Assembly: GCF_000271665.2 (NCBI RefSeq)
Contig: NZ_CP010978.1
Span: 1,768,501 to 1,832,500, forward strand
From: Pelosinus fermentans JBW45
GTDB lineage: Bacteria; Bacillota; Negativicutes; DSM-13327
Direction: 5' to 3'
Length of the DNA: 64,000 bases
A model generated the notes under the pieces. It had not been told where the DNA came from. It ran no database searches and worked only from the letters and a program-made list of their open reading frames with translations. Below, in pieces: positions 1 to 64,000 of this stretch. Position numbers and translations under genes: made by a program. Position 1 is the stretch's first letter, and every line of letters starts with the position of its first letter.

Positions 1-2
1 TC

Positions 3-635
3 TTGCGCAAGCACAATGTACCGGCAACATTTTTTATTCTCACCCATAATGTAGTAAATAACCCAAATCTGCTTCGGACGATTGCCATGCAAGGTCATAA
101 TATTGGAGATCATTCTGACAAACATAAACCTATGGTAGTTCGTGATCCCAAAACAGGTAAGCAAGTCAATACTCAGGGTAAAGAAGAGTACATTCAGGAG
201 CTTGCTACATCCTATCAAAAATTGTTAACTATTACAGGAGATGTAAACGTTAATGGGAAACCAATGTTAACCAAATTTTTTCGCCCGCCAACGCTGGCAA
301 TCAGCAAGATGGGAATTGAGGTGCTGTTTGAAACTGGTTACGAATTTATTGTTTCCGGTTCGTGCAACACAAATGATTATAGAGCAAAAAATGTTCCTCA
401 ACTTGAAAAAATAATTGAAGATGGAGTATATACAGAAAATGGGGAAGTAAGAAAAGGCGCTATTTTGGTTCTGCATATGTTAGATAGTGCTGCGTACACT
501 GCAATAGCCTTAGATATACTGCTGACTGCAAATGAGGCCAAAGCAGATTCTGATCCTTCCAAATTTAAAGTCGGCAGGTTATCAGACTACTTAATTGATG
601 GCTATTCGCAAATCAGCCGAAAATCACTGAAATGA
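3..635 (+). CDS. Polysaccharide deacetylase (NodB family), 5'-truncated by window edge
   Basis: Metal-dependent removal of acetyl groups from an N-acetylated glycan is the family activity. The visible part starts at RKHNVPATFFIL, the NodB strand that follows the catalytic TFDDG-type motif, so that motif and the N-terminus lie outside the window. GHNIGDHSDKH matches the family HxxxH metal motif, FFRPP is motif 3, and ILVLHM near the end corresponds to the last LH motif. The reading frame is open at the left edge, and the first TTG in the frame is not a convincing start. It lies just upstream of a PilZ-GT2 synthase, so a role in trimming that polymer is inferred. Confidence 0.85.
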   Translation: MRKHNVPATFFILTHNVVNNPNLLRTIAMQGHNIGDHSDKHKPMVVRDPKTGKQVNTQGKEEYIQELATSYQKLLTITGDVNVNGKPMLTKFFRPPTLAISKMGIEVLFETGYEFIVSGSCNTNDYRAKNVPQLEKIIEDGVYTENGEVRKGAILVLHMLDSAAYTAIALDILLTANEAKADSDPSKFKVGRLSDYLIDGYSQISRKSLK

Positions 636-751
636 AATAATAATGATCATGTTTAATGCAGCAAAAGTATAAATTATCATAATGACATGATAAAAGTGAT
701 TGATTATATGCTGCTCTAATCAGCAGCGTAGAAATGGCAAGGAAGTGGATG

Positions 752-2575
752 ATGGATAAGATAAAAACAGAAGAGGATATTTTACTTGTTGCCAAACCCG
801 ATCGCAGGCTGATTTCTAAAGTACCTGATAAAGAAAAATTGCGTTCGAATATAGACAGGCGCCGCGTAAAGGGAAATGAGGACCCCAACGATATTTCAAC
901 TCTTGTAGAAAATGAAAAAATGGGCAGACGCTACTTAGTGAATTATGATGTTTCAATCCGATATGTTTCTAATGGGAAAGAAGTAACATGTCTCGCGAAA
1001 GGCGTTGATATATCGACCACTGGTATGTTACTGGAAGTTTCTCCGGAAGTGGCTCGGGGATTGAGCCTGGCATCAAAAATCAAACTGAAGTTTGTCATAA
1101 CGCCCGGCTCTATGCCGGAAGGTTATGAGATGAAAGTTGATATTGCCGCCCATTATATCCGTTTTGACAAAAACGCAGAAGGGAAAACCTTGTGTGGAGT
1201 GGAATTTATCGAATCACTTGCTCAGTATGCAACAAAGAAGAAAAATTGGTATATGCTTTCCGCCGCCTCATTTTTTCTATTCTTTATTACTGCCTGCATT
1301 CTTCTGATGAGGGCAGAAAGTGTGCTTTATTTTAAATTTAATAAAATCTTGTATATGTACAGTATTATTGCAGCAACATTCTTGCTTACTCGATATCTGT
1401 TTGGTTCTTTTTATCGACCAGTTCCTATTGACAAAGATTTTACGCCTGGGGTGACAATTATTGTTCCTTGTTTCAATGAGGAACAATGGATACAAAGAAC
1501 AATTTTAGGCTGTATTAATCAAGATTATCCTATCCATAAACTAGAAGTAATTGTTGTAGATGATTGCTCTAATGATAAATCCGTTGAAAAAATTAAAGAG
1601 ATCGTAGAAGAACTGAAGATTAAAGAACAACGCTATGATATTGAAAACAGGCTTCATTATATTGTTCAGGAAACAAATGCAGGTAAAAGGGAGGCATTGG
1701 CAAAAGGAGCACTAATGGCACAGCATGAATTAATTGTGTTTGTTGATTCTGACAGCTTCTTAGATCCTTTTGCCATTCGAAATATTGTCCAGCCCTTTAA
1801 AGATACAAAAATGGGCGGCGTTTCCGGCAGAACCGACGTTGCCAATACCTATACCAATGCACTTACGAAAATGCAGGCTGTACGCTATTACATTGCCTTT
1901 CGTATCATGAAGGCAGCAGAAAGCTATTTTGATGCAGTCACTTGTTTATCTGGTCCTCTGTCTTGTTACAGAAAAGATTTGCTTGTTAAATATATGGATG
2001 ATTGGCTAAATCAACGATTTTTGGGGGAGAAAGCTACATTCGGCGATGATCGAAGCATGACCAATTTCATATTAAGAGAAAATCGCACGGGTTATCAAGA
2101 TACCGCGATATGTAATACCGTTGTACCGAACACCTACAATGTTTTTTTGAAACAACAGTTGCGCTGGAAACGCTCATGGCTTCGAGAGTCCCTAATTGCA
2201 GCAGGATTCATGTGGAAAAAGGAACCTTTTATGGCCTTATCTTTTTATATGGGCGTACTTGTACCGCTCTTAGCACCGATTATTGTAATTTATAATTTAA
2301 TTTACATTCCGATAGCACATCGCGTGTTTCCTTTTACCTTTATAATTGGTATTTTTTTAATGGCATTGCTCATGAGTATGGCCCAATTATTTCTAAGAAG
2401 AAGCTCAACATGGATTTACGGATTGTGGTTTTGTTTATACTATGAAGCCGTACTTTTATGGCAAATGCCCATTGCTTGGGTTACCTTTTGGAAAACGACA
2501 TGGGGAACACGCATGACTCCGGCGGATCTTGCAGAATTGTTAAAAAAGAATCGCAAAAAGCAAGAGAGGGCATAA
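752..2575 (+). CDS. PilZ-domain glycosyltransferase family 2 (c-di-GMP-regulated polysaccharide synthase)
   Basis: Processive membrane glycosyltransferase of the cellulose/hyaluronan/PNAG synthase type with an N-terminal PilZ domain. PilZ covers about residues 55-160 and has GRRYLVN and the diagnostic DISTTG (D/NxSxxG); the RxxxR part is imperfect. Two membrane helices follow, then the GT-A domain: VTIIVPCFNEE, VDDCSND, VDSDSFLDP (DxD), GDDR, and QQLRWKRSW (QxxRW), then about four C-terminal helices. The frame opens at an ATG at 734, but a strong AAGGAAG at 739-745 lies inside that extension; the ATG at 752 has proper spacing, giving about 607 aa. Next to deacetylase and GH18 genes, it should make a surface or secreted amino-sugar polymer. 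Polymer identity cannot be read from sequence. Confidence 0.9.
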   Translation: MDKIKTEEDILLVAKPDRRLISKVPDKEKLRSNIDRRRVKGNEDPNDISTLVENEKMGRRYLVNYDVSIRYVSNGKEVTCLAKGVDISTTGMLLEVSPEVARGLSLASKIKLKFVITPGSMPEGYEMKVDIAAHYIRFDKNAEGKTLCGVEFIESLAQYATKKKNWYMLSAASFFLFFITACILLMRAESVLYFKFNKILYMYSIIAATFLLTRYLFGSFYRPVPIDKDFTPGVTIIVPCFNEEQWIQRTILGCINQDYPIHKLEVIVVDDCSNDKSVEKIKEIVEELKIKEQRYDIENRLHYIVQETNAGKREALAKGALMAQHELIVFVDSDSFLDPFAIRNIVQPFKDTKMGGVSGRTDVANTYTNALTKMQAVRYYIAFRIMKAAESYFDAVTCLSGPLSCYRKDLLVKYMDDWLNQRFLGEKATFGDDRSMTNFILRENRTGYQDTAICNTVVPNTYNVFLKQQLRWKRSWLRESLIAAGFMWKKEPFMALSFYMGVLVPLLAPIIVIYNLIYIPIAHRVFPFTFIIGIFLMALLMSMAQLFLRRSSTWIYGLWFCLYYEAVLLWQMPIAWVTFWKTTWGTRMTPADLAELLKKNRKKQERA

Positions 2576-2576
2576 G

Positions 2577-4448
2577 ATGATGACAATATCAAATGAAAAA
2601 TTCACTGCCCAAAAAGATAGAAGAAAAAAAATACGTGTAGTGATACAAATTATAATCCTCCTTACAGTGCTTGCTATTTGTATCACCGCATTATTTACTT
2701 TAAAAGCATATCATCCTTATACATCGCAAAATGCAAACGTTTCCGGAGATAAGGGCTTTGTTGCCCTTGCCTATTTCGGTGTAGAGCGGATCGGTAATCA
2801 AAATATAATCGGGGTGGGGCGTTTATATGAGCATTTACAGGCGTTAAGAGATTTGGGTTATGTAACGGTCACACAAGATGATGTTTTAAACTACTACCAA
2901 ACAGGAAAAGACCTGCCAGAAAAATCTCTTTTTTTGATTTTCGAAGACGGCAGGAGAGATACAGCTATTTTTTCACAAAAAGTTTTAGAAGATTTGAATT
3001 TTAAAGCAACCATGTTGACATATCCGGAAAAATTTGAAAAAAAAGATACTAAATTTTTAATGCCCGAGGAGCTGAAAGAACTTGAGAAATCAACTTTTTG
3101 GGAAATGGGTACCAATGGATACCGACTGGCATTCATTAACGTATTTGATCGGTACGATAATTACCTTGGAGAATTAGATCCATTGAAACACGCTCGCGTT
3201 GCATCTTATTTAGGACGTAAATATAATCACTATTTGATGGATTATATTCGTGATGAATATGGTATTCCGAAAGAAAGTTATAACAGGATGAAAGAGCGGA
3301 TCTCTTATGATTATGAAGCTGTAAGAGATATTTATACAAAGTCTATTGGGTACGTACCTGGAATGTACATATTGATGCACTCCAATACAGGAAGCTTTGG
3401 CAATAATGATAAAGTAAGTGCTGTGAACGAATCTTGGATTAAAACATTATTTAAAATGAACTTTAACAGAGAAGGTTTTTCCTTTAATCAGAGAAACAGC
3501 AGTCTTTATGACTTAACCAGGATGCAGCCCCAGGCCTATTGGTATACCAATCATTTGTTGATGCGTATCAAATATGATATCAATCAAGACTTGGAATTTG
3601 TCAAAGGCGATTTGAACAAACAAAAAGCATGGGAAACCCTTAAAGGGGCTTTAGAAATTCAAGAGGAAACGATGATCCTAACCTCTTTGCCAAAAGATAA
3701 AGGTTTATTGCGCTTAAAAAACAGTAATGATTTTGAAGACCTGAAACTTTCCGTAAGAATGAAGGGGAATAAACTTGGTTTGCAGAAAGTATATCTCAGG
3801 GCTGATGAAAGCTTAAACCGATTCTTGTCCGTATATATTCTCAATAATGTTCTATATGTTACGGAAAAAAACGGCGGTGCCGAAAAAGAACTGTTTAAAT
3901 TAAACTTAGATAAATATGATGGTAAAGAAAAGTTATCCATTCCTGAAGATAAAAAAGCGGCTGAAATGCGAGAACTGGAAACCTTCGTAAAATATGCTGA
4001 TTCTGCTGAAACAGCGAAGGTTTATGCAGAACGATTGAAAGATAAAAATATGGAGAATGCGCCTACCGTGACAGACGGTGCCGGAGAATATATACCGGAC
4101 CTTAGTGTTCATGCAGAAGGTGATCGTATGCTGTCACTATCTCTTAAGAAGAATCGGATTAGCATTATGATAGATGGAGAAGATGCTGTTATCGATTTAC
4201 CAGTATCTGAACCAAAGGCAGGCGCTGTTTATCTGGAAACAGCATGGGGCGGTTATGGCTGGAGTCAAAGAAATTTGGCGGATGATGTGTATGATGGTGT
4301 GTTTGAAAAGCTCATGATCACCGAAAATACGGGAGCGGAAAAAGAAAAGATTTTATTTGACAGTCGGCTGCAAGGATTTGATGCTGTCAAATTTAAAGTA
4401 AGGCAGCTGTGGGAATCTCTTATAAACTGGTTTATTGTAAAATTGTAA
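2577..4448 (+). CDS. Membrane-anchored polysaccharide-deacetylase-like protein
   Basis: 623 aa. A basic N-terminus is followed by one transmembrane helix (about residues 20-43), then an extracellular domain related to PgaB/NodB deacetylases (AYFGVERIG, LGYVTVTQDDVLNYY, FLIFEDGRRDT). The usual TFDDG is FEDGRRD, and the HxxxH metal site is replaced by MGTNGYRL, so deacetylase activity is doubtful. The C-terminal 300 residues look like beta-rich carbohydrate-binding modules and are not recognised further. It starts one base after the stop of the synthase gene, with GAGAGGGC ahead of the ATG, so the two are translationally linked. A structural or chaperone-like role in polymer export or modification is inferred. 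Confidence 0.65.
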   Translation: MMTISNEKFTAQKDRRKKIRVVIQIIILLTVLAICITALFTLKAYHPYTSQNANVSGDKGFVALAYFGVERIGNQNIIGVGRLYEHLQALRDLGYVTVTQDDVLNYYQTGKDLPEKSLFLIFEDGRRDTAIFSQKVLEDLNFKATMLTYPEKFEKKDTKFLMPEELKELEKSTFWEMGTNGYRLAFINVFDRYDNYLGELDPLKHARVASYLGRKYNHYLMDYIRDEYGIPKESYNRMKERISYDYEAVRDIYTKSIGYVPGMYILMHSNTGSFGNNDKVSAVNESWIKTLFKMNFNREGFSFNQRNSSLYDLTRMQPQAYWYTNHLLMRIKYDINQDLEFVKGDLNKQKAWETLKGALEIQEETMILTSLPKDKGLLRLKNSNDFEDLKLSVRMKGNKLGLQKVYLRADESLNRFLSVYILNNVLYVTEKNGGAEKELFKLNLDKYDGKEKLSIPEDKKAAEMRELETFVKYADSAETAKVYAERLKDKNMENAPTVTDGAGEYIPDLSVHAEGDRMLSLSLKKNRISIMIDGEDAVIDLPVSEPKAGAVYLETAWGGYGWSQRNLADDVYDGVFEKLMITENTGAEKEKILFDSRLQGFDAVKFKVRQLWESLINWFIVKL

Positions 4449-4469
4449 TCAATCGGAGGAAGTGAATGC

Positions 4470-5504
4470 ATGAGCAGCATAGGTTATAAAATTATCAAAA
4501 CAGTTATTTTTGCATCGGTTTTTGTTATCTTGATTGGTTGCAATTATAATAGTCAATCTGCTGTTAATGCAGTCGCAAAAGAACCAACAAAAGCATCAGC
4601 ATGGTTGGCTTATTGGGACTTAGGTACAGGGGAAAAAGATTTAGAAAGACTAGGAAGGAAACTGGAGAAACTATCTTATTTTGGCGCATATTTCGATAGT
4701 AATGATCGCCTTTTCATACCCAAAGAGCTCAGTGATAAAAAAATCGAATTACAAAAGAAAAAAAGAAAATATGAAACCTACCTTACTTTTGTCAATGATA
4801 AGCAGAATTCTGATGGATCGGCTGTGATGAAAGATACAGAAGTCCTTCGTAGGTTATTTTCCGATGATGAGTCTATGGAGAAACATATTGATGAAATCAT
4901 TGCACTGACATTGCAGGGGGGATATGATGGTATTGAAATCGATTATGAAAGAATATGGAAAGACGAAACCATTGGACAGACATTTTTGCAATTTACAGAT
5001 AGACTGTATGCAAAAGCCCTGAAAAATAATTTGAAACTAAGGATTGTACTGGAACCGAGTACACCCTTTTCTTCTATTGATTTTGTCAAGGGTCCGGAAT
5101 ATGTCGTTATGCTCTATAACCTTTATGGAGTGCATAGTGCTCCCGGCCCTAAGGCCAATAAGGAATTTATCCAAAGAACAATAACACGAATGAAGGCTTT
5201 GCCGGGTGAGAAATCGGTAGCATTTTCAACTGGCGGATGCCTATGGGGCGATAACGGTGAAAAAAGGTTCTTGACAGAAGTGGAAGCAAAAACCCTCGTT
5301 GCAATATATGAACGTGAAACCAAAAGGGATGAAGAAAGCCAATGCGTAGTTTTTGATTATAAAAGTAAAGGTGTGACCTATCAAGTTTGGTATGCTGATG
5401 TGAAAACGTTAAATTACTGGATAACGATTGCGAAAGAGCAAGGTGCAAATAATATCAGTCTGTGGCGTCTTGGTGAGAATGTGGATGTCGACAAAATAAA
5501 ATAG
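4470..5504 (+). CDS. GH18-like lipoprotein (putative glycosidase)
   Basis: 344 aa. The N-terminus has a hydrophobic stretch ending in ILIGC, a lipobox, so the mature protein is probably lipid-anchored at Cys24. DGIEIDYERI near residue 152 matches the GH18 DxxDxDxE active-site strand with its catalytic Glu retained; flanking YLTFVNDK and ISLWRLG also fit a TIM-barrel of the YaaH/chitinase-like class. GGAGGAAGTG at 4455-4464 sets the ATG at 4470. Last gene of the operon, followed by a terminator. Inferred to cut or remodel the GlcNAc-type polymer made upstream. Confidence 0.75.
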   Translation: MSSIGYKIIKTVIFASVFVILIGCNYNSQSAVNAVAKEPTKASAWLAYWDLGTGEKDLERLGRKLEKLSYFGAYFDSNDRLFIPKELSDKKIELQKKKRKYETYLTFVNDKQNSDGSAVMKDTEVLRRLFSDDESMEKHIDEIIALTLQGGYDGIEIDYERIWKDETIGQTFLQFTDRLYAKALKNNLKLRIVLEPSTPFSSIDFVKGPEYVVMLYNLYGVHSAPGPKANKEFIQRTITRMKALPGEKSVAFSTGGCLWGDNGEKRFLTEVEAKTLVAIYERETKRDEESQCVVFDYKSKGVTYQVWYADVKTLNYWITIAKEQGANNISLWRLGENVDVDKIK

Positions 5505-5520
5505 GAAAACTTGCAAAAAA

Positions 5521-5549
5521 GAACCACTCAAATTGAGAGGTTCTTTTTT
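5521..5549 (+). terminator. Rho-independent terminator of the exopolysaccharide operon
   Basis: Inverted repeat GAACCACTCAA/TTGAGAGGTTC (one A-A mismatch) followed directly by six T residues, 17 bases after the GH18 stop codon. Confidence 0.85.
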
Positions 5550-5615
5550 GCTTTTAATAGAAAGTGCTAGATGACTATGTAGTAAAATCATTGCTAAAGT
5601 AAGGAGCAGAAACAA

Positions 5616-5726
5616 TTAGCAGCATGATGATGAGTCATCTTCACAAAAGCCAAATAATAGGATAATGATAATGATAATAATCACAGACCAGCTGTTACCT
5701 CCGCGTCTACCACATCCAAAACCCAT
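5616..5726 (-). CDS. 36-aa membrane mini-protein with Cys-Cys C-terminus
   Basis: Starts MGFGCGRRGGNSWS, then an unbroken hydrophobic run of Ile/Leu, then FGFCEDDSSSCC and stop. The start has a near-perfect ribosome-binding site (AAAAGGAGGTCG at 5731-5742), and a sporulation-type promoter lies just upstream. The layout (Gly-rich head, single helix, short polar tail) recalls the small YjcZ-like sporulation proteins of Firmicutes, but I do not claim homology. The paired terminal cysteines suggest disulfide cross-linking in a coat or exosporium layer, which is inference. The gene is easily missed because of its size. Confidence 0.65.
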   Translation of the reverse strand: MGFGCGRRGGNSWSVIIIIIIILLFGFCEDDSSSCC

Positions 5727-5766
5727 AACACGACCTCCTTTTAGAGCGAGTTACTATCTATATTGC

Positions 5767-5795
5767 TATATTATGATACAGATAATAATTTGGTA
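5767..5795 (-). promoter_or_regulatory. Putative sigmaE/sigmaK-type sporulation promoter
   Basis: Read on the minus strand: -35 TACC (5792-5795), 16-base gap, -10 CATAATATA (5767-5775), matching the CATANNNTA consensus of mother-cell sigma factors. It would start transcription about 35 bases before the ATG of the 36-aa protein. Confidence 0.5.
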
Positions 5796-5916
5796 GATTG
5801 TCTTTTTAGAATAAGTTAATTTTGTAGATTTTTTTACAAGCCTAGAAAGTGTAAGTTCGGAAAAAGCTAAACACAGAGGGCAATCATTAAATTGTTTTAC
5901 GGGGAATTATATTGCA

Positions 5917-6999
5917 TTAAGAATTGAATAATTTTGCAAAATACTCTTTGTTATAGAGGACGCTGGGATGATTAGGGACAAAGGATTCTGCGCTTTTATT
6001 ATGTTCTAAAGCTGTCTCGTTTTCACCAAGTTTGGAATAGCAAACGCATAGTTGGAGATGAGGCAGCCAGGTTGAGCAAGCGTAGTTCTTAAGAGAGGAA
6101 TGATTGTTTGAATCTTTTACATCGAGTGCTAGCTTATACCAGAATATAGCAAGAGAATATTTTTGGGAGTTGAGAAAATGATAGCCAAGACGACAGCAAA
6201 AGTCTGGTCGAGGTATATCATATTCAAAAGATTGATATATATATTTTAACTTCTGCTGTTCATCGCTAAGGAAAGCAAAACAATCTGATAGTTTGCCACA
6301 GGCAGAAATATTATCTTCTACCCAACCTAATTTAGTATCCAAAAACTTTTGATAGTACTCGGCAGCCTTTTCATATATGTGGTGGTCTACTAATTCATTC
6401 GCATAATAAAAGAGATCTCTGGGAGAGAAGACTTCGCCATCTGCGATACGCTTTTCATAGATTTTTAGATTGCGGTCAGCGGTATCGCATCTTTCTTTTT
6501 TATGGGTAACAGTAACATCACTGTCTATGATTTTTCCATTTACAGCCAGATATTCATGTACAGCTCCAATCCATTGGAACTGTCTTGCTCGCTTGACTAA
6601 TCTATTTCTACGTAGACTTGAAACAATATTGCCATTAGCATCTGATGCCAGATTATAATTCATCGTTACAGAATCGACGGTAGAGTCAAGGTCTTGCTTT
6701 AAAAGCAACAGTTTTTGTAAATCATTTTCAAGTAAAACATCATCAGCGTCTAGCCACATTATATAATCTTGTGTTGCATGACTAAAAGCAAAGTTACGGG
6801 CTGCTCCAAAGTCGTCGATCCATGTAAAATCATAAATTTTTTCAGTGTATCTTGCTGCGATTTCTTTCGTTTTATCTGTAGAGCCTGTATCCACTATAGT
6901 GATTTCATCCATGGCGTTTTTGACAGATTCAAGGCAACGACCTAATGTGTTTTCTTCATTCTTTACGATAAGACATAAACTTATTGTAATCAAATTCAT
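5917..6999 (-). CDS. Family 2 glycosyltransferase with TPR-like C-terminal region
   Basis: About 360 aa, soluble. GT-A domain at the N-terminus: SLCLIVKNEENTLGRCLESV, DEITIVDTGSTDKT, then DDFGAARNFAF and MWLDADDVL (DxD) near residue 85. From about residue 195 onward it is helical, with aromatic-rich repeats like TPRs (DLFYYANELVDH, KAAEYYQKFLDTK, LAIFWYKLALD). Such GT2-TPR proteins glycosylate surface or spore proteins. Its position beside collagen-like proteins rich in threonine, and a shared promoter type, suggest it glycosylates those Thr residues. ATG at 6999 is preferred; an in-frame GTG sits immediately upstream, and the ribosome-binding site AGTAGGTG is close and weak. Confidence 0.85.
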   Translation of the reverse strand: MNLITISLCLIVKNEENTLGRCLESVKNAMDEITIVDTGSTDKTKEIAARYTEKIYDFTWIDDFGAARNFAFSHATQDYIMWLDADDVLLENDLQKLLLLKQDLDSTVDSVTMNYNLASDANGNIVSSLRRNRLVKRARQFQWIGAVHEYLAVNGKIIDSDVTVTHKKERCDTADRNLKIYEKRIADGEVFSPRDLFYYANELVDHHIYEKAAEYYQKFLDTKLGWVEDNISACGKLSDCFAFLSDEQQKLKYIYQSFEYDIPRPDFCCRLGYHFLNSQKYSLAIFWYKLALDVKDSNNHSSLKNYACSTWLPHLQLCVCYSKLGENETALEHNKSAESFVPNHPSVLYNKEYFAKLFNS

Positions 7000-7152
7000 C
7001 ACCTACTTATATTTATAAGCTTTATTGATGGTTCAGGGTAATGGTATTTTTATCAGGTTATCTTTTTAGAGATCATATTATAGTAAGTTTTATAGTAGAG
7101 AAATTAATAGGATTGAAAGTTTACCCCCTCTCAAAATAACTTAGGACCATAA

Positions 7153-7183
7153 TATAATATGTAAATGGTGATGATAATGTGTC
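7153..7183 (-). promoter_or_regulatory. SigmaK-like promoter, copy 1 (glycosyltransferase)
   Basis: Minus strand: -35 GACAC (7179-7183), 17-base spacer, -10 CATATTATA (7153-7161), a perfect CATANNNTA. The spacer is nearly the same as in the promoters at 10271 and 11770. A leader of about 145 bases separates it from the glycosyltransferase start. Confidence 0.65.
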
Positions 7184-7278
7184 ATAAGTGTAGGAAAAAA
7201 GAAGAAATTCTATAATGAATGAGTGATTCTTTTTTAGTATGATCGAGAATGTATGTTTCCCTAAATTACTATGTAGTT

Positions 7279-7327
7279 AAATAGAATATTGGCCGAGACT
7301 TTAGGAGTCTCGGCCAATATTCTATTT
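7279..7327. terminator. Long perfect inverted repeat, bidirectional terminator
   Basis: 22-bp perfect stem (arms 7279-7300 and 7306-7327) around a 5-base loop TTAGG; the outer part is A/T rich, so it can end transcripts from either side. It lies between the collagen-gene locus and the glycosyltransferase promoter. The rest of 7003-7410 shows the promoter and this hairpin only. Confidence 0.75.
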
Positions 7328-7410
7328 GTTACTATTCTTTTTTTCTTATGATTTTATGATCATGGTTATTGTGAGCTTATAGTTAATTAAAATAGGAGCA
7401 GTCATATATA

Positions 7411-7527
7411 TTATCCAAAGTGAACAGCATTAAGAGCTCTGGTAAGTGCTGTAGTACTCACAATATTTGTGCCAGTAACCGTAATACGAATTTCGTAAGT
7501 GTGAGTCCCAGCAGCAGGGGTATCAAT
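7411..7527 (-). pseudogene. Relic C-terminal domain of a BclA-like collagen protein
   Basis: Translating the minus strand from 7527 gives IDTPAAGTHTYEIRITVTG, then about 18 more residues ending VHFG and a stop at 7411-7413. This resembles the last strands of the jelly-roll domain that caps many exosporium and phage collagen-like proteins. It has no start codon, begins right after an in-frame TGA, and is in the +1 frame relative to the upstream collagen gene, which stops 11 bases earlier. I read it as the remains of a deleted or frameshifted trimerisation domain. Confidence 0.6.
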
Positions 7528-7537
7528 TCAAGTCATG

Positions 7538-10068
<2,531 letters not shown>

Positions 10069-10081
<13 letters not shown>

Positions 10082-10221
10082 CCTGATTCCTCCTCGCTTT
10101 CACTAAATTTAATTGAAGCTTCAATGGAGCTAAAAGACTGAGTTTTAAGTTCTTCAGCAAAAAAACTAGCTACCATATGCGCTTCTTTAGTAATACTCCG
10201 TGCTGGATTAGCAGCGTCCAA
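10069..10221 (-). CDS. Possible small upstream ORF overlapping the collagen gene start
   Basis: A 50-codon frame starting at a TTG (10221) or 35 codons from an ATG (10176): [20 protein letters not shown], then about 30 residues ending SGWIQ and a TAG 13 bases inside the collagen gene. The composition looks protein-like (amphipathic, acidic tail), and its 3' end contains the collagen gene's ribosome-binding site. There is no strong ribosome-binding site of its own. It could be a leader peptide for translational coupling, or the remnant of a longer gene: the frame stays open upstream to the promoter. Confidence 0.3.
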
Positions 10222-10270
10222 GGGGTATACATTAAAGTGAACCCCTTTTTTAGAGAGAGTATTTATGAAA

Positions 10271-10301
10271 TATAATATGTAAATAGTGATAATAATGTGT
10301 C
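10271..10301 (-). promoter_or_regulatory. SigmaK-like promoter, copy 2 (large collagen-like gene)
   Basis: Minus strand: -35 GACAC (10297-10301), 17-base spacer, -10 CATATTATA (10271-10279), identical boxes to copy 1. Transcripts would carry a leader of about 180 bases that includes the small upstream ORF. Remaining gap 10302-10446 holds only a hairpin. Confidence 0.65.
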
Positions 10302-10365
10302 TTATAACAAAAAATTGATGTTATTTTAAATTAAATAAAATATATAATCTAGAACGATTATTTAA

Positions 10366-10394
10366 AGAGGAATGAAACTGTGGTTCATTCCTCT
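10366..10394 (-). terminator. Terminator downstream of the second collagen-like gene
   Basis: 11-bp stem AGAGGAATGAA/TTCATTCCTCT with a 7-base loop, T/A-rich on both sides (TTTTTATT to the right, CTTTAAATAA in the minus direction). Lies 50 bases past the stop of the 10447-11730 gene. Confidence 0.65.
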
Positions 10395-10446
10395 ATTGCG
10401 TTTTTATTCAAAAAATCCCTTGCTGTAGGGGGCTGATGATACTATT

Positions 10447-12141
<1,695 letters not shown>

Positions 12142-12555
12142 ATGATTACGGTACGAGAGAAAGTTCGCTTTGTTGAAACAGATATGATGGGTGTTGTACA
12201 TCATGCTAACTATTTTCGTTGGTTTGAAATGGGGCGAGTAGAATATTTAAGACAGGTTAACATCTCTTTGCTTGAAATGATGGCTGATAACATTGTTTTT
12301 CCGATAACTCATGTAGATTGTCAGTATTGTGCTTCTGCCAAATTTGATGATTATATTCTAATTGAAACAACAATGACGGAAGTATCACCAGTAAAGATGG
12401 TTTTTACATATAAAATTGTTCGGGAAGCCGATGGAGTACTATTAGCTACAGGTAATACTCAAAATGTATTTACCGATAATCAGGGGAAAATTATTCGCTT
12501 GCCTAGTAGGTACTTTTCAAATTTAAAAATGGATTTTGAAAGTGTAAGAGAGTAA
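12142..12555 (+). CDS. Acyl-CoA thioesterase, YbgC/4HBT hotdog family
   Basis: 137 aa, the normal length for a single hotdog domain. VETDMMGVVHHANYFRWFE contains the family D-x-M-x-V-x-H-x-x-Y signature, with Asp as the presumed catalytic residue, followed by the long helix (VEYLRQV) and beta strands. Hydrolyses short or medium acyl-CoA thioesters; the exact substrate is unknown. It sits 54 bases before glutamate racemase and may share its transcript. Confidence 0.85.
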   Translation: MITVREKVRFVETDMMGVVHHANYFRWFEMGRVEYLRQVNISLLEMMADNIVFPITHVDCQYCASAKFDDYILIETTMTEVSPVKMVFTYKIVREADGVLLATGNTQNVFTDNQGKIIRLPSRYFSNLKMDFESVRE

Positions 12556-12609
12556 GTGTATATAAAAAAATATATTTAGATAGAATATTTTGTTAGGAGG
12601 TGCAGTCAA

Positions 12610-13422
12610 TTGAGTACTAATGCACCAATTGGTATCTTTGATTCTGGAATTGGTGGTCTTACTGTTGTTAAAGAGCTTATGGAAATCATGCCTGGGGAAA
12701 ATTTGATCTACTTTGGGGATACCGCGCGTACACCTTATGGATCTAGGCCTCCAGCAGAAATTATCGGATTTATGCAGCAAATTTTAGACTTTTTTACTAT
12801 GCAAAAAGTGAAAATGGCTGTGGTTGCTTGCAATACTATGACAGCCTTGGGTCTTGAAATGGCAAAGAAACAATATCCTTTTACGTTGGTAGGTGTTAAT
12901 ACAGGGACAGATATGGCCCTGGCTGTTACCAAAAGCAAAAAAGTAGGGGTTATTGCGACAAAAGCTACCATTGAAAGCAAGAATCATGCCAAGGCTATTG
13001 GGAGAAAAGATGCTGCTGTACTTGTTTATTCTCAGGCTTGCCCAAAACTTGTACCATTAATTGAACAAGAGCAGCTTGAAGGACCTGAAATTGAACTGGC
13101 AATAGCTGAATATCTGCTGCCGATGAAAAAACAGGGAGTGGATGCAATCATTTTAGGTTGTACTCATTATCCTCTTGTGAGTTCAGTGATTGAAAAAATC
13201 ATAGGCAATAAGATTGTCGTTATTGATCCTGCTAGAGAGACTGGATTGGAGGCACAATACTTTCTACAGCAGCAAAAACAATTATCTTCATTGAATCAGG
13301 GAAACGTTAGATTGTGTTTTTCTGCAGATGTGGAACGGGCAAAAAGAATTGCAGGCTTTCTATTTGATACAGAAAAGATAGAATTTGAATTGGTAAATTT
13401 AGAGAAGTTTGCAGTAGTATAG
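12610..13422 (+). CDS. murI: Glutamate racemase
   Basis: 270 aa. Interconverts L- and D-glutamate for peptidoglycan. Clear landmarks: IGIFDSGIGGLTV at the N-terminus, FGDTARTPYG, the first catalytic Cys in VVACNTMTA, and the second in LGCTHYPL. The start is TTG with TTAGGAGGTG eleven bases upstream; no ATG fits. It precedes the uncharacterised cluster running to 19.6 kb, which also has glutamate-linked families (CofE-like, oxoprolinase-like). Confidence 0.95.
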   Translation: MSTNAPIGIFDSGIGGLTVVKELMEIMPGENLIYFGDTARTPYGSRPPAEIIGFMQQILDFFTMQKVKMAVVACNTMTALGLEMAKKQYPFTLVGVNTGTDMALAVTKSKKVGVIATKATIESKNHAKAIGRKDAAVLVYSQACPKLVPLIEQEQLEGPEIELAIAEYLLPMKKQGVDAIILGCTHYPLVSSVIEKIIGNKIVVIDPARETGLEAQYFLQQQKQLSSLNQGNVRLCFSADVERAKRIAGFLFDTEKIEFELVNLEKFAVV

Positions 13423-13517
13423 TCATATAGGAGTAATAAGGGAAAGTTTCATAGTCCTATGGGGTAAAATTTGGTATACTAATAAAGGAAAAAACTTCTG
13501 GAGATGGGGGCCTTGGT

Positions 13518-14075
13518 GTGGAAATCTTGGTGACGATAGTAATAATAGCTATAATTATGGCAGTAGCTGTGTGGTTGTTTATTGCCAAACAAGGTGATGC
13601 TGACTTTGAATTTAAAGTGAATGAGCGTACGGAATTTAAATTAGTTGACCAAACCGAAAAAACAGCTACTTTTTCTTGTGAAGTAGCATTTATCAATAAA
13701 GGTTCACAGGATGGTACGATAATGGATGCTTATCCTCGTCATTTGCTGCCCTATGAACAATTTGATGGTGTTGAGGTAAATTCTAGAATGGAACTTACCA
13801 CAGCACTCCGAACCGATAATTATTTTGAAGCTGTGATTATTCCTAAAGGAACGGGTGGAATCGTTATTGTTACGGTTACATTTACGGCGAAGACAGGTAA
13901 TATTAAAGATGCCTTGCAAAATTTATATGATTTGTCTGTAGATATGCCGATTGATATTGTATATCAGATTGTAGCTCGTACCCCATGGTATATTCATAAG
14001 GCGCGTATGATTATGACTTGTGATGAAATCAATAGGGCTATGCAGGCAAAAGGTACTGCGAAATGGGAGGGCTAG
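13518..14075 (+). CDS. Conserved-looking membrane-anchored protein, function unknown
   Basis: 185 aa from a GTG start with GGAGATGGGGG ahead. One N-terminal transmembrane helix (EILVTIVIIAIIMAVAVWLF) has no long cytoplasmic head, so the remaining 160 residues are probably outside or membrane-associated. The body has alternating beta strands (FSCEVAFINKG, GIVIVTVTFTAK) and a C-terminal helix. No catalytic motif is recognised. The stop lies three bases before the CofE-like gene, indicating an operon with it. Confidence 0.7.
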   Translation: MEILVTIVIIAIIMAVAVWLFIAKQGDADFEFKVNERTEFKLVDQTEKTATFSCEVAFINKGSQDGTIMDAYPRHLLPYEQFDGVEVNSRMELTTALRTDNYFEAVIIPKGTGGIVIVTVTFTAKTGNIKDALQNLYDLSVDMPIDIVYQIVARTPWYIHKARMIMTCDEINRAMQAKGTAKWEG

Positions 14076-14077
14076 TA

Positions 14078-14755
14078 ATGGCAGAACTTGAACTCAAACC
14101 AGTAGGTACGCGTATTTTAACAGATAAAGACAATATTGTAGATATGATCGAAAAGTATACCAAAGAGGATATTGGACCGGATGATGTAGTATCGGTAGCT
14201 GAGAGCGTCGTTGCGATTACCCAGGGGCGTGTGGCAAGGCCCGAAGATTTTAAAGTGTGCTTTTTAGCGAAGATTTTATGCCGCTTTGTACCTCAAAAAG
14301 GCAGTTTATCCAGTGTATACGGTATGCAGTCATTAATGGATGCAGAAGGTAAGTGGCGCGTTTTATTTGCTATGATCATAGGAATGTTTGCCAAAATTGT
14401 TGGGAAGAATGGTGTGTTTTATGAACTAGCAGGTTCACATGCTGCTCTAGTTGATGATGTTACGGGCACAATGCCGCCTTTTGATAAATGTCTGGTATAC
14501 GGACCTTTGGAGGCAAATGGCGTAGCAGAGGAAATTAAACGTCGATTAGGCTGTTATGGTGCAGCAGTGGCAGATGTAAATGATTTAAAACGAGCATTGG
14601 TAGTAGGTGCTTCAGCAGGTCTTGATCCTAAGAAGTTGGCACATATTTTAATTGATAATCCTTTCGGTAACGCTTCCCAACGGACACCGATTGTTATTAT
14701 TAAAAATTATGCAGCAGTAGAGAGAAGGACAGAAAATCTTCTTTCTAGTGAGTAA
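14078..14755 (+). CDS. CofE-like protein (F420-0:gamma-glutamyl ligase family)
   Basis: 225 aa from the ATG at 14078 (GGGAGGG upstream; a longer frame from 14063 overlaps that site). VGTRILTDKDNIVDMIEKY, GPDDVVSVAESVVAITQGR, AGSHAALVDDVTGTMPPFDK and VYGPLEANG fit the CofE fold, which adds glutamate to a lactyl-phospho cofactor in F420 makers. No other F420 genes are in the window, and Firmicutes with stand-alone members lack a proven function. A gamma-glutamyl or other amide-forming ligase is likely; the substrate is unknown. Confidence 0.7.
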   Translation: MAELELKPVGTRILTDKDNIVDMIEKYTKEDIGPDDVVSVAESVVAITQGRVARPEDFKVCFLAKILCRFVPQKGSLSSVYGMQSLMDAEGKWRVLFAMIIGMFAKIVGKNGVFYELAGSHAALVDDVTGTMPPFDKCLVYGPLEANGVAEEIKRRLGCYGAAVADVNDLKRALVVGASAGLDPKKLAHILIDNPFGNASQRTPIVIIKNYAAVERRTENLLSSE

Positions 14756-14865
14756 TTGATTAGCAAAGAGGATAGAATACAGCTATCCTCTTTGTTATTT
14801 TTGCTGTAAAATTAACTAATATTATAGGTCTAAAATGTGTGGAATATATGTGTTGGAGGAATGAC

Positions 14866-15843
14866 ATGGCTAATATTGGTATTACTACAACCGTACCTGT
14901 GGAGATTATTTTAGCAGCCGGAAATGTACCAGTAGATTTAAATAATGTATTTATTACTGATAAAGAAGCCAATCGATTAGTAGAAGGAGCCGAAGATGCA
15001 GGTTACCCTCGTAATATATGCGGCTGGATTAAAGGTTTATATTCTGTAGTCGTAGAGCGGGGAAATATAGATACAGTACTTGCAGTTACCCAAGGCGATT
15101 GCAGTAACACTCATGCCTTAATGGAAACCTTGCAATTGGTAGGTGTAGAGACCATTCCTTTTGCATATCCTTTTGATCGGGATTATGATCTTTTGAAATT
15201 GCAGATGGATAAATTAATTACAGCTTTAAAAACGGATTGGGAGCAGGTTATGGCTGTAAAAAAACGTTTAGATGGGGTAAGAAGTAAAATTGCTGAAATG
15301 GATCGCCTTACCTGGCAGGGAAATATAGTAAGTGGTTGGGATAACCACTTATTTCAAGTTAGCTGCAGTGATTTTAATGGAAATGTGAATAAATTTGAGC
15401 AGGATATTGATCAATTTTTATTAAAAACGAAGTATGCCAATGAATTTACAGAAGATATCCGCTTAGGGTATATTGGTGTTCCACCTATTTTTAATGATCT
15501 ATATGGTCATTTTGAAAAGATGGGAGCAAGGGTTGTCTTCAATGAAGTGCAGCGGCAGTTTGCCATGCCTTATCAAGTAGAGGATTTAGTGGAACAATAT
15601 AGACTGTATACCTATCCTTATGGTGTCTTTCAGAGAATTGAAGATATTAAGAGAGAAATTGAAAAACGTAATTTGGATGGTATTGTGCATTATGTCCAAA
15701 GTTTCTGTTTCAGGCAGATTGAGGATATGATCTTTAGGGAAAAATTAGATATACCCATACTAACCATCGAAGGAGATAAGCCGGGTAAGTTGGATGCCAG
15801 AACGAAGCTTCGAATGGATAGTTTTCTGGAAATGCTGCGATGA
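14866..15843 (+). CDS. 2-hydroxyacyl-CoA dehydratase subunit-like protein (HgdB/CompD family)
   Basis: 325 aa from the ATG at 14866 (TTGGAGGA, seven bases before); the ATG at 14839 lacks a ribosome-binding site. Start TTVPVEIILAAGNVPVDLNN and later TQGDCSNTHALMETL, YIGVPPIF, YVQSFCFRQIEDM resemble the dehydratase D/beta subunits, with cysteines (RNICGW, GDCSN, SFCFR) that could hold a [4Fe-4S] cluster. It is single rather than the usual alpha/beta pair, so it may act on another substrate. The following gene encodes its presumed ATP-dependent activator, ten bases on. Confidence 0.75.
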   Translation: MANIGITTTVPVEIILAAGNVPVDLNNVFITDKEANRLVEGAEDAGYPRNICGWIKGLYSVVVERGNIDTVLAVTQGDCSNTHALMETLQLVGVETIPFAYPFDRDYDLLKLQMDKLITALKTDWEQVMAVKKRLDGVRSKIAEMDRLTWQGNIVSGWDNHLFQVSCSDFNGNVNKFEQDIDQFLLKTKYANEFTEDIRLGYIGVPPIFNDLYGHFEKMGARVVFNEVQRQFAMPYQVEDLVEQYRLYTYPYGVFQRIEDIKREIEKRNLDGIVHYVQSFCFRQIEDMIFREKLDIPILTIEGDKPGKLDARTKLRMDSFLEMLR

Positions 15844-15853
15844 GGTGAAAGAT

Positions 15854-16618
15854 ATGTTTTGTGGTATCGATTTAGGCAGCCGTAGTGTAAAATTAGTTGT
15901 AATGGATCAAGAAGGTGTAAACCGTTCTGAAATCTTTGAAACCGTGCAGTTTTATCGAAACTATGGGCAACCTGGGCAAAATGGACTCGTTGTTGACTTT
16001 GCCTCTGTGGGGGTAGGGGAATTTGATAAGGTGGTTGCTACTGGCTATGGGCGTAATACCATCAATATTGTAGGAGCTACTGTCATTGCAGAACTGAAAG
16101 CACACGTTATAGGAGCCATGTGGCAGACTGGACTTAATAATTTTACCTTATTGGATTTAGGTGGACAGGATAGTAAAGTCATTAAGGTGCGCAAAGGTAA
16201 AATGGTAGATTTTGCGACAAATGATAAATGCGCTGCCAGCACAGGGCGATATTTAGAAAATATGGCAACGGTTCTCGGGATTAGTTTAGCAGAACTTAGC
16301 AATTATAAGGAAAACCCTGTAGAGCTGTCTGCAACTTGTGCTATTTTTGGAGAATCTGAGCTTATTGGACGCATTGTGGAAGGTCATAGCGTTCCACAAT
16401 TAGCAGCTGGTGTTAATTATACGATTTTCAAGAGAATCAAGCCGATGCTCCATTCTCTTGCCAGTGAAGTGATTGTCTTTACGGGAGGTGTGGCTTTAGG
16501 AAAGGCCATTGGACAAACCATATCTTCTGAACTTGGAGTAGAGGTTGTTGTACCAAAGTATCCACAACTCAATGGAGCAATCGGCTGTGGGGTTTATTCC
16601 TGGGAAAAGAGGGGATAA
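15854..16618 (+). CDS. HgdC/BadF-type ATPase, 2-hydroxyacyl-CoA dehydratase activator-like
   Basis: 254 aa from the ATG at 15854 with GAGGTGA ahead. ASKHA-fold ATPase: GIDLGSRSVKLVVMD (phosphate 1), LLDLGGQDSKVIKV (phosphate 2), VFTGGVALG (adenosine). The two cluster cysteines of activators are present in NDKCAASTGRYLE and SATCAIFGESELIG; in known activators a homodimer shares one [4Fe-4S] between such cysteines and injects a high-energy electron into the dehydratase. The partner is the preceding gene. Confidence 0.85.
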   Translation: MFCGIDLGSRSVKLVVMDQEGVNRSEIFETVQFYRNYGQPGQNGLVVDFASVGVGEFDKVVATGYGRNTINIVGATVIAELKAHVIGAMWQTGLNNFTLLDLGGQDSKVIKVRKGKMVDFATNDKCAASTGRYLENMATVLGISLAELSNYKENPVELSATCAIFGESELIGRIVEGHSVPQLAAGVNYTIFKRIKPMLHSLASEVIVFTGGVALGKAIGQTISSELGVEVVVPKYPQLNGAIGCGVYSWEKRG

Positions 16619-16619
16619 T

Positions 16620-18284
16620 ATGTTCTTGGGGCTTGATATTGGTGGGACATTTACAGATGGTGTAGTAGTAGCAGATGGGAAAATAGTCACGATGGTTAAG
16701 ACTCCTACGACTAAGGAGAATCTATTGCAATGCATTTTGACGGTAGTAGATAAGATGGTGGAGGATACTGGCAGTAAGGCGTTTGAACGCATTGCACTAT
16801 CCACAACAATTGTAACCAATGCAATAGTGGAAGGTAATATTGATCAGGTTGGTCTATGTATTATGCCTGGACCAGGGATGAACATAAATGATATTCTGCC
16901 AGTTGCGCCTTACATCTTATCTGGTTATATTGACCATCGTGGCCGTGAAATGGCTCAGCCTAATAAAGAGGAAGTGCTGAGTGCTTGTCGTCATTTTTCT
17001 TCTTGTGATGTATTTGTTGTTTCTGGGAAATTTGCTGTTCGTAATCCTTGTTTTGAATTAGCAGTGACGGATTGGATACAAGGACAAGTGAGCCCTATGC
17101 ATATTAGTACAGGAGGAAAAGTTTCAGGTTCGCTTAATTTTTTAAGGCGCACCAATTCGGCTTATTATAATGGGGCTGTATGGCGGCATTTTAATGCTTT
17201 TGCTACAGCAGTAGAAGAAGCATTAAAGATGCGTGGGATTTATAGTCCTGTTTTTGTGTTAAAAGCAGACGGAGGAACACTGCCTTTATCAGTAGCCAGA
17301 AACTATCCTGTAGAGGCTATTTTTACTGGACCCGCTGCCAGTACCATCGGTATTATGGGCATGAATGGTGATGCCCACGTTTCTGGAATTTCTCTTGATA
17401 TTGGGGGCACTACTACAGATATTGCATTGTGGCAAAAGGGAAGACCTGTTTTAGCAAAAGAAGGGGCAGCCGTTGCTGGGCATGGAACTGGGGTTCAGGG
17501 ATTTCGCCTTAAGTCTGTTGGAATCGGCGGTGACAGTTTGGCTTTCTGGGAGAATCATGTATTGAAGGTAGGACCGATGCGCCATGGCCCTGCTATGGCG
17601 GCAGGAGGTCCTAAGCCTACTGTGACTGATGCTATGGTAGCGGCAGGATTCATTGATTTTGGCGATCGCGCCTTAGCAGTAAAGGCAATGAAGCTGCTTG
17701 CTTTACAAGGGCAAAGCCCAGAAGAGATGGCGAGTCAAGTACTAGATAAGGCAGTGAATGGTATTTGCCAGTCGATAGCCAATTTGTTGGACGAGCAAGC
17801 TGCTGAACCTTTATATCATGTAGAAGAAATTATTTTTGAAACAAAATTTGTCTTAGAAAATATAATTGGTGTAGGCGGCGGAGCGGCAGGTCTTGTGCCT
17901 CTGGTTGCTAAAAAGCTGGGAATTAGCTATACACTTCCTGAGAATGGGAGGGTTGCTAATGCCTTTGGCGCGGCGGTAGCAAGACCAACTCTTGATATTA
18001 CTCTTCGTGCTGATACTGCAGAAGGATATTATACCGTTGCGGAATTAGGGATCAAAAATAGACTGCCTCGAGGGAAATTTTCTTTACAAAATGCTTATGA
18101 GTTAGCAGAAAAACATTTGGCAGAGTTAGCCCAGAAAAATGGTATTTTTATCGGTGAAACCCAAATCATACAATCAGAGGAATTTAATATGGTTCGTGGC
18201 TTTACTACAGTGGGAAAAATTATGACCTGCCGCTTGCAGGTAAAACCTGGTGTGCTGCAGTATGGCAAGGAGGAGTTATGTTGA
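16620..18284 (+). CDS. Hydantoinase/oxoprolinase-family protein
   Basis: 554 aa from the ATG at 16620 (AGAGGGGATAAT before it). N-terminal GLDIGGTFTDGVVV, LSTTIVTNAIVEG and central SLDIGGTTTDIAL, then VGIGGDSLAFW and GVGGGAAGLVPLVAKKLG mark the HyuA-type ATPase that opens cyclic imides or 5-oxoproline. No HyuB partner is nearby, unlike true hydantoinases, so the reaction may be different. It starts one base after the activator gene and overlaps the next gene by seven bases. Confidence 0.82.
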   Translation: MFLGLDIGGTFTDGVVVADGKIVTMVKTPTTKENLLQCILTVVDKMVEDTGSKAFERIALSTTIVTNAIVEGNIDQVGLCIMPGPGMNINDILPVAPYILSGYIDHRGREMAQPNKEEVLSACRHFSSCDVFVVSGKFAVRNPCFELAVTDWIQGQVSPMHISTGGKVSGSLNFLRRTNSAYYNGAVWRHFNAFATAVEEALKMRGIYSPVFVLKADGGTLPLSVARNYPVEAIFTGPAASTIGIMGMNGDAHVSGISLDIGGTTTDIALWQKGRPVLAKEGAAVAGHGTGVQGFRLKSVGIGGDSLAFWENHVLKVGPMRHGPAMAAGGPKPTVTDAMVAAGFIDFGDRALAVKAMKLLALQGQSPEEMASQVLDKAVNGICQSIANLLDEQAAEPLYHVEEIIFETKFVLENIIGVGGGAAGLVPLVAKKLGISYTLPENGRVANAFGAAVARPTLDITLRADTAEGYYTVAELGIKNRLPRGKFSLQNAYELAEKHLAELAQKNGIFIGETQIIQSEEFNMVRGFTTVGKIMTCRLQVKPGVLQYGKEELC

Positions 18285-19597
18285 ATGCTCAAAGGTTAGG
18301 ATTGGTATTTTTTCCAGCTTTTGATTGGGCGATTAGCCCAACTCATCCTGAGCGGGAGGAACGTTTGTTATATACCCGTGATCAGATTGTAGAAGAGGGG
18401 CTGCTGGATATGCCAGCGATACGGGAATATAAGCCTAAAATCGCTACAATTCAGGATATTGAAAGAGTGCATGTTGGGGTGCCTGATATAGCATCTTTAA
18501 TTACCAATGCTCATTTGGTGTCAGCAGGTGGAGCGATTGCAGCTGCTGATGCGGTAATGAAGAAGGAAGTACAGCGGGCTTTTGCTTTAGTACGTCCGCC
18601 AGGACATCATGCTATGCGCATTGTTCATGGGACTCGTGGATTTTGTACCATTAACATGGAAGCAATTATGATAGAATATTTACGGAAAACCTATGGTATC
18701 GGTAAAGTTGCCATCGTTGATACAGATGTGCATCATGGCGATGGTACCCAAGATGTCTTTTATCATGATCCTAATACCTTATTTATTTCCTTTCATCAGG
18801 ATGGGCGGACCTTATATCCGGGTACTGGTTTTACCAATGAAATGGGTAGTCCTAATGCTCTTGGTACTACTTTAAACATACCCTTGCCGCCAGGAACGAC
18901 AGATCGTGGTCTTCATGAAGTACTGGATCATCTGATTATGCCTATTTTGGGAGACTTTAAGCCTGATATTATTATTAATTCTGCCGGGCAGGATAATCAT
19001 TATAGTGATCCTTTAGCGAATATGGCAATTACAGCACAGGGCTATGCGCGATTGGCCGATACATTAAAGGCGGATATTGCTGTATTGGAAGGCGGATATT
19101 CCATTGAAGATGCTTTACCCTATGTAAATGTAGGGATTGTATTAGCCATGGCAGGAATGGATTATAGTAAAGTCATTGAACCTAATATTGCAGATTGCCC
19201 CTCTCAAACTTCTTCTGTCACTCACTATATAAAAGATGTAATCAAGGAGCGCCAAGATATGTGGGGGAAAAAAGAGAAGCTGCAGCGTGAAGCAATTATG
19301 AAACATGGTGAATTCTGGCAGACAGAGCGCAGTATCTATTATGATGATGAAGGTATTAATGAACTGCAAAAAGAAAGAATACGCTTATGCCCTCATTGCT
19401 CTGGATATGTAATAATTGAAACGAAGGCGCGCAGTAGTCTTCATTATAAAACAGCTTATATTGGTATGATTCCTCAGATGGCTTGCCCGGCTTGTCTAAA
19501 AGCAGCTTATGATATGGTACATAAAGCAAAGAAACAAGGGAATTATCAGCACTATATGGTGCAAAATAAACAGGAAGATCGGCTGGAAAAATTGTAA
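18278..19597 (+). CDS. Histone-deacetylase-family amidohydrolase with C-terminal zinc-ribbon-like tail
   Basis: 439 aa. Class II-like HDAC/AcuC fold: ALVRPPGHHAM (catalytic His pair), VDTDVHHGDGTQDVFY (zinc ligands D and H), SFHQDGRTLYPGTG, NSAGQDNHYSDPL (third ligand D), EGGYS. Bacterial members deacetylate acetyl-CoA synthetase, polyamines or other acyl amides. The last 90 residues add a CPHC...CPAC pair that could bind zinc, an extension unusual for AcuC-type enzymes. AAGGAGGAG before the ATG; overlaps the oxoprolinase-like gene by seven bases, so they are coupled. Confidence 0.85.
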   Translation: MLNAQRLGLVFFPAFDWAISPTHPEREERLLYTRDQIVEEGLLDMPAIREYKPKIATIQDIERVHVGVPDIASLITNAHLVSAGGAIAAADAVMKKEVQRAFALVRPPGHHAMRIVHGTRGFCTINMEAIMIEYLRKTYGIGKVAIVDTDVHHGDGTQDVFYHDPNTLFISFHQDGRTLYPGTGFTNEMGSPNALGTTLNIPLPPGTTDRGLHEVLDHLIMPILGDFKPDIIINSAGQDNHYSDPLANMAITAQGYARLADTLKADIAVLEGGYSIEDALPYVNVGIVLAMAGMDYSKVIEPNIADCPSQTSSVTHYIKDVIKERQDMWGKKEKLQREAIMKHGEFWQTERSIYYDDEGINELQKERIRLCPHCSGYVIIETKARSSLHYKTAYIGMIPQMACPACLKAAYDMVHKAKKQGNYQHYMVQNKQEDRLEKL

Positions 19598-19617
19598 CAA
19601 TGTGTATAAAATAGAAC

Positions 19618-19661
19618 TAGTACCTCATCTGCGCTAAAACTATAGATAATTTGAGGTACTA
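19618..19661. repeat. Hairpin between the HDAC gene and rph
   Basis: TAGTACCTCA/TGAGGTACTA, a 10-bp perfect stem around 24 bases, without a T-run. Could separate the two transcripts or be a processing site. Confidence 0.5.
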
Positions 19662-19685
19662 TATATTGTAGGAGGAGTCGAATAG

Positions 19686-20429
19686 ATGAACCGACCAGAT
19701 GGCCGAAAGGCTGATAAAATGCGTCCATTAAAAATCACTCGTAATTATTTAAAATATCCGGAAGGATCGGTGCTGATAGAAGTGGGCAATACGAAAGTAA
19801 TATGTGCTGCCACAATTGAGGATAAAGTACCACATTTTATGAAGGGCTCAGGTGAAGGATGGATTACTGCTGAATATTCTTTGTTACCTCGCTCTACACA
19901 GGTGCGTAATATTCGTGAGTCCGCTAAAGGAAAAATAACAGGAAGGACTCACGAAATTCAGCGGCTAATTGGCAGAGCATTGCGGAGTGTGGTTGACTTA
20001 AGAGCCTTAGGGGAAAAAACAATTTGGATTGATTGTGATGTTATACAAGCGGATGGCGGTACTCGGACGGCTGCGATTACAGGATCGTTTGTGGCCCTGG
20101 TCGATGCAGTGAATAGTATTTATACCAACCATGAGAAACCTTTCCCTGTAAAAGAGTTCTTAGCAGCGGTTAGTATCGGTGTTGTAAAAGATACGGTGAT
20201 TGCTGATTTGTGTTATGAAGAGGATTCGGCAGCGATTGTGGATATGAATGTTGTAATGACTGGGAGCGGCCAGTTTGTAGAGGTGCAGGGAACAGGTGAA
20301 AAACGTCCTTTTAGTCGACAGGAGCTGAATGAAATGCTGGCTGTTGCAGAAAAGATGGTAGGGGAATTAATTGATTATCAAAAAGATATTCTAGGACCTT
20401 TATCGTGGAAAATCGGACGTGAACCATGA
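19686..20429 (+). CDS. rph: Ribonuclease PH
   Basis: 247 aa, family length. Phosphorolytic 3'-end trimming of tRNA precursors. [12 protein letters not shown] at the start, [37 protein letters not shown] (phosphate-binding Arg) and [18 protein letters not shown] are all present. Its stop overlaps the start of rdgB by four bases, the usual rph-rdgB-yfcE arrangement in Firmicutes. Confidence 0.96.
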
Positions 20430-21022
20430 AAGAAATAGTGGTAGCGACTACGAATAAAGGGAAAGTTGCCGAGATTGCCTTAGCTTTGGCCAACTTGCCT
20501 GTCAAAGTGTTAGATTTAAGTGATTTTGGTGATATTCCTGAGGCTGTGGAAGATGGTGATAGCTTTATGGCAAATGCTCAGCTAAAAGCTAAGCATTATG
20601 CCCACCATACGAGAAAGGCCTGCTTAGCAGATGATTCTGGACTAGAAGTGGATGCATTAGGAGGCGCACCAGGCATTTATTCTGCACGCTTTGCAGGGGA
20701 GGATGCTAATGATGCTGCAAATAATCAAAAATTGTTAGCCGAATTAACAGGTGTTGTCCCTGAAAAGCGTACGGCTAGATTTCGTTGTGTTTTGGCTCTT
20801 GCTGACATTGATGGGACGATCATGACTGCCGATGGAGTAAGAGAAGGAATTATTGGTCAAGACTTGCGTGGTTTAGGCGGCTTTGGGTACGATCCTTTGT
20901 TTTATATCCCTGAAATGGAGAAAACCATGGCTGAATGTTCAAAGAATGAAAAAAATGATATTAGCCATAGGGGACAAGCGCTGAAGATTATGACCAAGAT
21001 ACTGGGAGATTATTTAAAATGA
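20426..21022 (+). CDS. rdgB: XTP/dITP diphosphatase (RdgB/HAM1)
   Basis: 198 aa. Removes non-canonical purine nucleotides (XTP, dITP). [14 protein letters not shown] at the N-terminus, [38 protein letters not shown] and SHRGQAL are the standard family blocks, including substrate-binding and metal acidic residues. Overlaps rph and yfcE by four bases each (ATGA). Confidence 0.96.
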
Positions 21023-21495
21023 AGATAGGGGTCATGAGTGATACCCATGGTGACCAGGCGGCTGTCAGGCAAGGGATAAAAGCAGCAGGTCCTATGGATA
21101 TGTGGCTGCATGCAGGAGATTATAGCCAAGATGCAAGCTATTTGGCTAAGTTAGTGAATGTTCCTGTATTTGCAGCGAGAGGAAATTGTGATGGACAGGC
21201 AACTGCTAAAATTGATGAATTTATAGAAGTGTCTGGTAAGAAAATATGGATAACCCATGGGCATCGTTATGGTGTAAAGCAAGGTGTCAGTCAATTGGTG
21301 GAATGGGGCAGGCATTATGAGGTGGACATTGTAATTTATGGACATACTCATATCCCGGATAGCCGCTGGGAAGAAAAATTACTGGTTTTCAATCCGGGCA
21401 GTGCTGCTGAACCTCGCTCTGGATATGGTACTTGTGGTATTTTAAACATAGATCATGAAGGGAAAATAACAGGGGAAATTCTTGTTTTTGAGTAA
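21019..21495 (+). CDS. YfcE/MJ0936-type metallophosphoesterase
   Basis: 158 aa. Calcineurin-like phosphodiesterase: MSDTHGD, HAGDYSQD, ARGNCDG, ITHGHRYG, IYGHTHIPD, which are all five metal-binding blocks. Cyclic or simple phosphodiesters are typical in vitro substrates; the cellular one is unclear. Third gene of the rph-rdgB operon. Confidence 0.92.
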   Translation: MKIGVMSDTHGDQAAVRQGIKAAGPMDMWLHAGDYSQDASYLAKLVNVPVFAARGNCDGQATAKIDEFIEVSGKKIWITHGHRYGVKQGVSQLVEWGRHYEVDIVIYGHTHIPDSRWEEKLLVFNPGSAAEPRSGYGTCGILNIDHEGKITGEILVFE

Positions 21496-21515
21496 GCAAG
21501 TAAGAAGAACATAGT

Positions 21516-21557
21516 AATGAGGGTCCGATCTACATTTTGTGTAGATCAGACCCTCAT
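21516..21557. terminator. Bidirectional terminator between yfcE and the symporter gene
   Basis: 18-bp stem with one C/A mismatch (AATGAGGGTC-GATCTACA / TGTAGATC-GACCCTCATT), loop TTTT-G, lying between convergent genes. Confidence 0.75.
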
Positions 21558-21592
21558 TGTTATAAAGAAGAGTGTTTAATTTAATGATTTAC

Positions 21593-22843
21593 TCAATCAT
21601 AATTTTTAGTATAAGCTACTTGTAATACTTCATCTGGCAATTCATTTTCCCAACGCGCTACGACTACAGCAGCTACGCAGTTACCAATCAAATTGCAAGC
21701 TGTACGAGCCATATCAAGGATACGGTCAACTCCAAGGATAATACCAATACCTTCTACTGGCAAACCAAAGGCTGCTGCGGTACCGGCAATAACGATCAAG
21801 GAAGCACCAGGCACTGCTGCAATACCTTTTGTTGACATCATTAATGTCACAAGCATAATCAATTGAGTTTCGATTGGGAAGGGGATATTATAAACTTGAG
21901 CTATAAAAATAACAGCTAATGCACTATACAATGTGGAACCATCTAAGTTAAATGTGTAACCTGTCGGCAACACGAAGGTTACGATATGCTTTGGAACGCC
22001 AAACTGCTCTAATTTTTCCATTGCAATTGGCAATGCTGCTTCGCTGGAGGCAGTGGAGAAAGCAATCAAGATAGGCTCTTTTATAGCTCTTAAGAGCTGG
22101 AAGAAATTCATACGGATAATTAGTGAAGCACAGGCTAATAACAAGAAAATAAAAAGTACTAAAGCAAAATATAAGGAACCGATCAGCTTTGCTAAAGGAA
22201 TCAGCATACCCAAGCCGAATTTGCCTACTGTGTAAGAAATTAGAGCAAAAACACCAATAGGGGCTAATTTCATAACATACCAAGTAAATTTGAACATGAT
22301 TTCAGCAACGCTGATTGCTAATGTAACGGTTGGTTTGCCCTTTTCTCCCATAGCGGCAGCTGCTACACCGAAGAATGTGGAGAACAGAATGATTTGCAGC
22401 ATGTCGCCGCGTCCCATGGCATCTACCACGTTGGTAGGTACAATGTTAACGATCATTTGTGTCATATCAATGGTCTTTTTTGCTGCTGCTGCTGCGGAAC
22501 TCACATCAGCACCTGTTGCGATTGCGACACCTGCACCAGGCTGGAATACATTTGCGACAGCCAGCCCAACGAAGAGAGCCAACGTTGTAGCAACTTCAAA
22601 CCAAATAATTGATTTTGCGCCTAAACGACCTAGTTTCTTAAAGTCACCAGTACCTGCAATACCCATAATTAATGAACTGAAAATCAATGGTACCACAATC
22701 ATTTTAATCATACGGATAAACGTATCACCAACAGGCTTTAATGCTTGTCCATAGACTGGAAAGACATAACCGAACACAACACCTAGAATAAGAGCAATAA
22801 AAATTTGAGTTGTCAGGCCTATTCCCTTTTTTCCTTTTTCCAT
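21593..22843 (-). CDS. gltP: Glutamate/aspartate:cation symporter (DAACS family)
   Basis: 416 aa inner-membrane carrier. IKMIVVPLIFSSLIMGIA, the serine-rich re-entrant loop SSEAALPIAMEKL, NLDGSTLYSALAVIF (NxDG of TM7) and STKGIAAVPGASL (HP2) identify the family for glutamate/aspartate or C4-dicarboxylates with H+ or Na+. ATG with AGGAGGATTCG ahead. Placed divergently from GlnK/GlnL-like genes and near asparaginase and glutamate-mutase genes, it most likely imports the glutamate or aspartate they use. Confidence 0.88.
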   Translation of the reverse strand: MEKGKKGIGLTTQIFIALILGVVFGYVFPVYGQALKPVGDTFIRMIKMIVVPLIFSSLIMGIAGTGDFKKLGRLGAKSIIWFEVATTLALFVGLAVANVFQPGAGVAIATGADVSSAAAAAKKTIDMTQMIVNIVPTNVVDAMGRGDMLQIILFSTFFGVAAAAMGEKGKPTVTLAISVAEIMFKFTWYVMKLAPIGVFALISYTVGKFGLGMLIPLAKLIGSLYFALVLFIFLLLACASLIIRMNFFQLLRAIKEPILIAFSTASSEAALPIAMEKLEQFGVPKHIVTFVLPTGYTFNLDGSTLYSALAVIFIAQVYNIPFPIETQLIMLVTLMMSTKGIAAVPGASLIVIAGTAAAFGLPVEGIGIILGVDRILDMARTACNLIGNCVAAVVVARWENELPDEVLQVAYTKNYD

Positions 22844-22863
22844 AAACGAATCCTCCTATAAAT

Positions 22864-22942
22864 TTTGATTACTTGGAAACACCAAGAGATAAAGTAATCA
22901 AGGATATTGCCTTGATTACCTTTACTGCACTGCACAGTAAAG
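22864..22942 (-). promoter_or_regulatory. Repeat-rich leader/operator upstream of the symporter
   Basis: A 10-bp perfect dyad GTAATCAAGG/CCTTGATTAC with a 6-base centre (22894-22919), a further copy of the half-site (TTGATTAC at 22865-22872), a CTTGG/CCAAG stem (22872-22886) and CTTTACTG/CAGTAAAG (22920-22942). It could be the binding site of the neighbouring GlnL-like regulator, or mRNA leader structure. The rest of the 304-base gap to glnK (22844-23147) shows nothing else clear. Confidence 0.5.
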
Positions 22943-23147
22943 AGAAAATATTTTTAATGATGAAATACTTTCTTCTCCTAGTATAGATTGTAACCATCTG
23001 CTAAACTACAGAAAACAACTGAAAAATTATTATGCAATTCAGAATTATATAAGAATAGCTTTTTGGGGAGATGAGGATTATAATATTGTATGTCGAATTT
23101 TGCACTTATAATGTTCTGCTAAATGTTCCAATAAAGGAGGGAGTTCT

Positions 23148-24512
23148 CTGTTATCTACTTTTCTAAAAAAAATGCATGATGTGTTTGGGGGTATACAAGA
23201 GTTATTTCATAAGTATAAATCCCTCATCAATACGATATTGCTTGTTTCCTTAACTGGTATCGTATATATTTATCCTTTTGGCAGCTATTTTCGTTTTACC
23301 TTAGCGATTGTATTATTAACCGTCTTTTTATTATATTTTGAACAGTTTCCCATTTTAACTGGTACAATCTTGACAGGAGCAGTGATTGTATTTTTTCGTA
23401 CGACAACGGATTTTCTAATAAGCGGCCATGATTATAAGACTGCTATCATGTATAACTTACCTTCCCTGGCATATTACATATCTTTTGCTGTACTATTTTA
23501 CTTATTTTCCATTCGAAAGTACAAAGATCACATATTGGTTCTTATTCTCTTGTTGAGTGTGGTTGATATCCTAAGTAATATGGTTGAACTTTTTTGTCGT
23601 TCCGAATTAATCGGTGCAAAATTTGCAGTGGTTTTTCCAAGCATTGTAGTCGTGGCTATTGTGCGAGCTAGTTTAGCCTTTGTTGGGTATTATGCGTTAA
23701 AGCAATATCAATCTTTTATTCTAGCCAATGATCAGGCAAAGCGCTATATCGAGCAAACTCTTATGGTTGCTAAATTGAAAAGCGAGCTATTTTATTTGGA
23801 AAAATCATCTCAGGATATCGAAAATGTTATGGAGAAGGCTTATTGGCTTTATAAGCAATTAAACTCTAAGATACAATTCGATAGTGAACAAGAAAATTTG
23901 CCTGCAGAGAATGCTCTTGCAGTTGCAAGGGAAATTCACGAGATAAAGAAAGATTACTATCGAGTCATTACTGGAATTGAAAATATTCTTAGACCCTCAA
24001 GCAGGGCTCAGAAGATAAAACTATCAGAAATATTGTTTATCATTGAACAAAATACAATACGGTATTTGAATGTAATTGATAAAAAAATTGATATCACCTA
24101 TGAGTTAGCGGATGATTTTTTTACAGACAAGCATTATACCTTAGTTTCCATATTAGATAATCTCATTATGAACTCAATTGAGGCCTGTGGTGATGATGGA
24201 ATTATTAAGGTAATTGAAACTAGTTCCAATGACACTATATATTTTTGTGTGGAAGACAATGGGGTTGGTATTGATGAACAAGAATTTGAGTTGATTTTTA
24301 ATCCTGGTTATTCTACAAAATTTTCGCCGCGTACTGGTAAAATTTCAACAGGATTAGGCTTGGCCCATGTGAAAAATTACATTGAGCTATTAGGTGGAAC
24401 CATTCGTGTGGAATCGCAGCCTGATGTATGTACTCGGTTTTTAATCGCGTTACCTCGCTTAGGCGTACTGATTTCTAACAAGGGTGCTGATTTTTCTGTA
24501 CCTTACTCTTAA
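23148..24512 (+). CDS. GlnK/YcbA-like sensor histidine kinase
   Basis: About 454 aa. Several membrane helices fill the first 190 residues (LVSLTGIVYIYPFG, AIVLLTVFLLYF, ISFAVLFYLFS and so on), then a coiled linker, an H-box REIHEIKKDYYRV and a HATPase domain (DNLIMNSIEACGDDG, VEDNGVGI, TGLGLAHVKNYIELLGG). The first ATG (23172) has no ribosome-binding site within range; an excellent AAAGGAGGGAG at 23133-23143 points instead to an in-frame CTG at 23148, giving MLSTFLKKM. The GlnK/GlnL pair of B. subtilis senses glutamine and controls glutaminase and a transporter; here the symporter and asparaginase are adjacent. Confidence 0.8.
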   Translation: MLSTFLKKMHDVFGGIQELFHKYKSLINTILLVSLTGIVYIYPFGSYFRFTLAIVLLTVFLLYFEQFPILTGTILTGAVIVFFRTTTDFLISGHDYKTAIMYNLPSLAYYISFAVLFYLFSIRKYKDHILVLILLLSVVDILSNMVELFCRSELIGAKFAVVFPSIVVVAIVRASLAFVGYYALKQYQSFILANDQAKRYIEQTLMVAKLKSELFYLEKSSQDIENVMEKAYWLYKQLNSKIQFDSEQENLPAENALAVAREIHEIKKDYYRVITGIENILRPSSRAQKIKLSEILFIIEQNTIRYLNVIDKKIDITYELADDFFTDKHYTLVSILDNLIMNSIEACGDDGIIKVIETSSNDTIYFCVEDNGVGIDEQEFELIFNPGYSTKFSPRTGKISTGLGLAHVKNYIELLGGTIRVESQPDVCTRFLIALPRLGVLISNKGADFSVPYS

Positions 24513-24573
24513 CGTTATATATTTGGAGTAAACGATTCATAATAAAGTATTTTTATAAGAAAGTGGTGCTAAT

Positions 24574-25434
24574 ATGTCGTTACGTTTTGTGATTGTTGAT
24601 GATGATCTTGTGATTTGTAGAATTCTACAAAAAATTATTGAGCAAAATCAATTAGGTACTGTTGTTGAGCAATGCAATGACGGCTTAAAGGGCGAGAGGA
24701 TCATTCGGGAATATCAGCCGGACATTGCATTGGTTGATTTATTGCTGCCAGGTCAAGATGGAGTGGAACTCATTGAAAAGGTGTCGGCTGCAGCGGCCAA
24801 TACTTCGTTTATCATGGTTTCCCAAGCCACGAGCGAACAATTAATTACGAAAGCTTATGAAGCTGGGATTGAGTTTTTTATTCATAAACCCATTAATGTC
24901 TTAGAAACGGTATCTGTGATTAATAAAGTGCAGGAACATCGTAAGCTAAAACAGATTATGTCTTTGATGCATCAAACCATTTCCCAATATCCTCATATTC
25001 GTCCTGCAGTTGAGGAAGGGGCGAAAAATATGCAAAAGACTCGCATTTACAAAGTTTTCTCTGATCTGGGAATCATTGGAGAGGCAGGCGTAAAAGACAT
25101 TTATCGAATGGTACAGCTAATCCTGAAGAAAGGTACAGAAAGTAAATCTTATCAATTGTGTGATATTTATCAGCAAATGTCAGAAGGAATGGAGCAGGAT
25201 GCCAAGGCAATTGAGCAGCGAGTACGTCGTGCTACAACGAAAAGCTTGCACAATCTTGCCAATTTAGGGATTGATGATTATTACAATGAAATCTTTCAGT
25301 CCCATAGTTCTTCATTGTTTGATTTTAAAGAAGTACGCCAGGAGATGAATTTTATTCTGGGAAAAAGCCAATACCGAGGAAAGATCAATGTCAAAAAATT
25401 CATTGAAGGGTTATTGTTTATTGCAGAAGTCTGA
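24574..25434 (+). CDS. GlnL/YcbB-like response regulator
   Basis: 286 aa. Receiver domain residues 1-120 with acidic pair DDD, phospho-acceptor VDLLLPGQDG (Asp56), MVSQAT and KP (FIHKPINV). The C-terminal half is not a common winged helix but the YcbB-type domain (GIIGEAGVKDIYRMVQLIL, YQQMSEGMEQDAKAIEQRVR, EIFQ, LGKSQYRGKINVKKFIEGL) found in GlnL. Probably activates the divergent symporter and perhaps the asparaginase in response to amino acids; the target genes are inferred from position. Confidence 0.85.
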   Translation: MSLRFVIVDDDLVICRILQKIIEQNQLGTVVEQCNDGLKGERIIREYQPDIALVDLLLPGQDGVELIEKVSAAAANTSFIMVSQATSEQLITKAYEAGIEFFIHKPINVLETVSVINKVQEHRKLKQIMSLMHQTISQYPHIRPAVEEGAKNMQKTRIYKVFSDLGIIGEAGVKDIYRMVQLILKKGTESKSYQLCDIYQQMSEGMEQDAKAIEQRVRRATTKSLHNLANLGIDDYYNEIFQSHSSSLFDFKEVRQEMNFILGKSQYRGKINVKKFIEGLLFIAEV

Positions 25435-25449
25435 TGGTTAAGATGGCAA

Positions 25450-25486
25450 GTGGGGTACTACAACATAGGAGGTTGTGGTACCCCAC
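25450..25486 (+). terminator. Strong hairpin after the two-component genes
   Basis: 15-bp stem (arms 25450-25464 and 25472-25486, one T-G pair) followed by GTTATTT. Likely ends the glnK/glnL transcript. Confidence 0.65.
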
Positions 25487-25602
25487 GTTATTTATCAGAG
25501 GATAGATACAAAATTAGTAGTTTATTGAATATTCTTAATTCTTTAAGTATGTTGCGATTTTTAAAAAGGATTTTGGATAGAGCTATACGAAGTAGCATCT
25601 TG

Positions 25603-25618
25603 ATTGTCCTATGACAAT
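25603..25618 (+). promoter_or_regulatory. Candidate operator upstream of asparaginase
   Basis: Perfect dyad ATTGTC-CTAT-GACAAT, 24 bases before the asparaginase ATG, in a position where a regulator would block or modulate transcription. No matching site was found upstream of the symporter. Confidence 0.35.
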
Positions 25619-25641
25619 TAAATTTTATAAGGGGTGGTATT

Positions 25642-26721
25642 ATGAAGAAACGTATTCTCAGTATTTTTGTAACCCTTTGTCTCTTAGTGGTCTGTTTACA
25701 GGTAGTCGCTTTTGCGGCAGAAGCTCCAGAAAAACCTAATGTTGTAATTCTTGCGACAGGAGGAACCATTGCTGGTGCAGGTGTTAGCAGTACTGCAACC
25801 GTGGGGTATACAGCTGCTGTTACTGCCGTAGATAAACTTATTTCTAATGTCCCCGAATTGACTAAAGTCGCAAATGTACGCGGAGAACAAGTTTTTCAAA
25901 TTGCCAGTGAAAGTATAACTATGGAAAATTGGTTAACGCTGGCTAAACGTGTCAATCAACTTCTTGCTCAAGATAATGTAGATGGTATCGTTATTACTCA
26001 TGGGACAGATACATTAGAAGAAACTGCATATTTTCTTGATCTAGTAGTAAAAAGTGAAAAACCGGTTGTACTTGTTGGCTCAATGCGTCCTGGTACTGCA
26101 ATGAGCGCTGACGGTCCTCTCAATTTGTATCGTGCTGTTATTCTTGCTGGTACGAAAGAAGCGGCCGGCAAAGGTGTCATGGTAATGCTCAATGACACGA
26201 TTCATTCGGGGCGTGAAGTAACAAAAACGATCACTGACCGTGTTGATACTTTTCAGGCACCAATCGTCGGTGCGCTAGGTGTATTTACTGGTGATAAACC
26301 TGTATTCTATCGTCAATCCTTGCGCAAAAATACGGTGGCGACGGAATTTGATGTCACTAACCTGACGTCATTGCCTCGTGTTGATATTGTGTATCATTAT
26401 GCCGGCAATGCTGGAACCATGATTGATGCTGCTGTAAATGCTGGTGCAAAAGGGATTGTTCATGCAGGAACTGGTAACGGCAGTATTGGAAAAGCGGAAT
26501 ATCCTGCAGTTGAGAATGCTCTTAAAAATGGTGTGGTTATTGTAAGGAGTGCCAGAGTTGGCAGTGGGATTATCGCTCGTAATGGGGAAGCAAATGATGA
26601 CAAGTTTGGCTTTATTGCCAGCGATAACCTGAATCCGCAAAAAGCACGCATTTTATTAATGCTGGCTCTGACTAAAACTACTGATGTACATGAAATTCAA
26701 CAAATGTTCTGGAAATATTAA
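25642..26721 (+). CDS. ansB: Type II L-asparaginase, exported
   Basis: 359 aa. N-terminal signal peptide (KKRILSIFVTLCLLVVCLQV, cleavage after AFA near residue 25). Catalytic motifs: ILATGGTIAGAG with the nucleophilic Thr, and ITHGTDTLEETAY with the second Thr-Asp pair; SMRPGTAMSADGP and GTGNGS follow. Hydrolyses asparagine (and possibly glutamine) outside the cytoplasmic membrane to aspartate plus ammonia. The released acid can be taken up by the nearby symporter and fed to aspartase or glutamate fermentation. AAGGGGTGG precedes the ATG. Confidence 0.95.
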   Translation: MKKRILSIFVTLCLLVVCLQVVAFAAEAPEKPNVVILATGGTIAGAGVSSTATVGYTAAVTAVDKLISNVPELTKVANVRGEQVFQIASESITMENWLTLAKRVNQLLAQDNVDGIVITHGTDTLEETAYFLDLVVKSEKPVVLVGSMRPGTAMSADGPLNLYRAVILAGTKEAAGKGVMVMLNDTIHSGREVTKTITDRVDTFQAPIVGALGVFTGDKPVFYRQSLRKNTVATEFDVTNLTSLPRVDIVYHYAGNAGTMIDAAVNAGAKGIVHAGTGNGSIGKAEYPAVENALKNGVVIVRSARVGSGIIARNGEANDDKFGFIASDNLNPQKARILLMLALTKTTDVHEIQQMFWKY

Positions 26722-26750
26722 AGTCATACTGAATTGAATTTGGTATATGC

Positions 26751-26820
26751 AATGAACCGCAAGGACGAATTACGCTATGTGCCTGCAAACACGATAGTGC
26801 CAGAGTCCATGCGGTTCATT
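26751..26820. other. Long nested hairpin element, no U-tract
   Basis: Outer 11-bp perfect stem AATGAACCGCA/TGCGGTTCATT, inner GGAC/GTCC (26763-26766 with 26805-26808), and CTATGTG/CAC-G-ATAG near the tip. An A-run, not a T-run, follows on the plus strand, so it is not an ordinary terminator for ansB. It could be an RNA 3' end stabiliser, a small RNA, or a mobile palindromic unit. Confidence 0.5.
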
Positions 26821-26886
26821 AAAAAAAATAGCAGCAGTAGTTTTTTGAATATTTATAATACTTTCTGTATGATGCTATGAGATGGG

Positions 26887-26915
26887 TTGCATTTTCTCGA
26901 AAAATATGACATAAT
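26887..26915 (+). promoter_or_regulatory. SigmaA promoter of the GntR/glutamate-mutase operon
   Basis: TTGCAT (26887-26892), 17-base gap, CATAAT (26910-26915). The near-palindrome ATTAATCATGGTTAAT directly overlaps the start region and is a plausible autoregulatory GntR operator. Confidence 0.6.
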
Positions 26916-26969
26916 TAATCATGGTTAATAAATTGGATTAATGGATTAAGCCAATTGTGAGGTGCAATC

Positions 26970-27926
26970 ATGATTTTACAGCGAGTAGGTATTCCGATCT
27001 ATTTGCAAATTAAAACATACATTTTGGACAAAATAAAATCTGGAGAGTATGTATCGGGTGCTAAAATACCTACAGAAAGAGAATTGTCTCTCGAATTAGG
27101 CGTGAGCCGCAATACTGTCAGCGCTGCTTACAAAGAACTGTTGCTGGAGGGTGTACTTGAAGCACAGCAAGGGCGTGGAACGTTTGTAAAAACGGTTTCG
27201 GATGATGAGGAAGCGAAAGTCGTCGGTGGAAGACGGGAACGATTGGTAAAAATTATTGATGATGCCATGACAAAAGTAGTAGAGTTAGGTTTCACAGTAG
27301 ATCAATTTGCGGCAATTGCCAGTATCCGGGCCATTGAAAAAAACCAAGCTGTTAAAGAATTGCGAGTGGCTGTTGTCGATTGTGCTTCTGAATACATCCA
27401 ACGCTTTATTAACCAAATTGGTCAAATTGCCAACGTACGATTTGAAACGGTAATCTTAGCAGAATTAATTGAAGGACGAACTCCCGTTGAATTATTGCAG
27501 GCTTGTGACTTAGTTGTTACGACGCTGGGGCATCAAGCAGCAGTTGTTGGCTTACTGGGAAAAGCAAGTAAAGTAATTGGTGTAGCTACCGTTCCAAATC
27601 TTGATGCAGTTATTAAATTGGCCCGCTTGCCAGCAAACACGCAAGTGGCAATTGTGGCAAAGAGTGATGCATTTGTATCCAATCTGCAAAATTTACTGGA
27701 GAAAACATCAATTAATCATTTGGATTTTACAGTAGTACAATCAAGTGATTTCTCAGAAGTTAATAGGATTATTGCTAATTATAAAGTGATAATTGTCAGT
27801 GAAGAACGCGAAATACTTGTGCGTCAAATGGTGAATGAAAGTCAAGAAGTGATTACATTCTATTATGAAATTGATCGCGGTTCATTGAACCAGGTTCTGA
27901 TGAAATTAGTCAGTCAAGCACTTTAG
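26970..27926 (+). CDS. GntR-family transcriptional regulator
   Basis: 318 aa. N-terminal winged helix typical of GntR: GIPIYLQIKTYILDKIKSGE, GAKIPTERELSLELGVSRNT, GVLEAQQGRGTFVK (residues 1-75). The remaining 240 residues look like a Rossmann or periplasmic-binding-like sensor (LRVAVVDCASEYI, ACDLVVTTLGHQAAVVG, VAIVAKSDAFV) instead of the usual UTRA or FCD domain. It is the first gene before glmS, 48 bases away and on the same strand, so it is the likely regulator of glutamate fermentation; the ligand may be glutamate or a pathway intermediate. Confidence 0.85.
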   Translation: MILQRVGIPIYLQIKTYILDKIKSGEYVSGAKIPTERELSLELGVSRNTVSAAYKELLLEGVLEAQQGRGTFVKTVSDDEEAKVVGGRRERLVKIIDDAMTKVVELGFTVDQFAAIASIRAIEKNQAVKELRVAVVDCASEYIQRFINQIGQIANVRFETVILAELIEGRTPVELLQACDLVVTTLGHQAAVVGLLGKASKVIGVATVPNLDAVIKLARLPANTQVAIVAKSDAFVSNLQNLLEKTSINHLDFTVVQSSDFSEVNRIIANYKVIIVSEEREILVRQMVNESQEVITFYYEIDRGSLNQVLMKLVSQAL

Positions 27927-27974
27927 ATAGTAGAAATACTAGATATAGATTTTAATAGCAAAGGAGTAGTTAGG

Positions 27975-28391
27975 ATGGAAAACAATAAGGTAAAAGTGAT
28001 TTTGGGGGTCATTGGAGCTGACTGTCATGCAGTAGGTAACAAAATTTTAAACTATGCCTTTACTTCCGCAGGATTTGAAGTAGTTAATTTAGGGGTGTTG
28101 GTTCCTCAAGAAGAATTTGTAAATGCAGCTATTGAAACGGATGCAAAAGCCATTCTCGTCGCTTCCTTATATGGACACGGGGAAATTGATTGTCGGGGAT
28201 TGAGAGAACGCTGCCGTGAATCCGGTTTAGGTGATATTTTATTGTATGTTGGCGGAAATTTGGTAGTTGGTAAAACTGATTTTACGGAAGTACACAAAAA
28301 ATTTATTGAAATGGGTTATGACAGAGTCTATGAGCCAGGTATACTTCCTGATCAAGTGGTCATTGATTTAAAGAATGATTTAGGTTTATAA
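27975..28391 (+). CDS. glmS: Glutamate mutase sigma subunit (B12-binding)
   Basis: 138 aa. Binds coenzyme B12 and with GlmE rearranges L-glutamate to (2S,3S)-3-methylaspartate. [12 protein letters not shown] holds the DxHxxG motif whose His replaces the benzimidazole on cobalt; [26 protein letters not shown] and [10 protein letters not shown] complete the Rossmann-like fold. AAAGGAGTAG before the ATG. First of the glmS-glmL-glmE set. Confidence 0.97.
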
Positions 28392-28404
28392 GGGAGTCTT
28401 GATT

Positions 28405-29787
28405 ATGAATCATATTTTACTGATTGATTTTGGGAGTACTTATACCAAAATTACTGCAGTGGATATTGACAATGAAATAGTATTAGGCACTGCTCGTGGT
28501 ATAACTACTGTAGAAACTGATATTATGAATGGACTAAATCAGGCGATCGATGCCTTGTTTCTCAAGACGGGTAAACTAAAATTTTCAAAAGTATTAGGTT
28601 GCTCTAGTGCAGCCGGTGGATTGAAAATGGTAGCCGTTGGATTGGTGCCTGAGCTTACAGCAGAAGCTGCCAAACGTGCAGCTCTAGGGGCTGGTGCCAA
28701 GATCATGGGTGTTTATGGTAATGAATTAAATGAATACGAAATACAAGAAATAGCCCAGTTGCAACCGGAAATTATTCTGTTGGCAGGTGGTACCAATGGC
28801 GGTAATAAAGAAGTGATTCTGCATAATGCTAGAATGCTTACCACTCTTGGCAAAGATATTCCTGTCATTGTAGCAGGTAATAAATCGGTAGCGCCTCAAG
28901 TAGTCAAGACCTTATTAGAAGCGATGACAGAGGTAGTACATACTGAAAATGTAATGCCGAAGTTAAATGAACTAAATATTGAGCCTGCACGTGAAACCAT
29001 TCGCAGTGTATTCTTAAGAAGGATTGTGGAAGCTAAGGGGCTCAATAAAGCAAATCAGTTTGTTGATGATGTAGTTATGCCTACGCCGGCTGCGGTATTG
29101 AAGGCTGCTGAACTTCTAAGCAAAGGTACAGAATATGAGCCTGGTTTAGGTGACTTAATGGTAGTGGATATTGGTGGTGCAACCACTGATGTATATTCCA
29201 TTGCCAAAGGTGATCCTACTAAAACCAATGTAGCCTTGCGAGGACTGCCAGAACCCTTTGCGAAACGTACAGTCGAAGGCGATCTGGGGATGCGGTATAG
29301 TGCGACAGCTCTATTTAAAGCAGCTGGTGCCAAGAGGATTGCAGATTATGCCAATGTTTCTGCAGAGGATGTGGAGGCATATGTGGAAAAGGTCGAAGCA
29401 AATATTGAATATTTACCACAAAATGAGATTGAAAAAAAAGTGGAAATCGCCATGGGGAAAGCTTGTACTTCCTTAGCGGTGGAACGCCATGTCGGACAGC
29501 TTGAAACGATATTCACATGTTTCGGTTCTGCTTTTGTACAAAAAGGCAAGGATCTGAGTGATGTTAAGACGGTGGTAGGTACTGGTGGCGTAATTGTCCA
29601 TCATGAACAGCCTAAAGAAATTTTAAAGGGTGCAGCATACAGTGAAAGTACACCTGAAATGTTAAAGCCTGAGTGTCCGAAGTACTTGATTGATGAAGAG
29701 TACATTATGGCATCCATGGGTCTATTGGGTGAAGTATATCCGGATGTAGCAGTAAGAATGATGAAAAAATATATTGTGCGGGGGTAG
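28405..29787 (+). CDS. glmL: GlmL/MutL, glutamate mutase-associated ASKHA ATPase
   Basis: 460 aa from the ATG at 28405, eight bases after AAGGGAG (a TTG at 28399 is too close). [57 protein letters not shown] and [11 protein letters not shown] mark the MutL family of actin-like ATPases always found with glutamate mutase and thought to reactivate the B12 enzyme. Sits between the two catalytic subunits as in clostridia. Confidence 0.95.
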
Positions 29788-29792
29788 CAGTA

Positions 29793-31247
29793 ATGGAATT
29801 GAAAAATAAAAAGTGGACACATGATCACTTCTATGGTGTACGCGAAGAAATATTGAAACATTGGCCAACGGGTGCTGATGTAAATTTTGAGGAAGCTGTT
29901 AAGTATCACGAGACAATCCCAGCTAGAAAACATTTTGCAAAGCGTTTAGTAAAAGCGAAGAAGAATGGTGAAACATTAACTCAGCCCAGAGCAGGGGTTG
30001 CATTATTGGATGAACACATTAATCTTTTAAACTTTTTGCGTACAGAGGGAGAAGCGGATCTTCTGCCAACTACGATTGATAGTTATACTCGTCAAAATCA
30101 ATATGAAAATTGTGCAAATGCAATTGAAGAAAGTATGAAAGCCGGTCGCTCCTTACTAAATGGTTTTCCAGCAGTAAATCATGGAGTTCATGGTGTACGT
30201 AAACTGGTAGAAAGTGTAGATGGTCCATTACAAGTACGCCATGGTACACCGGATGCTCGCTTATTAACAGAAATAACGTTAGCAGGTGGATTCACATCCT
30301 ATGAGGGTGGCGGTATCTCCTATAACATTCCTTATGCTAAAAGTGTTTCGTTAGAAAAAACAATTTATGATTGGCAATATAATGACCGCTTGGTAGGTAT
30401 TTATGCTGAGCATGGGATTGAAATTAACAGAGAGCCTTTTGGACCTTTAACAGGAACGCTAGTACCACCTTGCATTTCTCATGCAGTGGCCATCATTGAA
30501 GGTATTTTGGCAGCGGAGCAGGGTGTTAAAAATATAACATTAGGTTATGGTCAATGTGGTAATCTATTCCAAGACGTTGCAGCGATTAAAGCCTTAGAGC
30601 AGTTGGCAGAAGAGTATTTGGTAAAACATGGATATAGCGACTGCGTATTAACTACTGTATTCCATCAATGGATGGGCGGATTCCCGCAAGATGAAGCAAA
30701 GGCATTTGCTGTAATTTCTTGGGGCGCAGCAGCTGCTGCCTTGGCAAAGGCTACGAAAGTTATTGTTAAGACTCCTCATGAAGCGTTAGGAATTCCTACA
30801 AAAGAAGCCAATGCGATGGGACTTCGTGCAACGAAGCAATTAATCAATATGCTGGCAGACCAACCATTCCCGATGACTGCAGAAGTAGATATTGAAGTGG
30901 AAATGATAAAAGCAGAAACACGTTGTATTTTGGATAAAGTTTTTGAACTTGGCAATGGAGATTTTGCATCTGGCAGCGTTCGTGCCTTTGAAGCCGGTGT
31001 CTTGGACGTGCCTTTTGCTCCTAGCCAGTATTCCTTGAATAAAATTCTGCCAGCCCGTGATAATAATGGCGCTGTACGATTATTTGATGTAGGAAATCTA
31101 CCTTTCACACAGGATATTATTGACTTCCATAAAGCTAAAATTGATGCTCGCGCTAAAGAAGAAGGACGTAAAGCAAGTTTCCAAATGGTTATTGATGATA
31201 TTTATGCGATTTCCAAGGGACGCTTAGTAGGCAGACCTAATAAATAA
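29793..31247 (+). CDS. glmE: Glutamate mutase epsilon subunit
   Basis: 484 aa, the family length. TIM-barrel catalytic subunit: [44 protein letters not shown] (substrate Arg), [13 protein letters not shown] and [14 protein letters not shown] are all conserved blocks. Works with GlmS and adenosylcobalamin. Six bases after glmL. A strong hairpin follows its stop. Confidence 0.97.
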
Positions 31248-31259
31248 ATCTTAAATTCA

Positions 31260-31298
31260 GCAAGGCGGCAAAAGGTATTCTGCCTTTTGCCGCCTTGC
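31260..31298 (+). repeat. Intercistronic 16-bp perfect hairpin between glmE and mal
   Basis: Arms 31260-31275 and 31283-31298 (GCAAGGCGGCAAAAGG and complement), 7-base loop, followed by ATAAAAAGG rather than a T-run. More likely an mRNA stabiliser or cleavage site than a terminator, so glm and mal can be expressed at different levels. Confidence 0.65.
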
Positions 31299-31323
31299 AT
31301 AAAAAGGAATGGAGAGTGTAATC

Positions 31324-32574
31324 ATGAAAATTGTAAATGTTGTATGTTCAAAAGGTCGTACTGGTTTTTATTTTGATGATCAACGGGCTATTAAAGCAGG
31401 AGCTCAGCATGATGGTTTTAGTTATGTAGGAGAAACGGTTACTCCTGGATTTCATTCCATTCGTCAAACTGGGGAAGCTGTATCGGTAATGATCGTATTA
31501 GAAGATGGACAAGTGGCTTACGGCGATTGCGCTGCTGTACAATACAGCGGAGCAGGCGGACGTGACCCATTGTTTTTAGCCGAAGATTTTATTCCTGTGA
31601 TTGAACAAGAAATTAAACCACGTCTCGTGGGTCGTGAATTAACTTCTTTTAGACAATTGGCAGGAGAAATTGACAGTATGGTTGATGCCAAAACAGGTAA
31701 ACTAATCCATACTGCACTGCGTTATGGCGTAACCCAAGCAATTTTAGATGCTGTATCCAAAGCAAAACATAAATTGATGTGTGAAGTAGTTGCAGAAGAA
31801 TATAACACAACTGTTAGTGAAACAGCGATTGATATTTTTACCCAGTCTGGGGATAATCGCTATGATAATGCTGATAAAATGATCATCAAAGGGGCTCAGG
31901 TATTGCCTCATGCCTTGATTAATAATGTAGAAGAAAAATTAGGCAAGAATGGTGAATTGTTGCTTGAATATGTTACTTGGTTAAAGAATCGTATACTAAG
32001 CTTGCGTACCAGCGATTCTTATAACCCTGTACTGCACATTGATGTTTATGGCACAATTGGTGCTGCATTCGATCTGGATACCGAAAGAATGGTCTCTTAT
32101 TTCCGTGAATTAGAAAAAGCAGCTGCTCCTTTAAAACTTCGCATTGAAGGTCCGATGGATGTAGAAGATCGCGAAAAACAAATGTTAGCGTTAAAAGAAA
32201 TTACGGCTCGTTTACACGAAGAAAAGATCAATGTAGAAGTGGTTGCTGATGAATGGTGCAATACGCTGGAAGATATTAAATATTTTGCTGATAATAATGC
32301 TGGTGATATGCTGCAAATCAAAACACCGGACTTAGGCGGAATTAATAATACCATCGAAGCTGTTTTATATTGTAAAGAAAAAGGCGTAGGTGCATACCAA
32401 GGCGGTACTTGCAACGAAACAGATCGTTCCGCACAGGTTTGTGTACATCTTGCGATGGCAACTAAACCAGTACAGATGTTAGCAAAACCAGGCATGGGCG
32501 TGGATGAAGGCATCATGATTGTATATAATGAAATGCAACGTATCTTAGCTGTTCGCCAGGCTCGTAAGGCATAA
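31324..32574 (+). CDS. mal: Methylaspartate ammonia-lyase
   Basis: 416 aa from the ATG at 31324; the ATG at 31309 lies in the GGAATGGAGAG ribosome-binding region. Enolase-superfamily enzyme converting 3-methylaspartate to mesaconate plus ammonia. GYVGETVTPG-type N-terminal region (FSYVGETVTPGFHSIR), QYSGAGGRDPLF, the Mg ligands HIDVYGTIG, EGPMD and VADEWCN, and the catalytic Lys in MLQIKTPDLGGI are present, with YQGGTCNETDRSA after it. Follows glmE, fixing its role in the methylaspartate pathway. Confidence 0.96.
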   Translation: MKIVNVVCSKGRTGFYFDDQRAIKAGAQHDGFSYVGETVTPGFHSIRQTGEAVSVMIVLEDGQVAYGDCAAVQYSGAGGRDPLFLAEDFIPVIEQEIKPRLVGRELTSFRQLAGEIDSMVDAKTGKLIHTALRYGVTQAILDAVSKAKHKLMCEVVAEEYNTTVSETAIDIFTQSGDNRYDNADKMIIKGAQVLPHALINNVEEKLGKNGELLLEYVTWLKNRILSLRTSDSYNPVLHIDVYGTIGAAFDLDTERMVSYFRELEKAAAPLKLRIEGPMDVEDREKQMLALKEITARLHEEKINVEVVADEWCNTLEDIKYFADNNAGDMLQIKTPDLGGINNTIEAVLYCKEKGVGAYQGGTCNETDRSAQVCVHLAMATKPVQMLAKPGMGVDEGIMIVYNEMQRILAVRQARKA

Positions 32575-32576
32575 AT

Positions 32577-33509
32577 ATGAGAATGTTAATGCATGAGCAA
32601 TTAATGTATGCTAGTTATTTTGCACCCAGAGGACGTAATCGTATGTTTGTTTTGGGGCAGCAGATTAGTGAACGTTATTTGTCGCCATTGGATCGTCTAA
32701 TTGGCATTGTTGGTGGTCCTGGTGCAGGTAAATCTTCCTTAATTAAAGGTATGTTTCCTGGATTAGAATTAACAAATGATGATGATGGTGTAAATGTACG
32801 TCCCTTGCCTTTGCTCAAAAATATTGAAAAAGATTTCTTTTCCAGTCATACCTATCATATTGATATTCGTTTTGAGTTGGCATTTACTCAACTTCATGTA
32901 TTAGCAGATGCTATTAAAAAAGCACTATCTCATGATAAACGGGTCATAGTAGAACATTTTGATCTGTTATATCCTGCTCTGGGGGCAAATGCTGATGTGC
33001 TCTTAGGTGTAGGCGGCGAGGTTATTGCTGTTCGTCCTAATGTTTTTGGTCCTTTTCCTCAGGAAATTGCTGATGTGGTTGTAAAGACTTTAAAGTACCG
33101 TAAAATGGCTCATACTGCTGAAGATTTGACAGAAAGTATTTTATTGAAAGATTATGGTGCTATCTTGCCTTTTGGTCACAGAGATGTACATCATGGTTTT
33201 GTCCTGGAATATCCTGTGGAGATTGATGCCGATCTTAAGGAAGTCGAAAAAAAGGTTAAAGAAATCATTGATGAGGGTTTGAAAGTTTGCTATTCTGACG
33301 AGGGGCATATTGAAATTGGTGATGTTTCATGGGCGTGTACGGGACCGCGGACCCATGTGCATAATACGGAAGATATTGAAGGTTTTCGTCTGCTCCATGA
33401 GTATAAATATGACCCTAAAACGAAAACCTACCTTATTATTGGCTTGGTAGGACCATTAGAAGAGAATCTTGATGGTTTTTCCAGCATGGTCTTTCATGCA
33501 TCATTGTAA
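32577..33509 (+). CDS. P-loop ATPase with AlaRS second-additional-domain-like C-terminus
   Basis: 310 aa. Residues 40-60 carry a Walker A loop (GIVGGPGAGKSSLIKGMF), followed by a nucleoside-kinase-like region to about 200. The last 110 residues (PFGHRDVHHGFVLEYPVEID, WACTGPRTHVHNTEDIEGF) resemble the editing-type second additional domain of alanyl-tRNA synthetase, including paired histidines and a Cys that could bind zinc. Proteins of this type travel with glutamate mutase/methylaspartase loci in some anaerobes. The role is unknown: pathway control, cofactor handling or amino-acid editing are all possible. It begins two bases after mal. Confidence 0.65.
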   Translation: MRMLMHEQLMYASYFAPRGRNRMFVLGQQISERYLSPLDRLIGIVGGPGAGKSSLIKGMFPGLELTNDDDGVNVRPLPLLKNIEKDFFSSHTYHIDIRFELAFTQLHVLADAIKKALSHDKRVIVEHFDLLYPALGANADVLLGVGGEVIAVRPNVFGPFPQEIADVVVKTLKYRKMAHTAEDLTESILLKDYGAILPFGHRDVHHGFVLEYPVEIDADLKEVEKKVKEIIDEGLKVCYSDEGHIEIGDVSWACTGPRTHVHNTEDIEGFRLLHEYKYDPKTKTYLIIGLVGPLEENLDGFSSMVFHASL

Positions 33510-33531
33510 AAGTGTATAATTAGTTGTAAAT

Positions 33532-33563
33532 GGGTACTGTCTTCTTAAGAGAAGGCAGTACCC
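33532..33563 (+). repeat. 14-bp hairpin before citD
   Basis: GGGTACTGTCTTCT/AGAAGGCAGTACCC with a TAAG loop and one G-T pair; no T-run follows. Divides the glm-mal unit from the cit unit. Confidence 0.6.
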
Positions 33564-33631
33564 ATAAGAGCATCAAAATCATAATTGCACAAAGATACAT
33601 ATAAAGAATTTTTCATTAGGAGGTTAGCAAA

Positions 33632-33925
33632 ATGGCAAGTATTGCAAAAACTGCTCAAGCAGGAACCTTAGAATCAAGCGATGTTATGATTACTGTAGCT
33701 CCTGGTAACCAAGGAAGCGGTATTGTTATTGAATTAGAAAGTATTGTCTTGGCTCAGTATGGTGAAGATATTAAGTTCATCTTAGAGAAAACGGTGAAGG
33801 ATCAGGGGGTTACGGATATCTATATTAAGGCGGTAGACCGGGGAGCGCTGGATTGTACCATCTACGCTCGGACTTTGGCTGCATTAAGCCGTGCAGGTGC
33901 TGTGCTAAAGGAGGAAATCGCATAA
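33632..33925 (+). CDS. citD: Citrate (citramalate) lyase acyl carrier protein, gamma subunit
   Basis: 97 aa. Carries the phosphoribosyl-dephospho-CoA prosthetic group on the Ser of GTLESSDVMI (about residue 15). NQGSGIVIELESIV and YIKAVDRGALDCTIYAR fit CitD. ATTAGGAGG upstream. Context suggests that the complex here cleaves (S)-citramalate from the methylaspartate pathway. CitX and CitG needed to make and attach the cofactor are not in this window. Confidence 0.95.
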   Translation: MASIAKTAQAGTLESSDVMITVAPGNQGSGIVIELESIVLAQYGEDIKFILEKTVKDQGVTDIYIKAVDRGALDCTIYARTLAALSRAGAVLKEEIA

Positions 33926-34797
33926 TGGATTTAAGAAGAAGTATGTTATTTATTCCAGGAAATAATCCGGGAATGCTGCAAAATGGCGGTGTATTTGGTG
34001 CAGATTCGGTTATTTTGGATTTAGAAGATGCTGTGGCTCCCATGGAAAAAGATGCAGCCCGGTTTTTGGTTGCCCAGGCTCTGCGCACTGTGGATTATGG
34101 AGCTAGTGAAACTGTGGTTCGGATTAATCCTTTAGATACTTTTGCTGCTGTCGATATTAAAGCCATTGTTCCTTGTTGTCCGGATGCAATTTTGGTGCCG
34201 AAAGTAGAAAGTGCAGCCGATATTCATCAAGTGGCTGCTATGATTGCCGCGGCGGAAAAACCAGATCAAGCGCCTGTAAAGATTATTGCTCTATTAGAAA
34301 CACCTTGCGGGATTGTCGAAGCGTATCATATTGCAAAAGCGGACCCGAGGGTAGTTGCTCTTGCTTTAGGTGCAGAAGATTATACAGCAGGCCTGGGGGC
34401 TATGCGTACCAAAGAAGGTACTGAGATCTTTACAGCACGTACCATTGTTATCAATGCAGCTGCGGCTGCAAACGTTCAATCCATTGATACTCCCTATACC
34501 GATGCCAATGATGAAGAAGGGCTGCTTACCGATACACAGCTGGCTAAAAGGTTGGGCTTCAAGGGGAAATTGTCCATCAATCCTAGGCAGATTGATGTAA
34601 TTCATACTGTATTTAACCCTAGTCTAAATGATATTGATTGGGCGCAGCAAGTCATCCAGGCCATTCGTAAGGCAGAGGCCGAAGGATCAGGTGTGGCGTC
34701 ATTGAATGGTAAGATGGTGGATTTGCCAATTGTAAATCGTGCAGAACGCATCTTACATTTAGCAGAATTGTTAGGTTTGATGGGGGGAGAAAAATAA
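33925..34797 (+). CDS. citE: Citrate (citramalate) lyase beta subunit
   Basis: 290 aa from the ATG at 33925, which overlaps the citD stop by one base and follows AAAGGAGGAAATC. RRSMLFIPGNNPGML, DSVILDLEDAVAP, VRINPLDT, ILVPKVESA, LLETPCGIVEA, ALGAEDYTAGLG and SINPRQIDVIH are CitE hallmarks (Mg-binding Glu and Asp included). Catalyses the final cleavage of the acyl-carrier-bound thioester into acetyl-ACP and the 2-oxo acid (oxaloacetate for citrate, pyruvate for citramalate). Confidence 0.95.
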   Translation: MDLRRSMLFIPGNNPGMLQNGGVFGADSVILDLEDAVAPMEKDAARFLVAQALRTVDYGASETVVRINPLDTFAAVDIKAIVPCCPDAILVPKVESAADIHQVAAMIAAAEKPDQAPVKIIALLETPCGIVEAYHIAKADPRVVALALGAEDYTAGLGAMRTKEGTEIFTARTIVINAAAAANVQSIDTPYTDANDEEGLLTDTQLAKRLGFKGKLSINPRQIDVIHTVFNPSLNDIDWAQQVIQAIRKAEAEGSGVASLNGKMVDLPIVNRAERILHLAELLGLMGGEK

Positions 34798-36338
34798 TGA
34801 AAAATGCAATTGGACGTGAAATACCTGAAACAATTTCTGGCATAGCAGCAATAAAGCCCTTTGCTGGTGCTTTTGCTACCTCGCCAAAAATGACACGTCA
34901 GGCACCTAAAGTCAAAACCATAAAACCTACCGACCGAAAATTAGTCGATAATTTAGTCGAAGTATTTAAAAAAATACCTGTAACTGATGGAATGACCTTA
35001 TCTTTTCATCACCATTTCCGAAATGGTGATGGCGTTGTAAATATGGTCTTGGCAACTGCGGCGCAGTTAGGATTGAAAAACCTAACCGTTGCTTTAAGTT
35101 CTGTCTTTCCTGTACACGCACCGATTATTGAACAGGTTAAAAATGGTGTGGTAACGGGTCTTGATACGAATTATATGTCCGGTCCAGTCGCTCAGGCTGT
35201 ATCAAAAGGTTTATTTAGCAAACCTGTCGTACTGCGCACTCATGGAGGACGTGGACGAGCGATTGAATGTGGTCAGCTTAAAATTGATGTGGCGTTTATC
35301 GCAGCGCCAGCAGCTGATGAATACGGTAATTTAAATGGTGTAGAAGGTCCGGCTGCATGCGGTTCACTCGGTTATGCTTTTCCTGATGCTCAGTATGCAG
35401 ATTATGTAGTAGCTGTGACGGATTACATAGGTGAATACCCTCTATCACCTATATCCATACCTCAGACGAGGGTAGATTATGTAGTAAAAGTAGAATGTGT
35501 AGGGGACCCTAAAGGCATTGTTTCAGGTACGACTCGTATTACTAAAGATCCAGTAGGACTTAAAATTGCTGAAACGGCAGCAAAAGTAATCCAAGCTACT
35601 GGACTTATAAAAAATGGGTTTGCATTTCAAACAGGAGCGGGTGGAGCTTCCTTAGCAACGGCTGCTTTTGTCCGAAAAATGATGGAGAAAGACGAGGTTG
35701 TGGGGAGTTTTGCATTAGGCGGCATAACTGGATATATGGTGGATATGCTGGAAAGCGGTTTGTTTAAGAAATTGATGGATGTTCAGGGGTTTGACTTAGA
35801 AGCGATTCGTTCTTTATCTACCAATCCAAATCACTTAGAAATTGGTGCTGATTTTTATGCAAGTCCATTTAATGCCGGATGCGCCGTTAATCAGCTAGAT
35901 GTGGTCATTCTAGGGGCTACAGAAATGGACACTGACTTTAATGTGAATGTGGTTACGGGTTCTGATGGTGTTATTATGGGTGGTTCAGGCGGTCATGCGG
36001 ATGCAGCGGCAGGTGCAAAAGTTACGATCATCGTAGCCAATTTATTACGTGGACGTTTGCCCATTATTGTGGATAAAGTACTTACGGCCACGACTCCAGG
36101 TGAAACGATTGATGTTCTTGTTACAGAAAGAGGTGTGGCAGTAAATCCTCTTAGAGCCGATTTAAAAGAAAAATTCCTGGCAGCAGGATTGCCGGTTAAA
36201 GATATACAAGAATTAAAACAATTGGCAGAGAAAATAGCCGGAGCCCCTAAAGCAGTAAAGACAGGCGAAAAGATAGTTGCAGTAGTAGAATATCGTGATG
36301 GCACGATTATCGATGTTGTGCGCCAAGTGGAGGGCTAG
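34797..36338 (+). CDS. citF: Citrate (citramalate) lyase alpha subunit
   Basis: 513 aa. Acyl-ACP transferase that swaps acetyl for citryl or citramalyl on CitD. GMTLSFHHHFRNGDGVVNMV, LRTHGGRGRAIECGQL, FIAAPAADEYGNLNGVEG, FQTGAGGASLATAAFV, GSDGVIMGGSGGHADAAAG and LVTERGVAVNPLR are diagnostic CitF blocks. Overlaps citE by one base. With citD/E/C it forms a complete structural set. Confidence 0.96.
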   Translation: MKNAIGREIPETISGIAAIKPFAGAFATSPKMTRQAPKVKTIKPTDRKLVDNLVEVFKKIPVTDGMTLSFHHHFRNGDGVVNMVLATAAQLGLKNLTVALSSVFPVHAPIIEQVKNGVVTGLDTNYMSGPVAQAVSKGLFSKPVVLRTHGGRGRAIECGQLKIDVAFIAAPAADEYGNLNGVEGPAACGSLGYAFPDAQYADYVVAVTDYIGEYPLSPISIPQTRVDYVVKVECVGDPKGIVSGTTRITKDPVGLKIAETAAKVIQATGLIKNGFAFQTGAGGASLATAAFVRKMMEKDEVVGSFALGGITGYMVDMLESGLFKKLMDVQGFDLEAIRSLSTNPNHLEIGADFYASPFNAGCAVNQLDVVILGATEMDTDFNVNVVTGSDGVIMGGSGGHADAAAGAKVTIIVANLLRGRLPIIVDKVLTATTPGETIDVLVTERGVAVNPLRADLKEKFLAAGLPVKDIQELKQLAEKIAGAPKAVKTGEKIVAVVEYRDGTIIDVVRQVEG

Positions 36339-36340
36339 TG

Positions 36341-37390
36341 ATGTTGTGGGGCACTATGGAAGAGCGGGTAATCAATCTTAATAATGCTAGACAGGTTAGT
36401 GCCGTGAGAGAGTTTCTCTCTAGATTTTCCTTAACTTTTACTGAACAAGTAGACTATACCATTGCCTTATATAAAGAAGATTCTATTGTAGCGACAGGTT
36501 CGTTTTCTGGAGAAGTATTGCGTAACATTGCTATTGATGAGTCGCTGCAGGGGGAAGGTTTGACGTCAGCAGTAGTCAGCCATTTAATGCAGGAAGCAGG
36601 ACGGCGGGGAATCTATCATTATTTTATTTTCACCAAGCCTGACAAGGCGCATTTATTTAGTGCATTAGGATTTAAAGAAGTTGGGCGGGCAGATCCATAT
36701 GCAGTGCTTTTAGAAGCTGGTATCGGGTCGATTGATTCGTATTGTAAGGAGATGGCTGCTTTGACAGCCCATCTGCCTTCGGGAAAAAGAGCTGGCTTAG
36801 TAGTAAACTGCAATCCTTTTACTTTGGGACATCAGGCGGTAATTGCCAAAGCAGCTAAAGAAAATGCAGCTGTGGTGGTATTGGTAGTCAGTGAAGAGGG
36901 ATCTGTATTCCCTTTTGACGTCCGCTTTTCTCTGGTTAAGCAAGGATTAGCTGACTATGATAACGTAGTCGTGCTGCCAGGAGGTAAATATATTGTGTCG
37001 GCTGCTACGTTTCCTGGCTATTTTACCAAGGGAGACGAAACGGTAACAGCGCAGACAAGGCTGGATGCTACTATTTTTGCTAAGCATATTGCACCTGCCA
37101 TGGGAATTACTTGTCGGTATATGGGGGATGAACCTTATTGCTTAGTGACAAAGGCTTATAACCAAGCGATGCTCGATATTTTACCACAGCATCGGATTGA
37201 TGTGCTGGAAATGCCAAGGATTTCTGTTCAAGGAAATGCTGTGAGTGCCTCTAGGGTTCGAGAACTCTTAAGGCAGGAAGAATGGGAGGAGATTCGTACT
37301 TTAGTACCGGATACGACTTACCAATTCCTTCGCTCTCCTACAGCAATTCCTATTATAGAAAAAATACAAAGTAGTATATCGAGACATTAA
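36341..37390 (+). CDS. citC: [Citrate (pro-3S)-lyase] ligase
   Basis: 349 aa from the ATG at 36341 (GGAGGG six bases earlier; an in-frame GTG overlaps the citF stop). N-terminal GNAT-like domain (SGEVLRNIAIDESLQGEGLT, FTKPDKAHLFSALGF) and C-terminal nucleotidyltransferase fold with GLVVNCNPFTLGHQAVI (HxGH-like) and SASRVRELL. Uses ATP and acetate to acetylate the CitD thiol and switch the lyase on. Confidence 0.94.
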   Translation: MLWGTMEERVINLNNARQVSAVREFLSRFSLTFTEQVDYTIALYKEDSIVATGSFSGEVLRNIAIDESLQGEGLTSAVVSHLMQEAGRRGIYHYFIFTKPDKAHLFSALGFKEVGRADPYAVLLEAGIGSIDSYCKEMAALTAHLPSGKRAGLVVNCNPFTLGHQAVIAKAAKENAAVVVLVVSEEGSVFPFDVRFSLVKQGLADYDNVVVLPGGKYIVSAATFPGYFTKGDETVTAQTRLDATIFAKHIAPAMGITCRYMGDEPYCLVTKAYNQAMLDILPQHRIDVLEMPRISVQGNAVSASRVRELLRQEEWEEIRTLVPDTTYQFLRSPTAIPIIEKIQSSISRH

Positions 37391-37590
37391 TGTATATATT
37401 GAAATAAATAAGATAGTCTGTCAGGAATGAATATAGAGATTTGAGTGCTTATTATATAATGCCGTTTATCCCTGTATTCTATTTCTGACGACTAACATAT
37501 GTATATATAAACACCTTTTAATGCATGATAGATATGTATTTTTCTTACTTGCAAAATAGAAAGAATTTTGCAATAAATTAAAAGAATAAT

Positions 37591-37620
37591 GTATACAAAA
37601 TACAATTGCCATGCTATAAT
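37591..37620 (+). promoter_or_regulatory. Extended -10 promoter of aspA with GTATAC motif
   Basis: TGCTATAAT (37612-37620) is a TGn extended -10 box. The -35 region is GTATACA (37591-37597), itself palindromic, suggesting overlap with a regulator site. The 260-base gap from citC shows no gene. Confidence 0.55.
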
Positions 37621-37650
37621 CAAGTAAAAGAATAGTGGAGGTGCTGTTTT

Positions 37651-39054
37651 GTGCGCATTGAGCATGATTTTCTAGGAGAAATACAAATACAAGATGAAGT
37701 TTATTATGGAGTACAAACGACTAGAGCCTTAGAAAACTTTATTATTACTGGTCATAGAATGAATACTGATTTTATTGCATCTTTTGGTATTGTAAAAGCC
37801 GCAGCAGCCAAAGCTAACATGAGAACTGGCCGTATGCCAATCAAAATTGGCAATGCCATTGTGCAAGCAGCGCAAGAGATCATTGAGGGAAAGCTGCATG
37901 ATCAATTTATAGTGGATTGCATCCAAGGTGGAGCAGGAACTTCCATGAATATGAATGCTAATGAAGTCATAGCGAATCGAGCACTTGAAATCTTAGGTGA
38001 GGCAAAGGGAAATTACGCGCTTATTTCACCTAATAATCATGTAAATATGGCGCAATCTACTAACGATGTTATGCCAACAGCTATGCGTATTTGTACCATT
38101 ACAAAGGCCAAAAAGCTGATTGCTGCATTAGAAGATATGGCAGCTACTTTTACTGTTAAGGGAGATAACTTTAATCATATCTTGAAAATGGGACGTACCC
38201 ATTTGCAAGATGCCGTACCTATTACATTAGGACAAGAGTTTTATGCATATGCAGAGGCTACAAAACGGGCAATCAAACGCATTAGAGAAAATGTTAAGAA
38301 TATGCATTTTGTGAATATGGGGGCCACAGCAGTTGGTACTGGTTTAAATGCTGAGCCAGAATATATTGCCTTTGTTGTAGAAGAACTTTCTCGCTTAACA
38401 GGTGAAGAAATTCATTCAGCTGATAATTTAGTAGATGCTACACAAAATACAGATCAAATTGCTGAATTTTCCAGTGCCCTCAAAGTTACGGCTTTGGCTT
38501 TTTGTAAAATTGCCAGCGATTTAAGACTCATGTCGTCGGGGCCGCGCTGCGGTTTGGGAGAACTTTCTCTTCCTGCAAGGCAGCCGGGGTCATCGATTAT
38601 GCCTGGCAAAGTAAATCCTGTTATACCCGAAGTTGTGAATCAAGTGGCGTATCAAGTAATTGGTAATGACTTGGTTATTAGTTTAGCTGTAGAAAATGGG
38701 CAGTTTGAGTTAAATGTTATGGAGCCAGTCATGGCATATAATCTCTTTAATTCTTTAACGATTTTAACGAATGTAGTAAATACATTAAATCATAAATGCG
38801 TGAAAGATATTGAAGCTAATGAAGAGCGCTGTCGTGAAATGATTGATAAGAGTGTGGGAATAGTGACTGCGCTGTTGCCTCATATTGGATATGAGCAATC
38901 TTCTGCAATTGCAAAAGAGGCTTTAAAAACAGGAGCATCTGTTAAAGAACTAGTTATTTCTAAAGGCTTATTAACAGCTGCTCAACTAGAAATTATTTTA
39001 TCACCAAGTGAAATGACACAACCTGGTATCGCTGGAAAACAATTCTTAAAATAA
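37651..39054 (+). CDS. aspA: Aspartate ammonia-lyase (aspartase)
   Basis: 467 aa, GTG start with GGAGGTG upstream. Fumarase C/aspartase superfamily: YYGVQTTRALENF, GGAGTSMNMNANEVIANRAL, GRTHLQDAVPITLGQEF and the signature loop GSSIMPGKVNPVIPE. Aspartase rather than fumarase C is favoured by the VQTTRALENF start and by MNANEVIANRALEILG. Converts aspartate to fumarate plus ammonia; fumarate can then be reduced by the complex at 41-44 kb. Confidence 0.93.
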   Translation: MRIEHDFLGEIQIQDEVYYGVQTTRALENFIITGHRMNTDFIASFGIVKAAAAKANMRTGRMPIKIGNAIVQAAQEIIEGKLHDQFIVDCIQGGAGTSMNMNANEVIANRALEILGEAKGNYALISPNNHVNMAQSTNDVMPTAMRICTITKAKKLIAALEDMAATFTVKGDNFNHILKMGRTHLQDAVPITLGQEFYAYAEATKRAIKRIRENVKNMHFVNMGATAVGTGLNAEPEYIAFVVEELSRLTGEEIHSADNLVDATQNTDQIAEFSSALKVTALAFCKIASDLRLMSSGPRCGLGELSLPARQPGSSIMPGKVNPVIPEVVNQVAYQVIGNDLVISLAVENGQFELNVMEPVMAYNLFNSLTILTNVVNTLNHKCVKDIEANEERCREMIDKSVGIVTALLPHIGYEQSSAIAKEALKTGASVKELVISKGLLTAAQLEIILSPSEMTQPGIAGKQFLK

Positions 39055-39074
39055 ATGAAATGAATATGGTGAAT

Positions 39075-39117
39075 TTACGGTCAAGAAGTGCATTTTTAGT
39101 GTATTTTTTGACCGTAA
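39075..39117. repeat. Hairpin after aspA
   Basis: TTACGGTCAA/TTGACCGTAA 10-bp perfect stem around 23 bases, partly pairing inside. No T-run downstream; possible weak terminator or stabiliser. Between it and the next gene lies an extended -10 box TGATATAAT (39234-39242). Confidence 0.5.
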
Positions 39118-39272
39118 CTCGTATGCGAAGGCTATGTATAGAGTTGCGTTACTATAAAAAAAGTTATATAACGCAAATATTCTATAAAATTTATATTATT
39201 GTGATAGAGTGAGTGGTTTACCTGAAAACTTTGTGATATAATACACTTGAATATTAGAATAGGGGGATGAGC

Positions 39273-40118
39273 ATGCGTACAATTGAGGTAGAGCAAATTA
39301 CTCAGGCGATAGCAAAAATGTGCATGGATGCTTGCTATTATTTGTCCGAGGACGTGTATGACGCTTTAGTGTCAGCTGGAAGAAAAGAAGAATCGGCTTT
39401 AGGTAAAGAAATTATTGGAAAGCTGGTAGAAAACGCCAATATTTCTAGAAATGAACAAAGACCTATTTGTCAGGATACTGGTATGACAGTAGTGTTTATT
39501 GAAGTAGGACAAGATGTTCATTTGGTAGGTGGAAGTTTGGAAGAGGCAGTAAATGCCGGTGTTGCTAAAGGTTACACAGAAGGCTATTTGCGTAAGTCTG
39601 TAGTGGCCGAGCCTTTGTTTAATCGTAAAAATACTACAAACAATACTCCTGCGATTTTACATACTAGCATTGTGCCTGGTGACAAAGTTAAAATTAAACT
39701 AGCACCTAAAGGTTTTGGCAGCGAGAATAAAAGTGCCTTAAAAATGCTTGTACCTGCTGATGGTGTTGAAGGTTTGAAAAAAGTTGTTCTTGATACGGTA
39801 AAAACAGCGGGACCTAACGCCTGTCCTCCGATGGTCATTGGCGTAGGTGTAGGCGGAACCATGGAAAAGGCTACAATACTCGCTAAAAAGGCTCTTTTGC
39901 GTTCCGTCAACAAACGCAATGATCATCCTGAATATGCAAAATTGGAAGAAGAATTATTAGAGATGGTTAACAAAACAGGTGTAGGTCCTCAAGGATTAGG
40001 TGGGGTAACGACTGCTTTAGCAGTAAATGTTGAATATTTTGCTACCCATATTGCGGGTTTACCAGTTGCTGTTAATATTAATTGCCATGCCACACGGCAT
40101 GCTGAAGTTGAACTTTAG
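39273..40118 (+). CDS. fumA: Class I fumarase/mesaconase alpha subunit
   Basis: 281 aa from the ATG at 39273; the ATG at 39267 abuts the GGGGG ribosome-binding site. N-terminal half of oxygen-sensitive [4Fe-4S] hydro-lyases: the likely cluster cysteines are in QRPICQDTG, GPNACPPMVIGVG and NINCHATRHAE. Hydrates fumarate to malate; heterodimeric members also hydrate mesaconate to (S)-citramalate. Since methylaspartase and a cit-type lyase are encoded directly upstream and no other mesaconase gene is visible, mesaconase activity is likely. Confidence 0.9.
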   Translation: MRTIEVEQITQAIAKMCMDACYYLSEDVYDALVSAGRKEESALGKEIIGKLVENANISRNEQRPICQDTGMTVVFIEVGQDVHLVGGSLEEAVNAGVAKGYTEGYLRKSVVAEPLFNRKNTTNNTPAILHTSIVPGDKVKIKLAPKGFGSENKSALKMLVPADGVEGLKKVVLDTVKTAGPNACPPMVIGVGVGGTMEKATILAKKALLRSVNKRNDHPEYAKLEEELLEMVNKTGVGPQGLGGVTTALAVNVEYFATHIAGLPVAVNINCHATRHAEVEL

Positions 40119-40132
40119 GAGGTGTAGAGAAG

Positions 40133-40690
40133 ATGGCAGAAGTAAAACGTATTACCACTCCATTAACAAAAGAAATGGCTCGTTCCTTAAAAGCTGGTGA
40201 TAGTGTGTTAATTACTGGAACGATCTTTAGTGCTCGTGATGCAGCTCATAAGGTAATGACAGAAGCTCTTGATCGAGGCGAAAAATTACCTGTAGATTTT
40301 ACAAATCAAATCGTATACTATTTGGGGCCTACGCCGGCAAAACCAGGAGATCCTATTGGTTCAGCTGGTCCGACCACTGCTGGACGTATGGATAAGTATA
40401 CACCACAAATGATTGAACAAGGTCTTAGTGGTATGATTGGTAAAGGATATCGCTCTCCAGAAGTAGTAGAAGCTATGAAAAAAAATAGTACCGTGTTCAT
40501 GGTAGCTATTGGCGGTGCAGCAGCTTTGATTGCAAAAACCATTAAAGCCTATGAGGTGTTAGCATATCCTGAATTGGGCGCAGAAGCATTAGCTAAGCTT
40601 ACAGTAGAAGATTTTCCAGCAATTGTAGCGATTGACTGTGATGGCAATAACTATTACGAAGAAGGTCAAAAGCCCTATCGCAAAATATAA
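40133..40690 (+). CDS. fumB: Class I fumarase/mesaconase beta subunit
   Basis: 185 aa. Swivelling C-terminal domain: LKAGDSVLITGTIFSARDAA, YYLGPTPAKPGDPIGSAGPT, TAGRMDKYTP and VAIGGAAALIAKTIK are conserved. It pairs with the preceding gene, 14 bases away, to form the active enzyme. TTTAGGAGGTG precedes the ATG. Confidence 0.9.
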   Translation: MAEVKRITTPLTKEMARSLKAGDSVLITGTIFSARDAAHKVMTEALDRGEKLPVDFTNQIVYYLGPTPAKPGDPIGSAGPTTAGRMDKYTPQMIEQGLSGMIGKGYRSPEVVEAMKKNSTVFMVAIGGAAALIAKTIKAYEVLAYPELGAEALAKLTVEDFPAIVAIDCDGNNYYEEGQKPYRKI

Positions 40691-40763
40691 TCATCAATTT
40701 AGGTTATAGAGCGCTCTTGAGTAGGACAAGCTAAGATAGCTGAAAAGTGTTTACAAATTGAAA

Positions 40764-40821
40764 GGGCCAAGTTGCACGGGGTCTGCTGCTGATAAAGGAG
40801 AGGCCTAGAGTTACTTGGTCC
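40764..40821 (+). other. Structured leader upstream of the fumarate reductase genes
   Basis: GGGCCAAGT/ACTTGGTCC (9 bp with one G-T) encloses a 40-base GC-rich loop in an otherwise AT-rich 297-base gap. It does not match any riboswitch class I recognise. Could be a terminator/antiterminator or protein-binding RNA. Confidence 0.35.
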
Positions 40822-40987
40822 ATAGGATAAAACTTTTCTGCTGAGTAAAAAAGACATTTGCGAATAAATTCACATTTATGTAAATTTATTAAAGGAAAAA
40901 GTGACGCAGTGTCGAAATAGCTTTATTTGTACAGTGTGTTGGTATGTATTTTATACCAACTATGTAAATATTACAGGAGGTAAAAGC

Positions 40988-41602
40988 ATGAAGAATTTTG
41001 ATTTTTGGATTCGTCGTATTCATTCTCTATCTGGTGTTATAGCATTGGGTGCATTTTTATTGGAGCATATATTTACTGTATCAACAGTAATGGGGGGCCC
41101 TGCGAATTTTGATAAATCCGTAGCGGCACTTGCAAATATACCTTTTTTGGTTCCAATTGAAATCATCGCAATCGGATTGCCAATTGCTTTTCATGGTATT
41201 TTAGGTGTAGTGTATGCTTTAAAAGCTAAAAATAACCCGCTTCGTTATGGTTACTGGAACAATTGGATGTTCTACTTACAACGCATTACTGCTTATATTG
41301 CCTTTATTTTCATTATCTGGCATGTATGGACATTGCGTATTGTTGGTAAAGCAATGGGCGGTCATCTGATTGGTTATGACTTTATGCATAAAGTATTGTC
41401 TGATCCTTTGACTTTCGGATTTTATGTGATTGGTCTATTATCTTCCGTTTTCCATTTTACCAATGGTTTGTTTGGTTTCTCAATTACTTGGGGAATTGTA
41501 TCAGGACCTCGTGGACAACGTATTGTAAGTGTAGCAACTTTGGCATTATTTGTACTCATCTCTAGTGTAGGACTTACAGCTCTTACACATTTTGTGAAAT
41601 AA
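40988..41602 (+). CDS. sdhC: Succinate dehydrogenase/fumarate reductase cytochrome b subunit
   Basis: 204 aa from the ATG at 40988 (ACAGGAGGTAAAAGC); the longer frame from 40901 is non-coding leader. Five membrane helices with histidines at the expected di-haem ligand positions (IRRIHSLSGVIALGAFLLEH, FHGILGVVYAL, IWHVWTL, FHFTNGLFGF). This single large anchor is the B. subtilis/Wolinella type that exchanges electrons with menaquinone. Confidence 0.92.
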   Translation: MKNFDFWIRRIHSLSGVIALGAFLLEHIFTVSTVMGGPANFDKSVAALANIPFLVPIEIIAIGLPIAFHGILGVVYALKAKNNPLRYGYWNNWMFYLQRITAYIAFIFIIWHVWTLRIVGKAMGGHLIGYDFMHKVLSDPLTFGFYVIGLLSSVFHFTNGLFGFSITWGIVSGPRGQRIVSVATLALFVLISSVGLTALTHFVK

Positions 41603-41624
41603 TTTAACGTAAGGAGAGAGCTTA

Positions 41625-43376
41625 GTGAAAAAGAAAATTATAGTTGTTGGCGGCGGTTTATCCGGCCTCATGGCAACACTTAAAATTTGTGAAGCTGGCG
41701 GAGAAGTAGAATTATTCTCGTATTGTCCGGTAAAACGTTCTCATTCCCTTTGTGCACAAGGCGGTATGAATGCTTGTATGGATACAAAGGGTGAAAATGA
41801 TAGTGTCCATGAACATTTTGATGATACTGTTTATGGTGGTGACTTCCTTGCCGACCAGACTGCAATAAAAGGCATGTGTGAAGCCGCTCCAAAATTAATT
41901 AAAATGTTCGATCGTATGGGTGTTACATTTACTCGTACACCAGAAGGTTTACTTGACCTTCGTAATTTTGGTGGTCAGAAAAATAAACGTACTTTGTTTT
42001 CTGGTTCCACAACAGGTCAGCAACTTCTTTATGCACTTGACGAACAAGTTCGTGCATGGGAAGTAAAGGGTGCTGTTAAGAAATATGAATTCTGGGAATT
42101 CATTAAAATTATTAAAAATAAAGAAAGCGTTTGCCGCGGTATTGTAGCACAAGACATGAATTCTATGGAAATCAAAGCTTTCCGTGCTGATACGGTTATC
42201 CTTGCAACAGGTGGTCCTGGTATGGTATTTGGTAGATGTACTGCTTCCACAATCTGTAATGGTTCAGCAGTATCTGCTGTATATCAGCAGGGTGCTCTTA
42301 TTGGTAACCCTGAATTTATTCAGATTCATCCAACAGCTATTCCTGGTTCAGATAAAAACCGTTTGATGTCTGAAGCTTGTCGTGGTGAAGGTGGACGTGT
42401 TTGGGTATATAAAGATGGTAAGCCATGGTACTTCTTAGAAGAAATGTACCCTGCATATGGTAACCTTGTACCTCGTGACGTAGCATCTCGTGCTATTTAC
42501 GATGTATGCGTAAATCAAAAACTTGGTATTAATGGTGAAAACAAAGTATATCTTGATCTTTCTCATATTCCAGCAGATTACCTTGAACGTAAATTAGGCG
42601 GTATTTTGGAAATATATTCGGAATTCGTTGGCGATGACCCACGTAAAGTTCCAATGCAAATTTATCCATCCGTTCATTATTCCATGGGCGGTATCTGGGT
42701 AGATGCAAAACATAACACAAACATTCCTGGTCTTATGGCATCTGGTGAATGTGACTATCAATATCACGGTGCAAACCGTCTTGGTGCAAACTCACTTCTT
42801 TCCGCTGCTTATTCTGGTACTGTTTCCGGTCCCGAAGCTATGCGCTGGGCTAAAGAAGGAGAAAGAGGTTCAGAACTTACTGATGAAGAGTTAGCAAAAG
42901 CAGCAAAAGAATGTCGTGAAGAGTATGAAGCTATCTTAAAAATGGATGGGTCGGAAAATGCGCATGAACTTCACCATGAACTTGGTGAGGTAATGAACAA
43001 ATACGTTACCATTGAACGTGTAAACAAAGACCTTGATTATTGTTTCGATGAAGTAAAGAAAATTCTTAAACGTTGGGATAATATCGGTATAGGCGATAAA
43101 TCAAACTGGGCAAACCAGGAAGGTATGTTCGCAAGACAGCTTCGCAATATGATTATTTATGCTTTAGTTGTAACAAGAGCAGCACGTATGCGTGATGAAA
43201 GCCGTGGGGCTCACTATAAACGCGAGTTTCCAACCCGTGATGACGAACGCTTCATGAAAGTAACAGTCGCTGAGTATGACCAGGCAACAGAAGAGCCTAA
43301 GATCAGTTATGCTGATTTTGATCATTCATTGGTTAAACCCCGTCCTCGTAACTATGCTGTTGCTAAGAAAGAGTAA
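41625..43376 (+). CDS. sdhA: Succinate dehydrogenase/fumarate reductase flavoprotein
   Basis: 583 aa, GTG start with AAGGAGAGAG upstream. FAD-binding VVGGGLSGLMATLKI, the FAD-linking region KRSHSLCAQGGMNACMDTKG, active-site blocks FIQIHPTAIPG, MSEACRGEGGRVWV, HYSMGGIWVDA and GECDYQYHGANRLGANSLLS are intact. Converts fumarate and succinate on the cytoplasmic side. With aspartase and fumarase nearby, fumarate reduction is the likely physiological direction. Confidence 0.95.
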   Translation: MKKKIIVVGGGLSGLMATLKICEAGGEVELFSYCPVKRSHSLCAQGGMNACMDTKGENDSVHEHFDDTVYGGDFLADQTAIKGMCEAAPKLIKMFDRMGVTFTRTPEGLLDLRNFGGQKNKRTLFSGSTTGQQLLYALDEQVRAWEVKGAVKKYEFWEFIKIIKNKESVCRGIVAQDMNSMEIKAFRADTVILATGGPGMVFGRCTASTICNGSAVSAVYQQGALIGNPEFIQIHPTAIPGSDKNRLMSEACRGEGGRVWVYKDGKPWYFLEEMYPAYGNLVPRDVASRAIYDVCVNQKLGINGENKVYLDLSHIPADYLERKLGGILEIYSEFVGDDPRKVPMQIYPSVHYSMGGIWVDAKHNTNIPGLMASGECDYQYHGANRLGANSLLSAAYSGTVSGPEAMRWAKEGERGSELTDEELAKAAKECREEYEAILKMDGSENAHELHHELGEVMNKYVTIERVNKDLDYCFDEVKKILKRWDNIGIGDKSNWANQEGMFARQLRNMIIYALVVTRAARMRDESRGAHYKREFPTRDDERFMKVTVAEYDQATEEPKISYADFDHSLVKPRPRNYAVAKKE

Positions 43377-43393
43377 GAAGGAGGTAAATAATA

Positions 43394-44149
43394 ATGGCAG
43401 AAACAAAAAAAGTACATTTTATCATAGAAAGACAAGATGGTCCTAATTCCCAGCCCTATACAGAAGAGTTTGAAGTTGACTATCGTCCTGCGCTTAATGT
43501 CGTTGCATCTCTTATGGAAATTCAAAAGAACCCTGTAACAAAAGACGGCAAAAAGACAACTGCTGTTGTTTGGGAATGTAACTGTCTGGAAAAAGTTTGT
43601 GGTGCTTGCATGATGGTTATCAATGGTAAAGCACAACAGGCTTGTGCTGCTCTAATTGATCATCTAGAACAACCAATTCGTTTAAGTGCTTCTAGAACCT
43701 TCCCGGTTGTCCGTGACCTTATGATTGACCGTTCGGTAATGTTTGAAAGTTTAAAACGCATACATGGATGGGTAGATGTAGATGGAACTTGGGAAGTTCA
43801 TAATGATGCTCCGCGTCAGAATCCAAAAACTGCAACTACAGCTTATGAAATTTCTCGTTGCATGACTTGCGGTTGTTGCATGGATGCTTGTCCAAATGTA
43901 AATCGGGGCTCCGAGTTCATTGGGCCTGCTCCTATTGCACAAGCACATCTCTTTAATCTGCACCCAATTGGTGAATATCAGAAAGAAGAGCGCTTGGATG
44001 CATTGATGGAAAAGGGCGGATTGGCAAGTTGCGGCAATAGCCAAAACTGCGTACAAGCATGCCCTAAAGATATTAAGCTGACTGAGTATATTGCGAAACT
44101 AAATCGTGATACGAATAAGCAAGCACTTAAGAGCTTGTTTAATAAGTAA
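43394..44149 (+). CDS. sdhB: Succinate dehydrogenase/fumarate reductase iron-sulfur protein
   Basis: 251 aa. Three clusters can be read: a [2Fe-2S] region (CNCLEKVCGACMM, then QQAC), and CMTCGCCMDACPNV plus CGNSQNCVQACPKD for the 4Fe-4S and 3Fe-4S centres. Moves electrons between SdhA flavin and the SdhC haems. GAAGGAGG before the ATG; last gene of the sdhCAB unit. Confidence 0.95.
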   Translation: MAETKKVHFIIERQDGPNSQPYTEEFEVDYRPALNVVASLMEIQKNPVTKDGKKTTAVVWECNCLEKVCGACMMVINGKAQQACAALIDHLEQPIRLSASRTFPVVRDLMIDRSVMFESLKRIHGWVDVDGTWEVHNDAPRQNPKTATTAYEISRCMTCGCCMDACPNVNRGSEFIGPAPIAQAHLFNLHPIGEYQKEERLDALMEKGGLASCGNSQNCVQACPKDIKLTEYIAKLNRDTNKQALKSLFNK

Positions 44150-44279
44150 ACTAGAGGCCATTAGCAAGTTCTCATGTATCCGCAAAAGTAAGTAATTTAC
44201 CACCGGGATATATGCAGATTTTTAGAAAATATTATTGACATAATAATTAAATTATGTTATTATATTATTTGTGAGTTGG

Positions 44280-44308
44280 CTGTAGCCGAGAATAATGCTC
44301 GGCTACAG
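44280..44308 (+). terminator. Hairpin terminator after sdhCAB
   Basis: CTGTAGCCGAG/CTCGGCTACAG, 11 bp perfect, 7-base loop, followed by TTGATTT. Sits 130 bases past the sdhB stop. Confidence 0.6.
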
Positions 44309-44350
44309 TTGATTTATGAGTAGACATAAAAATACTTTCAAAAAAAGTAT

Positions 44351-44379
44351 TTGACAATCTCATTGGAATATATTATAAT
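44351..44379 (+). promoter_or_regulatory. Consensus sigmaA promoter of the tRNA cluster
   Basis: TTGACA (44351-44356), 17-base spacer, TATAAT (44374-44379): both boxes are perfect. Starts 15 bases ahead of tRNA-Pro. Confidence 0.9.
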
Positions 44380-44394
44380 AGATAATGTGATTAA

Positions 44395-44471
44395 CGGGGC
44401 GTGGCTCAGCTTGGTAGAGCACCTGGCTTGGGACCAGGGGGTCGCAGGTTCGAATCCTGCCGCTCCGACCA
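44395..44471 (+). tRNA. tRNA-Pro (anticodon TGG)
   Basis: 77 bases. Acceptor arms CGGGGCG/CGCTCCG, anticodon stem CCTGG/CCAGG around loop CTTGGGA (TGG), T-arm GGTTCGAATCC, encoded CCA end. Confidence 0.95.
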
Positions 44472-44496
44472 TCAAAAATTAGTATCCAATTTATGT

Positions 44497-44570
44497 GCGG
44501 GTGTAGCTCAATGGTAGAGCGCTAGCCTTCCAAGCTAGTTACGAGGGTTCGATTCCCTTCACCCGCTCCA
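44497..44570 (+). tRNA. tRNA-Gly (anticodon TCC)
   Basis: 74 bases. Acceptor GCGGGTG/CACCCGC, anticodon stem CTAGC/GCTAG around CTTCCAA (TCC), T-loop GTTCGATTC, encoded CCA. Confidence 0.95.
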
Positions 44571-44588
44571 TTTATTTCAAAAAAATAT

Positions 44589-44665
<77 letters not shown>

Positions 44666-44676
44666 TTGAATTCAAC

Positions 44677-44720
44677 AATAGCAAGGCTTCTGAGATTCGG
44701 AGTCGTGCTATTTTTATTTT
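44677..44720 (+). terminator. Terminator of the tRNA cluster
   Basis: AATAGCA/TGCTATT with inner GGCTTC/GGAGTC pairing, followed by TTTTTATTTT, 12 bases after tRNA-Arg. Confidence 0.75.
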
Positions 44721-44759
44721 AGGTGTGCAACAGGTGTGCAATAAAAGATAAATATATTA

Positions 44760-44790
44760 GACTATTCCTGATTTGGGATAGTCTTTTTTT
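44760..44790. terminator. Terminator at the integrase 3' end
   Basis: GACTATTCC/GGGATAGTC (with T-G pairing) followed by seven T; these bases overlap the integrase stop codon. Orientation suits read-through from the tRNA side and shields the prophage. Confidence 0.7.
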
Positions 44791-46006
44791 ATTTCAATAA
44801 AGCATTTGCAATTTTATCAGCAATCAGTTTAGAATTCTCCGGGATAGCGTGGGAATAAATATCAAGGGTAGTAGATACTCGTGCATGTCCTAAAGCTCGG
44901 GAGACGTCCGTTATGGGCACATTAGCGGCTAATAAAGTAGTGGCGTATGTGTGGCGAATTACGTGAAAGTTCTTTGGAGTGAACCTTTTCCATTTTTTCT
45001 CTTTATCTTCTCTACACTCTTCTAAAATAGTTTCAAGCTTTTTCTTTACACTCATAGGTTTTGGAATAAAATCATTCATTGCAAATTCAACATCCATCTG
45101 TAAACGATTCCAGAAACGTCGTAAGAAGTTTTGCGGTGATAAGGGAGAGTGTTTATTTGTTACAAAAACTAGATCGTCCTCTCCTGGATAATTTTCTCTG
45201 CTTTCGTTCCATAGTTTTTCATATTCTTTTAAAGCTTCAGTAGTTTGTAATGGTATTGTAATTCTTCTCTTACTATTTTTTGTTTTAGGAGGTTCAAAAA
45301 TGATACCTTTTTTATTAGTGGATTGCAGGGTTTGTCGAACATGCACTTCATTGGTGGTCAGATTGATGTCTTGCCAACGAATTCCTAGTAATTCGCCGAG
45401 ACGCATACCGCTAGTAAAAGCTAATAATAAAATAGGATAAAACCGATTACTCTTAGCTTGCGTTAATAGTAGATCTACTTCACGAGAAGTAAATACTTGA
45501 ATTTCATCTCTTGCAACTTTAGGCGTATCTACTAAGTTTGCAGGATTAGTTTGAATATAGCGGTTAATTATTGCTCTGTCTAATGCGGATCGAATTAAAT
45601 TATGAACCTTCTTCCGTGTCTCTCCAGAGAATCCTTCCTCTTGTAAATCGTTGTATAGGCCCTGTATATTGTCAGGGGTTAGTTTTTGTACAGGCATATT
45701 CCAAAGGGGCTCTACGTGGTTGATTAGAGAGGTATACCTTTCATATGTACGTTGTCGCACTTTACTTTTAGCGTAGATTTCTACCCAGGACACAAGTAAG
45801 TCATGAAGTAGCAGAGTACTAGGTTCTATGTGTTGATTCCTGCCGATCAGTAGCCTCTGTTCATTCAGCCAGTCTTTTACAACGTCTTCATTCTTACTAG
45901 CTTTAGTGATACGTTTACCCGCGGGAGTAACCAGCATAGCGCGGTATAGCTCTTTTTTCTCATCATAATAGAATGATCCTTCACCGTTTGCACGTTTGTT
46001 TGCCAT
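44789..46006 (-). CDS. int: Tyrosine-type site-specific integrase
   Basis: 405 aa. N-terminal Arm-binding region (GEGSFYYDEKKELYRAML), SAM-like core-binding domain (about 60-160), C-terminal catalytic domain with R in SGMRLGELLGIRW, HxxR in HVIRHTYATTLL, H/W region LGHARVSTT and nucleophile Tyr in LDIYSHA. All catalytic residues are present. Points at tRNA-Arg, its presumed target. AGGAGGATATG-like region upstream of the ATG. Confidence 0.95.
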   Translation of the reverse strand: MANKRANGEGSFYYDEKKELYRAMLVTPAGKRITKASKNEDVVKDWLNEQRLLIGRNQHIEPSTLLLHDLLVSWVEIYAKSKVRQRTYERYTSLINHVEPLWNMPVQKLTPDNIQGLYNDLQEEGFSGETRKKVHNLIRSALDRAIINRYIQTNPANLVDTPKVARDEIQVFTSREVDLLLTQAKSNRFYPILLLAFTSGMRLGELLGIRWQDINLTTNEVHVRQTLQSTNKKGIIFEPPKTKNSKRRITIPLQTTEALKEYEKLWNESRENYPGEDDLVFVTNKHSPLSPQNFLRRFWNRLQMDVEFAMNDFIPKPMSVKKKLETILEECREDKEKKWKRFTPKNFHVIRHTYATTLLAANVPITDVSRALGHARVSTTLDIYSHAIPENSKLIADKIANALLK

Positions 46007-46081
46007 TTACATATCCTCCTAATTTATAATTAAGACACAGCTTGTCCATTGTGACAGGGCTGTGTCTTTCTTTATGTGATC

Positions 46082-46507
46082 CTATCTGTTCTTTAAATAC
46101 ATTAATTGGCGGGGAACTCCGCGGATTAATGCAAGCTGAGACAGGGAAATATCTTGGTGCTCACAAAGCAAATAATCCGGCAATAGGAGTTCTACGGCAA
46201 ATGTATTAGCTTCGCGTTCAATTTTTGACACTGAAAATAATGTGCTTCTTTGAAGAAATGGAGTATTAACTGCTGGATGTAGAATAGAATGAGCCAACTC
46301 ATGAGCACATGTAAACTGTTGATCCAGTTCAGTAAGTTCTTGATTTATGTGAATGGTCTTAATGCGTTTATAAGTACTAAAATATCCCAAGGTGTCTTTA
46401 AGCCTCTCAAATTGGATATTTACGCCCATTTCCCTAGCGATTTGGAAAGGGCAATTTGTGTTGTATTTCTTCATTAATCTTTCTGCCGCCATTTTTTCTT
46501 TACGCAT
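46082..46507 (-). CDS. ImmA/IrrE-type metallopeptidase
   Basis: 141 aa from the ATG at 46507 (AAAGGAGGAATAA ahead); a longer frame runs into the repressor gene and is not used. CAHELAHSIL is the zinc HExxH motif, followed by KIEREANTFAVELLLP with the third ligand Glu. Such proteases cleave the neighbouring XRE repressor to induce the element, as in ICEBs1. It lies directly downstream of the CI-like gene on the same strand. Confidence 0.9.
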   Translation of the reverse strand: MRKEKMAAERLMKKYNTNCPFQIAREMGVNIQFERLKDTLGYFSTYKRIKTIHINQELTELDQQFTCAHELAHSILHPAVNTPFLQRSTLFSVSKIEREANTFAVELLLPDYLLCEHQDISLSQLALIRGVPRQLMYLKNR

Positions 46508-46514
46508 TATTGAT

Positions 46515-47297
46515 TTATTCCTCCTTTCTATATTTTTTAGGAGTAAATTTTTTCTTGGCCATCTGCTTGGCAAGACGCATGGAGTTTTCCAAAGAGATAC
46601 GTAATAACTCCTTGCTTTCCTCGTCCAAAGGTTCACCATCATAGAAAGACATAGCTTCACGGCTCTCTAGATTAGAGAGCATTTTTTCTAAGTCGCGAGC
46701 AATGTCGCGCTCTTCTTTTGGCGATAGGGAAGATGAATTTTTGTATTTAGTAGAAAGCTCTTTATTTTCTAGATTTAAATCATTTTTATGAAAAGATTTA
46801 AATGGTTCGTCATATGGCCTATTATATTCATACTTGAATATTTTTGAGTGTAAGTCTAAAAAGTCAAAAAAATAATTAATTATATTTTCTTTAATATTTT
46901 CCCTTCTTATGTTGTTAAGCATTGTTTCAAGCATCATTGCGAAATCTTTATAAGTTAACAGCGTATTGTCGTCAAGTGCTTCCGCTAGAAGAATAGGATC
47001 AATGCTTAATTTAAGAGATAATTCATCTATGGATAGTTTTTCTTTTTGCAACTTTTCATTAACCATGCACTTAAACTCATTGAGTATTTTCCTGAAAAAA
47101 TCATTTTGATTAGTTCCAATTAAATAATCAATTGATACGTCGAAATAATCAGCAACTTTTTGTAGCTTATCTATTGAGGGGGAGCTTTTGTCCCAATTTC
47201 GAATTGTTCCTCTACCAAGACCAATTTCGCGCTCCAAGCCTATTAGAGTAGTGTTTTCTCTACTGCAAAGTTTCTGGATAGTATCAATTAAAGACAT
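46515..47297 (-). CDS. CI-like XRE-family lysogeny repressor
   Basis: 260 aa. N-terminal helix-turn-helix (LIGLEREIGLGRGTIRNWDK) and PSIDKLQKVADYFDVSIDYL. The long C-terminal part is helical and acidic with no LexA-type Ser/Lys protease motif, consistent with inactivation by the ImmA-like protease downstream instead of self-cleavage. AAGGAGTC before the ATG. Transcribed away from the Cro-like gene across a large palindromic operator. Confidence 0.88.
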   Translation of the reverse strand: MSLIDTIQKLCSRENTTLIGLEREIGLGRGTIRNWDKSSPSIDKLQKVADYFDVSIDYLIGTNQNDFFRKILNEFKCMVNEKLQKEKLSIDELSLKLSIDPILLAEALDDNTLLTYKDFAMMLETMLNNIRRENIKENIINYFFDFLDLHSKIFKYEYNRPYDEPFKSFHKNDLNLENKELSTKYKNSSSLSPKEERDIARDLEKMLSNLESREAMSFYDGEPLDEESKELLRISLENSMRLAKQMAKKKFTPKKYRKEE

Positions 47298-47316
47298 GAT
47301 AATAGACTCCTTTCTT

Positions 47317-47379
47317 CAAGTATAGTGCTAAATAATCTATTTCAAGTATTGACAAGTAGATTATTTAGCACTATACTTG
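47317..47379. promoter_or_regulatory. Divergent lysogeny operator: 23-bp perfect inverted repeat with embedded promoters
   Basis: Arms 47317-47339 and 47357-47379 are exact complements over 23 bases with a 17-base centre. On the plus strand TTGACA (47349-47354), 17 bases, TATACT (47372-47377) form a strong early promoter. On the minus strand TATACT (47319-47324) with TTGAA-type -35 (47340-47346) can drive the repressor gene. A repressor dimer on each arm would cover both -10 boxes. The remaining bases to 47555 hold a small AAATCGT/ACGATTT dyad and no clear gene. Confidence 0.8.
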
Positions 47380-47555
47380 CATTAATAGCTTAAATATTGA
47401 CAAAAGGCTATAAAAAAACAGAGGTTAACTGAAACCATGTTTTCAAAAAATCGTTTGGCGACGATTTGTATTAAGTTTGTCCAATTACATAGTAGTATAT
47501 TTTCGACTCAATGTCAATATTTTTGCAAATAATCAGGAAAGGAGGTGTCTTATTT

Positions 47556-47882
47556 ATGTCTTTATTTAATAACATTCAAAATTTATGTATCAGTAAAAAT
47601 ATGTATATTTCAAAATTAGAAAAAGAACTTGAATTCGGTAATGGTGCTATATACAGGTGGGATAAAAATACACCGTCAATTGATAAGGTTCTTAAAGTCG
47701 CTAAGTATTTTGAAGTATCCGTAGATTCTTTGCTCGAAGAAAATGATGTTGATTCAAGCAAATCAGTCAATAAATTGACATCTGAATTAGTAGCTCTTGA
47801 ACAGCAAATACAACAAGATAGCGTAAAAGTTAAAAGTATCAAACAATATCTAAAACGATTGCAAAAACTGAAAGGAGCGTAA
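47556..47882 (+). CDS. Cro-like XRE-family regulator
   Basis: 108 aa from the ATG at 47556 (AAAGGAGGTG). Helix-turn-helix YISKLEKELEFGNGAIYRWDK and PSIDKVLKVAKYFEVSVDSL are strikingly similar to the CI-like repressor over the first 60 residues, so both probably read the same operator. Short coiled-coil C-terminus (residues 65-105). First gene under the strong early promoter. Confidence 0.85.
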   Translation: MSLFNNIQNLCISKNMYISKLEKELEFGNGAIYRWDKNTPSIDKVLKVAKYFEVSVDSLLEENDVDSSKSVNKLTSELVALEQQIQQDSVKVKSIKQYLKRLQKLKGA

Positions 47883-47883
47883 T

Positions 47884-48633
47884 ATGAGTAATTTAACAAT
47901 TATCAATCAAAGCGGTCAATTATTAGTAGAAAGTCGGCAAGTTGCTGAAATGGTAGGCAAGCAACATGATCAATTAATGAGAAGTATTCGGACTTACATT
48001 GAATATTTAACCTCTGCAAAAATGCAGACGTTGGAATTCTTCATTGAAAACACTTATCAAGATAGTAAGGGTGAAACAAGACCTTGTTACTTAATCACCA
48101 AACAAGGTTGTGAAATGGTAGGCAATAAAATGACAGGTGAGAAAGGGGTGCTTTTCACCGCTACCTATGTTACCAAATTCAATGAAATGGAAAAGCAACT
48201 ATCTGCTCCGATGCAAGCTCTCAGTCCTCAACTTCAATTGCTTATCAATCTAGAATTGAAGCAACAAGAACAGGATAAAGCGATTTTTGAAATAGCTTCA
48301 AGTGTCCAAGGTATTCGCGATGTAGTAGCGTTAAATCCTAATGATTGGCGTAAAGATAGTTCTAATCTAATCAATAAAATGGCTATAAGTATGGGTGGTT
48401 ATGAACATGTAAAACCACTTAGGGCAGAGAGCTATAAAGTCTTAGATGAGCGTTTTGGAGTCGATCTTCAATGCAGGTTAACAAATAAGCGTCGTCGCAT
48501 GGCTGATGAAGGCGTGTGCAAATCAAAAAGGGACAAGCTCAACCAGTTGGACGTAATAGCAGATGATAAGAAGCTTATTGAGGGTTATATAGCGATTATT
48601 AAAGAAATGGCAATTAAGTATGGCTTGAAATAA
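47884..48633 (+). CDS. Rha-family phage regulatory protein
   Basis: 249 aa. N-terminal Rha domain: LVESRQVAEMVGKQHDQLMR, FFIENTYQDSKGETRPCYLI and TKQGCEMVGNKMTGEKG (residues 10-95). The C-terminal half (NPNDWRKDSSNLINKMA, RLTNKRRRMADEG) resembles an ORF6C-type domain. Rha proteins affect lysogenic growth in IHF-dependent phages; here it follows the Cro-like gene by one base. Confidence 0.85.
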   Translation: MSNLTIINQSGQLLVESRQVAEMVGKQHDQLMRSIRTYIEYLTSAKMQTLEFFIENTYQDSKGETRPCYLITKQGCEMVGNKMTGEKGVLFTATYVTKFNEMEKQLSAPMQALSPQLQLLINLELKQQEQDKAIFEIASSVQGIRDVVALNPNDWRKDSSNLINKMAISMGGYEHVKPLRAESYKVLDERFGVDLQCRLTNKRRRMADEGVCKSKRDKLNQLDVIADDKKLIEGYIAIIKEMAIKYGLK

Positions 48634-48675
48634 TCCAGGTAGATTATCACGATGCGTATTTGAAAGGAGGCCAGA

Positions 48676-48987
48676 ATGGAGAATCCGATTTTTGAAACAC
48701 CATCCAAGTTTGCGAAGCGTGTGGAGCTACCAGAACACTTAATACGTTCTATGGTAAAACAAGGGCAGCTCCCGTACATAAATACAGGTAGATGCCACGT
48801 ACGTATCCACGTAGAATCTGCGCTTGCTGTCCTAAAGCAATATGCGCAGCAGTCGGCTACAGAAATAGCAGTGTCAATGCCAGTTCCTATTAAAATAGTA
48901 AAATCCGAAACAAAACCAGTAATTGATCGTAAATATAAGGGCCGTCCGCCTGATTCAGTAAGATTGGCAATGAAGAAAGCCAAATAA
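48676..48987 (+). CDS. Excisionase/helix-turn-helix-type small protein
   Basis: 103 aa. IFETPSKFAKRVELPEHLIR and GQLPYINTGRCHVRIHVESA have the winged-helix order of MerR/Xis-type DNA-binding proteins. The basic tail (KYKGRPPDSVRLAMKKAK) would also contact DNA. GAAAGGAGG upstream. An excisionase role is suggested by size and location but not proven. Confidence 0.65.
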   Translation: MENPIFETPSKFAKRVELPEHLIRSMVKQGQLPYINTGRCHVRIHVESALAVLKQYAQQSATEIAVSMPVPIKIVKSETKPVIDRKYKGRPPDSVRLAMKKAK

Positions 48988-49087
48988 AAAGAATGATACA
49001 TTTTTTTATCAGCGAAAACCTTGCAGACCTTCCCAGCCTAGTATATGCGTATACATCAGATACTATGCGTAGGAGGTGAAAAATAAA

Positions 49088-49189
49088 ATGAATTTAAAAT
49101 ATCGCGTGATTCAGTTAGAAAAAGAAGTGGCTGACCTTAAGCGGCAACATATAGATCAGCCTAAAGCAATATTTTACAGAAAGATTTAA
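49088..49189 (+). CDS. 33-aa coiled-coil phage mini-protein
   Basis: MNLKYRVIQLEKEVADLKRQ plus 13 residues. The heptad-like pattern of I/L/V/L suggests a short coiled coil. AGGAGGTGAAAAATAAA before the ATG is a good ribosome-binding site. Unknown function. Confidence 0.5.
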   Translation: MNLKYRVIQLEKEVADLKRQHIDQPKAIFYRKI

Positions 49190-49192
49190 TCA

Positions 49193-49438
49193 TTAGTATA
49201 GATATGCAGCAATTATTTGATCAGAGAAAACAGTCAATGTTTTCACTGATTCGTATGATGATAGATGTGCTGTATGAATCATTACATCTCTAAGTGCTAT
49301 GGCATCGTTTGTTGGCTCTACACTATCATCAATATGGCCTGTTATTAATCCGAATGCCGTCAAAAAACGCAAATATTTTTTAGTATCTCTTGACATCGAA
49401 ATAATATCAAGTAATGTAGATTGTTTCACAGAACTCAT
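49193..49438 (-). CDS. Small phage protein on the opposite strand, function unknown
   Basis: 81 aa from the ATG at 49438 (MSSVKQSTLLDIISMSRDTK), helical. It is the only minus-strand candidate in the early block. Its AAGGAGGTGAT site is excellent but lies inside a perfect hairpin, so translation may be gated. No family recognised; it could be a spurious frame. Confidence 0.45.
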   Translation of the reverse strand: MSSVKQSTLLDIISMSRDTKKYLRFLTAFGLITGHIDDSVEPTNDAIALRDVMIHTAHLSSYESVKTLTVFSDQIIAAYLY

Positions 49439-49466
49439 AAATATCACCTCCTTCAAGGTGATATTT
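49439..49466 (-). promoter_or_regulatory. RBS-sequestering hairpin
   Basis: AAATATCACC/GGTGATATTT, 10 bp perfect with 8-base loop. On the minus strand the 3' arm contains part of the ribosome-binding site of the 49193-49438 gene, immediately before its ATG. On the plus strand it could instead be a terminator-like hairpin. Confidence 0.5.
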
Positions 49467-49508
49467 CGACAAAAACCATAAATTTCCTATATAAGGGGTG
49501 AAAAATAC

Positions 49509-49676
49509 TTGTCCCGCAATTACGTAGCCAGAATGCAGTATTACTACGAAAGGAAGGTGGTCCACAATCTGAAAGTAATTTACGGTCGAGATCCTACTGC
49601 AGAGGTGCAGCGCATGATTGCAAGTCATACCAGAAAAATGAACGGGTTAGCAGCCTGTGCTGGTATAAGGAGGTGA
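49509..49676 (+). CDS. 55-aa basic phage protein, function unknown
   Basis: TTG start after AAGGGGTGA; MSRNYVARMQYYYERKVVHN then a basic helical region ending AGIRR. The stop codon lies within the ribosome-binding site of the LysM gene (AAGGAGGTGATGA), so translation is coupled. No family recognised. Confidence 0.6.
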   Translation: MSRNYVARMQYYYERKVVHNLKVIYGRDPTAEVQRMIASHTRKMNGLAACAGIRR

Positions 49677-49680
49677 TGAT

Positions 49681-49989
49681 TTGTTCACACGTCGACAGAA
49701 AGACGTACTATTTACAGTCGTTTTAATCGGTATACTGATTGGCACTCTTGCAAGTTGTGGTAATGCAGAGCCGAAGGGAATGCTGGTCACGGAAACATAC
49801 ATAGTACAACCAGGTGATACCTTATGGACCATAGCAGAAACATATATGGCGAAAAACAAATATGGTCCACGCGACATTCGTGAATATTATCATGGAATCA
49901 TTGAGCTGAATTATGAAACGGTATTTGCCAATAGACCAAATTCGTTAATTTACCCAGGTGATGAACTCCAAATTAATTATTGGAAATGA
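49681..49989 (+). CDS. Membrane-anchored LysM-domain protein
   Basis: 102 aa from a TTG start with AAGGAGGTG. One N-terminal membrane helix (VLFTVVLIGILIGTLASC, possibly a lipobox Cys) and then a LysM repeat (YIVQPGDTLWTIAETYMA, IIELNYETV, LIYPGDELQI). It should bind peptidoglycan outside the cell. Unusual in a lysogeny/replication block; it may be a moron (lysogenic conversion) gene. Confidence 0.8.
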   Translation: MFTRRQKDVLFTVVLIGILIGTLASCGNAEPKGMLVTETYIVQPGDTLWTIAETYMAKNKYGPRDIREYYHGIIELNYETVFANRPNSLIYPGDELQINYWK

Positions 49990-50078
49990 AAAAAGACACC
50001 TTTGCAGAGGTGCCCTTAGAAAAAATAAGTTACAAAAATTGTATCATACCGCGTAGTTGCGGTCAAGGAGGGTGTTTA

Positions 50079-50288
50079 ATGAGAATTCAATCTGTAACTG
50101 TCGCCACTGTAATAGGCGAAAAATATACAGTTGGCCACACGGTCAATGATGTGATGATTGATGATATTATTCAAAATCAAGATACGCAGGAGATTCATTG
50201 TTATGACAGTGATAATGGATTGCTGGTTAAAATTGCAGCAAATATTCCTGTAGTAATTGAGTATGCCAAGGAGGAAGACGATGTCTGA
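50079..50288 (+). CDS. Small phage protein, function unknown
   Basis: 69 aa from the ATG at 50079 (CAAGGAGGGTG); the frame upstream to 49980 has no good start. MRIQSVTVATVIGEKYTVGH has beta-rich character and the C-terminus is acidic (YAKEEDDV). Overlaps the next gene by eight bases. Confidence 0.6.
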   Translation: MRIQSVTVATVIGEKYTVGHTVNDVMIDDIIQNQDTQEIHCYDSDNGLLVKIAANIPVVIEYAKEEDDV

Positions 50289-51378
50289 AAATGTTACTGA
50301 AATCGAAAAATCCAGCAACATTACTGAATTAAAAATTATCTCCAATGAACATAAATTTGTTTGGAACTTTGCTGATATCAAGCAAAACCTTAACAGTCAT
50401 ATTGAAAAATATGTTGGTCTAGTTGTTACTGAGGAAAACCTCAAAGATATGGAATCCACGCAGAAAGAAATTTCATCAATCAGAACTAAAATTGATGGTT
50501 TTCGCAAAGAAGTCAAAAAGAAAATGGATGAACCGTACAAGGTTTTCGAGGGGGAAATTAAAGAGCTGCTGCAGCTGATCGAAAAAGCAGAAACTCCACT
50601 TAAGAAGCAAATCCTTGAATATGAAAGTGACCGTGTTGCTAAAAAGGAAGCTGAATTTAAACTTTTTGCTCAAACCACGGCCACAGACATGGGCGTCCGT
50701 GATGAGTATTTCAAAATCACTATTTCCTCACAGTGGACAAAACGTACAGCAAGAGTTTCCACTGTGAAAAAAGAGATTGTAGCTGAAATTAATTCAATGC
50801 TGGAAACTCAACGTCGTAACGATGAAGCTTTGGAACTGCAACGGCAAAAAGAGGAAATGATTGTGGCAGTATGTTCTGCGCACTCAATGGGATTAAAAAC
50901 ACCTGTTACATCAAGCGATATTGCTCATTTAATCGTTAATGCAGAACTAGCTGCTATTCCTGGGATCATTTTAGCGGAATGTCAAAAGCGTGCTGAAATG
51001 GAAGCGAAGGCTGCTGCTCCTAAGGTGGAGTTATCACCGCCAGTATTAGATCATGTGCACCATCCTGATGATAATAGTATAGGTTTCCCTAACTACGGTA
51101 AAGAGGTTGAGGACACAGATCCTTGCCCCGAATGGGAAGCTACTGAAATTCGTTATCCAAATGAAATATTAAATCCAGCATCCTTTCATATACCACCATT
51201 ACCACCAGCGTCACGTCCAATGCCTCCAATGCCACCAACTACGCGAGAAACTCAATATGATGTAATTCTAAAATTACCAGGTGTTACTATTCCTCAGGCT
51301 GGCGCGTTAAAAGCATTTATGTCTAGTCAGGGAATATCGTATGAAATCATTAGTCAAGCAAGAAGGAGTGATTTTTAA
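50281..51378 (+). CDS. DUF1351-family phage protein
   Basis: 365 aa from the ATG at 50281 (AAGGAGGAAGACG). Long coiled-coil centre (about residues 40-190: IRTKIDGFRKEVKKKMDEPY, VFEGEIKELLQLIEKAETPL) typical of DUF1351 proteins that precede recombination genes in Siphoviridae. Proline-rich stretch near residue 305 (PPLPPASRPMPPMPP), then a small C-terminal fold (YDVILKLPGVTIPQAGALKA). Function unknown, probably recombination-linked. Confidence 0.75.
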   Translation: MSENVTEIEKSSNITELKIISNEHKFVWNFADIKQNLNSHIEKYVGLVVTEENLKDMESTQKEISSIRTKIDGFRKEVKKKMDEPYKVFEGEIKELLQLIEKAETPLKKQILEYESDRVAKKEAEFKLFAQTTATDMGVRDEYFKITISSQWTKRTARVSTVKKEIVAEINSMLETQRRNDEALELQRQKEEMIVAVCSAHSMGLKTPVTSSDIAHLIVNAELAAIPGIILAECQKRAEMEAKAAAPKVELSPPVLDHVHHPDDNSIGFPNYGKEVEDTDPCPEWEATEIRYPNEILNPASFHIPPLPPASRPMPPMPPTTRETQYDVILKLPGVTIPQAGALKAFMSSQGISYEIISQARRSDF

Positions 51379-51884
51379 TGCCCAAATTATATGAATTAGC
51401 GGAAGAATATCGCCTGCTCGCAGAGCAACTTGAAGATATGGAAAACCTTGATCAACAAACTGTAATTGATACACTCGAAGGCAGTACTCAATTAATGGAT
51501 ATTGAAGAAAAAACAGCTGCCATTATTCGAATGGTTAAAAATTGGGAATCAGAAATTCCAGCCTATGAGGAAGAAATTAAACGCCTTACTGAATCTAAAA
51601 AGGCAATCGATAATCGAGTGAAATCGGTCAAAGCATATCTGAAAGGTTGTCTTGAAGCTGCTGGATTGGCCAGGGTAAAGATTGGTGTGTTTAATGCAAG
51701 GCTACAAAATAACAGCCGTGGATCAGTGATTGTTGATGATCCCAACATTGTACCAGCAAAGTATATCGATATTATTCCACAGCAGGAAATACCCAATAAT
51801 GACCGGCTCTATCAAGATTTAAATATTGGATTAAAAGTACCTGGTGTTAGGTATGAAGTTGGTAAACATTTAAGGATAGGTTAG
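51378..51884 (+). CDS. Siphovirus Gp157-family protein
   Basis: 168 aa, nearly all helical at the N-terminus (LYELAEEYRLLAEQLEDMEN), then ESKKAIDNRVKSVKAYLKGC and KIGVFNARLQNNSRGSVIVD, the usual Gp157 blocks. Overlaps the upstream gene by one base. The family sits beside SSAP and SSB genes; a resistance role has been reported for one lactococcal or streptococcal member. Confidence 0.85.
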   Translation: MPKLYELAEEYRLLAEQLEDMENLDQQTVIDTLEGSTQLMDIEEKTAAIIRMVKNWESEIPAYEEEIKRLTESKKAIDNRVKSVKAYLKGCLEAAGLARVKIGVFNARLQNNSRGSVIVDDPNIVPAKYIDIIPQQEIPNNDRLYQDLNIGLKVPGVRYEVGKHLRIG

Positions 51885-51895
51885 GAGTGTTAAAC

Positions 51896-52165
51896 ATGGC
51901 ACGTTATTTACTAAATCAAGGTGATTTACGCCAACTGTGTGATCAAGAGAGATTCCTACGGAACAATGGCTTTGACGTTAAGCAAGAGGACGTCTTTCCT
52001 TCGGTAGCCACCAAGGAAGAGTATGTTCAGGCTTTAAAAGAAATCTATCATAGCTATGTAAATGGCTGGTGGAACTATAAAGAACAGAATATTAGGCATG
52101 GTATTTGTACTGAAGAAGAATTTAATCAGAAGTTTCGTGCCTACATGGAGAGGAAAGGAGCGTAA
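51896..52165 (+). CDS. Small phage protein, function unknown
   Basis: 89 aa from the ATG at 51896 (TTAGGAGTG); an earlier in-frame GTG is inside the ribosome-binding region. MARYLLNQGDLRQLCDQERF, LKEIYHSYVNGWWNYKEQNI and GICTEEEFNQKFRAYMERKG are helical and aromatic-rich. Immediately followed by the ERF gene. Confidence 0.65.
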   Translation: MARYLLNQGDLRQLCDQERFLRNNGFDVKQEDVFPSVATKEEYVQALKEIYHSYVNGWWNYKEQNIRHGICTEEEFNQKFRAYMERKGA

Positions 52166-52822
52166 ATGATGGAGTCCAAATTTTCAGGAATCAACATAGC
52201 AAGTAAAATTCATGCGCTCATGGAAGAAAATCCATACATGCAAAAAGATGTGGATAGCAAAGAACTAAGGTATAAGTACCTGAGTTCTGAGGCTGTCATG
52301 GATAAAATCCAACCATCTTTAATTAAATTAGGATTGATTGCTTTACCAGAGTTTGAAACGATCTCTGATGCAAATTATACAACGCAAAAAGGTGCTATAT
52401 GGAACCGCATTCGTGTAAGGCTGACATTGCAAATCGTTGATATAGCTTCAGGCGAGTTTTGTACAGTCTTTGGCGAAGGTGGCGGTACCGATTCAGGAGA
52501 TAAGGCTGTTGCTAAAGCTCAAACACAAGCTAGTAAAAATCTATGGTGCAAACTTCTGAATGTATCTATAGGCAATGATCCAGAGGCTGATCCAAGCACT
52601 GATAAGCAGCAGTTTACACCAGTTCAAAACTACGGTTTTCCTGCTAATGAATTAGAAATCATGGCGGCATGGACCAATGCTGGATGGGACCCTAATGGAG
52701 TGGCAGGGTATATCCAACAAAGGTATAACAGGTCACCAGCACAATTAACCTTTGAAGAATGTTACGCACTCATGATGGAGTTTCAGAGCTATGCACAACA
52801 AAAATTAGGGGGACAACAATAA
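52166..52822 (+). CDS. erf: ERF-family single-strand annealing protein
   Basis: 218 aa (ATGATG start, AAAGGAGCG upstream). KIHALMEENPYMQKD, AVMDKIQPSLIKLGLIALPE, FGEGGGTDSGDKAVAKAQTQ are the ERF signatures; the C-terminal 60 aa form a small helical domain. Anneals complementary single strands in phage recombination. Its stop overlaps the SSB start (TAATG). Confidence 0.9.
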   Translation: MMESKFSGINIASKIHALMEENPYMQKDVDSKELRYKYLSSEAVMDKIQPSLIKLGLIALPEFETISDANYTTQKGAIWNRIRVRLTLQIVDIASGEFCTVFGEGGGTDSGDKAVAKAQTQASKNLWCKLLNVSIGNDPEADPSTDKQQFTPVQNYGFPANELEIMAAWTNAGWDPNGVAGYIQQRYNRSPAQLTFEECYALMMEFQSYAQQKLGGQQ

Positions 52823-53496
52823 TGAATAACATTACAATTTTCGGACGTTTAACAGATAATCCAGAGGTAAAAGCAACAAATGATAATAAGGCAATTTCCA
52901 AGTTTTCACTAGCAGATAATCATGGTAGCGGTCAGGATACTAAAGCTAGTTTCTTCAGATGTACAGCATTTGGCAAAACTGCTGAATTAATAAACAACTC
53001 TTGCCAAAAAGGACACCGTTTGATTGTAAATGGTCGTATGGAAGAAGAAAAATGGACTGATAATCAAGGTGCTCAAAAAACAGGATGGAATTGCATTGTT
53101 TCCACTATGAATTTTGTTGAAGCAGCGCCAACAAGTGGACAGTCTCCACAATCAGGACCTCCACAGTATAATCAACCTCCCCAGCAAGGATATGGAGCAC
53201 CGCCTCAGTACAATAACCAACCACCCCAGGGATATCCACCACAACAAGGCTATGGAGCTGCACCGGTACCACCAGGAGGATATCAGCAACAGCCTGGACC
53301 TCAATACGGTGGGCAGACTCCACAACCACCGGCTCCACCACAGCATTCATATAATCAACCACCACAGCAACCAGCGCCCCAGGGATATACCGCCCAACCT
53401 CAACAGCCAGCGCCGTGGTCACCACAACAACCTCAACAGCAGGGGCAGCAGCAGTATCCACCTGGTTGGGATCCAAATAGAGACGTACCATTCTAA
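52822..53496 (+). CDS. ssb: Single-stranded DNA-binding protein with long Pro/Gln-rich linker
   Basis: 224 aa from the ATG at 52822. OB-fold residues 1-105 (NITIFGRLTDNPEVKATNDN, ISKFSLADNHG, FFRCTAFGKTAELIN, GHRLIVNGRMEEEKW). Then about 110 residues of P/Q/G/Y repeats (PPQGYPPQQGYGA-like) and the tip NRDVPF, a variant of the DDDIPF tail that binds partner proteins. The linker is far longer than in most SSBs and low-complexity. Confidence 0.9.
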   Translation: MNNITIFGRLTDNPEVKATNDNKAISKFSLADNHGSGQDTKASFFRCTAFGKTAELINNSCQKGHRLIVNGRMEEEKWTDNQGAQKTGWNCIVSTMNFVEAAPTSGQSPQSGPPQYNQPPQQGYGAPPQYNNQPPQGYPPQQGYGAAPVPPGGYQQQPGPQYGGQTPQPPAPPQHSYNQPPQQPAPQGYTAQPQQPAPWSPQQPQQQGQQQYPPGWDPNRDVPF

Positions 53497-53567
53497 ATTT
53501 TATAATTTTATAGCCCGTCTGGTTAGCTCTAGGCGGGTTATTTTTACCCCTATAGGGAGGGAATTTA

Positions 53568-54950
53568 GTGTTTAAACTTCGTGAATACCAAGAATTGCTT
53601 ATTGATGGCGCTCGTATAGAATTCCAAAATGGCAATCACCGTACGTGTATAGTTGCTCCTTGTGGAGCAGGTAAGACAGTTATTATGGCATGGATGAGCG
53701 CGCAAGCAAAATTAAAAGGAAATAATGTTTTATTTGCGGTTCATCGTCAAGAACTTATTGACCAATCATCAGAAACGTTTCAGGCACTAGGAGTTAGTCA
53801 TGGAATCATTGCTGCTGGCTATCCCATGAATGTGTCAGAGAAAATTCAAATTGCCAGCATACAGTCAGTGATACGACGTATCAATAAAATCAATACACCC
53901 CAAGTAATTATCCTAGATGAGGCTCATCATGCTACAGCTGGTACTTGGCGCAAGTTACTTGCCTTTTACCCTGAGGCATATGTAATCGGACTTACAGCGA
54001 CACCAGCTAGGATGGGCGGTCAAGGCTTGGGTGATATCTTTAAATCTTTGATCATGGGACCATCAGTGAAGGAATTAATATCCTGGGGTAACTTATCACC
54101 GTATCGATACTACTCTCCACCAGTGGCAATTGATTTCTCAGACTTACAGGTAAAATACGGTGATTATGTGCAGTCAGAAGTTGCTTTATGTATGGATAAA
54201 TCGGAAATTATCGGTGATCTAATCGCTCAATATAAAAAACTCGCACCTGGTGCAAGAGCCGTTTGTTATTGTGTGAGTATTGAGCATAGCCAACACACTG
54301 CAGACATGTTTCGCCTTGCAGGGATTCCTGCGATTCACATCGATGGTGAAACAAAAGATATTGTTCGCAAGGCTGCCATTAATGATTTTAAGCTAGGAAA
54401 AATAAAAATACTTTGTAACGTGGACCTTATTTCTGAGGGTTTTGATGTGCCGGCAATGGAGGCTGTTATTTTAGCCAGGCCTACACAATCACTCACGCTA
54501 TACATACAGCAAGCCATGAGGCCTATGCGTCCTGATAAAAGTAATCCCAATAAGGTAGCTACCATTATTGACCATGTTGGCAACGTATACCGTCATGGTT
54601 TACCTGATGAAGATCGTGAATGGTCCTTGGAAAGAAAAAAGAAGAAAACCGTATCCAGAGAAATATCAATGAAAATTTGCCCTAAATGTTATTACGCTCA
54701 TACACCAGCTCCAGCATGTCCAGGTTGTGGTCACGTGTACCAGGTTGCTGAAAAAGCCGAACCGGAAGAAAAAGCTGGAGAGCTCACCGAGATATTAGAA
54801 ATCCAGAAAAAAGAAAAGAAGATGGAAGTCGGCAGGGCAAGAAACGTGGTTACTTTAGAGCAAATTGCCATGGTTAGGGGATATAATCCGAATTGGGTTA
54901 AGAAAATGTGCGAAGTTAAGAAAATACCGTTTGGTGTAGGAGGCATTTGA
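53568..54950 (+). CDS. DEAD/DEAH-box superfamily 2 helicase
   Basis: 460 aa, GTG start with AGGGAGGG upstream. Q-like LREYQELLIDGA, Walker A APCGAGKTVIMAW, DEAHHAT (motif II), GLTATPARMGG (III), helicase C ALVRPTQSLTLYIQQAMRPM-like motif VI. A C-terminal zinc-finger (CPKCYYAHTPAPACPGCGHV) is typical of phage SSL2/ComFA-like replication helicases. Likely assists phage DNA replication or recombination. Confidence 0.9.
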   Translation: MFKLREYQELLIDGARIEFQNGNHRTCIVAPCGAGKTVIMAWMSAQAKLKGNNVLFAVHRQELIDQSSETFQALGVSHGIIAAGYPMNVSEKIQIASIQSVIRRINKINTPQVIILDEAHHATAGTWRKLLAFYPEAYVIGLTATPARMGGQGLGDIFKSLIMGPSVKELISWGNLSPYRYYSPPVAIDFSDLQVKYGDYVQSEVALCMDKSEIIGDLIAQYKKLAPGARAVCYCVSIEHSQHTADMFRLAGIPAIHIDGETKDIVRKAAINDFKLGKIKILCNVDLISEGFDVPAMEAVILARPTQSLTLYIQQAMRPMRPDKSNPNKVATIIDHVGNVYRHGLPDEDREWSLERKKKKTVSREISMKICPKCYYAHTPAPACPGCGHVYQVAEKAEPEEKAGELTEILEIQKKEKKMEVGRARNVVTLEQIAMVRGYNPNWVKKMCEVKKIPFGVGGI

Positions 54951-54957
54951 TAAAATT

Positions 54958-56301
54958 ATGATTCAAAACATAGAAATTTCAAAAATTCATTCCCATTATG
55001 ACAATCCTCGTAAAGAACTTGGAGACCTTACCGAACTTGCAGATAGCATTAAGAGCAATGGGATTTTTCAGAACCTTACAGTTGTGCCGTGGTTTTCAAA
55101 AATCACTGGTGTCGGTGCAGATAATCCTAAACAGCAAGAAGAAATGGGATATATCGTTGTTATTGGCCATCGCCGGCTTGCGGCTGCAAAGCTTGCCGGA
55201 TTAGCAGAGGTACCATGCGCAATATCAAATATGAGTTATCGCAAACAGATTGCAACTATGCTGCTTGAAAACATGCAACGAAATGACCTTACTGTATATG
55301 AACAAGCACAAGGTTTTCAAATGATGCTGGATTTGGGCGAATCTATCAATGACATATCTAAAGACACTGGTTTTTCAGAAACCACCGTTCGCCGTAGAGT
55401 AAAACTCCTGGAGCTTGACAAAGAAAAGTTTCGGCAATCAGTTGAACGCGGGGCCAATTTAATGGAGTATGCAGAACTGGAAAAAATTCAGGATATCAGC
55501 CTGAGGAACAAAGTTCTTGATAAAATCGGAACATCTAATTTTAAGTGGGAGTTGCAGAACGCCCTTAATAAGGAAAAGAACGATAAAAATGAAGCATTAA
55601 TAATAGCGGAACTTGAAAAATTCGCAAAGAGAATTGAAAGTGGTAACGGATTACAGCATATTAAATCGTATTATCCGTCGCAAAATCCAGAAATTGCTAC
55701 ACCGGATGATACTGATACTGTAGAGTATTTTTTTCAGATACAGAATTATGGCGCTATAACCTTATACAAAAAAGATGATAATGCCAACCAGGGCGCTTCA
55801 TCTCAAAAAGATCCAGTATGGCTTGAAAAACAAAGAGAGCGTGACAATCGCCGCGCTGCCTTAGATGAAATATCAAAACGGGCATACCAGCTTAGAGGTA
55901 GTTTTATTAAAGAAATATCAAATGCCAAAGCAAAAAAGAACATGAGTGTCATAATTGAATATTCATTGCGGGCGATGTTAGGTGATAATTGTACTCCCGA
56001 CGCCGAAGAATTCGCCCAATTTGTCAACATTGAAATAAAAGAAGATGAAGAAAACGACTTGAATTTTGATAATATTAAGGATCAAGTTGTTACTCAGCCG
56101 GAACGTCACCTTCTAACTGCGACCTATTTAATACTTGATTCAGAACGAGAACACTATTATGACTGGAATAATCATCATGATAACAATGAAACATTAAACA
56201 CGGTTTATGACTTCCTTGAAAAGCTTGGATATGGGATATCTGAAGAAGAGCAATCACTACGCGACGGAACACATAAATTATTAATCAGCTTGGAGGAGTG
56301 A
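54958..56301 (+). CDS. ParB/Spo0J N-domain-containing protein
   Basis: 447 aa. ParB-like nuclease/CTPase domain residues 1-100 (IHSHYDNPRKELGDLTELAD, VVIGHRRLAAAKLAGLAEVP), then a helix-turn-helix (NDLTVYEQAQGFQMMLDLGE, DISKDTGFSETTVRRRVKLL). The C-terminal 250 residues are unusual. The box GHRRLAAAK keeps the Arg pair of the family. In a prophage it may act in replication or transcription instead of partition; no parA is nearby. Confidence 0.85.
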   Translation: MIQNIEISKIHSHYDNPRKELGDLTELADSIKSNGIFQNLTVVPWFSKITGVGADNPKQQEEMGYIVVIGHRRLAAAKLAGLAEVPCAISNMSYRKQIATMLLENMQRNDLTVYEQAQGFQMMLDLGESINDISKDTGFSETTVRRRVKLLELDKEKFRQSVERGANLMEYAELEKIQDISLRNKVLDKIGTSNFKWELQNALNKEKNDKNEALIIAELEKFAKRIESGNGLQHIKSYYPSQNPEIATPDDTDTVEYFFQIQNYGAITLYKKDDNANQGASSQKDPVWLEKQRERDNRRAALDEISKRAYQLRGSFIKEISNAKAKKNMSVIIEYSLRAMLGDNCTPDAEEFAQFVNIEIKEDEENDLNFDNIKDQVVTQPERHLLTATYLILDSEREHYYDWNNHHDNNETLNTVYDFLEKLGYGISEEEQSLRDGTHKLLISLEE

Positions 56302-56307
56302 ATAGGG

Positions 56308-56583
56308 ATGAAAACATGGGATTTAGTTAAGGAAATTATTGCAACTAATGGAACAAGATTATATAACGTTAATGCTAATATGATGCAGATATCTATGGCT
56401 AACGGTAAACGTAGGCCTGCATATGTCAAGGTATCCGTCAGTGATTCAGATGCTGAAAAATTGTTAAGACCTATACAACCTTACGGGGCTCAAGCGTTTA
56501 TTATAGTCGCTGATATTGAGGTTGTTAATACAATATTAGATAAAGAAAAACTGCTGGGGAGGGGCGTAAAAACTCATGAGTAA
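56308..56583 (+). CDS. Phage protein of unknown function
   Basis: 91 aa; GGAGGAGTGAATAGGG upstream. KTWDLVKEIIATNGTRLYNV, MMQISMANGKRRPAYVKVSV. Alpha/beta, no known motif. Overlaps the next gene by eight bases. Confidence 0.6.
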   Translation: MKTWDLVKEIIATNGTRLYNVNANMMQISMANGKRRPAYVKVSVSDSDAEKLLRPIQPYGAQAFIIVADIEVVNTILDKEKLLGRGVKTHE

Positions 56584-56779
56584 AGTATGTCCAGACTTCA
56601 GCTATTTCATAAAAAAAGATACCCCCCACGACATAATTAAAGTCGGTGGAGTATTACAAACCACCAATGCAGTCACTGATTTAAACAGAACAATAAAAAT
56701 TAAGAAAATCTATGCAGTAAATGTTTTAACCCATGGCAATATCGTTATTGATTTTGATGGTGTAGAGGTGAACCCATGA
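56576..56779 (+). CDS. Small phage protein of unknown function
   Basis: 67 aa (MSKVCPDFSYFIKKDTPHDI), beta-rich. GGGGAGGGGCG sits at a usable distance from the ATG, and its stop overlaps the VRR-NUC gene by four bases (ATGA). No family recognised. Confidence 0.55.
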   Translation: MSKVCPDFSYFIKKDTPHDIIKVGGVLQTTNAVTDLNRTIKIKKIYAVNVLTHGNIVIDFDGVEVNP

Positions 56780-57219
56780 GTGATTGTAATCCATGGGTAA
56801 CAACCAAAGATATTATTAATTTTACTGGAAAAATGTCAGAGCACGACATACAAAACTTAATCCGTATCGGCATATCTGAAAATAATCTAGGTACCTGCTT
56901 TAGAGCAAATGTTGGCCAAGCTTATACTGGTGATAAAATTATAAAAAATCCTGATCGATCCATAAAAATTATAAATCCAAGACCGTTTAATACAGGTTTA
57001 CCGAAAGGCTTTTCTGACCTGCTGGTAATTACGCCAATTGTAATCACGCCAGAAATGGTTGGCCAACAATTTGCCAGGACAGGTTTTCTTGAAATTAAAA
57101 CGTTGACAGGTAGACCAACTAAGGACCAATTAAATTTTATCGATCAAATGCAACGCTTAGGCGCCAGAGCAGGGGTGGCACGGAGTTTAGAGGATGCAAT
57201 AAATATTTTAAGGAGTTAA
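56776..57219 (+). CDS. VRR-NUC-domain nuclease
   Basis: 147 aa. N-terminal helix-rich 50 residues, then the PD-(D/E)XK-like VRR-NUC core: LPKGFSDLLVI (the D), TGFLEIKTLTGRPTKDQLNF (ExK plus Q), and GARAGVARSLEDA. Found in phages between ParB-like or primase genes; cuts branched or recombining DNA. Confidence 0.85.
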   Translation: MSDCNPWVTTKDIINFTGKMSEHDIQNLIRIGISENNLGTCFRANVGQAYTGDKIIKNPDRSIKIINPRPFNTGLPKGFSDLLVITPIVITPEMVGQQFARTGFLEIKTLTGRPTKDQLNFIDQMQRLGARAGVARSLEDAINILRS

Positions 57220-57234
57220 AACGAAAGGAGACGA

Positions 57235-57414
57235 ATGGTAATGTCAATCAAACAAAATGTACTAATTAATACAAACGGTAGAGTTATTAAAGTTCAATTT
57301 GAACACTGCCAGGTATGCAAATATGTTAATAAATGCTATGAAGATGGGCAAGGACCAAGATATATTGATCAGGATTGTGTGTCTGGTCCAGCGTTTAAGG
57401 ATGGCCAGTCATGA
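57235..57414 (+). CDS. 59-aa Cys-rich phage protein
   Basis: MVMSIKQNVLINTNGRVIKV then EHCQVCKYVNKC and QDCVSG, four cysteines plus a His suited to a zinc knuckle. AAAGGAG upstream fits either of two starts (57235 or 57241). Stop overlaps the helicase gene by four bases (ATGA). Confidence 0.65.
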   Translation: MVMSIKQNVLINTNGRVIKVQFEHCQVCKYVNKCYEDGQGPRYIDQDCVSGPAFKDGQS

Positions 57415-58613
57415 CTCTAAACCGAATGCAGCAAGTAGGTTTTGACCGCGCGAAAAAATGGTGGCTAGACGGTAACGAGCAGATATTTAAAATAGCCGGC
57501 TATGCTGGTACCGGAAAAACTTATTTATCTTCCATGGTATCGGCTGAGCTGGCTGAAAATAAAATTGCATTTTGTGCCTACACCGGTAAAGCTGCTCTGG
57601 TTATGCAGCAACGAGGAATGCCAGCAACTACGATTCACCGTCTAATATATGAAACTATTCCAGAGGAAACACGTTGTGAAGAGGACGGAAAAGTTTTTTA
57701 CAGGGTTAAATATAAGACCAAATTAAAAGAAAAATTAGAGCCTAAACCAACAATAATCATGGTGGATGAAGCTTCCATGATCGATACAAAAATACTCAAT
57801 GATTTATTAAGTTTCGATATCCCCATTATTGCAGTGGGAGATCCGTTTCAGCTCCCACCGGTGCAAGGTAAAGAATCGGAACTATTAATTAATCCGGACG
57901 TAACGCTCGAGGAAATCATGCGCCAGGATGAAGGGAGTCCAATTGCTTACCTGGCTGAGAAGATCCGAAAGGGCAAACCCCTTAAGGAAGATGAAAGTTA
58001 TCCTGATTGCATTTGGCAAATGTCAAAAACTGACCTATTCAGCAATCTTGAAATATTTAAATGGGCAGATCAGTTTATAGCTGCCAGAAATGCGACAGTT
58101 AACGCCGTCAATCATCAAGCCAGGCAGTATTTTGGCTTTACTGGTGATTTGCCCGTCGTAGGTGACAAAATGATCTGCAGACGCAATAGCTGGGATACTC
58201 TTTTAGTTGATGGCAGACTGCCAACAGCGCTAGTAAATGGATTGATCGGATACGTAACTCTCGTAGAAGAAAAACAAGTTATAAGTAAATTACCCTGGAA
58301 GCCAGATGGTTTTATGTTTTCCTCGAATCAATTAAATCTAAGGCCCATATTTGAAGATACGGCTGAGTTTACAGAATTGAAATATAATCCTTTAGCCTTA
58401 TGGGAAAACGATCAGCAGCGGCGCAATGCGTTGAAAGGAATCATACTGCAGTATGGGTATTGCATTACCTGCCACGCTTCCCAGGGGAGTGAGTGGGACA
58501 ATGTTGTTTTATATGATGATAGTTGGCTAGATCGGAATGATCCGACGCAGCAAGCACGATGGAGATATACGGGAGTAACGAGAGCGGCTAAAAAATTAAT
58601 TTGGTTAAGGTAA
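57411..58613 (+). CDS. Superfamily 1B (RecD2/Dda-like) DNA helicase
   Basis: 400 aa. Walker A IAGYAGTGKTYLSSM, Ia CAYTGKAALVM, motif II MVDEASMID, motif III VGDPFQLPPVQG, and late motifs CITCHASQGSEWDNVV and RWRYTGVTRAAKKL. Short N-terminal part, so Dda-like rather than full RecD2. Opens duplex DNA for phage replication. Starts inside the previous gene's stop. Confidence 0.92.
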   Translation: MTLNRMQQVGFDRAKKWWLDGNEQIFKIAGYAGTGKTYLSSMVSAELAENKIAFCAYTGKAALVMQQRGMPATTIHRLIYETIPEETRCEEDGKVFYRVKYKTKLKEKLEPKPTIIMVDEASMIDTKILNDLLSFDIPIIAVGDPFQLPPVQGKESELLINPDVTLEEIMRQDEGSPIAYLAEKIRKGKPLKEDESYPDCIWQMSKTDLFSNLEIFKWADQFIAARNATVNAVNHQARQYFGFTGDLPVVGDKMICRRNSWDTLLVDGRLPTALVNGLIGYVTLVEEKQVISKLPWKPDGFMFSSNQLNLRPIFEDTAEFTELKYNPLALWENDQQRRNALKGIILQYGYCITCHASQGSEWDNVVLYDDSWLDRNDPTQQARWRYTGVTRAAKKLIWLR

Positions 58614-58629
58614 TTAAGGTGGGTGACAT

Positions 58630-61485
58630 ATGGAACTTTCAAAAATAAGACAAGCAGCCTTATATTATGCAGGAATGGGTTGGCATGTGATTCCTCTCAC
58701 CGAAAATAGTAAATTCCCGCCCAAGATAAAAGAATGGCAACATGAGGCCACTATTGATCCAAGTATAATTGCTCAATGGTGGTCTAAATGGCCAAATGCG
58801 AATATCGGAATTGCAACAGGTGAAAAGTCCGGAATATTTGTTCTAGATGTAGATGGACCAAAACACGGTACCAATGAGGCAAAAGGGATAGACGGCAACG
58901 AATCCCTTAAAGAGTTATTAGACGATCACGGAGGCTTAATACCAGACACGGTAGAGGCAATCACCCCCACAGGTGGAAGGCATATCATTTTTAAATATCC
59001 TGCTGGTACTAATATTTCAAATAGCACTGGTAGGTTGGGGAATGGTTTAGATACCCGTGGTAATGGTGGTTATATCGTGGCAGCTCCATCTGTAGTGCCA
59101 GAAGGTGATTATATATGGGAGTGCAGCTCACGACCGGATGAAGTGACCGTATCAGAGTGTCCTGCATGGTTATTGTCAGAGATTATTGCAGAAAAACCAA
59201 TTAATACTGCTGATCGACCTCATTCATTTGAGCGCAGACCTACTGATGGTCCAGCGGTACATATGCTGAATAATTGTGCTTTTATGCAGCATGTACAACT
59301 TAATTTTAAAAACCTATCCTATAACGAAAAACTAGCAGCGATTACGAATATTGTTCGTGCGGTAGATGGCGTAGAGGTAGCTCATAAAATTCTGTCACAG
59401 GCTGAAAATTATAGTTATAAAATCAGTGATGAAAAAATTAATGAATGCTTGACGAATATGAACCCTCAGAATTGTGAATACATCTGTACCAGTGTTGGTT
59501 TTAAAGGTTGCCCTTCAGGAGGTTGCGGTATTGCTGCCCCCTGTGGTTGGTCCCTGGGAGTTGTGCCTCAGGCTATAGCTAAGATAAAAAATATCATTAT
59601 GCCAACACCGGAAAATGTTAATAATTCTGAAATATTGGGTGCATTGGCTTTAGTACAACAAAAAGAACCATTGTTTTTCGATGATTTTTTACATAGATAT
59701 AGCGGAAATAAAGCGTCATTAAAAAAAGAACTTGGCAAATATAAGCGTGAAGCTGCTGGATTTTCCGTCATTGAAGGCGGTCAGGGTGAAACTATTCCAG
59801 CAGGGGATTCGAATGGCGTCCGCTGGCTATCCCAAACGGTACCAGACGTACCTATTAATTTAATGTTACCAGGTAACCCCTCACAATATGCAGCATGGGT
59901 ATTCAAAAATGATGGCGTCGCAGCGTGTAAGGTCAATGATCAAGGTAACGTTACCTATAATAAAGCTACTTATGCCCCTATTATCATCAATGAGCGAATC
60001 AGTAATATCGATACCAATCAGGAGAAAGCTTCCTTATCATTTAAAACTCACAGAGGCAACTGGCGTAATGTGATTTTACCGAAATCAACGATTTTCGATT
60101 CCAAGAAAATCATGTGCCTGGCTGATTCAGGATTGGTGGTTACCTCAGATACAGCTAAAATACTTACAAAATGGCTATCGGAACTTGAAGCTGCTAATTC
60201 TCAAGTAATCCCTGATCGGGTAGGAGTCTCAAAATTTGGCTGGCGTAACAACGATACGGAGTTTATTTGTCCAGGCATGAGCAATAATTATGTATTAGAT
60301 ACGGATGATATCGCCCCACAATCAGTAATTGACGGGTATTCCATTGCAGGGGATCATGGCGCCTGGCTGCAGGCTATGGGTGAATTACGGAAAAATCCTA
60401 AAGCTAGGTTTATATTAGCAGCTTCCTTTGCAGCTCCACTATTAAAAATAACAGGTCAGCGGATCTTCGGTATTCATAATTGGGGTGACTCCAGGGATGG
60501 AAAGTCTGCAGCACAATATGCAGCGTTATCTGTTTGGGGTAAACCAAGTACAATTAAAATATTGGCCAGTTCGAGCGAAACAGGTATAGAGAGGATGTCT
60601 GCATTATGCTCAGATCTTCCCCTATGTGTCAGCGAGTTAGAAACCTTAGATGAACATCGAAGGGCAGAGTTTGAGAATAAGACAATTTATATGATCACCG
60701 AGGGCAGAGGCAAGCAGCGGGGTACCATTAAAGGACTGCAGCAGTCATCTTCCTGGCGTACGATCATGATTACTAACGCTGAATCACCGATTGTTAAGGA
60801 TAATTCCAAAGGCGGTATTATTACTCGTATAATTGAAATTAATGGGGGACCGTTTGTTAATAATCAAGAGTTTGCCAGTTACTTATATGGTGTCATGGAA
60901 CAGCATTACGGCCATGCAGGAAGAATATTTTTATCTCATATATTGACCGCTAACCATGTTGAAATAAGAGATATTTATCAAAAATTACGCATGGTATTAA
61001 AACAAAAATACCCTGAAAAAATAGACTCTCATATCGATGCTATTTCGCATACTGCTTTAGGGGATCAACTATCTAGTATGTACGTTTTTGGCGAGGATAA
61101 GGATACTGCTAGCCGTGGAGCATTACAGACCGCGGAGTACATAATTGAAAATCACCTGATTAATAACGGTGATGCCGATGAGTCTGAACGGGCTTGGCAA
61201 TGGATGCTGGGATGGATTGCCGCGAATAATGGAAGGTTTGCGCTGAATATAAAAAGTGCAATGCCAATATTGGGATACATTGAAGATGATTATATTTGTA
61301 TCCTGAAAACAGAACTTGCAAAGGCCATGAAAGAACAGGGTTTTAGTCCGGATAAAATATTCCGCAAGTGGGCTGACTTAGGCAGGATACCAATAACAAG
61401 AGTTGGTGAGAAGCGAACCTTTGCAGTAAGAGGTAAAAGAATAAACCGTGTTCAGCCGTGGGTGATAAAGATTAAAGAGGAATAA
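58630..61485 (+). CDS. Bifunctional primase-polymerase with DUF927 helicase-like domain
   Basis: 951 aa. Prim-Pol residues 1-190: GWHVIPLTENSKFPPKIKEW, NIGIATGEKSGIFVLDVDGP (acidic DVD) and TPTGGRHIIFKYP. A middle linker has a Cys-rich patch (NCEYICTSVGFKGCPSGGCG). DUF927 ATPase about residues 460-760 with Walker A NWGDSRDGKSAAQ and acidic ELETLDEH. Synthesises primers and loads or unwinds at the origin. GTGGGTGACAT before the ATG. Directly followed by an iteron region. Confidence 0.92.
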   Translation: MELSKIRQAALYYAGMGWHVIPLTENSKFPPKIKEWQHEATIDPSIIAQWWSKWPNANIGIATGEKSGIFVLDVDGPKHGTNEAKGIDGNESLKELLDDHGGLIPDTVEAITPTGGRHIIFKYPAGTNISNSTGRLGNGLDTRGNGGYIVAAPSVVPEGDYIWECSSRPDEVTVSECPAWLLSEIIAEKPINTADRPHSFERRPTDGPAVHMLNNCAFMQHVQLNFKNLSYNEKLAAITNIVRAVDGVEVAHKILSQAENYSYKISDEKINECLTNMNPQNCEYICTSVGFKGCPSGGCGIAAPCGWSLGVVPQAIAKIKNIIMPTPENVNNSEILGALALVQQKEPLFFDDFLHRYSGNKASLKKELGKYKREAAGFSVIEGGQGETIPAGDSNGVRWLSQTVPDVPINLMLPGNPSQYAAWVFKNDGVAACKVNDQGNVTYNKATYAPIIINERISNIDTNQEKASLSFKTHRGNWRNVILPKSTIFDSKKIMCLADSGLVVTSDTAKILTKWLSELEAANSQVIPDRVGVSKFGWRNNDTEFICPGMSNNYVLDTDDIAPQSVIDGYSIAGDHGAWLQAMGELRKNPKARFILAASFAAPLLKITGQRIFGIHNWGDSRDGKSAAQYAALSVWGKPSTIKILASSSETGIERMSALCSDLPLCVSELETLDEHRRAEFENKTIYMITEGRGKQRGTIKGLQQSSSWRTIMITNAESPIVKDNSKGGIITRIIEINGGPFVNNQEFASYLYGVMEQHYGHAGRIFLSHILTANHVEIRDIYQKLRMVLKQKYPEKIDSHIDAISHTALGDQLSSMYVFGEDKDTASRGALQTAEYIIENHLINNGDADESERAWQWMLGWIAANNGRFALNIKSAMPILGYIEDDYICILKTELAKAMKEQGFSPDKIFRKWADLGRIPITRVGEKRTFAVRGKRINRVQPWVIKIKEE

Positions 61486-61506
61486 AGTAACTATCTAAAT
61501 TATTAA

Positions 61507-61819
61507 GTTAGTTCGTGGTTAGTTCATAAGTTAGTTCACTATTAACCTAGTAAAAACGTGCCTTTACTATATATTGAACTAACTGAACTAACTTATATAG
61601 ATAGATGATACGTTATAGATTTTATTTTTCTTAAATATGGACATTGATTATAAATGTATTTTAGCAGTGGACATTTATGAAAAAATAATATTTATAATAA
61701 TAATATATATATACCCCCTGAAATGGTTAGTTCAGTTAGTTCAATTGTCATGGAGCCACGTTTTACCTAGGTTTAAGTGAACTAACTAGTGAACCAACTT
61801 TGACGCAACTTGAACTACC
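61507..61819. repeat. Iteron-rich candidate phage replication origin
   Basis: Ten 9-bp units of TGAACTAAC/GTTAGTTCA with at most one change each: 61507, 61518, 61530 (forward); 61575, 61584 (reverse); 61726, 61735 (forward); 61778, 61790, 61811 (reverse). Pairs 61575/61584 and 61726/61735 touch head to tail. Between the two blocks lies an AT-rich stretch (61593-61725), with a nearly exact mirrored pair CCTAGTAAAAACGTG at 61546-61560 and CACGTTTTACCTAGG at 61757-61771. TGGACATT occurs twice near the centre. No gene fits the 361-base gap. Position just after primase/helicase genes supports an origin. Confidence 0.7.
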
Positions 61820-61846
61820 TTAATAAAAAATAGGAGGTAAAACTTC

Positions 61847-62233
61847 ATGGAAATATACGATTACGTACAAAAACAACCTACACCACCTCCGCCTATTGGA
61901 AGTGATCTAGGTTACTCATACAAAGACAGCTACGAATATTCCCCTAATGACAGCTGGTTATGGCTAGAATTATTTATCATCACTGATAGACATAACCGAG
62001 AACTAGCCAAACAGCTTGAAATCATAAGAGCAACAGGAGCTAGGTTTATTATAGACAATCAGTATGGATTTATTATTCAGCCAATCATAGATCCGAATGG
62101 TCAGCAGGGTTGGAAAAACGTTGAGCAGTATAATGCCGAACGAAAATACTTGCTGCCATACTCAAATATATTAATTGAGTCGCTGAAACAACTACGAATG
62201 TTTTATGAAAACTACATGAATACGAGGAAGTGA
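61847..62233 (+). CDS. Phage protein of unknown function
   Basis: 128 aa (AATAGGAGGTAAAACTTC upstream). Early proline patch KQPTPPPPIG, then helical and aromatic-rich body (NDSWLWLELFIITDRHNREL, IIDNQYGFIIQPIIDPNGQQ). First gene after the iterons. No known family. Confidence 0.6.
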   Translation: MEIYDYVQKQPTPPPPIGSDLGYSYKDSYEYSPNDSWLWLELFIITDRHNRELAKQLEIIRATGARFIIDNQYGFIIQPIIDPNGQQGWKNVEQYNAERKYLLPYSNILIESLKQLRMFYENYMNTRK

Positions 62234-62239
62234 TAAAAT

Positions 62240-62788
62240 ATGAACAAAGAACAGATTGCAAAAATAGCAGGTGAAGCAGGAGCAAAGGCAGCTTTAGAAG
62301 CTTGGGATAAAAAATGGCAAGAACAGAAAAAAACGCAATATACCACTAGGCTATGGAATACGCGTATGCTTCTGAAGCATTATACATCCTTAAAAGAATA
62401 TTGCGACAAGGCTATTTATAGTAGGAGCTCGGAATCTACTGAAAAGCCAGTAGAAATATTAGAATCTTTAGGTGAATGCACTAAAGAAGAATATATAGAA
62501 TCTATTAAGAGCAGCACAATAAGAACGATTACTATCATGGCCCATGTGGAAGCAATGTTAAAATTGTATAAAATTTATTGTGAGACTTCAGGTAAAGCGG
62601 AGGATGAAAGAAGATATAGAATCTTACATGCCAATTATTTTGATAAAGTTAAAATTGCTGACATATGTGAAGCCGAAAATATTGACAGAAGCACCTATTA
62701 TCGAGACAACCGCGAGAGTTCAGAGATGTTAAGTGCTTTAATATTCGGGGCTGACGGGCTTTCAGCAATGCGACAAAGAGGAAATTGA
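62240..62788 (+). CDS. ArpU-like late transcriptional regulator
   Basis: 182 aa. Helical N-terminus with repeated WDKKWQEQKK and WNTRMLLKHYTSLKEYCDK. The C-terminal KVKIADICEAENIDRSTYYR is a sigma-70 region-4-like helix-turn-helix, followed by MLSALIFGADGL. Size, position between the replication block and terminase, and HTH fit ArpU/RinA-type activators of late genes. Confidence 0.75.
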   Translation: MNKEQIAKIAGEAGAKAALEAWDKKWQEQKKTQYTTRLWNTRMLLKHYTSLKEYCDKAIYSRSSESTEKPVEILESLGECTKEEYIESIKSSTIRTITIMAHVEAMLKLYKIYCETSGKAEDERRYRILHANYFDKVKIADICEAENIDRSTYYRDNRESSEMLSALIFGADGLSAMRQRGN

Positions 62789-62841
62789 CGTAGGATTTCT
62801 GCCGTGATAATATGGTAATATGAAATAAATATAACGAATCG

Positions 62842-62867
62842 AAACCGCCTACATATGTAGGCGGTTT
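62842..62867 (+). terminator. Terminator after the late regulator
   Basis: AAACCGCCTAC/GTAGGCGGTTT, 11 bp perfect, ATAT loop, ending in TTTT. Confidence 0.88.
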
Positions 62868-62942
62868 TGCTATATGTAAATAGAGGAACTTTTTACCTTT
62901 TTATCGAAATGTGTAGAAAATGATAATGAGGAGATGGTGTAA

Positions 62943-63293
62943 ATGGAGAAAGCGTATATTTATGAAATGCCGCCAATAGATTATTTTGTTCCTTTCAAGA
63001 CACTTGAACAGATTATTACAGATGTCGAGAAAGAAGTTTGGGTCGAACAAGTAGAGGGAGCGAAGCAAACTATATTAAAATTAGTAGAAACAGCTAAAGA
63101 ATGTTTTCGTAAGCATACTTTATGGGAAGGAGACGGGAGGGTTTATGTTTCGGGACTTCCTGACGTAGATTATGCAAATGCATTTTTTATAATAATAATC
63201 AAGCAATCGAATAATGGAACTACATTCTTATATTCGCCAGTTGAATTACCACATCTAGAAGAATATTTAGAAGCTACAATTATCAAAGATTGA
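62943..63293 (+). CDS. Hypothetical protein
   Basis: 116 aa (GAGGAGATGGTGTAA upstream). EKAYIYEMPPIDYFVPFKTL, ITDVEKEVWVEQVEGAKQTI, YVSGLPDVDYANAFFIIIIK. Alpha/beta and acidic, no motif recognised. It has its own upstream terminator and could be a separately transcribed moron gene. Confidence 0.65.
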   Translation: MEKAYIYEMPPIDYFVPFKTLEQIITDVEKEVWVEQVEGAKQTILKLVETAKECFRKHTLWEGDGRVYVSGLPDVDYANAFFIIIIKQSNNGTTFLYSPVELPHLEEYLEATIIKD

Positions 63294-63390
63294 TATCACA
63301 AGTATTACTCAGTCAAATCTTAGAGGAAAATGTTGCCTTTTGCCGAATTTAAGTATATAAAAATTTAGATTAAGGAAAGGTGATGCAAAT

Positions 63391-63486
63391 ATGATAGAAA
63401 ACTTGGGACAACATTGGGAAGTTATAAAGGGCGGTGTATTATTAGCCCTAGTAATCATGGGAATGCGCATTGCTAGTAGACTTTAA
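63391..63486 (+). CDS. 31-aa single-helix membrane mini-protein
   Basis: MIENLGQHWEVIKGGVLLAL then VIMGMRIASRL. AAAGGTGATGC before the ATG is a fair ribosome-binding site. One transmembrane helix; function unknown. Confidence 0.5.
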   Translation: MIENLGQHWEVIKGGVLLALVIMGMRIASRL

Positions 63487-63523
63487 AAATTCTGCTTTCT
63501 AAAAATAAGTATGTCGCACAGCT

Positions 63524-63550
63524 AACCGTCCGAATAGGGCGGTTTTCTTT
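63524..63550 (+). terminator. Terminator before the packaging genes
   Basis: AACCGTCC/GGGCGGTT (one T-G) with a 5-base loop, then TTCTTTT. Confidence 0.8.
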
Positions 63551-63582
63551 TATACCTAAAACCAAGGAGGTGTACACCACAC

Positions 63583-63789
63583 ATGCAACTACGCTGTAAC
63601 AATAAACTCTGTGAATATAACGATCCAGATAAACTGCTGTGTGGTGCTACAGTCGTTTACTATGTGAATCGTTTGTGTCGTACGTTTAAAGATAGGCGTG
63701 ATAACTATAAAGACCTTATGCGGGTAGATAATCCGAATTGCCGTAAAAGCAATGGTAAGTGGGTGAGTAATCATGTTGGTAAAATATAA
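63583..63789 (+). CDS. Small Cys-rich phage protein
   Basis: 68 aa. Starts MQLRCNNKLCEYNDPDKLLC, a CxxxxC-type cluster, then GATVVYYVNRLCRTFKDRRD and NPNCRKS: five cysteines, probably zinc-binding. AAGGAGGTGTAC upstream. Lies in the place of small HNH or terminase-associated proteins but has no HNH motif. Confidence 0.65.
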   Translation: MQLRCNNKLCEYNDPDKLLCGATVVYYVNRLCRTFKDRRDNYKDLMRVDNPNCRKSNGKWVSNHVGKI

Positions 63790-63810
63790 AATAAGATAGT
63801 AGGTGAGGTG

Positions 63811-64000
63811 ATGGCACGAGAAAAATATGATTGGGACAAAATTAAAGCTAAGTATTTAAGTGGTAGCTATAAGAATCTCAGAGACTTTGCCGAGAAGGAG
63901 AGTATTAATTATGACGTTCTAAGGCGCAAGGCTAGTAAGTGGCAAGTTGAAAAGTCACAAACAAGTCGCACTAAAGTCACAAAAATTGTGACTAAAACAA
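63811..64000 (+). CDS. Probable phage terminase small subunit, cut by window edge
   Basis: 63 codons to the right edge, still open. The ATG at 63811 has AGGTGAGGTG directly ahead. KYDWDKIKAKYLSGSYKNLR, DFAEKESINYDVLRRKASKW reads as the N-terminal helix-turn-helix found in many small terminase subunits. DNA packaging role inferred from position and motif; the rest is outside the window. Confidence 0.65.
   Translation, partial: MAREKYDWDKIKAKYLSGSYKNLRDFAEKESINYDVLRRKASKWQVEKSQTSRTKVTKIVTKT

Follow-up and report, generated by a model that had tools for sequence, protein, structure and literature searches.

Three two-gene modules between murI and rph in Pelosinus fermentans JBW45, including a candidate peptidoglycan polyamine ligase

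The window analyzed here, a 64,000-nucleotide stretch of the Pelosinus fermentans JBW45 genome (contig NZ_CP010978.1, positions 1,768,501 to 1,832,500), carries six plus-strand genes at 13518-19597 that form three two-gene modules in a fixed order between murI and rph. Module A joins a membrane-anchored protein, ORF185, to a CofE-like protein, module B an HgdB-like to an HgdC-like protein and module C a HyuA-like to an HDAC-fold protein. Three modules in two transcription units, with A acting in peptidoglycan polyamination, HgdB-HgdC as a reductase/dehydratase and HyuA-HDAC as an amidohydrolase, would jointly explain the locus; we give this explanation, whose substrates are proposals, slightly less than an even chance. 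Our literature search found no report of the whole six-gene set.

Locus layout and transcription units

The glutamate racemase gene murI (12610..13422, +; TIGR00067, 216.6 bits, cut-off 146.65) precedes module A. ORF185 (13518..14075, +) encodes a hydrophobic N-terminal segment and a soluble domain outside known families (Pfam and NCBIfam searched to E 0.01 without a match), and the adjacent CofE-like gene (14078..14755, +) a protein of predicted F420-0:gamma-glutamyl-ligase fold, with a PF01996 match of 30.2 bits (cut-off 25) limited to residues 16-72. Module B consists of the genes for the 325-aa HgdB-like catalytic protein (14866..15843, +; HGD-D, PF06050, 2e-35) and the HgdC-like ASKHA ATPase activator (15854..16618, +; TIGR00241, 183 bits, cut-off 125.4; BcrAD_BadFG, PF01869, 1.7e-33). 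In module C, a HyuA-like ATPase (16620..18284, +; PF05378/PF01968; Hydant_A_N 1e-25, Hydantoinase_A 4.2e-39) is followed by an HDAC-fold zinc amidohydrolase with a C-terminal four-Cys ribbon (18278..19597, +; Hist_deacetyl, PF00850, 2.1e-69). The six ORFs, their tight packing in two blocks and their family labels had been given by the first-pass annotation and are borne out by ORF positions and Pfam matches; the reading frames place the starts of the CofE-like and HgdC genes, with small corrections, probably at 14078 and 15854. Synteny makes rph, encoding RNase PH (19686..20429, +), the right-hand border; it is followed in the window by RdgB and then a phosphodiesterase, all three being named by sequence reading. 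Further downstream (27975..32574, +) lie the genes for GlmS and GlmL, identified by reading, GlmE (PF06368) and methylaspartate ammonia-lyase; relatives of the latter two were verified, and in several loci of other classes this gene group immediately precedes HgdB.

A terminator-like hairpin of 15 pairs with a T-rich tail (14761..14797, +) separates modules A and B, and such hairpins lie 3' of cofE in 42/50 loci. Searched for with a home-made pattern and a shuffle control, they occur in 26/32 CofE|HgdB gaps (2.3 expected in shuffles), 14/16 CofE|HyuA gaps (2.0 expected) and 2/2 CofE|Rph gaps (0.0 expected), while terminator-like sites were detected in 2/37 MurI|ORF185 gaps (2.9 expected) and in 2/32 HDAC|Rph gaps tested. 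The conserved hairpin suggests that module A closes one transcription unit, which would start with murI where present, and that B and C belong to a second one, giving the putative units (murI-)ORF185-cofE-like and hgdB-hgdC-hyuA-HDAC-rph, Rph being probably part of the latter.

Modules B and C

We regard the HgdB-like protein as a probable ATP-driven reductase/dehydratase with one predicted [4Fe-4S] site. Its predicted model matches HAD, Bzd, Mbd and DCCP chains with Z scores of 24.9-30.2 at 13-21% identity. Three of the four cysteines of the window protein (C52, C79, C281), the candidate cluster site, are invariant in 77/77 aligned sequences, comprising the window protein and 76 of the best 80 among 242 confirmed loci. 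HgdC-like proteins, also predicted to hold a cluster, have invariant C126 and C162 (34/34 sequences). The pair thereby resembles 2-hydroxyacyl-CoA dehydratases and class I benzoyl-CoA reductases in fold, three-Cys site and an activator with two conserved cysteines, but has a single catalytic subunit instead of two. Plasmalogen synthase PlsA/PlsR is another HgdB-related pair, and TudS/DUF523 desulfidases may offer an analogue of module B. The double-cubane protein DCCP (NF040772) likewise combines a single catalytic subunit with an activator and is the best PDB sequence match of the HgdB-like protein; however, the latter scores 39.8 bits against 350 and has four cysteines, not six, and we rejected a double-cubane identity on these two grounds. 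In BzdN, six cysteines hold the double cubane (PMC11971306). HgdC would hydrolyse ATP and fire single electrons into one [4Fe-4S] cluster of HgdB, which would in turn reduce or dehydrate a small molecule, perhaps related to glutamate. At E 1e-10, HgdB-like proteins have one match per genome in 35/35 B-positive Negativicutes, and no close HgdC was found elsewhere in 12/12 tested genomes whose locus is without HgdC. The genome of the window also has a more distant HgdB-family cluster elsewhere.

The HyuA-like protein of module C matches 6yra, annotated "5-oxoprolinase" (E 3.8e-20), and contains conserved GGT..D and D-GGTTTD stretches. It thus shares HyuA domains and ATP-site motifs with the HyuA-type subunits of 5-oxoprolinase, caprolactamase and acetone carboxylase, but differs from these systems in being paired with an HDAC-fold protein; as indicated by the first-pass annotation, no HyuB partner occurs among the genes of the locus, to which this search was confined. 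All 28 HyuA-positive loci chosen by HgdB show this pairing, as do 46/46 overall, a figure to which selection contributes since most of the additional loci were chosen by HDAC. The HDAC-fold protein conserves HH, DxH, D and Y residues, which we take from the HDAC family to be catalytic, and the extra CxxC pairs noticed earlier in its C-terminal part are indeed conserved (C371, C374 and C403 in 44/47 sequences, C406 in 46/47). Module C may work as an amidohydrolase that depends on ATP and has the HDAC fold as a substitute for HyuB: HyuA would activate a carbonyl and the HDAC zinc site would hydrolyse it, perhaps on an acyl-polyamine.

Among 120 sampled Negativicutes genomes, 116 encode a CofE-like protein, in one copy each (100/101 of the good ones), 35 module B and 65 the HDAC of module C. 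B and C occur together in 31 genomes, B alone in 4, C alone in 34 and neither in 51, a tally that, as in all our co-occurrence and enrichment tests, ignores kinship among genomes and for which class labels, like the family labels used elsewhere, were entered by hand.

The first-pass annotation had proposed a single pathway of all six genes in which an amide or gamma-glutamyl/acyl bond is made or broken by way of an unusual reduction, here read as ATP-driven. Allowing for contig ends and lost pairs, the 34 B-positive loci do share one gene order, which is kept across many Negativicutes families and is thus not expected by chance, and co-occurring B and C are closely packed (median gaps of 5 for HgdC|HyuA and -1 for HyuA|HDAC). 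Yet 82/116 A-positive Negativicutes genomes are without B (34/116 have it), loci that retain A can be missing B or C, in each case cleanly as a pair, and the conserved hairpin divides A from the rest. In other classes, B loci carry A in 1/59 cases and C in 0/59, B-positive genomes have a CofE-like match in 6/54, and HgdB was found at 0/72 CofE-like loci. Since the modules are separable in presence and location, an amide bond made or broken through an unusual reduction would tie together enzymes that do not depend on one another, and we consider a single pathway very improbable; for the CofE-like gene, a connection with glutamate and with the formation of amide bonds is plausible. Alternatively, module B might serve the glutamate mutase/methylaspartate pathway as its reductase or reactivase, acting for example on the B12 enzyme or mesaconate. 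Across classes, B is found either at murI-rph or beside glutamate mutase, with GlmE or methylaspartate ammonia-lyase in 21/59 B loci outside Negativicutes, often directly upstream of HgdB, and the window has an apparent pathway at 28-41 kb. This role nevertheless seems unlikely, as 15/35 B-positive Negativicutes are without a GlmE match, 14 GlmE-positive ones are without B, and many B loci read MurI-HgdB-HgdC-Rph with no glm genes. A service in sporulation, suggested by the joint distribution of B and SpoIVA in Negativicutes (28 genomes have both, 7 have B without SpoIVA, 17 the reverse and 68 neither), is harder still to credit and in our view improbable: lineage may account for much of this correlation, 17 SpoIVA genomes have no B, and five B-positive genomes that are 92-100% complete (G007, G013, G016, G022, G030) have no SpoIVA match. 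The correlations being partial, we accepted neither sporulation nor glutamate fermentation as a complete account of module B.

Module A as a candidate peptidoglycan polyamine ligase

In Negativicutes, the D-glutamate of peptidoglycan has cadaverine or putrescine attached to it, and a lipid intermediate:diamine ligase activity is known from Selenomonas. Two papers describe Negativicutes OmpM as binding peptidoglycan whose D-Glu bears a polyamine on the alpha-carboxylate (PMC10628300, PMC12826042); this polyaminated peptidoglycan is the grip by which OmpM holds the outer membrane, for example in Veillonella (PMC10628300), and the reference lists of the two papers trace the modification back to the 1980s. 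The literature searched, in the form of listings and partial texts, gave no gene name for the ligase attaching the diamine. We propose the CofE-like protein and ORF185 as a candidate D-Glu:polyamine ligase of peptidoglycan, a reading supported by the near-universal presence of CofE-like proteins in Negativicutes, which matches the reported trait of the group.

The predicted model of the CofE-like protein superimposes on 2phn_B (Z 14.2, rmsd 3.1, 184 aligned residues), and Foldseek relates it to the CofE fold with E 2e-7. It thus appears to share with CofE and the N-terminal domain of FbiB (PF01996) a common fold over most of the chain, in addition to passing the Pfam cut-off, and its ADVND motif can be aligned, though weakly, to ITDTNG in CofE. 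With 21.6 bits against a cut-off of 274, it falls well below the CofE equivalog NF009809. Unlike CofE, it is accompanied by a membrane partner, in most loci with murI 5' of the pair, and elsewhere it is fused to an amidase domain or lies beside polyamine decarboxylases. ORF185 adjoins the CofE-like gene in 50 Negativicutes loci and was found at 9/72 CofE-like loci outside the class (E 1e-10), or 10/72 in a second count. ORF lengths had suggested ORF185-CofE fusions in L039, L041, L042 and L044, which were dismissed on account of a stop codon between the two frames. The upstream racemase pointed out by the first-pass annotation lies directly 5' of module A in 39/50 Negativicutes loci and was not found there in 11/50, meaning that the racemase link is not strict.

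Outside Negativicutes, about 103 sampled genomes (113 minus 10 of Negativicutes) have a CofE-like protein, and we know of no report of polyaminated peptidoglycan for them. Gene neighbourhoods were read at 72 of these loci from 71 genomes, mostly stronger matches, five of which (L203-L207) were picked for long reading frames, so that the sample favours fusions. A polyamine-forming decarboxylase occurs at 29/72 loci against 2/59 control loci, L138 and L125; L125 carries its own CofE-like gene and was set aside in the Fisher test (29/72 against 1/58, kinship ignored). The 29 enzymes belong to two unrelated families, verified on examples, namely pyruvoyl arginine decarboxylase (17) and Orn/Lys/Arg decarboxylase (12). 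All lie within 2.6 kb of the CofE-like gene and 26/29 within about 1 kb, 10 of the 12 Orn/Lys/Arg decarboxylase genes being no more than 30 bases away on the same strand. These loci come from 11/33 bacterial families, unevenly, with 8/17 from one family and 8/12 from another. Decarboxylase, amidase and flippase were each found in 0/54 Negativicutes loci read, and the polyamine link consequently rests on the other classes.

Cell-wall genes are also found there. Eight copies from four families, five of them from a single family, have the CofE-like domain fused behind a peptidoglycan amidase domain, as verified by Pfam for L203; the long frame of L241 gave no amidase match. Amidases also occur at 37/59 control loci, which makes nearness to an amidase by itself a weak argument. 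A strongly hydrophobic start is absent from 28/31 stand-alone and 8/8 fused amidases, start codons being uncertain. A SpoVB/MurJ-like flippase is encoded at 24/72 loci against 0/59 controls, and HyuA-HDAC adjoins amidase-CofE in 7 loci, all from one family. A YkuD-like protein was read from the sequence near the CofE-like gene in L212 and L214.

In the mechanism we envisage, ORF185 would dock the CofE-fold enzyme at the inner membrane, where the enzyme, presumably working with GTP and in the direction of synthesis, would activate a carboxylate of D-Glu in a precursor of peptidoglycan (lipid II being the probable one) and couple it with an amino group of cadaverine, putrescine or agmatine. Module A would then encode the ligase that adds the diamine to the peptidoglycan bound by OmpM in Negativicutes. 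Its resemblance to the Selenomonas ligase lies in the amide-ligase fold, in the almost invariable presence of the CofE-like gene in the group having this peptidoglycan, and in the polyamine and cell-wall genes that adjoin it in other classes. CofE forms its glutamyl amides on a small cofactor, F420 (PMC10861534), and module A could similarly make a soluble gamma-glutamyl-polyamine or small glutamylated cofactor with no modification of peptidoglycan. The adjoining decarboxylases and the loci with no upstream murI fit such a product, but the murI found upstream in most loci, the eight amidase-domain fusions, the flippase and the YkuD-like neighbours speak for the cell wall, as does the membrane-anchored partner, and we view the soluble product as possible though rather doubtful. 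The fuller proposal, which we put forward as a tentative possibility, is that ORF185-cofE-like is a lipid II D-Glu:polyamine ligase of diderm Firmicutes in which a CofE fold has passed from cofactor to cell-wall chemistry, this fold being joined elsewhere to a CwlD-like amidase of the cytosol, with HyuA-HDAC as a new ATP-dependent amidohydrolase freeing acylated polyamines for it.

HgdB-HgdC is a widespread single-subunit pair in several Firmicutes groups and likely represents an uncharacterized low-potential enzyme. With a candidate gene that spans the class, the question of the peptidoglycan diamine ligase becomes open to direct test; if the ligase reading of module A is true, the CofE fold moves from F420 to cell-wall chemistry.

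The six-gene locus and its modules

The six forward-strand ORFs at 13518-19597 are flanked by murI (12610-13422) and rph (19686-20429) in a host genome of 5.38 Mb. Pfam assigns ORFs 2-6 to CofE-like, HgdB-like, HgdC-like, HyuA-like and HDAC-fold proteins and no family to the first, ORF185, which has a hydrophobic segment at its N-terminus. Among the matches listed, the closest named relatives of the HgdB-like protein are from Pelosinus (98 and 96% identity). Further upstream, the reverse strand encodes two adjoining large collagen-like Gly-X-Thr repeat proteins (7538-10081 and 10447-11805), a type occurring on spore surfaces.

In a sample of 120 Negativicutes genomes, HgdB-like proteins were detected in 35 (E ≤1e-10), the HDAC in 65 (E ≤1e-90) and the CofE-like protein in 116 (100 of the 101 good genomes), the latter as a single match per genome. 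Reading of 34 HgdB-positive loci and 20 further loci, 18 of them centred on an HDAC match and 2 on Rph, revealed the shared order YbgC-MurI-[ORF185-CofE]-[HgdB-HgdC]-[HyuA-HDAC]-Rph-RdgB, with gaps at absent genes or contig ends. The cluster recognized by the first-pass annotation is real and conserved, but was misread as a single pathway: it consists of three modules, two of which are lost as whole pairs. HgdB-HgdC is absent in L071 and L072, i.e., even inside the genus, HyuA-HDAC in L056, L058, L059 and L061, and both pairs in L088 and L089. L085 and L087 carry HyuA-HDAC without the ORF185-CofE module at the locus, and the two genes of that module have swapped order in L082; no MurI was found upstream of it in 11 of the 50 loci bearing it. 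An apparent ORF185-CofE fusion was rejected as an artefact.

Directly after the cofE stop lies a strong hairpin (14761-14797) whose tail is T-rich. Similar hairpins occur 3' of cofE in 26/32 loci before HgdB (2.3 expected from shuffles), 14/16 before HyuA (2.0 expected) and 2/2 before Rph, and are rare in MurI|ORF185 (2/37) and HDAC|Rph (2/32) gaps. This distribution predicts two transcription units: ORF185 and CofE most likely end an upstream unit, which would include murI where present, while the other two modules would belong to a second one, where median gaps are 5 bases for HgdC|HyuA and -1 for HyuA|HDAC.

The HgdB-HgdC and HyuA-HDAC modules

Both modules are uncharacterised enzymes whose families and neighbours are now defined. 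The HgdB-like model is good (pLDDT 85) and has the fold common to 2-hydroxyacyl-CoA dehydratases, benzoyl-CoA reductases and DCCP (Z 24.9-30.2). Conserved cysteines were confirmed by aligning the window protein with 76 from the best 80 of 242 confirmed loci: C52, C79 and C281 are invariant (77/77) and C167 is a cysteine in 75/77. Because a double cubane is held by six cysteines (PMC11971306, in the part available), this protein is expected from its residues to carry a single [4Fe-4S] with an open site. Both predicted cluster cysteines of the HgdC-like protein are kept in 34/34.

The 59 HgdB loci read outside the class, in other sampled genomes of the phylum (drawn from the same best 80 of 242), have a comparable setting: 28 contain MurI, 37 Rph and 21 GlmE or methylaspartate ammonia-lyase (MAL), at least one of these being present in 56. 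Desulforamulus and most Desulfosporosinus loci share the order GlmS-GlmL-GlmE-MAL-HgdB-HgdC, HgdC being followed in several Desulfosporosinus loci by genes reading as citrate/citramalate-lyase genes. A CofE-like match was found in 6 of the 54 HgdB-positive genomes outside the class; within it, HgdB-HgdC is correlated with GlmE and SpoIVA and strictly tied to neither. HgdB-like genes without adjoining HgdC occur in L116, L123, L125, L133, L135, L141, L142, L148, L149, L154, L157, L170 and L173. No close HgdC was found elsewhere in 12/12 tested genomes with such a locus, many of them draft assemblies, the best matches reaching 33-39% identity versus 58-64% in four paired genomes. Other activators are present in such genomes, and C52, C79 and C281 are kept in the 12 HgdC-less proteins aligned. 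Outside the window but in its own genome, three weak clustered HgdB-family matches below the family cut-off (G000:C1:1281951-1285273) probably represent a different system.

The window also holds an apparent glutamate (methylaspartate) fermentation region (21593-44149), in which the apparent pathway of the Desulforamulus and Desulfosporosinus loci occupies 28-41 kb. The region reads as a glutamate symporter, a two-component system, a GntR regulator, an asparaginase-like protein whose start is signal-like, GlmS-GlmL-GlmE, methylaspartate ammonia-lyase, citrate/citramalate-lyase-like genes, fumarase-type hydratases and fumarate reductase; GlmE was verified directly, the lyase by way of a relative, and the remaining names come from sequence reading. 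A P-loop-like protein lies at 32577-33509; its relatives (cluster c24) occur in 8 of the 59 HgdB loci outside the class, and Pfam matches no family to the L114 relative.

HyuA is accompanied by HDAC in 28/28 HyuA-positive loci picked by HgdB and in 46/46 overall; outside the class they stand beside an amidase-CofE protein in 7 loci of one family. The HDAC retains its catalytic residues, and the extra CxxC pairs noted earlier correspond to a conserved four-Cys C-terminal ribbon. As first described, no HyuB was seen in the locus. Given this absence, our guess from gene pairing and fold is that the HDAC zinc site might stand in for HyuB, forming with HyuA an ATP-dependent amidohydrolase.

The CofE-like protein and its proposed role in peptidoglycan polyamination

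For the CofE-like protein, AlphaFold predicts a structure (mean pLDDT 84) that aligns with Archaeoglobus CofE across 184 residues (Z 14.2, rmsd 3.1; Foldseek E 2e-7), although the sequence match is limited to the N-terminal part. The protein is no CofE equivalog, scoring far below that cut-off (21.6 of 274 bits). Outside the class, CofE-like proteins occur in ~103 of the sampled phylum genomes, 71 of which provided the 72 loci read, mostly the strongest matches. A pyruvoyl-dependent arginine decarboxylase was found in 17 of these loci and an Orn/Lys/Arg decarboxylase in 12 further ones (families verified on examples), all 29 no more than 2.6 kb from the CofE-like gene and 26 within about 1 kb; 10 of the 12 Orn/Lys/Arg decarboxylase genes share its strand and are at most 30 bases away. 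Of the 59 control loci, the HgdB loci outside the class, 2 contain a decarboxylase, one (L125) having its own CofE-like gene. Orn/Lys/Arg decarboxylases are common (263/298 genomes, 1-4 copies each), from which we estimate a chance match within an 11-kb stretch in roughly 1% of loci. The 29 loci span 11 of 33 families, yet 16 come from two. ORF185-CofE accompanies a divergent arginine decarboxylase in 8 loci of family f59 and in L215.

The CofE-like domain is fused behind an amidase domain in eight cases (L203, L205, L206, L207, L248, L253, L254, L255), five of them in one family; the loci L203-L207 were picked for long reading frames. The amidase part of L203 was verified as Amidase_3. Lack of a strongly hydrophobic start suggests that the fusions join a cytosolic peptidoglycan-type amidase to an amide ligase. 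The best NCBIfam match of one stand-alone amidase neighbour is CwlD, below cut-off. An amidase neighbourhood by itself is weak evidence, as 37/59 controls have one too. A SpoVB/MurJ-like flippase occurs in 24/72 CofE-like loci versus 0/59 controls. Decarboxylases, amidase and flippase were not found in the 54 Negativicutes loci.

A lipid intermediate:diamine ligase activity was named in older work. No paper naming its gene was found in the literature searched, and the word 'ligase' is absent from the available part of PMC10628300. In Negativicutes, OmpM ties the outer membrane to peptidoglycan bearing cadaverine or putrescine on the D-Glu alpha-carboxylate, according to the available parts of PMC10628300, PMC5007114 and PMC12826042, the last citing a 2012 survey of Selenomonadales. 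The CofE-like protein with ORF185 fits a polyamine-ligase role in peptidoglycan as a candidate: it has an amide-ligase fold, is distributed across the class, usually follows murI and has a membrane partner, and polyamine and cell-wall genes adjoin its relatives. In CofE, the substrate carbonyl adjoins the gamma-phosphate of GTP (PMC10861534, in the part available); by analogy, the CofE-like protein may activate a D-Glu carboxylate in the same manner. The most valuable outcome of this analysis is that the peptidoglycan polyamine ligase has a candidate open to testing.
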